Shown: one piece after another, positions 1 through 39,920 of the stretch
How the letters are laid out: each line of letters begins with the position of its first letter
Numbering within the stretch: position 1 is the stretch's first letter
NCBI GenBank assembly: GCA_019310525.1
Contig: JAFDEE010000021.1
Span: forward strand, 1-39,920
DNA: 39,920 bases
Source of the DNA: Deltaproteobacteria bacterium
Lineage (GTDB): Bacteria; Desulfobacterota; DSM-4660; Desulfatiglandales; HGW-15
Direction of reading: 5' to 3'
Translations under genes and position numbers: made by a program
The notes under the pieces: generated by a model
Database searches by the model: none
Told to the model about the DNA's origin: nothing
The model's input: the letters and a program-made list of their open reading frames with translations, nothing else

Positions 1-207
1 GGGGCTTGATCAGGTGTCTGTTGAAAATTTTCCGGAACGAGGCGAACGAAGGGCGGGGGATTCAGACGGGAGGGGAGACATCAGGCGCTTTCGACCATAA
101 ATCCTTGCATCCTGGGTCCTGAAGCTTTATGCTTAAATAATTCCTCTTGAAGAGGGCCGATAAGAAACTTAACTTTTAACCCGAATCTTGCAATATTACT
201 TTTTAGT
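1..207. other. Non-coding stretch at the left window edge
   Basis: No supportable coding region was found on either strand. The DNA becomes AT-rich towards its right end, just before repeat copy A. An octamer at 156-163 matches the sigma28 -10 consensus, but no good -35 partner sits at the right distance. I see no RNA gene here. Confidence 0.5.
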
Positions 208-432
208 TAGTGTCCATCCATAAATAAGAAAATTTGTGCAAGGTCAAGGAAGGCGAAAATTTTAACCGCAGGAATACATTGAAGTATTTCGAGGATTAAA
301 ATTTGTCCGCGCTACGCTTGGACTCCCCACCCAACGGGTGGGTCCCCGGTTTGAGCCTGACGCAGCCTGTCACGCAGTAGCCGTGGCGGAGGCGGAAGAT
401 TGCGGAAATTGGCCATTTATGGATGGACACTA
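208..432 (+). repeat. Intergenic repeat element, copy A, with 18-bp terminal inverted repeats
   Basis: The left end, tagtgtccatccataaat (208-225), is perfectly repeated in inverse orientation at 415-432, so the element is 225 bp with ends that look like TA...TA. Inside, in order, are an AAGGTCAAGG module (239-248), a TTTCGAGGATTAAA module (287-300), a hairpin around 305-322, a second hairpin (326-342, stem CCCACCC/GGGTGGG with a short loop) and a CGGTTTGAGCCTGACGCAG module (347-365). These modules recur in copies B and C, and part of them recurs in inverted fragments near 34310 and 38190. No protein is encoded. The structure resembles a miniature inverted-repeat element. Confidence 0.75.
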
Positions 433-545
433 TTTAAAGCAGTTGTGGAGCTTGATTGTTTCTTTATTAGAAGACCTTGACAGGGCCGGAATCGGATATC
501 TCTCAGAAAAGAGGTCGGGTTCAAGGGCAGGGCTTGAAAGGAAGG

Positions 546-587
546 GCCCCTTGCGGGCAATCATTAGCCCCTTGCGGGCAATCATTA
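546..587 (+). repeat. Perfect 21-bp tandem duplication upstream of mreB
   Basis: The 21-base unit beginning GCCCCTTGCGGGCAATC occupies 546-566 and is repeated exactly at 567-587. It ends 26 bases before the mreB start codon, so it probably lies in the 5' untranslated region or next to the promoter. No clear -35/-10 pair could be assigned around it. Confidence 0.85.
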
Positions 588-598
588 CACGAGGATGA

Positions 599-1648
<1,050 letters not shown>

Positions 1649-1693
1649 GATAGAAGCGGATTTTTCATCCGGAATGGGTCCGCCCCCGGTACG

Positions 1694-2581
1694 ATGTCAC
1701 CCGGGGTTTCGGGCCAAAATCAACCCGGTCAGGTTCAATCGTTGCCAAGTATAAAATCACCCAAGAAGAACTGGATATGGATCCTTTTCGTTGTATTGGC
1801 CCTGTTCCTGCTTTCCTCAAATCTGGGGAAAAAACATTCCTGGAACCCGCTTGAGCAGGCTGTCATCGAGATCACCGCCCCCCTGCAGAAGTTCATCACC
1901 TGGAACATCCGTTTCATTGAGGGCTTGTGGTTCAAGTACTTCGCCCTGGTCGGCCTTCAGGAGGAAAACGATCGGTTGAAGAGGGAAATCCTGTCCCTCA
2001 AGATGGAAAACGATCGATGCCGGGAATTAATCGCCACCAACAGGCGCCTTCAGGAGCTGTTACATTTTTCCCAGACATTCCACTGGCCCGGTATTGCCGC
2101 CCAGGTCATCGGAAGAGATCCATCCGGGTGGTTCAGGTCCATTATCATTGACAAGGGAAGAAAGGACGGTCTGAGGGTGAATATGCCGGTCGTAAACGCC
2201 GAGGGCGTTGTGGGAAGGCTGGTATCTGTTTCCCCCGATTATGCCAAGGTACTGTTGATAGTCGATCAGAACAGCGCCGTGGACAGCCTCATCCAGCGTT
2301 CCAGGGAAAAGGGGATCGTCAAAGGAATTTCAGAGGAGTCCTGCGAGTTGAACTATGTGGTGAAAACAGGAGATGTAAACGTCGGGGACAGGGTGGTGAC
2401 CTCCGGGATGGGCAGAGTGTTCCCCAAGGGTCTGCCTGTGGGAAGGGTGGTGGAAGTGAACAGCAGGCCGAGTGAACTGTTCCTGGATATCAAGGTCAGG
2501 CCTGCGGTTGACTTTGCCAAGCTCGAAGAGGTGCTGATCCTTTTAAAGGAGGATCCCATATTAAGCGAACGCGCGGAATAG
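1694..2581 (+). CDS. mreC: Rod shape-determining protein MreC
   Basis: This is a 295-residue periplasmic scaffold protein of the elongasome that links MreB and MreD to PBP2. The N-terminus is short and cytoplasmic with basic residues (SPKKN), followed by one membrane segment (about residues 28-45). A coiled coil comes next (about 75-115, rich in E, L, K and R), then the beta-rich MreC domain (VIGRDPSGWFRSIIIDKG and VVNAEGVVGRLVSV are typical). The ATG at 1694 has only a weak ribosome binding site, so a start slightly downstream is possible. The 3' end carries the AAGGAGG that probably serves mreD. Confidence 0.95.
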   Translation: MSPGVSGQNQPGQVQSLPSIKSPKKNWIWILFVVLALFLLSSNLGKKHSWNPLEQAVIEITAPLQKFITWNIRFIEGLWFKYFALVGLQEENDRLKREILSLKMENDRCRELIATNRRLQELLHFSQTFHWPGIAAQVIGRDPSGWFRSIIIDKGRKDGLRVNMPVVNAEGVVGRLVSVSPDYAKVLLIVDQNSAVDSLIQRSREKGIVKGISEESCELNYVVKTGDVNVGDRVVTSGMGRVFPKGLPVGRVVEVNSRPSELFLDIKVRPAVDFAKLEEVLILLKEDPILSERAE

Positions 2582-2598
2582 CTTCGGGACAGTGTTTT

Positions 2599-3093
2599 TT
2601 GATATGGCTCTTAGGGTTCCTGGTTGTGCTCACTCAGGGTAACGCGGCCAACCGGCTGGGCATCTCGTTTTACGTGGACTTCCCCACAATCCTGGCCGCC
2701 TATCTCCTGGTATTCGTGGGTCAGTTGGCTTCAGGGGCCTTCGCCTTCGGAACGGGACTCCTGATTGACTGTTATTCAGGGGGAGTGCTGGGCCTTTTCA
2801 CGACGCTTCAACTCCTTTCACTCTCGGCTATGCGTGTGGGAACACGTTTCTTCGATACCCATTCCCCAAGCAGTATATTCATCCTTGTAGGCCTTGGAGT
2901 GTGGATCAAAGGAGTGCTTTTCATGAGCTTCGTGACAGCCTTTTCCCTCCGGGAGGGTTTTCACCTGGAAATGCTCAAGCCCATTACCTTCTCGGCCTTG
3001 TGTTCAGGTCTACTTGCCCCGCTTGTTTTTTTTCTTCTGAATAGATATCACCGCAAATTGACGGAAGCCCGCAAGCGTCAGGTCGGTGAATGA
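2599..3093 (+). CDS. mreD: Rod shape-determining protein MreD
   Basis: This is a hydrophobic 164-residue protein from the TTG at 2599, with about five to six membrane segments, as usual for MreD. It is the inner-membrane partner of MreC in the elongasome. The start is uncertain. No ribosome binding site precedes the TTG. In the same frame an ATT at 2560 lies 7 bases after a perfect AGGAGG (2547-2552) and would add the basic leader MKRTRGIASGQCF, giving 177 residues and a 22-base overlap with mreC. I list the conventional start but consider the ATT start plausible. MreD is poorly conserved, so the call rests on hydrophobicity, length and position between mreC and mrdA. Confidence 0.88.
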   Translation: MIWLLGFLVVLTQGNAANRLGISFYVDFPTILAAYLLVFVGQLASGAFAFGTGLLIDCYSGGVLGLFTTLQLLSLSAMRVGTRFFDTHSPSSIFILVGLGVWIKGVLFMSFVTAFSLREGFHLEMLKPITFSALCSGLLAPLVFFLLNRYHRKLTEARKRQVGE

Positions 3094-3166
3094 GGAGAAG
3101 GCCGTTTCGCCCGTTCGGCCGCCTTGGTGATCCGGTTTCAAACACAAAGAATGAGGATAGGACCCG

Positions 3167-5038
3167 GTGAAAAAGAGTTCCAGTTTTGAACCCCACACCG
3201 CCGAGATTTTCAACAACAGATTGAAACTCGTCAGTCTGCTCGTGGTGTTCGTCTTTTTCGCCCTGGTATTCCGCCTGTGGTATCTCCAGTTGATAAAAGG
3301 GTCCGAGTATCGGATCAAATCGGAAAACAATCGTATACGTCTCCAGGACATTCCTCCTTTCCGCGGCATGATATTCGACCGTCAAGGCGATCTGCTCGTG
3401 GACAATCGTCCCTCTTATGACATGTACATCATTCCGGAGGACGTCCAGGACAAGGACAAACTTCTGGACAATTTGGGGGAATTGGCGGATCTTGACCGTG
3501 AACAGGCGCTTCAGCGGCTTTCGGCAGGTCGCAAGTATCCCTTTAGACCCGTTCTCATCAAGAGGGATCTTGGCTGGCCTGAATTGGCCCGGGTGGAGAC
3601 CAATCTCTACAATCTTCCCGGAGTCATGATTCAGGTCAAACCCCAACGGAACTATCTTTTCGGAAAATTCGCCTCCCACGTCATCGGTTACCTGGGGGAG
3701 ATCAGTGAAACCCAACTGGCCAGCGGCCGGTACCCGGACAACAAGCGAGGGGATCTCATAGGGAAATACGGGGTTGAGATGTGCTGGCAGAAACAACTCA
3801 ACGGCTTCCGGGGAGGTGAACAGGTGGAGGTGGATGCGGCCGGTCGCAAGTTGAGGGTGATATCCCGCAAGCCCCCTGTCTCAGGTGCGAACATCGCACT
3901 GACCCTGGACAAGGATCTGCAGATCCTGGCTGAGGAATGTCTTAATGGCAAAAAGGGGGCGGTTGTAGCCCTTGATCCCGGTACCGGAGAGATCCTGGCC
4001 ATGGCGAGTCGTCCGGCCTTTGATCCAAATCTTTTCATCAGGGGAATTGATCCGAAGGAATGGAGACGGATCGTATCCAGCAAAGATTCTCCTCTCCAGA
4101 ACAGGGCCATTGCCGGCCAGTATCCCCCGGGATCCGTGTTCAAGATCGTGGTGGCCCTGGCGGGGCTGGAGGAAGGCATCCTGGATCCGTCAGAAGAGGT
4201 TTTTTGCAACGGCAGCTACACTGTTGGAAGGAGATCTTATCGCTGCTGGAAGCGGGGGGGGCATGGCCCAATGGCCCTTCACGATGCTTTGGTTCAGTCC
4301 TGCGATGTCTACTTTTACAAGCTGGGACGCCGGCTGGGGGTGGACAAGATCGCCGAGTACGCCGAAAGGCTCGGGCTTGGTCATAGGCCGGGTTTTGATC
4401 TGGGAATGGACAAGCCGGGACTCATCCCGACAACCCGTTGGAAACTCAAGAGGTGGGGAATCCCCTGGCAGCCCGGAGAGACCATTTCCACGTCCATCGG
4501 GCAGAGCTATGTGCTGGTGACACCGCTGCAAATGGCCTTGATGATCGCAGCGATTTTCAACGGGGGAGTGCTTTACCAGCCGCAGGTCATTAAATGGGTC
4601 GGTAAGGATGGACGGATGATCCGTGAATTCAAACCGGTCCTCAAAAGGCGCTTGAATGCCAAGCCTGAAAATCTCGAATTGATCAAGTATGCGCTCGTGG
4701 GCGTGGTGAACGAACCCAGGGGGACCGGCAGGAGGGCCAAGGTCAAGGGTATCACGGTGGCCGGAAAGACCGGAACGGCCCAGGTCGTAACCCTGGAGAA
4801 GGAAAAGATCGCAAAAGCCGGGGGGGAGGTGCCTCCCGAATTCAGAGATCATGCCTGGTTCGTGGCCGTGGCACCTGCAGAACATCCCAGGTTGGCCATT
4901 GCGGTCCTGGTGGAAAACGGGGGTCACGGGGGAAGTGCTGCCGCACCGATCGCCGGAAGACTCATCGAGGCCTATTTTACCGGCAAACGTGTCGCGGACG
5001 CCGGAACGCGGCCTCAGCAGACAGGGCTTACAAACTGA
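3167..5038 (+). CDS. mrdA: Penicillin-binding protein 2 (elongasome transpeptidase)
   Basis: This 623-residue class B PBP cross-links peptidoglycan during cell elongation together with RodA. After a short cytoplasmic tail there is one membrane anchor (about residues 20-40), then the PBP dimerisation region (PPFRGMIFDRQG near 63-75), then the transpeptidase domain. Catalytic motifs are complete: SVFK with nucleophile S323 and K326, SCD at S378, and KTG at K534. The GTG at 3167 is preceded by GAGGATAGG; the ATG at 3151 is out of frame. It lies between mreD (73 bases upstream) and rodA (40 bases downstream), the usual order. Confidence 0.97.
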   Translation: MKKSSSFEPHTAEIFNNRLKLVSLLVVFVFFALVFRLWYLQLIKGSEYRIKSENNRIRLQDIPPFRGMIFDRQGDLLVDNRPSYDMYIIPEDVQDKDKLLDNLGELADLDREQALQRLSAGRKYPFRPVLIKRDLGWPELARVETNLYNLPGVMIQVKPQRNYLFGKFASHVIGYLGEISETQLASGRYPDNKRGDLIGKYGVEMCWQKQLNGFRGGEQVEVDAAGRKLRVISRKPPVSGANIALTLDKDLQILAEECLNGKKGAVVALDPGTGEILAMASRPAFDPNLFIRGIDPKEWRRIVSSKDSPLQNRAIAGQYPPGSVFKIVVALAGLEEGILDPSEEVFCNGSYTVGRRSYRCWKRGGHGPMALHDALVQSCDVYFYKLGRRLGVDKIAEYAERLGLGHRPGFDLGMDKPGLIPTTRWKLKRWGIPWQPGETISTSIGQSYVLVTPLQMALMIAAIFNGGVLYQPQVIKWVGKDGRMIREFKPVLKRRLNAKPENLELIKYALVGVVNEPRGTGRRAKVKGITVAGKTGTAQVVTLEKEKIAKAGGEVPPEFRDHAWFVAVAPAEHPRLAIAVLVENGGHGGSAAAPIAGRLIEAYFTGKRVADAGTRPQQTGLTN

Positions 5039-5078
5039 TCGGGCCCAAACAAGGTGCTGAAGGCTCCCTTCGGCACCC

Positions 5079-6209
5079 ATGCAAAAGAATGAGAAAGCCA
5101 TAATGATGTTCGATAGACGACTCCTTCAGAATTTTGATTGGATCCTCCTGCTGATACTGGCCATTCTGGCGGTGATCAGCGTATTGAACCTTTACAGCGC
5201 CACCTATCCCATCAGGGAGTCGGGAGGGAGCCAGATTTTTCTGAAACAGATCTACTGGTTTATCATCGGTTTTGCGGTGCTGTTGGTAATGACGACCTTT
5301 GATTACCATTTGCTGGAGAGATTGGCCTATCCGGTATATCTGGTTTCCATCGGACTCCTGATCCTTGTTTTTGTTGTCGGGGATATCCGCTCAGGTTCCC
5401 AGAGATGGATCAGTCTCGGCGGACTGGCAGTACAACCCTCGGAACTGGCAAAGCTCTCCATGGTCTTGATTCTTGCCAAGTTCTTCAACGAACAGGGTCA
5501 AGTCTACGAGTACCGACTTAGAGATCTGTGGAGGCCTTTCCTTTATATGGCCGTCCCCGCTGTCCTTATCCTGAAAGAACCGGACCTGGGTACCGCCCTT
5601 GTGCTGGTCACGGTATCCTTTTCCATGATCCTCTTCGCCAAGATCAAGTGGCGTTCCTTCCTGATCCTCATCCTTTCGGGGATCATCGCCGCACCCTTTA
5701 TCTGGATCAATTTGAAGGACTATCAACAAAAACGGATTTTGACTTTTCTTCGGCCGGACATGGATCCCCTTGGAGCCGGTTATCATATCAATCAGTCCAA
5801 GATCGCGATAGGTTCGGGGTTGTTCTGGGGAAAAGGATACTTGAAAGGCACCCAGACCCGTCTCCATTTCCTCCCGGAACAACACACGGATTTTGCCTTT
5901 TCGGTGTTGGCGGAGGAATGGGGGTTCGTGGGCTCGGTCATCTTGCTCTTGCTTTATTTTCTCCTCATGCTGTGGGGGATCAACATTGCGAAAAACTCGA
6001 AGGATCGGTTCGGGACCATGATCGCCCTGGGAATCGTGGCGATCATCTTTTGGCAACTGGTCATCAACGTCAGTATGACCACAGGATTGTTACCCGTGGT
6101 GGGGATTCCTCTGGTGATGTTCAGCTACGGCGGGTCTTCCACGGTTTCGACCATGGCCGGCCTTGGTCTATTGATGAACATCAGTATGAGGCGTTTCATG
6201 TTTCAATAA
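5079..6209 (+). CDS. rodA: RodA peptidoglycan glycosyltransferase (SEDS family)
   Basis: This 376-residue polytopic membrane protein has about ten hydrophobic segments. RodA polymerises lipid II into glycan strands as the partner of PBP2. Family signatures visible are SATYPI after the first helix, RWISLGGLAVQPSELAK near residues 108-124, the LPEQHTDFAFSVLAEEWG loop carrying the conserved Asp, and a C-terminal GIPLVMFSYGGSS. Length is normal. The ATG at 5079 lacks a strong ribosome binding site; ATG codons at 5103 and 5106 are alternatives that drop 8-9 residues without touching the first membrane helix. Confidence 0.96.
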   Translation: MQKNEKAIMMFDRRLLQNFDWILLLILAILAVISVLNLYSATYPIRESGGSQIFLKQIYWFIIGFAVLLVMTTFDYHLLERLAYPVYLVSIGLLILVFVVGDIRSGSQRWISLGGLAVQPSELAKLSMVLILAKFFNEQGQVYEYRLRDLWRPFLYMAVPAVLILKEPDLGTALVLVTVSFSMILFAKIKWRSFLILILSGIIAAPFIWINLKDYQQKRILTFLRPDMDPLGAGYHINQSKIAIGSGLFWGKGYLKGTQTRLHFLPEQHTDFAFSVLAEEWGFVGSVILLLLYFLLMLWGINIAKNSKDRFGTMIALGIVAIIFWQLVINVSMTTGLLPVVGIPLVMFSYGGSSTVSTMAGLGLLMNISMRRFMFQ

Positions 6210-6271
6210 TTTTACTTGCAATAGGAATATCTGTATGGTAAGGGAAGCTGCTGAATCATTGCGGTAAAGAT

Positions 6272-6640
6272 ATGAAAAAGAGAGACGAAATCAACGCCTT
6301 CTTGGGTAAGAATACGGAATTCGAGGGAAAACTGACCTTTTCGGGTACTGTTCGTATTGATGGTAGATTCAGGGGGGAGATCGTCACGGATGGGACTCTC
6401 ATCGTGGGGGAGACTGCGGTCATCGAGTCAGAGGTCAGTGTCGCCAATATCATTATAAGCGGAGAGATTCGGGGAAATATTGTGGCGGGAGAGCGTATCC
6501 AGATCCATGCCCCCGGAAAGGTTTTTGGAAATATTCAGGCCCCGACGGTAATAATCGATGAGGGGGTGATTTTCGAGGGCAATTGCCGCATGCGGGAACC
6601 TGTTGATTCCCATGACAAAAAACTGGCGGTGATCAACTAG
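6272..6640 (+). CDS. Bactofilin family cytoskeletal protein
   Basis: This 122-residue protein has the bactofilin (DUF583) core: a short polar N-terminus (MKKRDEINAFLG) and then repeating beta-strand units rich in G, I and V, such as FSGTVRIDGRFRGEIVTDGTLIVGETAVIESEV. These form a right-handed beta-helix that polymerises without nucleotide. The C-terminal tail is short and charged. It sits 62 bases after rodA. Bactofilins take part in cell shape and local wall synthesis, so a role with the upstream rod genes is a reasonable inference from position. After it come 281 non-coding bases before the atp genes. Confidence 0.92.
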   Translation: MKKRDEINAFLGKNTEFEGKLTFSGTVRIDGRFRGEIVTDGTLIVGETAVIESEVSVANIIISGEIRGNIVAGERIQIHAPGKVFGNIQAPTVIIDEGVIFEGNCRMREPVDSHDKKLAVIN

Positions 6641-6838
6641 GCCATATCCAGAGTACCCGGTAGGCCGGGGATTCTTTGCACAAGATGTTTAACAGGACGG
6701 CATGGTTTAGATCAAAGCCCGTCTCCGCAACCCATAAGATTCATAAACCGCTTTTCCCCCTTGATTTTCCTTAAATTTTCTGGCAGATAGGGCCAGTTTC
6801 GTATCGAGGCCGAAACGTTGCGGGCTCCAGCTGGCACA

Positions 6839-6855
6839 GAGACCTTTGAAAAACG
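6839..6855 (-). repeat. Isolated copy of the 17-mer CRTTTTTCAAAGGTCTC
   Basis: On the minus strand this reads CGTTTTTCAAAGGTCTC, identical to 12568-12584 and one base different from 16915-16931. Related copies are at 34328-34344 and 38204-38220. It lies in the gap (6641-6921) between the bactofilin gene and the atp operon, presumably near the atp promoter, which I could not place with confidence. Confidence 0.6.
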
Positions 6856-6921
6856 TTCAATGAAGGTTTGGATGGGCATTAGGTAAAAAGAAACCCGACT
6901 AGAGAACGGAACGGAAAAGCC

Positions 6922-7347
6922 ATGATCATACCTGACTATACTCTCTTCATCCAGATCGCCAACTTTTTGGTCCTATTATTTCTGTTGAATATTTTTCTCT
7001 ATCGGCCCATTCGGGGCATGCTTCGAAAACGAGAAGAGGAGATGGGGTCATTCCAGGGGTCGATCGACCAGTTCCTGGAGAAATTCAGCCGGTATCAGCA
7101 AGAACTTGAAGCCAACATCCTGGGGACCAGGCGGGAAGGATACCAAGCCAAGGAAAATATCAAGAGCGAGGGGCTGGAAGAGGAACGCGGCATGCTCCAA
7201 AAGGCCTCCTCAACGGCCAATGAGCGGATTGAAAAGGCCAAACAGGAGATTGAGCAGAGTATGGAAAAGGTGCGCCGGGCTCTGGAGGAAGAGGTGGGAG
7301 CTTTTTCAAGGGAATTGGCGGAAAAAGTATTGGGAAGGAGCATCTGA
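6922..7347 (+). CDS. atpF': ATP synthase F0 subunit b' (peripheral stalk)
   Basis: This 141-residue stalk subunit has an N-terminal membrane helix (about residues 8-26, FIQIANFLVLLFLLNIFLY) followed by YRPIRGMLRKREEEM, the usual start of the b-type coiled coil, and then a long charged helix to the C-terminus. With the next gene it forms a b/b' heterodimer, as in photosynthetic bacteria, chloroplasts and many Desulfobacterota. Its TGA (7345-7347) is one base before the ATG of atpF. The upstream a and c subunit genes are absent from the window. Confidence 0.93.
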   Translation: MIIPDYTLFIQIANFLVLLFLLNIFLYRPIRGMLRKREEEMGSFQGSIDQFLEKFSRYQQELEANILGTRREGYQAKENIKSEGLEEERGMLQKASSTANERIEKAKQEIEQSMEKVRRALEEEVGAFSRELAEKVLGRSI

Positions 7348-7348
7348 G

Positions 7349-7957
7349 ATGGCTGGAAAGGGAGATCGCGCCCGCCGCTTCTTGTTTTTGAGCCTGTTCG
7401 TTGTTTCGGCCCTCGCCTTTCTTTGCGGTGGAATAGCTGTGGCCGCGGAGGGACATGGTGGAGGAGATCGTTCGGCGGACTTGATCGATTTGGCGAAGCG
7501 TATTCTCAATTTCGTCCTATTGATGGTGATTCTCATCTGGGCCGTCAGGAAAAGCGGCGTCAAAGAGTTTTTTTCTTCCAGGAGCGCGGAGATCAAGCGG
7601 AAACTGGAGGAATTGAAAAGAGAAAAGGAAGAGGCCGAAAGCAAGTTCAGGGATGTTGAACGGAGGCTCAAAGAGTTCGAGGCCAAAAAACGGGATATTC
7701 TCGAACAGTTCAAGGCCGAAGGAATCGCTGAAAAGGAGAGAATCATCGCTGAGGCCAAGGAGAGGGTCAAAACTATTATCGAGCAGGCCGAACTGACGAT
7801 CCAGCAGGAAATGAAAGCAGCCAAGGAGCGGTTGAAGAGTGAGGTGGTGGATCTTGCGGCCGAAAAGGCCCGGGAGATCATTGCGAGTGAATTGACAGAG
7901 AAGGATCAGGACCACTTAGTGGATGAATTCATAGAAAGGGTGGAGAAGATACATTGA
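7349..7957 (+). CDS. atpF: ATP synthase F0 subunit b with signal-peptide-like N-terminus
   Basis: This 202-residue stalk subunit starts at the ATG at 7349, preceded by GGGAAGGAG. The frame stays open upstream into atpF', but that part is the shadow of the previous gene. Two hydrophobic stretches are present: residues about 11-32 (RRFLFLSLFVVSALAF then AVAAEG, resembling a cleavable signal peptide) and about 50-65 (ILNFVLLMVILIWAVRK), the true stalk anchor. The remainder is a long charged coiled coil. It overlaps atpH by four bases. The leader suggests N-terminal processing, as described for some b-type subunits; this is an inference. Confidence 0.94.
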   Translation: MAGKGDRARRFLFLSLFVVSALAFLCGGIAVAAEGHGGGDRSADLIDLAKRILNFVLLMVILIWAVRKSGVKEFFSSRSAEIKRKLEELKREKEEAESKFRDVERRLKEFEAKKRDILEQFKAEGIAEKERIIAEAKERVKTIIEQAELTIQQEMKAAKERLKSEVVDLAAEKAREIIASELTEKDQDHLVDEFIERVEKIH

Positions 7958-8505
7958 TCAGCTCAAAGGTCGCCAAAAGGTACGCCAAAGCCCTGCTGAG
8001 TCTCGGCCAGGAGGACGGCCGGTATCAGGAATACGGGGAGAATCTCCGGGAGTTCGTTGACTTTTGCAGGGATAACCAGGAATTTTACCAAGTTATCACC
8101 AATCTTGTGTTTCCCGTGGAAGATCGACAGAAGATACTGGAAGCCATCCTTGAAAAGAGCGGTTTCGCCGATACAGTCAAGAATTTCCTCTTCCTCCTGT
8201 TGGAAAAAAAGCGGATCGGGGGGATAGAAGAAATTGCCGATCTATACCAGAAACTAGAGGATGAACTCGCGGGCGTAGCCCGGGCCGAGGTTTTCTCTCC
8301 CAAGCCGTTGAAGGAGGAGGCCCAGGCGAAGCTCAAAAAGACCCTCGGGGAGCTGACTTCCAAGGACGTCAAGATCGACGTTAAGGAGGACAGCAGCTTG
8401 ATCGGCGGTATCGTCGTGAAAATCGGAGACTTGGTCATTGATGGCAGCATTAAGGCCCAGCTGGAAGGGCTTAGAGAATCCTTAAAGAGGGGTGGATACA
8501 GCTAA
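7954..8505 (+). CDS. atpH: ATP synthase F1 subunit delta
   Basis: This 183-residue OSCP/delta family protein connects the peripheral stalk to the top of the F1 alpha3beta3 ring. The N-terminal helical domain begins [14 protein letters not shown], the family's hallmark opening. The C-terminal part carries [20 protein letters not shown], also typical. It begins with TTG at 7954, overlapping the atpF stop by four bases, and its TAA shares a base with the atpA ATG, so all three genes appear translationally coupled. Confidence 0.95.
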
Positions 8506-10019
8506 TGGAAATCAGAGCAGAAGAAATCAGTCAGGTAATCAGGGGCCAGATTAAGGATTACGAGAGAAAGGTGGAGATGAGTGAAACCGGCACGGTCCTG
8601 TCCGTTGGTGACGGTGTCGCTCGGGTCTATGGTGTCCAGAATGCCATGGCCATGGAAATGCTCGAACTTCCGGGCGGTATCTACGGACTCTGCCTTAATC
8701 TGGAAGAGGACAACGTGGGCGTGGCGATCATGGGGGACGATACCAAGATCAAAGAGGGCGACGTAGTCAAGCGCACGGGAAGGATCGCCCAGATCCCCGT
8801 AGGCGAGGCAGTCCTTGGTCGCGTGATTGATGCGGTGGGGGCGCCTCTGGACGGGAAAGGCCCCATCAATGCCACGGAGTTCCGCCGTATAGAGATGGTG
8901 GCCCCGGGCGTCATCGCCCGCCAACCCGTAAGCGAGCCTATGTATACCGGTATAAAGGCAATCGATGCCATGACTCCCATCGGAAGGGGTCAGAGGGAAT
9001 TGATCATCGGTGACAGGCAGATCGGTAAGACGGCCCTCGGGGTGGACGCTATCATCAACCAGAAGAACACCGATGTTTATTGTATCTATGTGGCGGTGGG
9101 GCAGAAGAAATCCACCGTTGCCCAGGTGGTGGACGTGCTCAGGAAGCACGGGGCCATGGAGTACACCACGGTGGTAGCCGCATGCGCCAGCGACCCCGCG
9201 ACCCAGCAGTATATCGCCCCCTATGCAGGGTGCGCGATCGGCGAATATTACAGGGACAATGGAAAGCATGCCCTGATCATTTACGACGACCTCTCCAAGC
9301 AGGCCGTCGCCTACAGGCAGGTTTCACTGCTTCTCAGACGGCCTCCCGGACGCGAGGCCTTTCCGGGGGATATCTTTTACAATCATTCCAGGCTGCTGGA
9401 GCGGGCTGCCAAGTTGAACGACGAACTGGGGGGTGGGTCCCTTACCGCCCTGCCCATCATAGAGACCCAAGCCGGTGACGTGTCCGCCTACATCCCGACC
9501 AACGTTATCTCTATTACCGACGGGCAGGTATACCTGGAGCCGGGTCTGTTTTTCTCCGGTGTGCGGCCCGCCATCAACGTGGGTCTTTCCGTTTCCCGGG
9601 TCGGAGGCGCCGCGCAGACAAAGGCCATGAGGAAGGTGGGCGGGAGTCTGCGTTTGGACATGGCCCAGTTCCGCGAATTGGAAGCCTTCGCGCAGTTTGG
9701 AAGCGACCTGGACAAGGCGACCCAGCGCCAACTGGAGAGAGGAAGACGACTCGTCGAGGTTCTGAAGCAACCCCAGTATCAACCCATGCCCGCTGAAAAG
9801 GAGGTCGTGATCCTGTTTGCGGGTTCTCAGGGATACCTGGATGAGTGGCCTGTGGAGGCCGTGAGCGAATACGAGAAACAAATGTTGGAATTCATGGAGA
9901 GCAAGTACGGGGATCTTCTCCAGGAAATCCGTGAAAAAAATGACATCAGCGACGAACTGGAGGAGAAGCTCAAGAAGGCCCTGGACGAGTTCAAGGGCAT
10001 TTTTCAGCCTACTACCTAA
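8505..10019 (+). CDS. atpA: ATP synthase F1 subunit alpha
   Basis: This 504-residue non-catalytic nucleotide-binding subunit is of normal length. It has the N-terminal beta-barrel ([11 protein letters not shown]), a P-loop GDRQIGKT at residues 169-176, and the family signature [17 protein letters not shown] near residues 350-365. The P-loop has Ile at position 173, where the usual sequence is GDRQTGKT; the GxxxxGKT pattern is kept. The start ATG overlaps the atpH stop codon by one base (TAATG). AtpG follows after 27 bases. Confidence 0.98.
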
Positions 10020-10046
10020 ATCGTATTGAATCTCGGGTGAATTTAT

Positions 10047-12433
<2,387 letters not shown>

Positions 12434-12434
12434 A

Positions 12435-12726
12435 TAGTGCCGTCCATCAATAATCAAATTTTCGGCACTAGGGTGTTTCCAATTTTTCGTGCTGGCGAAG
12501 GTGGAGTCTCCCTGCTTTGCAGCAGGTTCCCGGTTTGAGCCTGACACAGAGGTTGGGCAAAAGGGGGCGTTTTTCAAAGGTCTCAAAGGATTACTCCGAG
12601 AGGTACTGTAGTACGTCATACAGAGAATTCGCAGATTTCCCCGTTTGCCGAACACGGCACAGCACGGCACAGGCGCGGGTGCAAAGATTTCGAAACTTGG
12701 CCATTTATGGTTATGGATGAGCACTT
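12435..12726 (+). repeat. Intergenic repeat element, copy B, inside the atp operon
   Basis: This roughly 290-bp insert separates atpD from atpC. The left end (tagtgccgtccatcaataa) and right end (rc aagtgctcatccataa) are degenerate versions of the copy A termini. It shares with A and C the CCGGTTTGAGCCTGAC module (12530-12545), and with C the GGGCAAAAGGGGGC module and the 17-mer CGTTTTTCAAAGGTCTC (12568-12584). Where A and C have a CCCACC/GGTGGG hairpin, B has an unrelated but equally paired hairpin, CCTGCT-TTGC-AGCAGG (12511-12526). A small 8-bp stem, TAGTGCCG/CGGCACTA, lies at 12435-12442 and 12463-12470. No coding potential is evident. Confidence 0.65.
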
Positions 12727-12744
12727 GATAGGGGTTAAAAGTCC

Positions 12745-13158
12745 ATGGATAATACATTATTTTTAGAAGTGGTCACCCCGGAAAGGGTAGTGGTCAGCCA
12801 GGAGGTGGATACTGTTATCGTTCCGGGTTCGGAGGGTGAATTCGGCGTCCTGCCGGGACACGTTCTTTTCCTCTCCGGTGTGATCCCGGGAGAGTTGCGT
12901 TTTTCCAGTGGAACCAAAGAGGAATCCATCGCAGTGACCAATGGATTTGCCGAGGTTTCGAACAACAAGGTTTCCATATTGGTGGATGCTGCCGAGAAGG
13001 CTGCTGAAATCGATTTGGAAAGGGCGAAGAAGGCCCTGGAGCGGGCCAAGAAAAGACTCGAATCTTATACAGGACCCGATGACGTTGAGTTTATGATGGC
13101 GGAGGCGGCCCTCCAGCGGGCTATAGCGAGGATCAAGGTTGCTCAAAAAAACATATGA
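12745..13158 (+). CDS. atpC: ATP synthase F1 subunit epsilon
   Basis: This 137-residue central-stalk subunit regulates and couples F1. The N-terminal beta-sandwich carries LEVVTPERVVVSQEVDTVIVPGSEGEFGVLPGH, the family hallmark, and the C-terminal helical hairpin spans about residues 88-135 (ERAKKALERAKKRLES). It is separated from atpD by 311 bases holding repeat copy B, which is unusual since the two genes normally abut. An intrinsic terminator follows the stop codon after 26 bases, marking the end of the operon. Confidence 0.96.
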   Translation: MDNTLFLEVVTPERVVVSQEVDTVIVPGSEGEFGVLPGHVLFLSGVIPGELRFSSGTKEESIAVTNGFAEVSNNKVSILVDAAEKAAEIDLERAKKALERAKKRLESYTGPDDVEFMMAEAALQRAIARIKVAQKNI

Positions 13159-13184
13159 TTCATTGCTATTACTGAATTTGGGTT

Positions 13185-13215
13185 AAAAAAGGCAAGTTAT
13201 TGACTTGCCTTTTTT
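13185..13215 (+). terminator. Rho-independent terminator of the atp operon
   Basis: The stem GGCAAGT (13191-13197) pairs with ACTTGCC (13203-13209) across a TATTG loop, flanked by A6 on the left and T6 on the right, so it could act in both directions. It is the clearest intrinsic terminator in the window. Confidence 0.93.
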
Positions 13216-13216
13216 A

Positions 13217-13245
13217 TTGACGTTTGAATTTATGGAAGATACAAT
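13217..13245 (+). promoter_or_regulatory. Sigma70-type promoter for zapB-zapA
   Basis: TTGACG (13217-13222), a 17-base spacer and TACAAT (13240-13245) form a near-consensus promoter directly after the atp terminator and 68 bases before the zapB start. A palindrome, TGCAT-TC-ATGCA (13249-13260), lies at the expected transcription start and could be an operator. Confidence 0.75.
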
Positions 13246-13312
13246 GCGTGCATTCATGCAATTTCAAATATAAGCAATAAAAACAAAATCTTATTCTTTT
13301 AGAAGGGGCGTT

Positions 13313-13549
13313 ATGGATATTGTGGAAGAGATCGATCAGTTTGAATTGCTGGAGCAAAAAATTGATTCCATGATCAAGCGTATCGCTTCACTGAAACGGG
13401 AACGGGACTCTTTCCTTGAGAAATTACAGATTCAGGAAGAAAAGATCAGCAATCTGACGAGCGAGTTGGAAAATTTCAAGGCGGCCAGGGACAATGCAAA
13501 ACAGAAGATCGTTTCCTTGTTGGAAAAGATCGAACAGCTCGAAATCTAG
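13313..13549 (+). CDS. zapB: ZapB-like coiled-coil cell division protein
   Basis: This 78-residue, almost entirely coiled-coil protein shows heptad-like L/I spacing from residue 9 to the end (FELLEQKIDSMIKRIASLKRERD...). It has no membrane segment. Size, coiled coil and position directly before zapA match the ZapB/ZapB-like proteins that form a layer at the division ring with ZapA and FtsZ. Coiled coils give little sequence specificity, so the name depends on the neighbour. The ATG at 13313 follows AGAAGGGG. Confidence 0.72.
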   Translation: MDIVEEIDQFELLEQKIDSMIKRIASLKRERDSFLEKLQIQEEKISNLTSELENFKAARDNAKQKIVSLLEKIEQLEI

Positions 13550-13557
13550 TGAGTTTG

Positions 13558-13577
13558 GCCCGCCCAAGGGGGCGGGC
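13558..13577 (+). terminator. GC-rich hairpin between zapB and zapA
   Basis: The stem GCCCGCCC (13558-13565) pairs with GGGCGGGC (13570-13577) across a four-base loop, 8 bases after the zapB stop. No T tract follows, so it may be a partial terminator, an attenuator or an mRNA-stabilising stem rather than a full terminator. Confidence 0.45.
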
Positions 13578-13737
13578 TGTGAAGATTAGGCCTCAAGGTC
13601 GGATTCCCTTTCCCTGGGTTTGGGAGAGGCAGAGGATGTCTTTCCGGGTAGAGATCGGACAACTGATTTATTGAAATGTATCCGATCCAACAATAGGGTT
13701 AGGCTATATCAAAGATGATTTCGAGGATAGGGAAGCG

Positions 13738-14016
13738 ATGGAGCCTGTAAAGGTCAGGATCCGTGAACATGAGTACCTGGTAAAGGGTGGTGAAAACGAA
13801 CAGGAGGTAAAGAGAATAGCGGAATACGTGAATTCGAAATTGAAAGAGATTTATGATACCTCCGAAGGTCTGTCTGAGAAAAAAGCAGCTATTCTTGCAG
13901 CATTGAATATAGCCGGTGACTATTTCCAACTCTTGAAGGAAAAAGAAGCGTTATTGAAACAGATAAAACAGAGGACGGAATCCTTGATTTTCACTATCGA
14001 TTCTTCAATCAGTTGA
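13738..14016 (+). CDS. zapA: Cell division protein ZapA
   Basis: This 92-residue protein matches ZapA: an N-terminal beta-alpha domain (VKVRIREHEYLVKGGENEQEVKRIAEYVNSKLKEI) and a C-terminal helix/coiled coil (EKKAAILAALNIAGDYFQLLKEKEALLKQI). ZapA binds and bundles FtsZ at midcell. It begins with ATG at 13738, after GAGGATAGGGAAG. The gene lies 188 bases after zapB and is followed by a candidate 6S RNA, an arrangement known in many proteobacteria. Confidence 0.93.
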   Translation: MEPVKVRIREHEYLVKGGENEQEVKRIAEYVNSKLKEIYDTSEGLSEKKAAILAALNIAGDYFQLLKEKEALLKQIKQRTESLIFTIDSSIS

Positions 14017-14024
14017 CTCCGGTT

Positions 14025-14215
14025 TTTTGCTGGGAGGCCGTTCTTTTACCGCTCCCTTTTGGGGTATATGCGCGGAATGCGGGGGAGACGGAGGAAGAGA
14101 GCCCTTGAGGGTTGTCCAAAGATTCACGGTAGGGTCGCAGAGGCCGGCCTTGGAATATAAAAGGGAACGATGTTTGGTCGGTGCCGCGGGGTTCGGGAAT
14201 CCACACGTCAATCCA
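14025..14215 (+). ncRNA. ssrS: Candidate 6S RNA (ssrS)
   Basis: The non-coding stretch right after zapA is about 190 bases, GC-rich and without a convincing reading frame. In proteobacteria the 6S RNA gene, a regulator that binds the sigma70 RNA polymerase holoenzyme, commonly follows zapA. Local pairing can be seen: CGTTC-TTTT near 14039-14047 with AAAA-GG-GAACG near 14159-14169, an inner CCCT-TG-AGGG loop near 14102-14111, and a small GGGTT/AATCC hairpin near 14188-14202. I could not confirm the full rod-like fold with its central bubble. The ends are approximate and the call rests mainly on position. Confidence 0.35.
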
Positions 14216-14806
14216 GTTCCAAGACCACTCGCGATACTGAACTTGTGACCCTAGACTAAATTCTCAAACCCAGAGGGGAGACCATAACCCACTGCCATAT
14301 TTCATTATTGCGGCATTTCTCAGGTTCAGGGGAAAAACTCCCTTGTCCCGCCCGGTCTCAACTGATCCAATCTCTTCCTCTATTTGCCTGAATTCCGAAA
14401 ATACATATCTCTCATCCATGCTGGACACGGCATGTTGAGTGCGATGGAGAATGCCGGGAAAGGCCTTTTTGAGGAAAGACCGGTCCGCAGAGAAATTACA
14501 TGGAGTCGGGAAAAGTGTGTGCTGACCGCCAGCCCTGTGTTTTATTTTTTTTCGGAAGGGATCTTTTTCGATGGTAGTCGGATCACGGAAGCTGCATTGA
14601 TCTCGACCCCGGGAGAAGGTTTGATTCCCGGTCAGTGGCGTAGGATTTTCCCGATCCGCTTAAAATAAAATTGTTTTTAACCCTGTTATCTCAATAATGT
14701 CCGCGGCAGCGCCCAGCCGCAATCCCTGCTCCGCTTTGGACCGGAGCCAGCGGATTCGACCGGAGAGTGCTGGGGTTGCCTCAGGCTATATAAAGGATGG
14801 TTTATC
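14216..14806 (+). other. Stretch without a recognised gene between zapA and rny
   Basis: In relatives a 5-formyltetrahydrofolate cyclo-ligase gene often occupies this place; none is seen. A 94-codon frame at 14384-14668 starts with TTG, lacks a ribosome binding site and matches nothing I recognise, so I do not call it a gene. A possible rny promoter lies at 14671-14698. Confidence 0.4.
14671..14698 (+). promoter_or_regulatory. Possible promoter for rny
   Basis: TTGTTT (14671-14676), a 16-base spacer and AATAAT (14693-14698) lie in an AT-rich patch 108 bases before the rny start. The -10 matches five of six consensus positions, but the -35 only three. Confidence 0.35.
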
Positions 14807-16369
14807 ATGACAATCTTTCAAATGCTTGGTTCCGCTGTTGTCGGAATCATTCTGGGTCTTATTATCGGTTTCTGGGCCCGGAAAAGGATCGTTGAAAGTC
14901 AATTTGACTCTATTCGCAACTATTCAAAAAAGATAATCAACGAGGCCCACCAGAAGGCAAAGACCATCAAGAAAGAGGCCATGATCAAGGCCAAAGACAC
15001 CTTCTATCAAATGAAGGTGGAATTTGAGAAGGATACCAAGGAAAAGATAGAACAGCTGAAGGCCCAGGAGAAGCGACTTTTCAACAAAGAAGAGAGCCTG
15101 GAAAAAAAGATAGAACAGTATGAAAACAGAGAAAAAAGACTTGCCAACCGTGAGAAGGAGTTGGACAAAAAGGAAGCAGGCATTCGAGAAAAGATCAACG
15201 AATATGAAAGACTCATCGAGGAACAGAGGCGGGAACTGGAGAGAATCGCGGGAATTTCCAGTGGTGAGGCCAAGAATCTGCTCATGGAATCCATGATGGA
15301 AGAGGCCAGGCATGAATCGGCAAAAATGATTCGAAGGATAGAGAATGAGGCGAGGGAGGAAGCCAACAGGAAATCCCAGGAGATTCTCGCCCTGGCAATC
15401 AAGCGGTATGCCGGCGAATATGTAACTGAACGAACGGTCAGCGTAGTAAATCTGCCCAACGAAGAGATGAAGGGCAGGATTATCGGGCGGGAAGGGCGAA
15501 ACATCCGGGCCATTGAAGCTGCGACAGGCATTGATGTGATAATTGACGACACCCCTGAAGCGGTAATTCTCTCTGGGTTCAACCCCGTGAGGAGGGAGGT
15601 GGCGAAAATATCTCTGGAGCGGCTGATCGAGGATGGACGGATTCACCCGGCCCGGATAGAGGAAGTCGTTGAAAAGGTCAACAAGGAAATCGAGGAAAGC
15701 ATCAAGGAGGCTGGAGAGCAGGCGACCTTCGATGTGGGTGTCCATGGGATCGATCCGGAACTGGTGAAATTGATCGGTCGCCTGAAGTACCGCTCAAGCT
15801 ATGCGCAGAATGTGCTGCAGCATTCCAAGGAAGTAAGCTTTATTTGCGGAGTGATGGCCGCGGAACTGGGCCTCAACGTGAAACAGGCCAAGCGGGCGGG
15901 ACTGCTCCACGATATCGGAAAGGCCGTGGATCATGAGGTCGAAGGCCCCCATGCCGCAATAGGGGCCGATCTTGCGAAAAAATACGGAGAATCGGAGGCT
16001 GTGGTCCACGCAATTGCTGCGCACCACGAAGAGATCCCTCCGGAAACTCCTCTTGCCGTTCTCGTCCAGGCCGCTGATACCTTGTCCGGGGCGCGTCCCG
16101 GTGCCCGCCAAGAGATGCTTGAGTCCTATGTGAAGAGGCTCGAAGACTTGGAAAGGATCGCCATGTCGTTCAACGGCGTCACTAAATCCTATGCGATCCA
16201 GGCGGGACGCGAAATAAGGATCATGGTTGAGGGAAAGGTGATTAACGACGACAAATCTTTTCTCCTGTGTAAAGATATCGCCAAGAAAATCGAACGAGAA
16301 CTCACCTATCCAGGACAGATCAAGGTGACCGTTATAAGAGAAACCAGGGCGGTGGAATACGCAAAGTAG
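14807..16369 (+). CDS. rny: Ribonuclease Y
   Basis: This 520-residue membrane-anchored endoribonuclease initiates mRNA decay. In order it has an N-terminal membrane helix (residues about 4-24), a long charged coiled coil (about 30-200), a KH RNA-binding domain ([31 protein letters not shown], about 223-255) and an HD phosphohydrolase domain with the metal motif [12 protein letters not shown] (about 365-376). The C-terminus, [10 protein letters not shown], is typical and intact. The stop codon TAG is also the first three bases of repeat copy C. Length is normal for the family. Confidence 0.97.
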
Positions 16370-16931
16370 TGTCCATACATAAAAAGCAGGCAATTTTGTT
16401 CAAGGTCAAGCCTCCGGCCCGTAAGGCCTACGCCCCGGAGGGGAAGGTGAAGATTTTAACCGCCCCGCTTGGGACGCCAAGCGGCAGAGGCACCATACAT
16501 TGAATATTTCGAGGATTAAACCCAAATTATGCGTGAACGCTTGTCCAAAGAAGGGTAAAGGGATTTTCCCGGAGCGGCCTATTTTGGCTCTGGAGCAGCC
16601 TGCCTGCCGCAGGCAGGGAGAGCGGAAGGGCCAAAATCGGCAGTGAGCGGAGCCATGGACGGCGTAGCGAACGTAGCGGAGGGAACATCCCTTTACCCTT
16701 CACCCATCAGGTGCTGTCAGGATGCTTTAACATATTGTAATAAAGATAAATTTCAGCATTAACGCATAATTTGGGTTAAAATTTGTCCTCGCTGCGCTTG
16801 GACTCCCCACCCTTCTGGTGGGTCCCCGGTTTGAGTCTGACGCAGCTTGTCCGCCTCTGGTGCGGCTTGTCACGCCGGAGCCATAGCAAAGGCGGAAGAT
16901 TGGGCAAAAGGGGGCATTTTTCAAAGGTCTC
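16367..16931 (+). repeat. Intergenic repeat element, copy C, split by a nested insertion
   Basis: The left terminus tagtgtccatacataaa starts within the rny stop codon. Modules shared with copy A follow: CAAGGTCAAG (16402-16411), ATTTTAACCGC and TATTTCGAGGATTAAA (ending 16520). The element then resumes after a 255-bp insert with AAAATTTGTCC, the CGCTGCGCTTGGACTCCCC segment, a CCCACC/GGTGGG hairpin (16806-16822), CCGGTTTGAGTCTGACGCAG, and, as in B, GGGCAAAAGGGGGC plus CATTTTTCAAAGGTCTC (16915-16931). It carries an extra block near 16411-16440 (GCCTCCGGCCCG...CGGAGG hairpin) absent from A. A right-hand terminal repeat was not found. Confidence 0.7.
16521..16775. mobile_element. 255-bp MITE-like element nested in repeat copy C, with 5-bp target duplication
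   Basis: Terminal inverted repeats CCCAAATTATGCGT (16521-16534) and ACGCATAATTTGGG (16762-16775) are perfect over 14 bp. They are flanked by TTAAA on both sides (16516-16520 and 16776-16780). Copy A at 295-305 shows the unoccupied site, GGATTAAAATTTG, with a single TTAAA, so the insertion event can be read directly. Inside is a second inverted pair, GAAGGGTAAAGGGAT (16550-16564) and its complement (16687-16701), enclosing a mostly self-complementary region with a CCTGC/GCAGG palindrome. There is no transposase, so it would be mobilised in trans. Confidence 0.8.
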
Positions 16932-17329
16932 GATGACGCGCCTCCAGGAGTGGGCGGTGTTCACGATTTCCGGAAATAGCGCGAGCGGATTTTACCTTCC
17001 ATAGCCCGAGGGGTTATAAGTGCCGAGGATGAGATGAGATTTGGCTTCACCTGCCCGCCCAGCCCTGTACCCCCTGCCAGAGGAGTGCCGAATATTGAAG
17101 ATCCTCCCGAGGTGACGCCGAATTTCTTTGGAGCTAACGCTCTCTTACAAAAGTCATCTCGCATCACCTTCGCAGTGTCTTGCCCATTCATAGAGAGAAT
17201 ATCCAGATCCGTTTTGCTGGGAAGCGGGTTTGGCTCCGTCGTAATTCAGATCAAGATATTCCATTGCAAGCTGGAGAGCTTCATTAAAGAGGCTTTGAGG
17301 GCGGACTAATAGCAAAAGGTTCACCAACC
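16932..17329. other. Stretch upstream of polA without a confident gene
   Basis: Open frames exist on both strands. The best is 16961-17191 on the minus strand (76 codons, containing KRALAPKKFGVTSGG and GTGLGGQVKPN), overlapped by a plus frame at 17034-17309. Neither has a good ribosome binding site or a family I recognise. Given the repeats immediately to the left, this may be another repeat or a gene remnant. The polA promoter must lie here, but I cannot place it. Confidence 0.35.
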
Positions 17330-20008
17330 ATGAAACAAGAACGGGATACAATTTACCTGGTCGACGGTAGTTCCTATATCCATCGGGCCTATCACGCTAT
17401 AGGGAACCTTGCCAATTCAAGGGGATTACCAACCAACGCCGTCTTTGGTTTCGTGAAGATGATCCTGAAACTCATTGAGGATAGGAAACCGAACTACATG
17501 GCCATCGCCTTTGATGCAAAGGGACCCACTTTTCGGCACGAACTCTATGATATGTACAAGGCCAACAGGCCCCCCATGCCCGAGGACCTCAGCGCCCAGA
17601 TACCTTATATCCATGCCTTTGTAAAAGGGTTGAACGTAACGATGATCGAAAAGGAAGGGTTCGAGGCGGATGATATCTTAGGGACCTTGGCCAGGAGGGC
17701 GGAAAGAGATGGATGGCGGGTCGTGATCGTTACGGGGGACAAGGATTTTCGCCAGCTCCTCTCGCCCCGGATATCCCTTTGGGATACGATGAAGGACCGG
17801 GAAACGGACATGGAGACCTTCAAGGCGGAGTTCGGTTTGGACCCCTCGCAGGTGATAGATGTCATGGGTCTTTCAGGCGATTATTCCGACAACATTCCCG
17901 GCGTCCCGGGTGTGGGAGAAAAAACGGCGGTCAAGCTCATCAAACAGTTTCAGAATCTGGAAGGAGTCTTCGATCACCTGGAAGAGATCAAGGGGAAAAA
18001 GTTGCAGGAAAACCTCCGGGTTTCAAAGGAACAGGCCCTTTTGAGCAAGCAGTTGGTGACCATCGACTGTGACGTCCCCCTTGATGTGGATATCCCTGAC
18101 ATGAGAGTTGGGGAACCGGACGGGGAGGTCCTTGCCAAGATCTTCCGGGAGTTGGAATTTCGATCACTTTGGGATCAATTCGCGACCCGAAAGGACTCAG
18201 GGAGGAAGGATTACCGTCTTTGTCTTTCAGAGAACGAACTTCGTAGACTCTTACTGGAAATCGAAAGGAAGAGGATCCTGAGTATTGATACAGAGACGAC
18301 CAGCGAAGATCCTCTGAAGGCCCGACTGGTGGGCATCTCTTTCTGCTTTGAAGAGAAAAAGGCTTACTATCTGCCCCTGGCCCACAAGACCGGCGAAGAT
18401 TCGGAACAGGTCGACCTTGCGCGGGCCCTTGAAATCCTCAAACCTGTTCTGGAAGAGGAGGGTGTGCGGAAGGTAGGGCAGAACATCAAGTACGACGCTC
18501 TGGTTTTTAAGACACACGGTGTCGAACTGAAGGGAATCCACTTTGACACCATGATCGCTTCTTATGTGATTAATCCGGGCCTTAGGCAGCACGGCCTTGA
18601 CTACCTCGCCCAGCATTACCTTGATCACAAGATGATCACTTACAAGGAAGTCGTGGGAAAGAAAGCCTCCAGCTTTGCTGAGGTAGATCTTGAACACGCC
18701 AAGGAATACTCCTGCGAGGACGCCGATATTACATTTCGCCTCATGCGCGTATTGGCGGACCGCCTTAAGGAGGACGGCAACCAAGATCTCTTCTACGATC
18801 TAGAGATGAGGTTGGTCCCGGTATTGATTGACATGGAATTTGTCGGCATCAAGATCGACAGTGATTTTTTCAAAGACATGTCCCGCCGAATCGAGCGGCA
18901 ACTCAAGGAGATGGAGAAGAAAATCTTTAAGGAGGCGGGCATGGAGTTCAACATCAATTCACCCCAGCAACTCGGTTATGTCCTTTTTGAGAAGCTGAAA
19001 CTCCCCCCCCTCAAGAAGACCGCAAAGACCAAAAGTTACTCCACGGATGTGAAGGTCCTCACACAGCTTGCAGCATTGCCCTATGAGATCCCAAAACTTC
19101 TCCTGCGTTACAGGCTTTTGACCAAGTTGAAATCCACCTATCTTGACACCCTGGTGAAGCTTGTGGATCCCTCAACCGGAAGGATCCACACGTCCTTCAA
19201 CCAGACCGTGACCGCTACCGGGCGCCTGAGCAGCAGCAATCCCAATCTCCAGAATATTCCCATTCGAGGGGAGGAAGGGCGGGAGATTCGCAAAGGATTC
19301 GTGGCCGAGCAGGGGTATGTTCTCCTGTCATCCGATTACAGTCAGGTGGAACTCCGCGTCTTTGCCCACTACTCGGAAGATCGGGCTTTCCTGGAGGCCT
19401 TCCGGAAGGGAGAAGACGTTCATACCCGGACGGCCGCAGAGATTATGGGGGTGAGTCCGGATGAGGTCACCCCTGACATGCGGCGCATTGCAAAGGCCAT
19501 CAATTTCGGCATCATTTATGGAATGGGCCCGAGAAAACTTGGTGAGGAATTGGGCATCGGACAAAAAGAGGCTAAGCGTTACATCGATACTTACTATAAA
19601 CGTTACCCAGGGGTGGTAAGATACAGGGAAGAGGCCATAGAGACAGCCAGGAAGAAAGGCTACGTGACCACGCTGTTCAACCGGAGGCGATACCTGCCCA
19701 ACATCGAGCATAAGAACAGGATCATACGTTCGGAATCGGAACGAATGGCCGTCAATACCCCTATCCAGGGAACGGCGGCAGACTTGATCAAGAAGGCTAT
19801 GATCCGAATCCACGAGCGACTCAAGAAGGAGTCCCCGGAGACCCGGATGCTGCTCCAAGTCCATGACGAACTGGTTTTCGAGGTTCCTGAGGCGGAAATC
19901 GAGAAAGTGAAAACCCTGGTAAAAGAGGAGATGGAAGGTGTCTACCCCCTCAAAGTTCCCCTCAAGGCCGACATCAAGATCGGTCTGAACTGGCAGGAAG
20001 CCCACTAG
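17330..20008 (+). CDS. polA: DNA polymerase I
   Basis: This 892-residue repair and replication polymerase has all three domains. The 5'-3' exonuclease spans about residues 1-290 (TGDKDFRQLL, MGLSGDYSDNIPGVPGVGEKTA). A 3'-5' exonuclease spans about 305-490 and retains its acidic residues (SIDTETTS, NIKYDALVF, CEDADITFRL), so proofreading is probably active. The polymerase domain has motif A LLSSDYSQVELRVFAH, motif B RRIAKAINFGIIYGMG and motif C LLQVHDELVFEV. The ATG at 17330 has only a weak AAAGG upstream. It stands alone, 94 bases before the radical SAM gene. Confidence 0.97.
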   Translation: MKQERDTIYLVDGSSYIHRAYHAIGNLANSRGLPTNAVFGFVKMILKLIEDRKPNYMAIAFDAKGPTFRHELYDMYKANRPPMPEDLSAQIPYIHAFVKGLNVTMIEKEGFEADDILGTLARRAERDGWRVVIVTGDKDFRQLLSPRISLWDTMKDRETDMETFKAEFGLDPSQVIDVMGLSGDYSDNIPGVPGVGEKTAVKLIKQFQNLEGVFDHLEEIKGKKLQENLRVSKEQALLSKQLVTIDCDVPLDVDIPDMRVGEPDGEVLAKIFRELEFRSLWDQFATRKDSGRKDYRLCLSENELRRLLLEIERKRILSIDTETTSEDPLKARLVGISFCFEEKKAYYLPLAHKTGEDSEQVDLARALEILKPVLEEEGVRKVGQNIKYDALVFKTHGVELKGIHFDTMIASYVINPGLRQHGLDYLAQHYLDHKMITYKEVVGKKASSFAEVDLEHAKEYSCEDADITFRLMRVLADRLKEDGNQDLFYDLEMRLVPVLIDMEFVGIKIDSDFFKDMSRRIERQLKEMEKKIFKEAGMEFNINSPQQLGYVLFEKLKLPPLKKTAKTKSYSTDVKVLTQLAALPYEIPKLLLRYRLLTKLKSTYLDTLVKLVDPSTGRIHTSFNQTVTATGRLSSSNPNLQNIPIRGEEGREIRKGFVAEQGYVLLSSDYSQVELRVFAHYSEDRAFLEAFRKGEDVHTRTAAEIMGVSPDEVTPDMRRIAKAINFGIIYGMGPRKLGEELGIGQKEAKRYIDTYYKRYPGVVRYREEAIETARKKGYVTTLFNRRRYLPNIEHKNRIIRSESERMAVNTPIQGTAADLIKKAMIRIHERLKKESPETRMLLQVHDELVFEVPEAEIEKVKTLVKEEMEGVYPLKVPLKADIKIGLNWQEAH

Positions 20009-20102
20009 GTTATTTTTATTAAGAATTGTAAGAATGGGGCCCAAAGGATTGGTGGAGAGGCGGTGCCCAAGGGCCCTGGAAATATGAAACCAGGAGGACA
20101 AG

Positions 20103-21032
20103 ATGTCTCACGTTTTCGGACCGGTTCCATCCAGGAGGCTGGGCCTTTCCCTTGGAGTGGACCTGGTTCCCCGGAAGACCTGTACCTTCGATTGCCTGTA
20201 TTGCCAGGTAGGAAGAACGACCCGAAAGATCATAGAGCCGGGGTCCCTTGTTCCCATCGAACCGGTGATCGATGAATTGCGGAAAAGTCTCGAAACGGTC
20301 TCGCCTGATGCTGTAACGTTTTCGGGATCCGGTGAGCCGACCCTCCATTCGGGAATCGGCCGGATTATGGAGGCCGTAAGGAAAATGACGGAAACGAAGA
20401 TCGCCTTGCTGACGAACGGATCCCTCCTGTGGAAAAAAGATATAAGGGAGGGTATCCTTTCAGCGGATACCATCATGCCGACCCTTTCCTCTGCCAACGA
20501 AGAGACCTTCAGAACCATCCACCGCCCCCACCCGGATCTTGGGTTACAGTTGATCATCACCGGGCTGCATGCCCTTAGAAAGGAATTTAAGGGAGAATTC
20601 GCCCTGGAAGTCATCCTGCTGGCCGGATTGAACGACAGTGACCGGGAGATAGAGGGCCTGAAGGAGGTCATTGATGGCCTGAGTCCGGACCGGATCCAAC
20701 TAAATACCGTGGCGCGCCCACCGGCGGATGCCGGAGCATTGCCACTTGACATGCCGAGGTTGGAAAAGATAAAGAGTTTTCTGGGAGAGAGGTCGGAGAT
20801 CATCGCCGACGTCTCCTTTGCAAAAGGCCACGACAGGAGATACCGCCTCGCGGCGGACGTCCTGGAAATGGCCTTGAGAAGGCCCGTAAGGGCGGAGGAT
20901 GTTGCAAGGACCCAGGGAATAAGGGCTCAAGAAGCGGAAAGCATACTCGAGGGGTTGGTTCACAAAGGACGCCTTTCAAGGGAAAACCACGGCGGGGATG
21001 TCTTCTATGTCTCTTCCTCTTTGAAGGCCTGA
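20103..21032 (+). CDS. Radical SAM protein (COG0731-like)
   Basis: This 309-residue enzyme has the radical SAM cluster motif CTFDCLYCQ (Cx3Cx2C) near residues 27-35, the GEP motif as FSGSGEPTLHSG near 80-90, and later SAM-binding strands. The C-terminal 70 residues (VEDVARTQGI-type, ending EGLVHKGRLSRENHGGDVFYVSSS) look like a winged helix. The family is the group of Fe-S oxidoreductases related to wyosine-synthesis enzymes, whose bacterial members have no assigned substrate. An AGGAGG precedes the ATG. I cannot infer the substrate from the neighbours (polA before, the activase after). Confidence 0.85.
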   Translation: MSHVFGPVPSRRLGLSLGVDLVPRKTCTFDCLYCQVGRTTRKIIEPGSLVPIEPVIDELRKSLETVSPDAVTFSGSGEPTLHSGIGRIMEAVRKMTETKIALLTNGSLLWKKDIREGILSADTIMPTLSSANEETFRTIHRPHPDLGLQLIITGLHALRKEFKGEFALEVILLAGLNDSDREIEGLKEVIDGLSPDRIQLNTVARPPADAGALPLDMPRLEKIKSFLGERSEIIADVSFAKGHDRRYRLAADVLEMALRRPVRAEDVARTQGIRAQEAESILEGLVHKGRLSRENHGGDVFYVSSSLKA

Positions 21033-21109
21033 AGACCCTGGCACCGGGTCCTGCCGAGCGCCGTCCTTTCATTATTGGAGCAGCGATAACCTCACCGGGG
21101 GTAAGTCAC

Positions 21110-24100
21110 ATGGCGGGCAAAGTTAGAGGTTATGAAACAAAAGGAAAAGCGGCCATGGAGAAGGAAGCAGAAGGAAAAGAGAGTTTTTATGTGGGCATCG
21201 ATGCGGGTTCCGTCAGCCTTAATTGTATCGTGATCAATCAGAACAGGGATATCGTTTTCGAAGCTCCTTACAAGAGACACCTTGGAAAGGTGGAAGAAGA
21301 AGTTCAGCAGCTTATCGGGGAGTTGTACGGAAGATTCGGGAAGGAGAACATCAAGGCCTTTGCTTTTACGGGAAACCACGGGCAGAATATATGCGAAAAA
21401 ATCGGGGCCTTTTACGAATTCGAGACGATTTGCCAGGTCTTGGGCGCTTTATACGTGTCTCCGGACGTTCGAACAGTAATCAGTATGGGAGGACAGGACA
21501 CAGCCCTTTTTCAGATCACCCACCAGGATGGTCAATGGGAACTGGAATACTTCGCCACCAACGGCCCTTGTGCATCGGGGACCGGATCCTTCATAGACCA
21601 GCAGGCCCAGCGCTTGGCAACCTCCATCTATGAAAAAGAAATCCACGTGGATCAGGAGCAGATCGACAACATACTGGCAGATTTCATTCAGCTGGGACTC
21701 AAGAGCGAAAGGCCTGCCAATGTGGCTTGCCGCTGCACGGTTTTTACAAAGTCCGATATGATTCACCTCCAGAATAAGGGAGAAAGGCTGGAGGACATCA
21801 TTTACGGCCTTCACGTGGGTAATGCCCGTAACTACATGAGTACTATCGTATCAAACCGCCACCTGGAAGAACCCATTCTCTTCATCGGAGGCCTTTCCAT
21901 TAATGCGCTCCAGGTTAAGGCCTTCAAGGCCTACTTCCCTGACCTGGTCGTCCCCCGTTTTAATACCTCCATCGGGGCCCTCGGCGTGGCTCTCCATGCC
22001 CTGGAATCAGGCATTGAAAACCGCCCTAACACGGCGAAAGGGCTGGAGTTCGATACTGCCGGCCCGAACCTACCCATCGCCCCCAGGCTGGAACTCCGAA
22101 AGACCTCCTTTCCCGAAGACAATCTTATCAAGCGAAGGCCCCTGGTCCGCAAGACCCCCGTCTATCTGGGGATCGATATCGGATCCACGACCACGAAGTA
22201 TGCATTGATTGACGGGCATCGAGAGATTATCCACAAAAGCTACGTCCATACCATGGGAAAACCCATTGAAGTGACACAGAAACTCCTCCGGATCATTCGA
22301 GATGATTTGGGCGGCAAGATCGATATAAAGGGAGTGGCGACCACCGGATCGGGGAGAAATGTTGTAGGTGATTTCCTGAATGCCGACCTGATAATCGACG
22401 AGATAACGGCCCATGCCCGCGGAGCGGTGGAAATCGATTCCACCATTGACACCATTTTCGAGATCGGGGGGCAGGATTCGAAGTACATATACATCGCCAA
22501 TGCCTATCCTCTGGACTTCGATATGAACAAGGTCTGCGCAGCAGGTACGGGGAGCTTCCTTCATGAGCTGGCCAATAAGTATGGAATCAATATCGTGGAG
22601 GAGTTCCAGGAGATTGCTCTTTCATCCGATCGTCCCATCAAATTGGCCGAGCGCTGCACCGTATTCATGGAATCAGACCTCGTGTCATATCACCAGAAAG
22701 GAGTACCTACCAAGGATCTCATCGCCGGTCTTTGTTACGCCATCGTCCACAACTATCTCAACCGGGTGGTTGGCAAGAGAAAGATCGGCCGCAGGGTCAT
22801 GTTTCTGGGGGGGCCTTCTTTAAACAAGGGCGTGGTAGCGGCCTTTGAAGAAGTCCTGGGTAGGGGTCTCGTGGTACCGAAACACAGGGAAGTGCTCGGA
22901 GCTTTCGGTGCCGCCATAAGTGTTGAGGAGAAGATGGCCCTTGAACCGGAAAGAAGAATGTCGTTTCGGGGACTCCGCAGTGCCATCGAGGACAGGATGG
23001 AATTCAAGGAAAAGATATGCCGTGCAGATCCCAACTGTCATAACCAGTGCAAGCTCAAGATCTACGACTTCGACGGGCGCAAGAGTATCTGGGGTGGAGA
23101 GTGCGGCCGCTATGAAGTGACCCGTGGTACGGGCCGAAGCGAGGAAAACTTGTTCGAGCTACGGGAGAAAATCTGGCAGAATTATATGCTCGGCCTGTAC
23201 GAAGAGATCGGAGAAACTCCCATGATGGAGGTGGAGGGCCGTCCGACGATCGGTATGCAGAGGGCCCTTTACTTTCTTCAGACGGGTGTCCTGTGGGCCC
23301 ACTTTTTCGACCGCCTGGGATTCAGGCTTGTTGTCACTCCACCCACCAATACCCGGATCTCCAGTGCGGGAATAGAGGCCATGACCGCGGAGACCTGTTA
23401 CCCCGTGAAGGTATCCCACGGACACGTGAAGGAATTGGCGGGAAAAACTGCTTTCCTGTTCTTGCCTTCTATCATCAATATGTCGACACCCAGGGAGGAA
23501 GAGACCGGATATTTCTGCCCCATGGTTCAGGCGAATCAATACATGGTGCGGGAGGCCCTTGGGTTGGACAGGGGCCGCCTCCTGAAGCCGATTGTCCACT
23601 TGAAATACGATGTTTCCACCCTGGCGATTGAATTGAGCCGGCAGATTTCCCGGAAGCTGGGGCGCAGCCGAGCGCAGATAAGGCAGGCCCTGGAATATGC
23701 CATCGACAGGCAAGAGCGTTTTGAAAGGGAATTGTATCTCAAGGGCCGGGAGATCCTTGAAGCCCAAGATCCTGAAAGGCCCCTTGTAGTTGTGACCGGA
23801 AGGCCCTACAATCTATATGATGAGAAGTTGAATTTAAGGCTCGGCAGGAACTTGAGTAAGATCGGTGTCGCCACCGTTCCCATGGACTTCATTGATGTTT
23901 CGGAAGTTGATATGTCAGACTTCCCTTCCATGTATTGGGGACTCGGGGCCAAGATTCTCAGGACCGCGAAATTTATCGAGCGGCAGCCTAACTACTTCGG
24001 CCTTCATTTGACCAACTTCGGCTGCGGAGCGGATTCCTTCATCGAGCACTTCTATAAACATGTTATGGGAGACAAACCTTACTTGATCCTCGAGTTGGAC

Positions 24101-24217
24101 GAACACAGCGCGGTCGCCGGAGTCATGACCCGTCTCGAGGCCTTCAGGAATGTTATCGAGAACACTATGCAGAAATTGAAATCAGAACTTTTCAAGGATC
24201 TGAACCTATCCAATTGA
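21110..24217 (+). CDS. Double-ASKHA acyl-CoA dehydratase activase-like protein
   Basis: This 1035-residue protein has two BadF/BadG/HgdC-type ATPase domains. Domain 1 (about residues 25-310) has GIDAGSVSLNCI, SMGGQDTALFQ and C154 in NGPCASGTGSF. Domain 2 (about 345-610) has GIDIGSTTTKYAL, EIGGQDSKYIYI, C476 in KVCAAGTGSF and C516 in AERCTVFMESD. The cysteines match those that hold a shared [4Fe-4S] cluster in dehydratase activases. A DUF2229-type region follows (about 640-1035; CHNQCKLKIYDF, GGECGRYEV, ETCYPVKVSHGHV). Such proteins drive ATP-dependent low-potential electron transfer to a partner. The partner gene follows after 7 bases. The physiological substrate is unknown. Confidence 0.88.
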   Translation: MAGKVRGYETKGKAAMEKEAEGKESFYVGIDAGSVSLNCIVINQNRDIVFEAPYKRHLGKVEEEVQQLIGELYGRFGKENIKAFAFTGNHGQNICEKIGAFYEFETICQVLGALYVSPDVRTVISMGGQDTALFQITHQDGQWELEYFATNGPCASGTGSFIDQQAQRLATSIYEKEIHVDQEQIDNILADFIQLGLKSERPANVACRCTVFTKSDMIHLQNKGERLEDIIYGLHVGNARNYMSTIVSNRHLEEPILFIGGLSINALQVKAFKAYFPDLVVPRFNTSIGALGVALHALESGIENRPNTAKGLEFDTAGPNLPIAPRLELRKTSFPEDNLIKRRPLVRKTPVYLGIDIGSTTTKYALIDGHREIIHKSYVHTMGKPIEVTQKLLRIIRDDLGGKIDIKGVATTGSGRNVVGDFLNADLIIDEITAHARGAVEIDSTIDTIFEIGGQDSKYIYIANAYPLDFDMNKVCAAGTGSFLHELANKYGINIVEEFQEIALSSDRPIKLAERCTVFMESDLVSYHQKGVPTKDLIAGLCYAIVHNYLNRVVGKRKIGRRVMFLGGPSLNKGVVAAFEEVLGRGLVVPKHREVLGAFGAAISVEEKMALEPERRMSFRGLRSAIEDRMEFKEKICRADPNCHNQCKLKIYDFDGRKSIWGGECGRYEVTRGTGRSEENLFELREKIWQNYMLGLYEEIGETPMMEVEGRPTIGMQRALYFLQTGVLWAHFFDRLGFRLVVTPPTNTRISSAGIEAMTAETCYPVKVSHGHVKELAGKTAFLFLPSIINMSTPREEETGYFCPMVQANQYMVREALGLDRGRLLKPIVHLKYDVSTLAIELSRQISRKLGRSRAQIRQALEYAIDRQERFERELYLKGREILEAQDPERPLVVVTGRPYNLYDEKLNLRLGRNLSKIGVATVPMDFIDVSEVDMSDFPSMYWGLGAKILRTAKFIERQPNYFGLHLTNFGCGADSFIEHFYKHVMGDKPYLILELDEHSAVAGVMTRLEAFRNVIENTMQKLKSELFKDLNLSN

Positions 24218-24224
24218 GGAAAAA

Positions 24225-25589
24225 ATGGAAGCAGAAAATCGTCCCACCTTTTGGTCCCTCTCCGAGAATGTAGGCCGGTTTGATCCGCGGAACAAGACTT
24301 TTCTCATCCCACAGATGAATAGGATCGGAGCGCATCTGCTGGCGGGAACCTTCAGGAGTTTCGGAATCAACGCCCTCGTCATGGATACTTACAGAGGCCT
24401 TGAGCTCGGTAAGGAGTTTACCTCCGGTAAGGAATGTTTCCCTTGCCAGGTAACGATGGGAGACATCCTTTATTTCATGCAGAAGGAGAAGGAAAGGCTG
24501 GGAGACGCGTTTGATCCGGAGAGGTACATCTACTTCATGCCGGAGGCAAGCGGCCCTTGTCGGTTCGGGATGTACAACAAGTACCAGCGCATTGTTTTGG
24601 ATTCCTTTCCCGAACTGAGAAACCTCAAGATCGGATCCCTCACTACGGATAATGCCTATTCCTTGGAAGGAATGTTCGACAAGAAAACGGCCCTCGATTT
24701 CAGAAAGGTCGCATACTTCTCCGTGGTGGTGGGGGATATCCTGGACAGGCTGCTTTGGAGAATTCGCCCTTACGAAAGGGAGAAAGGCAGCGCCGATGCC
24801 TTCATCGAGCGGTCCATGAAAAGGATGACCGGAACATTCGAGACTTATGGAGCACGCAAGGATTTCGAACACATCTCGGATGAACTTGAGGACATATTAC
24901 GGGAGGCGGAAACTCTGATTGATCCGGGTAAGCCGAGGAAGCCCAGGATCGGAATAGTGGGGGAAATCTACCTGAGGACCCATACACCTTCAAACCAGGA
25001 TGTCATTCGGGTGTTAGAAAGATACGGGGCCGAGGTGGTGAACGCCTCCATCGCGGAGTGGGTGAATTACGCGACATACGATAGGCGGAGGGATGCCGAG
25101 ATCGCCCTGTCCCTTGAGTTGAAGCAATTGAGATTCAAAAGGGTATGGCATCACCTCCGGAACTTGCTCAATTACAGCTTGAACCTCTACTATCAGCAGA
25201 GTCGACAGGAGAGGCTGTATGAAAGGGCCCGTAAGATCATAGATCTCCCGGTTGATCACCGGGTGGGGCACCTGGAAGAAATCCTGCTTGAAGATGATTT
25301 GTTCTCCTTTGATGTGGGGACGGAGGCCTGTCTCAGCATCGCAGGCATTATTCAATACGCAAGGGAAGGTTATAACGGTATCGTCAATGTTTATCCTTTC
25401 ACATGTATGCCCAGTACCATCACCTCCTCGGTCATCAAGCCCATTATGAGCCGCATGAAAATTCCCTACCTGGACACGCCTTATGACGGAACCTTCCAGC
25501 CGGGAAGGGAGGCCGCTTTAAGAACGTTCATGTATCAGGCCACTCAACATTTTCAACGTCAAGGCGGGAAGGGACTGGATAAAAAATGA
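24225..25589 (+). CDS. HgdB-like (2-hydroxyacyl-CoA dehydratase D-related) partner protein
   Basis: This 454-residue protein resembles the C-terminal half of very large fused activase/dehydratase-like proteins in other anaerobes. Conserved cysteine contexts are visible: GKECFPCQVTMGDI near residues 67-80, EASGPCRFGMYNKYQR near 107-122, and VYPFTCMPSTITSS near 388-401. These could bind an iron-sulfur cluster. It begins 7 bases after the activase stop and ends in an ATGA overlap with rng, so the three genes are probably co-translated. It lacks any obvious CoA-substrate partner subunit nearby, so it may not be a true dehydratase. Confidence 0.83.
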   Translation: MEAENRPTFWSLSENVGRFDPRNKTFLIPQMNRIGAHLLAGTFRSFGINALVMDTYRGLELGKEFTSGKECFPCQVTMGDILYFMQKEKERLGDAFDPERYIYFMPEASGPCRFGMYNKYQRIVLDSFPELRNLKIGSLTTDNAYSLEGMFDKKTALDFRKVAYFSVVVGDILDRLLWRIRPYEREKGSADAFIERSMKRMTGTFETYGARKDFEHISDELEDILREAETLIDPGKPRKPRIGIVGEIYLRTHTPSNQDVIRVLERYGAEVVNASIAEWVNYATYDRRRDAEIALSLELKQLRFKRVWHHLRNLLNYSLNLYYQQSRQERLYERARKIIDLPVDHRVGHLEEILLEDDLFSFDVGTEACLSIAGIIQYAREGYNGIVNVYPFTCMPSTITSSVIKPIMSRMKIPYLDTPYDGTFQPGREAALRTFMYQATQHFQRQGGKGLDKK

Positions 25590-27091
25590 GCACCAAGATG
25601 CTGATCAACGCGGTGGAGCCTGAGGAATACCGGATCGCCTTCATCAAGGACGGTATGCTTGACGGCTATCATATCGAAACCTCCATATCAGAGCAGAAAG
25701 TGGGGAACATTTACAAGGCCGTGGTGGAACACGTGGAACCGCGGCTTCAGGCCTGTTTCGTAAACTATGGGGCCGACAGGAACGGTTTTCTCCCGGCGGA
25801 CGAAATCCATCCGGAGTACTACCAGTTGAAAGGCCCCCTCCCAAAGGACCAGGGCATTCCACCGATCGAAAAAATTCTAAAGAAAGACCAGGAACTTCTG
25901 GTCCAGATTACCAAGGAAATGCCGGGGAAAAAGGGGGCCCATCTCACTACATACATATCCCTTGCAGGCCGATACCTTGTTCTCACGCCGGGTCGGACGG
26001 TCAATGGAATATCCCGGAAGATCGAGGATGAAAGGGAGCGACAGCGGCTGAAGGATATTATGAGCCGACTGAAACTCCCTGAAGAGATCGGATACATTGT
26101 CAGGACTGCGGCGGCCGGTCAGCGAAAGAGGGAGATATCAAAGGACCTGAACCGCTTGCTGAGGATCTGGAAGAATATGAAGGGAAGGGTGAAGAAGGCT
26201 CCTCCCTTGTCTTTGATCCACAAGGAGCAGGACCTGTATCTCAGAACCCTCCGGGATTATTACACAAGCGACGTGGCTGAAATTATCGTCGATGACAAGG
26301 AGACCTTTACCCGAATCAAGGAGTACATGCGGATTGTTTCCCCACGGGATCAACGGAAGGTGAAGCTTTATAAAGAAAAGATCCCGATTTTCGAAACTTA
26401 TGGTATTGAAAGGCAGATCGAGAGCGTATACAGCAACACGGTACCCCTAAAATCGGGCGGCTCCCTTGTGATTGATACAACGGAGGCCCTGATCGCAATA
26501 GACGTTAACTCCGGGAGAGGGATGGCGGGCAAGGATGTGGAGGGAATGATCTTCAAGACCAACCTCGAGGCCGCCCGGGAGATCGCAAGGCAACTGAGAC
26601 TAAGGGATATCGGCGGACTGGTGGTCATCGATTTCATCGATATGAAGGACCGGAAACATATCCGGGAAGTTGAAAAAGTCCTCAGAGAGGAATTGAAAAA
26701 GGACCGTGCGAAAACAGATACCTCCCATATATCGAAATTCGGATTGCTCGAGCTATCCAGACAGCGATTGAGACCCTCTCTGGAGTCGCGGAGTTATCAG
26801 GTCTGCCGATACTGCCAGGGCAGGGGAGTCGTCATTTCAGTCGAATCTGCGTCGGTCTCTATTCTCCGGAGGATATGGATGCAGGCCTCAAAGGAAGGCG
26901 TGACCCAGGTGAAGGGCACCGTTTGTCCGGAGGTGGCCGATTACTTGCAGAATCGAAAAAGAAAAGATCTTCTGGAAATCGAGAAGAGGTTTGGAGTGAG
27001 CATTATCATCAAAGGGGATCCATCCCTTGCACCGGGAAACGGATCGATCGAGTTCTGCAGCGAAAAAGAGGACGCAAAAAAGGAAAATTGA
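25586..27091 (+). CDS. rng: Ribonuclease G (RNase E/G family)
   Basis: This 501-residue endoribonuclease is of the RNase G size, lacking the long C-terminal scaffold of RNase E. It has an N-terminal S1-type domain (VGNIYKAVVEHVEPRLQACFVNYGADRNGFL, about residues 38-70), catalytic aspartates D306 (IAIDVNSGRG) and D349 (VVIDFIDM), and the zinc-link CRYCQGRG with C407 and C410. It processes 16S rRNA ends and degrades mRNAs in other bacteria. The ATG overlaps the stop of the upstream HgdB-like gene (ATGA), an unexpected pairing. No terminator was recognised in the 279 bases after it. Confidence 0.95.
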   Translation: MSTKMLINAVEPEEYRIAFIKDGMLDGYHIETSISEQKVGNIYKAVVEHVEPRLQACFVNYGADRNGFLPADEIHPEYYQLKGPLPKDQGIPPIEKILKKDQELLVQITKEMPGKKGAHLTTYISLAGRYLVLTPGRTVNGISRKIEDERERQRLKDIMSRLKLPEEIGYIVRTAAAGQRKREISKDLNRLLRIWKNMKGRVKKAPPLSLIHKEQDLYLRTLRDYYTSDVAEIIVDDKETFTRIKEYMRIVSPRDQRKVKLYKEKIPIFETYGIERQIESVYSNTVPLKSGGSLVIDTTEALIAIDVNSGRGMAGKDVEGMIFKTNLEAAREIARQLRLRDIGGLVVIDFIDMKDRKHIREVEKVLREELKKDRAKTDTSHISKFGLLELSRQRLRPSLESRSYQVCRYCQGRGVVISVESASVSILRRIWMQASKEGVTQVKGTVCPEVADYLQNRKRKDLLEIEKRFGVSIIIKGDPSLAPGNGSIEFCSEKEDAKKEN

Positions 27092-27370
27092 TTTCCGGAA
27101 CGGATCCTCTTGTCTTTCCGACTACCGGTATTTCCGGTTATCACATAATTCTCTTTCCCATTGTCTCCTGCCCCTTCATGCGCCTCCCGCTGTCACGAAG
27201 GCGTCCAGAGGGGTCCATAGTCCGGACGGTGCCCTTCTCTCCCGTAGCATAGCCCCTGTGACGGGGAAGCCCCGGCCCTTTCCTCACCGAGTCCGACAAG
27301 GGCTTTTCTTGGGGAAAGGCAAAAGGGGAAGGACTGAAAGAGAGAGCTTAGATCAAGGTCATTTTTCCCT

Positions 27371-29209
27371 ATGTTCAATAACATTATTTACTTTCTCGTT
27401 GTTCTTCTCGTTTTCAGTGTCAGTTATCCCCGGGATGCTCCGAGGGAGCCCGCACTCTATTTTTTTGTCATGATCGTGGGAACCTGGGCGGTTTTCTCAG
27501 GATATTGCCGATTGAGCTTCAGGAGGCTTCTTGATCGATATCAACGTGGGGAAGAAACTGCTCCCGGCCTTGCAGGGACGTACCAAAGACTGATGCTCCG
27601 CCTTTCTCTCCTGGCCATCTTCCTTTTTGTCCTCGATGTCTATTTGCTGGATTTGAAAGCCTGGATCCGACTGATTCCCGGGACGAAGCGCTTCAGCGTG
27701 CTCCAGGGAATCCTGGCTTTGTCCCTTTTTCTTTTCTATCAGTGCACCATATGGCATCAAGGTTGGAAGGCCTATTGCAGGGCCTTTGAAGTTCGGATCT
27801 CCAGGGCCTCTTTCATTGGATCAAACCTCAGATTCAACGTCCCGATCCTTTTCCCATGGTTCATCCTGACCCTGGTCCTTGACCTGCTCGCCTTTACTCC
27901 TCTATCACGTCCCGACTCCTTCCTGAACAGGACCGAAGGGCAGATTGTTTTTTTTGCCGTATTCCTTGTCGTTTTCGTGATATTTCTCCCTCCTGTTGTT
28001 CGCTACTGGTGGGGCTGCCGGCCGTTTGAGCCGTCTGAAAAGGTCCGCCAGCTCAAGGATTTCCTGAGGGAGAAAGGTTTCAAGTATCGTGATCTTTTGA
28101 ACTGGCCCATTTTTGAGGGCCGCATGCTGACGGCGGGTATCATGGGCATTTTGCCGAGATTCCGATATATTTTCATAACGGACGCCCTGATGGAGGTGCT
28201 TTCCACTCAGGAACTCAAGGCGGTGACTGCCCATGAGATGGGACATGCCAGGTACAGGCATCTGCTTTTCTATGGTCTGTTCTTTCTTGTTTACATGGTG
28301 CTCGCCTTCGGATTGATGGACCTGACAGGTGCAATATTGAGCTTCCTGCCCCTCTTTGGAAAGGACTCAGCAGGAGAGACGGATATTCTTTCCCTTTACC
28401 TTGCCCTGTCATCCCTCCCTCTCCTCCTATCTCTTCTCCTATATTTTCGATTTGTGATGGGTTTTTTCATGCGGCACTTCGAGCGGCAGGCGGACCTTTA
28501 CTCGGCAGTCGTCATGGGGGGGCCGTTTGAGACGATCCGATCCCTTGAAAAGATCGCTCTTTTGAGCGGCAAAACCAGGGATCTGCCCAGTTGGCATCAT
28601 TTCAGCATCGCCCGGAGGGTTGAAATCCTTTGGCGTTTTTTCAAGGATCCAGGGATCGCAAGACGTCACAATCGATTCGTGGCCCTTTCCCTGGCATTCT
28701 TTTTCGTAGCGGCGATAGGGCTCGGATATCTCTTAAATTCCGGAGCGGCAAAAAAATACGTTACTGTCCATCTTCTGGAAAAACGGGTGTGGGATCGGAT
28801 TCAGAAAGACCCGAATGACCCCCTGCCCTACCAATTGCTGGCCGGACTTTATCTTGATAGGGGCCTGATTAAGAGGTCAAAGGACATGTACGAGAGAGCA
28901 CTCACCCTTGATCCGGACAATCCCCTCGTTCTAAATAACCTCGCCTGGATACTCGCTACGGCAAAGGAGGCGGAGCTGCGGGATGAAAAGAGGGCCCTTT
29001 TGCTGGCAAAACAGGCGGTGGCCAGGGAGCGGTCCGCCGTTTTTCTCGACACCCTTGCAGAAGCATATTACGTAAACGGTTTTACCCGTGAGGCAGTTTC
29101 AACCATTCGTGAGGCCCTTACCCTGGCCTCGGAGAACAAGGCATACTACAGGAAGCAGTTGAAGAGATTTCTTTCCGGACCTGCAAGCAGATTCGATCCA
29201 AAAAAATAG
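27371..29209 (+). CDS. M48 family membrane metalloprotease with C-terminal TPR repeats
   Basis: This 612-residue polytopic protein has hydrophobic segments near residues 5-22, 30-48, 75-95, 115-130, 155-180, 195-215, 295-320, 340-360 and 435-455. The zinc site is HEMGH at residues 288-292, with the third ligand E371 in ERQADLYS, as in M48/HtpX-type peptidases. After the last membrane segment there are two or three TPR-like helical repeats (DPLPYQLLAGLYLDRGLIKRSKDMYERALTLDPDN, about 480-520, and another at 555-590). The family typically cleaves membrane or misfolded proteins; the TPR tail suggests protein partners. The start has a weak ribosome binding site. Confidence 0.9.
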   Translation: MFNNIIYFLVVLLVFSVSYPRDAPREPALYFFVMIVGTWAVFSGYCRLSFRRLLDRYQRGEETAPGLAGTYQRLMLRLSLLAIFLFVLDVYLLDLKAWIRLIPGTKRFSVLQGILALSLFLFYQCTIWHQGWKAYCRAFEVRISRASFIGSNLRFNVPILFPWFILTLVLDLLAFTPLSRPDSFLNRTEGQIVFFAVFLVVFVIFLPPVVRYWWGCRPFEPSEKVRQLKDFLREKGFKYRDLLNWPIFEGRMLTAGIMGILPRFRYIFITDALMEVLSTQELKAVTAHEMGHARYRHLLFYGLFFLVYMVLAFGLMDLTGAILSFLPLFGKDSAGETDILSLYLALSSLPLLLSLLLYFRFVMGFFMRHFERQADLYSAVVMGGPFETIRSLEKIALLSGKTRDLPSWHHFSIARRVEILWRFFKDPGIARRHNRFVALSLAFFFVAAIGLGYLLNSGAAKKYVTVHLLEKRVWDRIQKDPNDPLPYQLLAGLYLDRGLIKRSKDMYERALTLDPDNPLVLNNLAWILATAKEAELRDEKRALLLAKQAVARERSAVFLDTLAEAYYVNGFTREAVSTIREALTLASENKAYYRKQLKRFLSGPASRFDPKK

Positions 29210-29262
29210 CTCCCCGCTTCAATCAGAGGGTATCTCGGTTGGAATCCCGTTGGGACTCTCCC

Positions 29263-29303
29263 CGCCATTCCTCCCCGAAGCTTGGCTTCGGGGAGGAATG
29301 GCG
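29263..29303. terminator. Long perfect hairpin after the M48 gene
   Basis: An 18-bp perfect stem (left arm 29263-29280 beginning CGCCATTCCTCCCC, right arm 29286-29303) with a CTTGG loop lies 53 bases after the M48 stop. No T tract follows, so it may be a dispersed palindrome or a stem that blocks 3' decay rather than a standard terminator. Confidence 0.55.
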
Positions 29304-29503
29304 AAAGCGAATGAAAAAGGGCTGGAACATACGTTCCAGAACATTGGGATTCGCCGGATCCCCATGAGATTACCGATGCGTTTTCCCTTGACATCATCTG
29401 TATGATGCCGGAAATTATTCTGGGCTTCTCATATGGGGCCTTATTCCTGTAATTCCTGATCGGAAAGGGGAACGGAACTTTATCGGAGACACTCTCTTAA
29501 TGT

Positions 29504-29520
29504 CCCATTCTGGGAATGGG
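29504..29520. repeat. Hairpin repeat CCCATTC-TGG-GAATGGG
   Basis: The hairpin is preceded by CTTAATGT. The same block, CTTAATAT followed by CCCATTCTGATAATGGG, occurs at 34263-34287, with the loop and one stem pair altered but pairing kept. Both copies lie in intergenic DNA. Confidence 0.6.
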
Positions 29521-29742
29521 AGAACCTTGGGCCTTCAAGCGAAGGCTTGAGTTAGATCGTTTTTATAATAGGGTTCAAGTGGCCGAGTGATTGTTGTCCG
29601 CCTTCGCAGAAGACCAAGGGCTTGGCCGTGGATGAATGTGCAAACAATTGTTGTGCTACGGCGTGATGCTAAGGCGGATAACCACGGGTGTTTATCCGTG
29701 GGGCTCCATAGACCTTAATAGCTGGCCTCTATGCATTTCCAC

Positions 29743-29774
29743 TTGACCCCTCGGACCCTCGACCCCTTGGCCCC
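29743..29774 (+). repeat. Four degenerate 8-bp tandem units
   Basis: TTGACCCC, TCGGACCC, TCGACCCC and TTGGCCCC stand head to tail about 60 bases before the DUF533-like gene. They could be a simple slippage repeat or multiple protein-binding sites. Confidence 0.6.
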
Positions 29775-29836
29775 TAAAGCTATCGGCTTCAGTCGATAGT
29801 AGTTTACTCCATGAATGAAAAGAAAGGAGTGGGATC

Positions 29837-30519
29837 ATGTTGAATCCTGAAAAGATTCTAGGTGGACTGCTCCGGGGCGCCCCGCGGGGGAGCAGTATTC
29901 TTGGAAAAGCGGGAGTCGGAAGCATAGGACTTGGACTTCTTGGAATCGCAATGGAGGCGGCCGAGCATTATCTGAACAAGCCGCAAGGTCCCCGAGATGC
30001 CGGGATGCCCCCGCCCCCGCCTGGCGGGGCCGCCCCCCTGTGCCTCCCCAGGTACAAGGGCAGGAAATCTCCTCTCCTTCTCCTGCTCCGGCAACCCCCC
30101 CTGGACCTGCCGCCGCACCTCCACCCCTCCCAGGAGGGGGCTCTATGCCCGAGACCTCCCGGGAAACCGGGGACGCGGTGCTCCTCATTCGTTCCATGAT
30201 TGCGGCGGCCAATGCGGACGGGATGATCGATGAAGAGGAACGCGGGCGCATCCTGGAAAAGTTGAAGACCATAGATCTTTCACCCGAGGAGCATGCTTTC
30301 ATCGTCAGAGAGCTTCTTTCTCCCTGCGATCTGGATACCATCGTCCATGGAGTAAAATCACCCGAAATGGCCAAGCAGGTCTATGCGGTCTCTTTGATGG
30401 CCATCGAGGTGGATACTGATGCAGAGCGGGACTATATCCGCGAGCTGGGGCAACGGCTCGGATTGGATGAGGCTGCCAGGGCTGAGATCCATCGGGAACT
30501 GGGAGTGGCCCCGGTATGA
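29837..30519 (+). CDS. DUF533/TerB-like protein, with an apparent frameshift in a C run
   Basis: The N-terminal part (from ATG 29837, preceded by AAAGGAG) reads MLNPEKILGGLLRG then a Gly-rich hydrophobic stretch (GVGSIGLGLLGIAMEAAEHYL), typical of DUF533. After a Pro-rich linker the frame changes. The C-terminal domain (LLIRSMIAAANADGMIDEEERGRILEKL...) lies in the frame ending at 30519 and is the TerB-like helical domain with its acidic ADGMIDEEER motif. The C6 run at 30033-30038 is the likely point: one additional C would join the frames into about 227 residues. This could be a sequencing error, a real mutation, phase variation or -1 slippage. The function of DUF533 proteins is unknown; an internal ATG at 30144 could start the TerB domain alone. 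Confidence 0.7.
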
Positions 30520-30585
30520 TACGAACTCTCTTTTTTTGACCTGGTTCAATGTTTATGTTTTCTCTTGACCGAGGAGGTGAAATCC

Positions 30586-31575
30586 ATGTCTCAATGGTAT
30601 TTGAGTTATGATGGGAAGCAGATTGGTCCTATGGATCACGCCCAGGCCGTAGCCCAGGCCAGAAGCAACCCCAACGGTTTTGCCTGGAGGCAGGGATTCG
30701 GCAACTGGATGCCCATTTCCCAGGTCCCGGAACTGAGTGCCGCCGGAGCCCCATCGCCACCGCCCCCTGCCGCCGCAAGAGGGGCTGACGTGATCGATTA
30801 TCAGATAATGGGTGCCGAAATGCAGTTTGTGGAGGTGGAACTGGATCCAGGGGAGAGTGCGGTGGCGGAGGCCGGCGCCATGATGTACAAGGACGCCCCT
30901 GTAGAGATGCAGACCATATTCGGTGACGGATCTACCTCGGGAGAAGGCGGCGGGTTCCTGGACAAACTCATAGGGGCGGGAAAGCGGTTGATCACCGGTG
31001 AGAGTCTCTTTATGACCGTTTTTACTCACACCGGGCAGGGGAAGGCCCACGTGGCCTTCGGGGCCCCCTATCCTGGGAATATCATCCCTGTGGCCTTGAC
31101 CGATGTGGGAGGGACTCTGGTGTGCCAAAAGGACAGCTTCCTTTGTGCGGCCAAAGGAGTCTCCATCGGAATCTATTTCCAGAAGAAGATTCTTACGGGC
31201 CTTTTCGGGGGTGAGGGATTCATTATGCAAAAACTCGAAGGCGACGGGCTGGTTTTCCTTCATGCCGGGGGAACCGTAGTGGAGAGAACCCTGGGGGCCG
31301 GCGAAGTATTGCATGTGGATACCGGGTGCATAGTGGCCTTCCAGCCCAGCGTTGATTTCGATATCGTGCAGGCCGGTGGAATCAAGACCGCCCTTTTCGG
31401 TGGGGAAGGTTTTTTCTTCGCAACCCTCAGAGGTCCGGGCAGGATCTGGCTCCAGTCACTTCCTTTTTCCCGGCTTGCCGGAAGAATGCTGGAAGCGGCC
31501 CCACAAAAGGGTGGGAGTCAGGGCGAGGGATCGATACTCGGAGCCCTCGGGAACTTTATAGATGGAGACAACTAA
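30586..31575 (+). CDS. GYF_2 domain plus AIM24/TIGR00266 family protein
   Basis: This 329-residue protein starts at the ATG at 30586, just after a strong GAGGAGGTGA (30571-30580); a frame start 21 bases earlier has no such site. Residues 1-50 form a GYF_2-type domain (WYLSYDGKQIGPMDHAQAV...GFAWRQGFGNWMPISQVPEL). After a Pro-Ala linker comes the AIM24 beta-sandwich domain (about residues 70-300), with repeated Gly-rich turns such as GGEGFIMQKLEGDGLVFLHAGG and PFSRLAGRM near the end. No signal peptide is present. The molecular role of the family is not established. It probably belongs with the DUF533-like gene 66 bases upstream. Confidence 0.87.
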   Translation: MSQWYLSYDGKQIGPMDHAQAVAQARSNPNGFAWRQGFGNWMPISQVPELSAAGAPSPPPPAAARGADVIDYQIMGAEMQFVEVELDPGESAVAEAGAMMYKDAPVEMQTIFGDGSTSGEGGGFLDKLIGAGKRLITGESLFMTVFTHTGQGKAHVAFGAPYPGNIIPVALTDVGGTLVCQKDSFLCAAKGVSIGIYFQKKILTGLFGGEGFIMQKLEGDGLVFLHAGGTVVERTLGAGEVLHVDTGCIVAFQPSVDFDIVQAGGIKTALFGGEGFFFATLRGPGRIWLQSLPFSRLAGRMLEAAPQKGGSQGEGSILGALGNFIDGDN

Positions 31576-31651
31576 GTTGCCGCCCGTCCAAGAGATGGAG
31601 CGGGTCTCCGTTGTAACTTTTCCATCCTGACTGACCCTAAGGACATAGGAA

Positions 31652-31693
31652 CGGCCTCCCGGTCAAGGCGTCGTCGGCCCTTCCGGGAGGCCG
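31652..31693. terminator. Inverted repeat between convergent genes
   Basis: CGGCCTCCCGG (31652-31662) pairs perfectly with CCGGGAGGCCG (31683-31693) across a 20-base loop. It lies between the AIM24-like gene and the convergent hsp20 gene and could end transcription from both sides, although T tracts are poor. Confidence 0.6.
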
Positions 31694-31773
31694 CTTATTG
31701 AATACTTCACGACTTTTCCCGATCAATCGTGTGATTTTCTGTAGTTCCAAATCCCACGGGCCGCTCCCATCCA

Positions 31774-32184
31774 TCATTCGCTTTTAACAGCGATCTTACG
31801 GGGAGTCGCGGCTTCAGCCTTGGGAAGCTTTAATCGCAAGACCCCGTCCTTCAACTCAGCCTCTATTTTCGACTGATCGATCACCTGTGAGAGGCTAAAC
31901 TGCCGATGATATTTCCCGGTGCGATATTCCCTGATGACATCGACTTCGTTTTCCCCTTCAGGGGTCTTCACGTCTCCGTCAAGGGTCAGCACGTTTTCAC
32001 GAAGATCAATGTTGAGATCCTCGGCCTTTACACCCGGCATATCGGCCAGTAAGGTGATTTCGTTATCCGTTTCAAAAATATCCACTGCGGGGGTGAAAAC
32101 CAGGCCCGGCTTTGTTTGTTCGGCGGGTGTGGTCACTTCGGTTTTCTTTTTCGCCTGAAGGGCTTTGCTTTCGGTCTCTGCCAT
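31774..32184 (-). CDS. Hsp20 family small heat shock protein (downstream copy)
   Basis: This 136-residue ATP-independent holdase chaperone has an Ala/Lys/Glu-rich N-terminal arm (residues 1-28) followed by the alpha-crystallin domain (about 30-125), with PAVDIFETDNEITLLADMPGVK at its start and the GVLRLKLPKAE motif at its end. The C-terminus is RKIAVKSE. AAAGGAGGG lies 7 bases before the ATG. It is 41 bases downstream of a second hsp20 gene and probably shares its promoter. Paired Hsp20 proteins of different length often form mixed oligomers; that is inference here. Confidence 0.93.
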   Translation of the reverse strand: MAETESKALQAKKKTEVTTPAEQTKPGLVFTPAVDIFETDNEITLLADMPGVKAEDLNIDLRENVLTLDGDVKTPEGENEVDVIREYRTGKYHRQFSLSQVIDQSKIEAELKDGVLRLKLPKAEAATPRKIAVKSE

Positions 32185-32225
32185 GTTGAATCCCTCCTTT
32201 CATTTATGAGATGAGGCGATGGGGA

Positions 32226-32684
32226 TCATGACGTCTTGACGGGGATTGTTTTAGGTTTTGCTGTTTCAGCCTTCGGCAAGACGACCGTCAGGATACCGTT
32301 CGCGCAGCGCGCTTCAACCTTTTCCGTGTCCAGTTGGCCGGGCAGGGTGATGATCCGGCTGAATTTACCGGCCTCCCGTTCTCTTCGGTGGTAGGTGGCG
32401 TCTTCGGCCGGGATTTTCCTCTCACCCGAGATGGAGAGGGTTTCCCCGGTTACGGAGATATCCAGTTCATCGGCCTTGATACCGGGAAGTTCAGCCCGAA
32501 CGTAATAGTTGTCCTTGTCCTCCGTCACGTTCATCAAGGGAAACACGCCGGCGATGGGTTCCCTGAAAAATCCTCTCGAAAGACTTTCAGTGAGCCATTC
32601 CATCCGCCTTCGCATCCGTTCGAGCTCATCGAATGGACTCGTAAAGTCCCAGGTCGGCCAATCTGTAAGTTTTCCGAACAGCAT
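32226..32684 (-). CDS. Hsp20 family small heat shock protein (upstream copy)
   Basis: This 152-residue protein starts at the ATG 32684, chosen because AAAGGAGGGA lies just before it; a longer frame reaches 32738 without such a site. The N-terminal arm (FGKLTDWPTWDFTSPFDELERMRRRMEWL) is of the common Hsp20 type. The alpha-crystallin domain spans about residues 45-140 and ends with the GILTVVLPKAE motif; the C-terminus is KTIPVKTS, with an I-x-V anchoring motif. It is the first gene of the two-gene chaperone unit. Confidence 0.93.
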   Translation of the reverse strand: MLFGKLTDWPTWDFTSPFDELERMRRRMEWLTESLSRGFFREPIAGVFPLMNVTEDKDNYYVRAELPGIKADELDISVTGETLSISGERKIPAEDATYHRREREAGKFSRIITLPGQLDTEKVEARCANGILTVVLPKAETAKPKTIPVKTS

Positions 32685-32820
32685 GATATATCCCTCCTTT
32701 CCTTGGCCTGGTCGGCCGTATGAATGAGACCCTACCAAGAAAAAGATTTATTCATTGTAGGTTCGACCCATTCCAGGGTCTGCTGCATGTTCCACCGATC
32801 GATGGATGTCTTTGCAAAAA

Positions 32821-32848
32821 TGAATAATTCGCTTTTTCGGGATGTCAA
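32821..32848 (-). promoter_or_regulatory. Candidate heat-shock promoter for the hsp20 pair
   Basis: On the minus strand CCCCCTTGACA (TTGACA at 32848-32843) is followed after 16 bases by TATTCA (32826-32821). The -35 region resembles the CCCCCTTGAA of sigma32 promoters, but the -10 does not show CCCCAT, so either sigma70 or a heat-shock sigma factor is possible. It lies about 140 bases upstream of the first hsp20 start. Confidence 0.4.
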
Positions 32849-32956
32849 GGGGGTGTCCCAGATTTTGGCTCGCAGGGGAGGGCGCCTTTCGGATTGGGGT
32901 ATCCCGTTGTCCGAAAATGGTGTGAGGGTTGGGGGTGCCGCGCGGCCTGAATAGCT

Positions 32957-33991
32957 CTACCCTGTTACTTCCGTGATCCAGTCTATATGTTCCAGGTACC
33001 AATCCACCGTCTTTTTCAGACCATCTTCAAAGGAAACGGTTTGATTCCAGCCGAGTTTTTCCCGCAGTTTCCGGTCATCAATAGCATATCTCCTGTCATG
33101 GCTCGGGCGGTCCTTCACGAACCGGATCAGTTCCCGCCTCGACCTGCCGGAAAGCATTCCCAGTTTCTCGTCCATATAGTCGCAGATTTGATGGACGAGT
33201 TCCAGATTCCGCTTTTCACAGTGACCGCCGATGTTGAAATGCTCTCCGGGAGGAGCCTTTTCAAGGATAAGGAGAAGAGCCCTGCAATGGTCCTCAACGT
33301 AAAGCCAGTCTCTTATGTTCAGGCCGTCCCCGTAAACAGGGATTTCCTTGCCCGTTCTCGCGTTGTTGATGGCAAGGGGAATGAATTTTTCTGGGAATTG
33401 GAAAGGCCCGTAGTTGTTGGAACAGTTTGTTATAATGGCGGGCAGTCCATAAGTCTTGAAATAAGCCCTCACGAGATGATCTGAAGCCGCCTTGCTGGCG
33501 GAGTAAGGGCTGGATGGATCGTATGGGGTGTTTTCCGTAAAATAACCGGACTCCCCCAATGATCCGTAGACCTCATCTGTTGAAATGTGGAGGAATCGAT
33601 ATGGTTGAAGGTCTTCCTGACTTTCCAGAGGCCAGTATTTCCGGCAGGCTTCAAGGAGCACGAAGGTCCCGTAGATGTTCGTTTGGATGAAGGCGTCGGG
33701 GGAGGCGATGCTCCGATCCACGTGGGATTCCGCCGCGAAGTGAACCACCCAGGTGATTTGCTCTTCCGTGAAAAGGGCCTCCACCGTCTCTCTATCCGCG
33801 ATGTCCCCCTTGACGAAGCGATAGCGATCAGGGTAGTTCCTTTCAACATCACGAAGGTTGGCGACATTGCCGGCATAGGTCAACTTATCCAGGTTGATTA
33901 CATGGACGTCAGTGCGTTCATGCAATAGGTGCCTGATGAAATTGCACCCGATAAAACCGCAACCGCCGGTAACAAGGATATTCTTGGTCAT
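32957..33991 (-). CDS. rfbB: dTDP-glucose 4,6-dehydratase
   Basis: This 344-residue extended short-chain dehydrogenase converts dTDP-D-glucose to dTDP-4-keto-6-deoxy-D-glucose, the second step towards dTDP-rhamnose and related sugars. The NAD-binding motif TGGCGFIG is at the N-terminus. DKLTYAGN, HFAAESHVDRSI, STDEVYG and the catalytic YSASK are present, as is NCSNNYGPFQFPEKFIPL. I chose the ATG at 33991 (MTKNILVTGG), which places the glycine motif at the usual distance; the frame extends 10 codons further upstream. The other dTDP-rhamnose genes (rfbA, rfbC, rfbD) are not in the window. Confidence 0.96.
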   Translation of the reverse strand: MTKNILVTGGCGFIGCNFIRHLLHERTDVHVINLDKLTYAGNVANLRDVERNYPDRYRFVKGDIADRETVEALFTEEQITWVVHFAAESHVDRSIASPDAFIQTNIYGTFVLLEACRKYWPLESQEDLQPYRFLHISTDEVYGSLGESGYFTENTPYDPSSPYSASKAASDHLVRAYFKTYGLPAIITNCSNNYGPFQFPEKFIPLAINNARTGKEIPVYGDGLNIRDWLYVEDHCRALLLILEKAPPGEHFNIGGHCEKRNLELVHQICDYMDEKLGMLSGRSRRELIRFVKDRPSHDRRYAIDDRKLREKLGWNQTVSFEDGLKKTVDWYLEHIDWITEVTG

Positions 33992-34433
33992 TTTCAAAGG
34001 AGTCTCCGTGGCAGGCCTCAAAAAAAGGCCAAAATGCCTCTCTTAAGCAGTTTTCCCGCATGCCGTCGTGGCTTCCGGAGCGCAGCACAGGTTTCACATT
34101 CCCGTTCAGGGAGAAAGTATTAGCTTTACGGCCTGCCTGACCTGTTTTGACTTCATGGACGGGAAAAGTATATTCTTGACGATCCCTGACAGGCCCTTTT
34201 TCCCGGATACCTGATTATTCTATATTATGCAAAATTTTTGCCTAAAAGTTCCGGCCTGTGTCCTTAATATCCCATTCTGATAATGGGAGGAAATCTCTCG
34301 CCTTCCTTGACCTTGAACAAAATCGAACCCTTTTCAACGGTCTCAAACGTATGGGAAAATCCCTTCCCCAGGATAGGAGGTGTCGGAATAACCGGCTTCC
34401 GCCATGTCTTTGACGCCCCCTTTTCGCCTTGCC
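33992..34433. other. Intergenic stretch between rfbB and the GTPase pair
   Basis: No gene was seen. On the minus strand a CATAAT (34229-34224) in an AT-rich patch may be the -10 of an rfbB promoter, though no convincing -35 was found. The right part carries fragments of the dispersed repeats (34263-34344). Confidence 0.45.
34263..34344 (-). repeat. Partial inverted copy of the dispersed repeat (fragment E)
   Basis: The hairpin block CTTAATAT-CCCATTCTGATAATGGG (34263-34287) is followed by CGCCTTCCTTGACCTTG (34300-34316), the reverse complement of the copy A module CAAGGTCAAGGAAGGCG (238-254). Next comes AACAAAATCGAAC and then CCCTTTTCAACGGTCTC (34328-34344), a diverged form of the 17-mer. Confidence 0.6.
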
Positions 34434-36200
34434 TCAGTTGCGCTCGCTACGTTTTTCAACAGCCTGTTGAGGGCTCCCTGGATTTTGGGGTTTCTCCAAA
34501 AGAGAGTCGAGAGCGGATTTTCTTTCCCTGACTTCTGTCACCAGATCCTTCATTCCCTCGAACAGATCCCTGACCTCGTCTCCCCACGCCTTGCGAAGGA
34601 AGATCTTGAACCGTTCCCTCAGTTCTTCTCCGTGACGGCGCAGTTTTACGGCATAACGGGTATAGATGCGGATGGAAAGCAGAAGGTTGAGAAGAGCATA
34701 GGTTGCCAGAGCGGCAAGCCCCTGGGAACTGAAAAGGTTTTGAATCAGTGTGATAAGGAGCCCTATGATGGAGGCAGGCCCTGGTTCTTTCAGGGCTTGG
34801 TGCCATGCGTTTCCGCCTACGGCGAAAAGAAGAAACAAGAACAGGATCAGACGGCAGACCCACTGGATGAACCAGAGAAGACGGAAAGAAGGAATGGGTG
34901 GATCGGAGGTCAAGGAATCGGCTTCCTGCGACAGGATTTCTTCCAGCTTCTCGGCTCGTATACTTGCCCGAACCGTGTCACTTTTCAGCCTTCCGTAAGG
35001 GGAAGGAAGGCCTTCTGCCATGAGGATGCGGTCCAGCCGCGCTTCGAGGCCTTCAAGGCGTTTCTTGAATGCAGCGGCGATTTCCTTTGGAAGGGAAGGT
35101 GATACCGGTTCGGACGAGAAGGAGCGGCCATTGGCAGGATTCGGTAGAAGGGCCCGTAAGGTCATGAATACCAGGAAACCTGGGCCCGACGGGAGATAGG
35201 AATCTTGCTTTTGCAGCAGGATTTGCGGAAAAAAGTTTTCGCGGACCTGTTTCTCAATAACAGTGTCCCCGGCCGCGATCCACCGGGGAAATTCTTTTTC
35301 GAGTTCTCCCTGGAGATCCTCCAGAATCTTTTGGAAGACTTCAAGATTTCGGGCCTCTTCTCGAAGCGGATCAAGGAAGGTGCGGATTTCCACGTCCAGG
35401 TTCGCGGCCTTGACGGCGCGGATGTGCTTCATATCCCTTTGGCGGAAAAGGTCTCTGCGGAATATCGGGAACTGGTTCCAGGTTGATGGATCCCTTTCAA
35501 GGACCTCCTCGGCGGAAAGAAGATAGATGAGGGGATCACTCACTCCGTGCAGGGTGAGGTATTGGCGAAAATTTTCGACGAGGCGGGCCATCCGGTCATA
35601 GCCCATTTCCAGGGACTCGTCCTTGAAGAGAAGATCTGCCTTGTTCAGCACGAAGACGAAATTGCCCGGGGATTTGACCGTTCCTGCAAGAACCTCGTAG
35701 AATCGCCCATCAGCATATTTTTCAGGCGAGGTGACCCAGACCAGGATATCCAGTTTTTCGAGAAACCTCGCCACATGGTCACGATGCTCGAACAGGATGC
35801 TGTCGAAATCCGGTAGATCGCAGAGGAGGACCTGGAGTATCGATCGGCTGTCATGGACGATCTCGCGCCATGGTAAACCTTCCAGATCAAGATCAGGCAA
35901 TGGGGCTTCATTGTGCCTGTATATGAGAATACGGTCGGTATGGGGCCTCCGGTGGTCGGCGGAGGAGATGTTCTCACCGGCAAGGGCGTTCATGAGTGTG
36001 GATTTGCCAACCCCTGTTCCGCCGAGGAGTCCGACAGTCAGGAAGCCCCTTTCCACATCGGCGAGCTTCCCGGCGAGCTCATCCGCCTTTTTCAGGAGGT
36101 CATGCCTTTTTTCCGGGGGCAGGGTCAGGAATTCCCCTTGCTCCAGCATGGAGGTTGTCCTGTCAAGGGTTTCTTTGAGTTCTCGAATCGATCTTTCCAT
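34434..36200 (-). CDS. Membrane-associated dynamin-like GTPase (second of a tandem pair)
   Basis: This 588-residue protein has a short N-terminal helical region, then a GTPase domain with P-loop GGTGVGKST (60-68), G3 as D128-LPD (DxPD instead of DxxG) and G4 as NKAD (186-189). The motif VTSPEKYAD (156-164) recurs in the paralogue upstream. A long helical, charged middle (about 265-430) is followed by two hydrophobic stretches (about 441-463 and 477-510) and a basic C-terminal helix. This layout, GTPase head, helical stalk and membrane segments, resembles bacterial dynamin-like proteins. It starts 15 bases after the paralogue's stop and is probably co-transcribed. The cellular role is unknown. 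Confidence 0.8.
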   Translation of the reverse strand: MERSIRELKETLDRTTSMLEQGEFLTLPPEKRHDLLKKADELAGKLADVERGFLTVGLLGGTGVGKSTLMNALAGENISSADHRRPHTDRILIYRHNEAPLPDLDLEGLPWREIVHDSRSILQVLLCDLPDFDSILFEHRDHVARFLEKLDILVWVTSPEKYADGRFYEVLAGTVKSPGNFVFVLNKADLLFKDESLEMGYDRMARLVENFRQYLTLHGVSDPLIYLLSAEEVLERDPSTWNQFPIFRRDLFRQRDMKHIRAVKAANLDVEIRTFLDPLREEARNLEVFQKILEDLQGELEKEFPRWIAAGDTVIEKQVRENFFPQILLQKQDSYLPSGPGFLVFMTLRALLPNPANGRSFSSEPVSPSLPKEIAAAFKKRLEGLEARLDRILMAEGLPSPYGRLKSDTVRASIRAEKLEEILSQEADSLTSDPPIPSFRLLWFIQWVCRLILFLFLLFAVGGNAWHQALKEPGPASIIGLLITLIQNLFSSQGLAALATYALLNLLLSIRIYTRYAVKLRRHGEELRERFKIFLRKAWGDEVRDLFEGMKDLVTEVRERKSALDSLLEKPQNPGSPQQAVEKRSERN

Positions 36201-36215
36201 GAGGGTGAATAATCC

Positions 36216-37952
36216 TCAAGTCTGGTTTGCACCAAGTCGGGAGTGAAGGGTTTTCAACCTCTCCAGGGTTTCAGGAGGAGTTGACAGGGAGAAGAGGCAG
36301 TCCTCATAGCGCTGTTTCTGAAGCCTTAAGACGGATAAAAGCCCTTCCCGGTAACGGCGGGACAATTCCCCCGCCACTCGCTGGATTTCCTGGTAAGCGA
36401 AAAGCTCGATGGCCCCCTTGGTGACAAATGGGGCGAGCACGGAATCAAGGGTCGCATCAAGGAGAGTGAACCCTCCCCCGACGGCCGTTTCCAGGGAAAG
36501 GATCAGAATTCCCCACAGGATCGATGTCGAATAGATGCCCCATTTTTTCCCTTTGGGAATCTCCCGGGAGAGCTTGCGAAAGGTTTCCTCCAGCCAACCG
36601 TACAGTTCCTCCTGTTTTTTGAAGAGGTGCCTTTCCACGGCCTCCCTGTCAAGACCTATCTCCGGGCGGCGAGCCATTTCCCATAGGGGGCTGTTCCGCT
36701 CCGGAAACGGGATACTCTCCAGAACCCGTACATTGAAGGTATCCAGACTCCTCAGCACAGGTTCAAGATTCATCTTTTCACGGATTTCAGAAAGTTCCTC
36801 CTCACGGGACTTCCCGCGGGGAGGGGTGTAAAATCCAAGGATATGAAGGGGAACTTGCAGCAGATTCCTAACAAACCTCCTGGGCCCGGCCAGGATATCA
36901 TAGCGGGCGAAGAGTCTCTTGATTTCTCTTTTCAGGTATTCCCTGCTCCTTTGGGAGAACCGCTCCTTCTCCTCTTCCAGAAGCTCCCGGGAAACCTCGG
37001 CAAGGAGGGAATCCACCCCGTCCAACCACCGGCCGGCCGCTTCCCTTTCCTCCTCGAGAATCTCGATCACACGACCGGTCCGGATCCTGAGATCTTTTGC
37101 GCGGTTCCTCCTGAGGGTGGCCCGAATCCTGGATTGGTTCTCCGGGGAGAGTTCCTTCAAAAGATGTTCCTTGAACCCCAGGAAACCGGGATCCTTGAGG
37201 ATCTGCCCTTGAACCTCTTTCCCGGCAAAGGGAATCACTCCGATTCGGTTTTCCTCGATGGCGAGGTCCTGGTCCCGGAGGAATTCCTTCACCTCACGGG
37301 GCCCGAACGGCCTTCTAGCCTTGTTTGCCAGGACGAAACAGGGTTTTTGATCCAGAAATGTTTGCCTGAGAAAACGGAAGGGAATCTCGTCGGCATACTT
37401 CTCCTGGCTTGTCACGAAAACCACGATATCGGCCAGGAGGTAGATGTTTTGGGTTATCTTCCTGTTTTCGGGTTCCAGGCTGTCCACATCAGGAGTGTCG
37501 ACCAGGACGGTGTGGCGTAAGTCTTCGTGGTCGTGGGTGAATACCTGGAGTTTGCCTGGAATTCCACGGGTAGGTTTCAGTGGGATGCCCTCCCTGGCGG
37601 GTCGGGCCTGGAGCATGTCTGGGAACGGGAATCCCTCTTCCATCCAGGAGTCCTGGTGGGCATAGGCCAGGGAACCGCGGGTCTTGGGCCTTTCGATTCC
37701 CGTAATGCTCAGCATTTTTCCGCAAAGGGCGTTGAAGAGGGTGGATTTGCCCGTACCGGTCCCTCCCAGGAACACCACCCAGATGCTGGGGGATTGATCC
37801 TTGTACATGAAGGTGCGGATTCTGCCGGGAAGATCTTGGGCCAGGGTATCGATTTCAAAGGCCCCGGGAGTCAGGCCGGGACAAATGAGAGGTTCCTCTC
37901 CCAGCAGGTCTCCAAAGGAGGGGACGGAATTGTCCGCTTGGCGCTTATTCAT
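36216..37952 (-). CDS. Membrane-associated dynamin-like GTPase (first of a tandem pair)
   Basis: This is a 578-residue protein from the ATG at 37952; the frame runs 37 codons further upstream, but that part has poor character. The P-loop is GGTGTGKST (63-71), G3 is D152-TPD (DxPD), and the G4 position reads NKAR (210-213) where GTPases normally have NKxD, so base specificity may be altered. VTSQEKYAD (180-188) matches the paralogue. A helical charged region (about 290-470) leads to a hydrophobic segment (about 471-512) and a C-terminal amphipathic helix. The ribosome binding site is weak. The divergent PhoU-like gene starts 322 bases away on the other strand. Confidence 0.78.
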   Translation of the reverse strand: MNKRQADNSVPSFGDLLGEEPLICPGLTPGAFEIDTLAQDLPGRIRTFMYKDQSPSIWVVFLGGTGTGKSTLFNALCGKMLSITGIERPKTRGSLAYAHQDSWMEEGFPFPDMLQARPAREGIPLKPTRGIPGKLQVFTHDHEDLRHTVLVDTPDVDSLEPENRKITQNIYLLADIVVFVTSQEKYADEIPFRFLRQTFLDQKPCFVLANKARRPFGPREVKEFLRDQDLAIEENRIGVIPFAGKEVQGQILKDPGFLGFKEHLLKELSPENQSRIRATLRRNRAKDLRIRTGRVIEILEEEREAAGRWLDGVDSLLAEVSRELLEEEKERFSQRSREYLKREIKRLFARYDILAGPRRFVRNLLQVPLHILGFYTPPRGKSREEELSEIREKMNLEPVLRSLDTFNVRVLESIPFPERNSPLWEMARRPEIGLDREAVERHLFKKQEELYGWLEETFRKLSREIPKGKKWGIYSTSILWGILILSLETAVGGGFTLLDATLDSVLAPFVTKGAIELFAYQEIQRVAGELSRRYREGLLSVLRLQKQRYEDCLFSLSTPPETLERLKTLHSRLGANQT

Positions 37953-38170
37953 TACCGTTTCAGCCGAATTTCCAAGGGCTTCTATGCCGATTCGCGGCAG
38001 AAGGAGTATTCCCGGAAGAGACGGGCGAATAAGCACTATAAGCCAAAGACCGGTCCCTGTCAAACCGGGGAAAGGACCGGTTGGAGGAGGGAGTGGTGTT
38101 CGGCCTCACAAAGGGAATATTTGACACCTTTTCTTGATTGCTGGTAAAAGGAGTGAAATAGATGCTCCCT

Positions 38171-38220
38171 CGGGCCGGAGGCTTTACCTTGAACAAAATC
38201 GAACATTTTTCAAAGGTCGC
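38171..38220 (-). repeat. Partial inverted copy of the dispersed repeat (fragment D)
   Basis: The bases CGGGCCGGAGGCTTTACC (38171-38188) plus TTGAACAAAAT are the reverse complement of the block in copy C (about 16393-16422), with one mismatch. CATTTTTCAAAGGTCGC (38204-38220) follows. It lies 54 bases before the PhoU-like gene start, in what should be its leader. Confidence 0.6.
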
Positions 38221-38274
38221 GCAGGGGTTTGCCTTGAGCAACATATTGATGAATACTTTTCCTGGGGAAGGCGC

Positions 38275-38928
38275 ATGTTTGGATTTCTTTTCCGAAAGCA
38301 AAGAATGGTGGAAGAACTCATCGGGAAATACCTGGATAATCTCAGGATGACCCAGGAGTATTTCACCGAGGCCCTGAATATCTGCCTGGAGGGGAGCTGT
38401 AAGGGGGATTTCGATTTCATGACCGAGCAGACCCACAAGCACGAATCCAGGGCGGACGATATCAGGGATGAAATCAAGGATCTGATGTATAGCAAAGCCC
38501 TGTTGCCCGAGTCCCGTGGAGATATCATGGGATTGCTGGAGGCCATGGACCTGATCCCAGGTATCTTCGAGCGACTCCTTTTCATGATAGGGACCGAGAA
38601 GATTGAGATCCCGGAATTCATCGTTACGGACGTAAAAGAACTCATTGAATACTCCCTGGCAAGTTTTGATCTCATGATCAAGCAAGTAGAGGCTCTTTTC
38701 AAGAGAGGCGGGGAGATCCGCTCCATGGTTTCGGTCATCGATCGCAACGAGAGCCATTGTGACCACATCGAAAGAAGGATCATAGCCGCTATCTTCTCTT
38801 CACCAACCCTTGACCCTTTCAGGAAGATCCTCCTCAAGGAACTCATTGTGACCATGGGAGATATTTCCGACCAGGCCGACCGGGTATCCAAGAGGGTCAA
38901 CATCATCAGCATGAAGAGAATCGTGTAA
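38275..38928 (+). CDS. PhoU-like DUF47 family protein (Pit accessory)
   Basis: This 217-residue all-helical protein of the DUF47/TIGR00153 group is distantly related to PhoU. The ATG at 38275 (MFGFLFRKQRMVEELIG) follows GGGGAAGG; the longer frame from 38134 runs through repeat fragment D and is not credible. Acidic metal-binding PhoU-type motifs are visible (EQTHKHESRADDIRDEIK about residues 51-68 and DRNESHCDHIERRI near 157-170). Its TAA shares a base with the ATG of the phosphate transporter gene, an arrangement common for DUF47-pit pairs, where the first protein is thought to modulate transport. Confidence 0.92.
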   Translation: MFGFLFRKQRMVEELIGKYLDNLRMTQEYFTEALNICLEGSCKGDFDFMTEQTHKHESRADDIRDEIKDLMYSKALLPESRGDIMGLLEAMDLIPGIFERLLFMIGTEKIEIPEFIVTDVKELIEYSLASFDLMIKQVEALFKRGGEIRSMVSVIDRNESHCDHIERRIIAAIFSSPTLDPFRKILLKELIVTMGDISDQADRVSKRVNIISMKRIV

Positions 38929-39872
38929 TGGTCCCTTTGCTCGGCGGCATCTTCCTCGGCTGGTCCCTGGGGGCGAATGACGCCTCCAACGTTTTCGGCG
39001 TGGCCGTATCCTCCCGCATGGTGAAGTTTTGGACCGCAGCCTTGCTGGGGGCCGGCTTTGTTCTGCTCGGTGCGCTCCTGGAGGGCGGGGCCGGGATCGA
39101 GACACTCAAAAACCTGACACCGATGGATCTCAACCAGGCGGTCGTATGTTCCGTGGGGGCTGCGGCTACGGTCAGCGTTATGACCCTGCTCGCCCTTCCT
39201 GTGTCCACCTCTCAGGCCGTGGTGGGAGCCATTGTGGGTATCGGTCTGCTGAACGGGAAGATCGACCTCGGGGGACTCGGGAAGGTCGTTCTCTGCTGGC
39301 TTGGGACACCGCTGGGAGGCCTGATTTTCGCCCTGCTGGTGTACAGGCTGCTTGGGACCCTTTACAACAGGCTCCCCTTGAATCTCTTTCAAGTGGACCG
39401 GCTTCTTCGTATCGGCCTGATCCTGGCAGGTTCCTACGGGGCCTACACCCTCGGGGCCAACAACGTTGCCAACGTAACCGCGGTTTTTGTGGGCGCCGGC
39501 ATGCTGGATGTCACCTCAGCGGCCCTTATCGGGGGGTTGAGCATCGGTCTGGGAATCGTGACCTTCAGCCGCGGGGTGATGGAGACGGTCGGGAAAAAGC
39601 TGGTCCGGGTGGATGCATTTTCCGCCCTGGTCGTGGTCCTTGCCGAGGCGATCACTGTCCATGTGTACACCTTTTTGGGGGTGCCGGTATCCACATCCCA
39701 GGCAGTGATCGGGGCCGTCCTGGGAGTCGGAATGGTAAAAGGGATCCAGTCCGTGAGCGGTAAGACCCTCGGAGAGGTCCTTGCCGCTTGGTTTTTCACA
39801 CCTGCCGTATCGGCCTTGATGGCCGTGGCCATTGATTTTGTTGTTCATCTGGAATATGTTCCCGGCAAGTGA
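38928..39872 (+). CDS. pit: Pit-type inorganic phosphate transporter
   Basis: This 314-residue PiT family permease takes up phosphate, often as a metal-phosphate complex, by ion symport. It has an inverted-repeat structure: GANDASNVFGVA (first half) and GANNVANVTAVF (second half) are the two signature loops, and PVSTSQAVVGAIVGIG and PVSTSQAVIGAVLGVG are the matching second motifs. About ten membrane segments are present. It starts at the ATG overlapping the upstream stop (TAATG). It is somewhat short but complete, ending 48 bases before the window edge. Confidence 0.95.
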   Translation: MVPLLGGIFLGWSLGANDASNVFGVAVSSRMVKFWTAALLGAGFVLLGALLEGGAGIETLKNLTPMDLNQAVVCSVGAAATVSVMTLLALPVSTSQAVVGAIVGIGLLNGKIDLGGLGKVVLCWLGTPLGGLIFALLVYRLLGTLYNRLPLNLFQVDRLLRIGLILAGSYGAYTLGANNVANVTAVFVGAGMLDVTSAALIGGLSIGLGIVTFSRGVMETVGKKLVRVDAFSALVVVLAEAITVHVYTFLGVPVSTSQAVIGAVLGVGMVKGIQSVSGKTLGEVLAAWFFTPAVSALMAVAIDFVVHLEYVPGK

Positions 39873-39920
39873 TTGAGAGGGAAAACATTTCGTCGCGTGT
39901 AATACCTGTGGCCCCATTGC

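Follow-up and report, generated by a model that had tools for sequence, protein, structure and literature searches.

The window that we analyzed is a 39,920-nucleotide stretch of a Deltaproteobacteria bacterium contig (JAFDEE010000021.1), and two adjacent genes on its minus strand are the subject of this study. Both products are related to dynamins, a class of proteins that remodel membranes by bending and fusing them. Gene A (36216..37952), the upstream partner in a DynA-like position, encodes a 578-aa dynamin-fold NTPase with noncanonical G3 (DTPD) and G4 (NKAR) motifs. Gene B (34434..36200), the downstream partner in a DynB-like position, encodes a 588-aa dynamin-fold GTPase whose G3 reads DLPD, whose G4 (NKAD) is intact, and which carries two hydrophobic segments toward its C terminus. 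The genes are co-directional, and only 15 bp separate the stop codon of A from the ATG of B. A putative σ70-like promoter, recognized by consensus match only (TTGACA-17-TATAGT, 11 of 12 positions; 38035..38063, minus strand), lies 83 bp ahead of the start codon of A, and its position argues for the ATG at 37952 over the TTG at 38063 as the start of A. The TTG was rejected because it overlaps the −35 box of this best promoter-like site and the homologues start near the ATG. The housekeeping neighbors of the pair are genes that we take from their sequences to be tmk, holB, and metG. No Rfam family was matched in the window.

The sequence-only reading had proposed tandem paralogous GTPases sharing GGTGxGKST, DxPD, and VTS[PQ]EKYAD at equal spacing, and our data bear this out: both open reading frames are real, and the proteins are paralogous (BLASTP E = 5e-14). 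In A, the P-loop GGTGTGKST (residues 63–71; 37740..37766) is followed by the switch I/G2 motif ERPKT (37680..37694), the G3 motif DTPDVDS (residues 152–158; 37479..37499), in which Asp replaces the Gly of DxxG, TSQEKYAD (37389..37412; VTSQEKYAD is residues 180–188), and NKAR at G4 (residues 210–213; 37314..37325), where comparison with homologues shows that the guanine-specificity Asp has been lost. The same series in B comprises GGTGVGKST (residues 60–68; 35997..36023), RRPHT (35937..35951), DLPDFDS (residues 128–134; 35799..35819), TSPEKYAD (35709..35732; VTSPEKYAD is residues 156–164), and an intact NKAD (residues 186–189; 35634..35645), all of these on the minus strand. In each protein, VTSxEKYAD follows the G3 Asp at a distance of 28 residues. 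From this spacing, TSQEKYAD of A would sit where the trans-stabilizing loop of dynamins is expected, as in DNM1L.

We compared 34 A and 33 B homologues. The G, T, G, G, and K of the P-loop and the R, P, and T of switch I are invariant in the 34 A sequences; the P-loop is likewise conserved across B homologues, RPxT is found in all A and B sequences, and every one of them retains GxxxxGK[ST] and the switch I Thr. The G3 Gly is an invariant Asp throughout the family, with DxPDxDS in place of DxxG in 67/67 sequences (34/34 A and 33/33 B), and KYxD is equally invariant (34/34 and 33/33). Given this invariance, the BLASTP value, and the Pfam scores described below, neither the paralogy nor the motifs can be put down to chance. 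The two partners part at G4. The Asp is present in 33/33 B sequences, and in the counts for both partners it is kept in 31/31 B and in only 3/29 A. Across all phyla, it occurs in 3/43 upstream partners compared with 46/47 downstream partners (p = 8e-21), and the upstream partners of other lineages lack it without exception (14/14). The sequence-only reading gave the NKAD and NKAR letters correctly, but NKAR is not a fixed motif of A; it is one among many non-Asp variants. G4 has been reported to be less conserved among bacterial dynamin members (PMC5827413). Because the G3 Gly and the G4 Asp, both required for the activity of human DNM1L (PMC3747075), are replaced in A, A could, judging by its sequence, be catalytically dead.

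The shared C-terminal hydrophobic segments that had been claimed proved to be unequal. Both proteins have some, but B has two strong ones (residues ∼441–470 and ∼478–513; 34662..34880, minus strand; hydropathy peaks of 2.30 and 1.66), which form a predicted membrane anchor, whereas A has a single weaker stretch (residues ∼473–500; 36453..36536, minus strand; peak of 1.54) that the model and hydropathy place at a paddle-like tip. Two segments were found in 22/33 B homologues and one in 29/34 A homologues.

Single-chain AlphaFold predictions gave a dynamin/mitofusin-type G domain and a helical stalk for both proteins, so that the predicted stalk, whose absence would have spoken against the sequence-only reading, is present in each. 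Residues 347–381 and 491–515 of the A stalk have a pLDDT under 50. The best match of the A model was Fzo1 (Z = 19.3 over 303 residues), and that of the B model was mitofusin-1 (Z = 20.9), followed by BDLP (18.5), IniA (17.7), and Cj-DLP1 (17.2). In Foldseek, BDLP was the top match for both models, and BDLP, IniA, and Cj-DLP were among the best matches for A. For either model, the best matches include mitofusin/Fzo1, BDLP, IniA, and Cj-DLP, with alignments spanning residues ∼2–578; close superposition is confined to the G domain and neck, and whole-chain TM-scores are low because the stalk angles differ. Pfam Dynamin_N scored 33.8 for A, above its gathering score of 27, and 24.7 for B, below it, and MMR_HSR1 exceeded its gathering score in both. 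No curated family model among those scanned gives the pair a name, and searches of the A and B profiles against PDB sequences found no full-length relative, the matches falling around the P-loop or in other brief portions of the G domain. Since DxPD replaces DxxG, we call A and B divergent dynamin-like proteins by fold and not strict-motif members under the published definition (PMC5827413).

These models also weigh on the idea that A and B are not dynamin-like but ordinary TRAFAC GTPases of the Era/Der kind, ending in a helical C terminus. Era, Der, and MMR_HSR1 profiles do match the P-loop region, but past the G domain the full-length models still align with mitofusin, BDLP, IniA, and EHD, and Dynamin_N is above threshold in A, leaving this explanation with hardly any credibility.

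The co-occurrence predicted by the sequence-only reading was found without exception: A and B are inherited jointly in 12/12 carriers among 61 relatives and in 24/24 carriers among 297 genomes of the phylum (Fisher p = 7e-36), with no A-only or B-only genome among the 297. In two genomes (G160 and G326), both genes are present yet unlinked, inside different large contigs. The distribution within the phylum is patchy (24/297), and one carrier is the named strain Desulfoferrobacter suflitae DRH4 (L132). Weak A-profile matches in eight further genomes (G080, G092, G103, G140, G195, G221, G306, and G308) were not counted as A; the weak-match loci read (L097–L101) hold ordinary DTPG dynamin-like proteins, four of which served as the outgroup of our tree. 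Actinomycetota, Chloroflexota, Planctomycetota, and Pseudomonadota also have tandem pairs that show this gene order and asymmetry. In the tree, upstream and downstream partners fall in separate halves, and upstream partners from all phyla share one side (81/90; the uniting branch is not starred). In the planctomycete relatives L219 and L220, no adjacent P-loop partner was visible. A genome-contig search with the A sequence alone gave no relatives; the alignment used as query did find them. Plasmid records yielded one distant relative, in a Nonomuraea record, and a protein search of 100 genomes centered on Rhodopila found no relative beyond Rhodopila itself.

Conserved neighbors are found, but not around the window pair. 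In several other Desulfobacterota families, the pair lies in an operon of the form DUF4126-A-B-(PLDc_N)-PpiD; the PpiD/DUF4126 link is missing at our locus, and a search of its own genome did not find DUF4126. We rejected DUF4126 as an obligate third component, given its presence in only 7/24 pair-bearing genomes (E ≤ 1e-10) and its frequency in genomes without the pair, and retained it as operon context. In 5/12 loci, an acyl-CoA synthetase (ADP-forming)-like gene lies close to the pair; its variable orientation and distance led us to dismiss it as a functional partner. The PpiD and DUF4126 operon of the related families is the sole contextual hint as to an envelope stress or a division role.

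Paired dynamins are well established in bacteria. Most bacterial dynamin-like proteins are encoded as side-by-side pairs, and in Campylobacter jejuni, GTP hydrolysis by Cj-DLP1/Cj-DLP2 (PDB entries 5OWV and 5OXF) requires heterotypic G-dimers (PMC6104087). That system resembles ours in gene arrangement, G domain, and helical bundles (Z ∼17 with B), but the P-loop Lys of Cj-DLP1 is residue 175 (PMC6104087), after a long N-terminal part, whereas A and B start ∼60 residues before the P-loop. The mycobacterial IniA/IniC (PDB entries 6J72 and 6J73) are similar in having two dynamin-like genes per operon, a related fold, and, in IniA, a tip that may carry a membrane segment; they differ in belonging to iniBAC, with IniB. 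PDB-chain searches with the A and B profiles gave no sequence match to either of these pairs. Nostoc BDLP1 and the cyanobacterial Tandem A/Tandem B clades (PMC5827413) are likened to A and B by their tandem gene arrangement.

The closest layout is that of Streptomyces, where dynA-dynB is an operon encoding divisome proteins (PMC6428758, PMC8748795) and two segments of DynB, the partner of DynA, associate with the membrane (PMC8748795). Our pair likewise consists of adjacent co-directional dynamin-like genes with the predicted two-segment anchor, assigned by hydropathy only, on the downstream member. An actinobacterial pair from Nonomuraea (L149), with ∼30% identity to A and B over the G domain, groups with them on the matching tree sides and has an ssb-like gene directly downstream. 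This is presumably the layout expected for Streptomyces dynA-dynB-ssbB. The term “unnamed type” used by the sequence-only reading is therefore only partly right, and its candidate for an undescribed system is not supported in that form: paired hetero-oligomeric dynamins are known (PMC6104087; PMC6428758, PMC8748795) and the DynA/DynB layout is present here, but the pair is a new variant, a divergent and apparently undescribed offshoot of the dynamin pairs already known in bacteria.

These parallels raise the possibility that A and B are functional counterparts of DynA/DynB and that in these Desulfobacterota they stabilize the Z-ring or the septal membrane. Gene order, anatomy (an upstream partner without strong membrane segments and a downstream one with two), the Nonomuraea pair, and the divisome function of the Streptomyces operon speak for a division-specific role. 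Unlike in Streptomyces, no recognized division gene was seen beside the pair in the loci read, the likeness resting on layout and the Nonomuraea pair, and a pair present in only 24/297 phylum genomes is no core division factor; we therefore consider such a role possible but rather doubtful. A slightly less likely alternative is that A is a degenerate pseudo-GTPase, binding no nucleotide and acting only as an allosteric regulator of B. The G4 Asp is missing from 26/29 A sequences and from each of the 14 upstream partners elsewhere, which would fit, as would the replaced G3 Gly, but 34/34 A sequences retain the P-loop glycines and Lys, the switch I Thr, and the G3 Asp, a conservation unexpected after the loss of nucleotide-Mg binding, and DxPD is also found in B, whose G4 is kept. 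Much less probable is an anti-phage or stress dynamin module, whether LeoABC-like or of another type: the distribution is patchy and the PADLOC LeoA model matches weakly (2.2e-9 for B and 1.3e-6 for A), but the match does not go beyond the N-terminal portion of the G domain, leaving the stalk uncovered, the third dynamin gene is absent from the loci read, and the neighbors are housekeeping or envelope genes and not defense genes.

We consider it probable, taking the proposal as a whole, that the divergent dynamin-like GTPases A and B act at the cytoplasmic membrane as a single, obligate heterotypic pair. B would be the anchored, GTP-specific motor, and A, whose P-loop, Thr, and Asp are invariant, would still bind Mg-NTP with guanine selection no longer strict. 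The partners may pair across their nucleotide sites via the common [TS]xEKYAD loop, and by analogy with Cj-DLP1/Cj-DLP2, catalysis and membrane tethering or remodeling would need both. The G3 Gly-to-Asp change common to A and B points to a possibly altered hydrolysis geometry. By analogy with DynA/DynB and through the PpiD operon link, the output may be maintenance or remodeling of the inner membrane and envelope. More tentatively, and at somewhat under even odds in our judgment, a lineage of obligate dynamin pairs that spans several phyla may have rebuilt its catalytic switch, with the G3 Gly of both partners giving way to an invariant Asp ahead of the divergence of the phyla; the upstream partner would then have lost guanine selectivity while keeping NTP-Mg binding, and hydrolysis would occur only across the heterodimer or with another nucleotide.

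Bacterial dynamins are usually paired, and A and B bear on why two unequal partners are needed. Their asymmetry is clear and conserved across several phyla, with B keeping the guanine-specificity Asp and a strong predicted anchor, whereas in A the Asp is mostly missing and the segment is weaker. The change in a catalytic residue is common to both partners, again in several phyla, and D. suflitae DRH4 offers a test system.

The two genes lie where the sequence-only reading had placed them, both on the minus strand, with gene A (578 aa) at 37952 to 36216 and gene B (588 aa) at 36200 to 34434, separated by an intergenic gap of 15 bp. A promoter-like site, TTGACA-17-TATAGT at 38063-38035, is a consensus match only (11/12), and its position is consistent with a single transcript beginning upstream of A. 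BLASTP aligned the two proteins with E = 5e-14, indicating that their likeness reflects homology, not chance, and confirming the proposed paralogy. The motifs, their spacing, and the difference at G4 had also been read correctly: the G3 aspartate precedes the VTSxEKYAD stretch by 28 residues in both proteins, and NKAR, where B has NKAD, is a variant particular to this A protein. The C-terminal hydrophobic segments attributed to both are strong and double in B, whereas A has only a weak, single one. The stop codon of B falls within a dispersed-repeat piece (34423-34468), which means that B ends in ~11 residues contributed by the repeat. Another piece lies at 34290-34347, the genome holding about 40 partial copies at ~90% identity, and related pieces occur at 38182-38218 and 16393-16421.

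Searches with A and with B matched the identical 12 of 61 relatives, 3 more giving weak partial B matches only (E 1e-4 to 1e-8). Within the phylum, both were found at E < 1e-20 in the identical 24 of 297 genomes (Fisher p 7e-36, an overstatement, because related genomes are not independent), bearing out the co-occurrence proposed as a check. Where the genes are linked, the order is always A then B. Two IS607-like genes, identified by sequence only (191 and 519 aa; L167 8598-10725), separate them in genome G163, and the reading frames of A and B are both still open. A and B lie within separate contigs of 97-393 kb in G160 and G326, showing that co-inheritance is independent of linkage; in G326, a DUF4126 gene still precedes A and PpiD still follows B. 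One locus broken near contig ends (G217) was not classed. Within the phylum, A and B occur only together.

In the window, the pair stands alone, flanked by a divergent DUF47 (PhoU_div)-PiT phosphate transporter pair (38275-39872) and a nucleotide-sugar dehydratase gene, downstream of which are two tandem Hsp20 small heat-shock genes (31774-32738). The window also encodes, at 30565-31575, an AIM24-domain protein whose N-terminus carries a GYF_2 domain. Genes of the DUF47 and PiT families accompany the pair in L168 too, and clustering places them close to it in L133 and L169. Loci L167, L170, L172, L173, L175, and L132 (Desulfoferrobacter suflitae), which belong to other families of this phylum, share the order DUF4126 membrane protein, A, B, PpiD, with a small PLDc_N membrane protein before PpiD in some loci only. 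In 11 loci, a DUF4126-cluster gene lies ahead of A, and in 8, B is followed by PpiD, which carries SurA_N and rotamase domains; this context points to the cell envelope. DUF4126, however, is not obligate for the pair; it was looked for in the window's own genome and not found. The DUF4126 protein directly upstream of A in L132, L165, L170-L173, and L175 is a long form of about 325 aa with a C-terminal extension, compared with about 200-260 aa in most other genomes.

All sequences of both families (34/34 A and 33/33 B) carry DxPDxDS at G3, where the rule for bacterial dynamins is DxxG (PMC5827413). In human DNM1L, Gly149 to Ala (G3) and Asp218 to Ala (G4) each abolish activity, and Asp190 of the trans-stabilizing loop serves G-dimerization (PMC3747075). 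The [TS]xEKYAD stretch, whose KYxD is invariant in both families, lies 25-29 residues ahead of the fourth G4 residue, compared with 28 from Asp190 to Asp218; from this position and spacing, we infer that it falls within the trans-stabilizing loop.

When 90 G domains from this lineage were aligned together with 4 outgroup rows, an asymmetry at G4 emerged. The G4 aspartate is present in 3/29 A sequences and 0/14 upstream partners from other lineages, against 31/31 B sequences and 15/16 downstream partners from other lineages. The P-loop, switch-I threonine, and first G3 aspartate remain invariant in the A family, suggesting that A most likely still binds Mg-NTP but is less selective for the base; that it is a completely inactive pseudo-enzyme, as the loss at G4 might suggest, is less likely given these retained residues.

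AlphaFold2 models built from alignments of the 34 A and 33 B relatives gave mean pLDDT values of 78 (A) and 84 (B), with parts of the A stalk (residues 347-381 and 491-515) below 50. For A, the top VIA-align match was yeast Fzo1 (Z 19.3, rmsd 5.3, 303 residues), and the top Foldseek matches were BDLP and IniA; for B, mitofusin-1 (Z 20.9, rmsd 7.5, 294 residues) preceded EHD4, BDLP, IniA, and Cj-DLP1. The matches span the N-terminal helix and G domain through to the last helix, which is, in the models, the mitofusin/BDLP arrangement; whole-chain TM-scores are low because the stalk angles differ.

Tandem DxPD pairs in the same order occur in Nonomuraea (L149), Chloroflexota (L145, L209-L211), Rhodopila (L144), Planctomycetota (L146, L213-L218), and a divergent member of the same phylum (L178); an Armatimonadota contig (L143) stops inside the upstream gene. 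Upstream of the Rhodopila pair, the other strand carries an Hsp70-like gene (by sequence; L144 1166-3256). In a tree of 81 G domains, one branch parts all upstream from all downstream partners (support 81/90, not starred), the pattern that a single duplication would leave if it came before these lineages diverged and both genes moved as a set. Two downstream-type relatives from planctomycetes lack an adjoining P-loop partner, so pairing is not a strict rule among relatives this distant.

An ssb-like gene lies just past the Nonomuraea pair, as in the dynA-dynB-ssbB synteny, suggesting that A/B is probably the counterpart of DynA/DynB. In Streptomyces, DynA and DynB share one operon and act at sporulation septa, DynB associating with the membrane through two segments (PMC6428758, PMC8748795); in Campylobacter jejuni Cj-DLP1/2, heterotypic G-dimers can be required for hydrolysis (PMC6104087). 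Under the strict motif definition of bacterial dynamins, A and B fail one defining feature, DxxG, and we therefore term them divergent dynamin-like proteins by fold and assign them to no named pair. Side-by-side bacterial dynamins are an already established kind, and the suggestion of an unnamed type and undescribed system holds only in part: A/B is a real, well conserved, and mechanistically odd branch of that known kind, with a putative cellular role.
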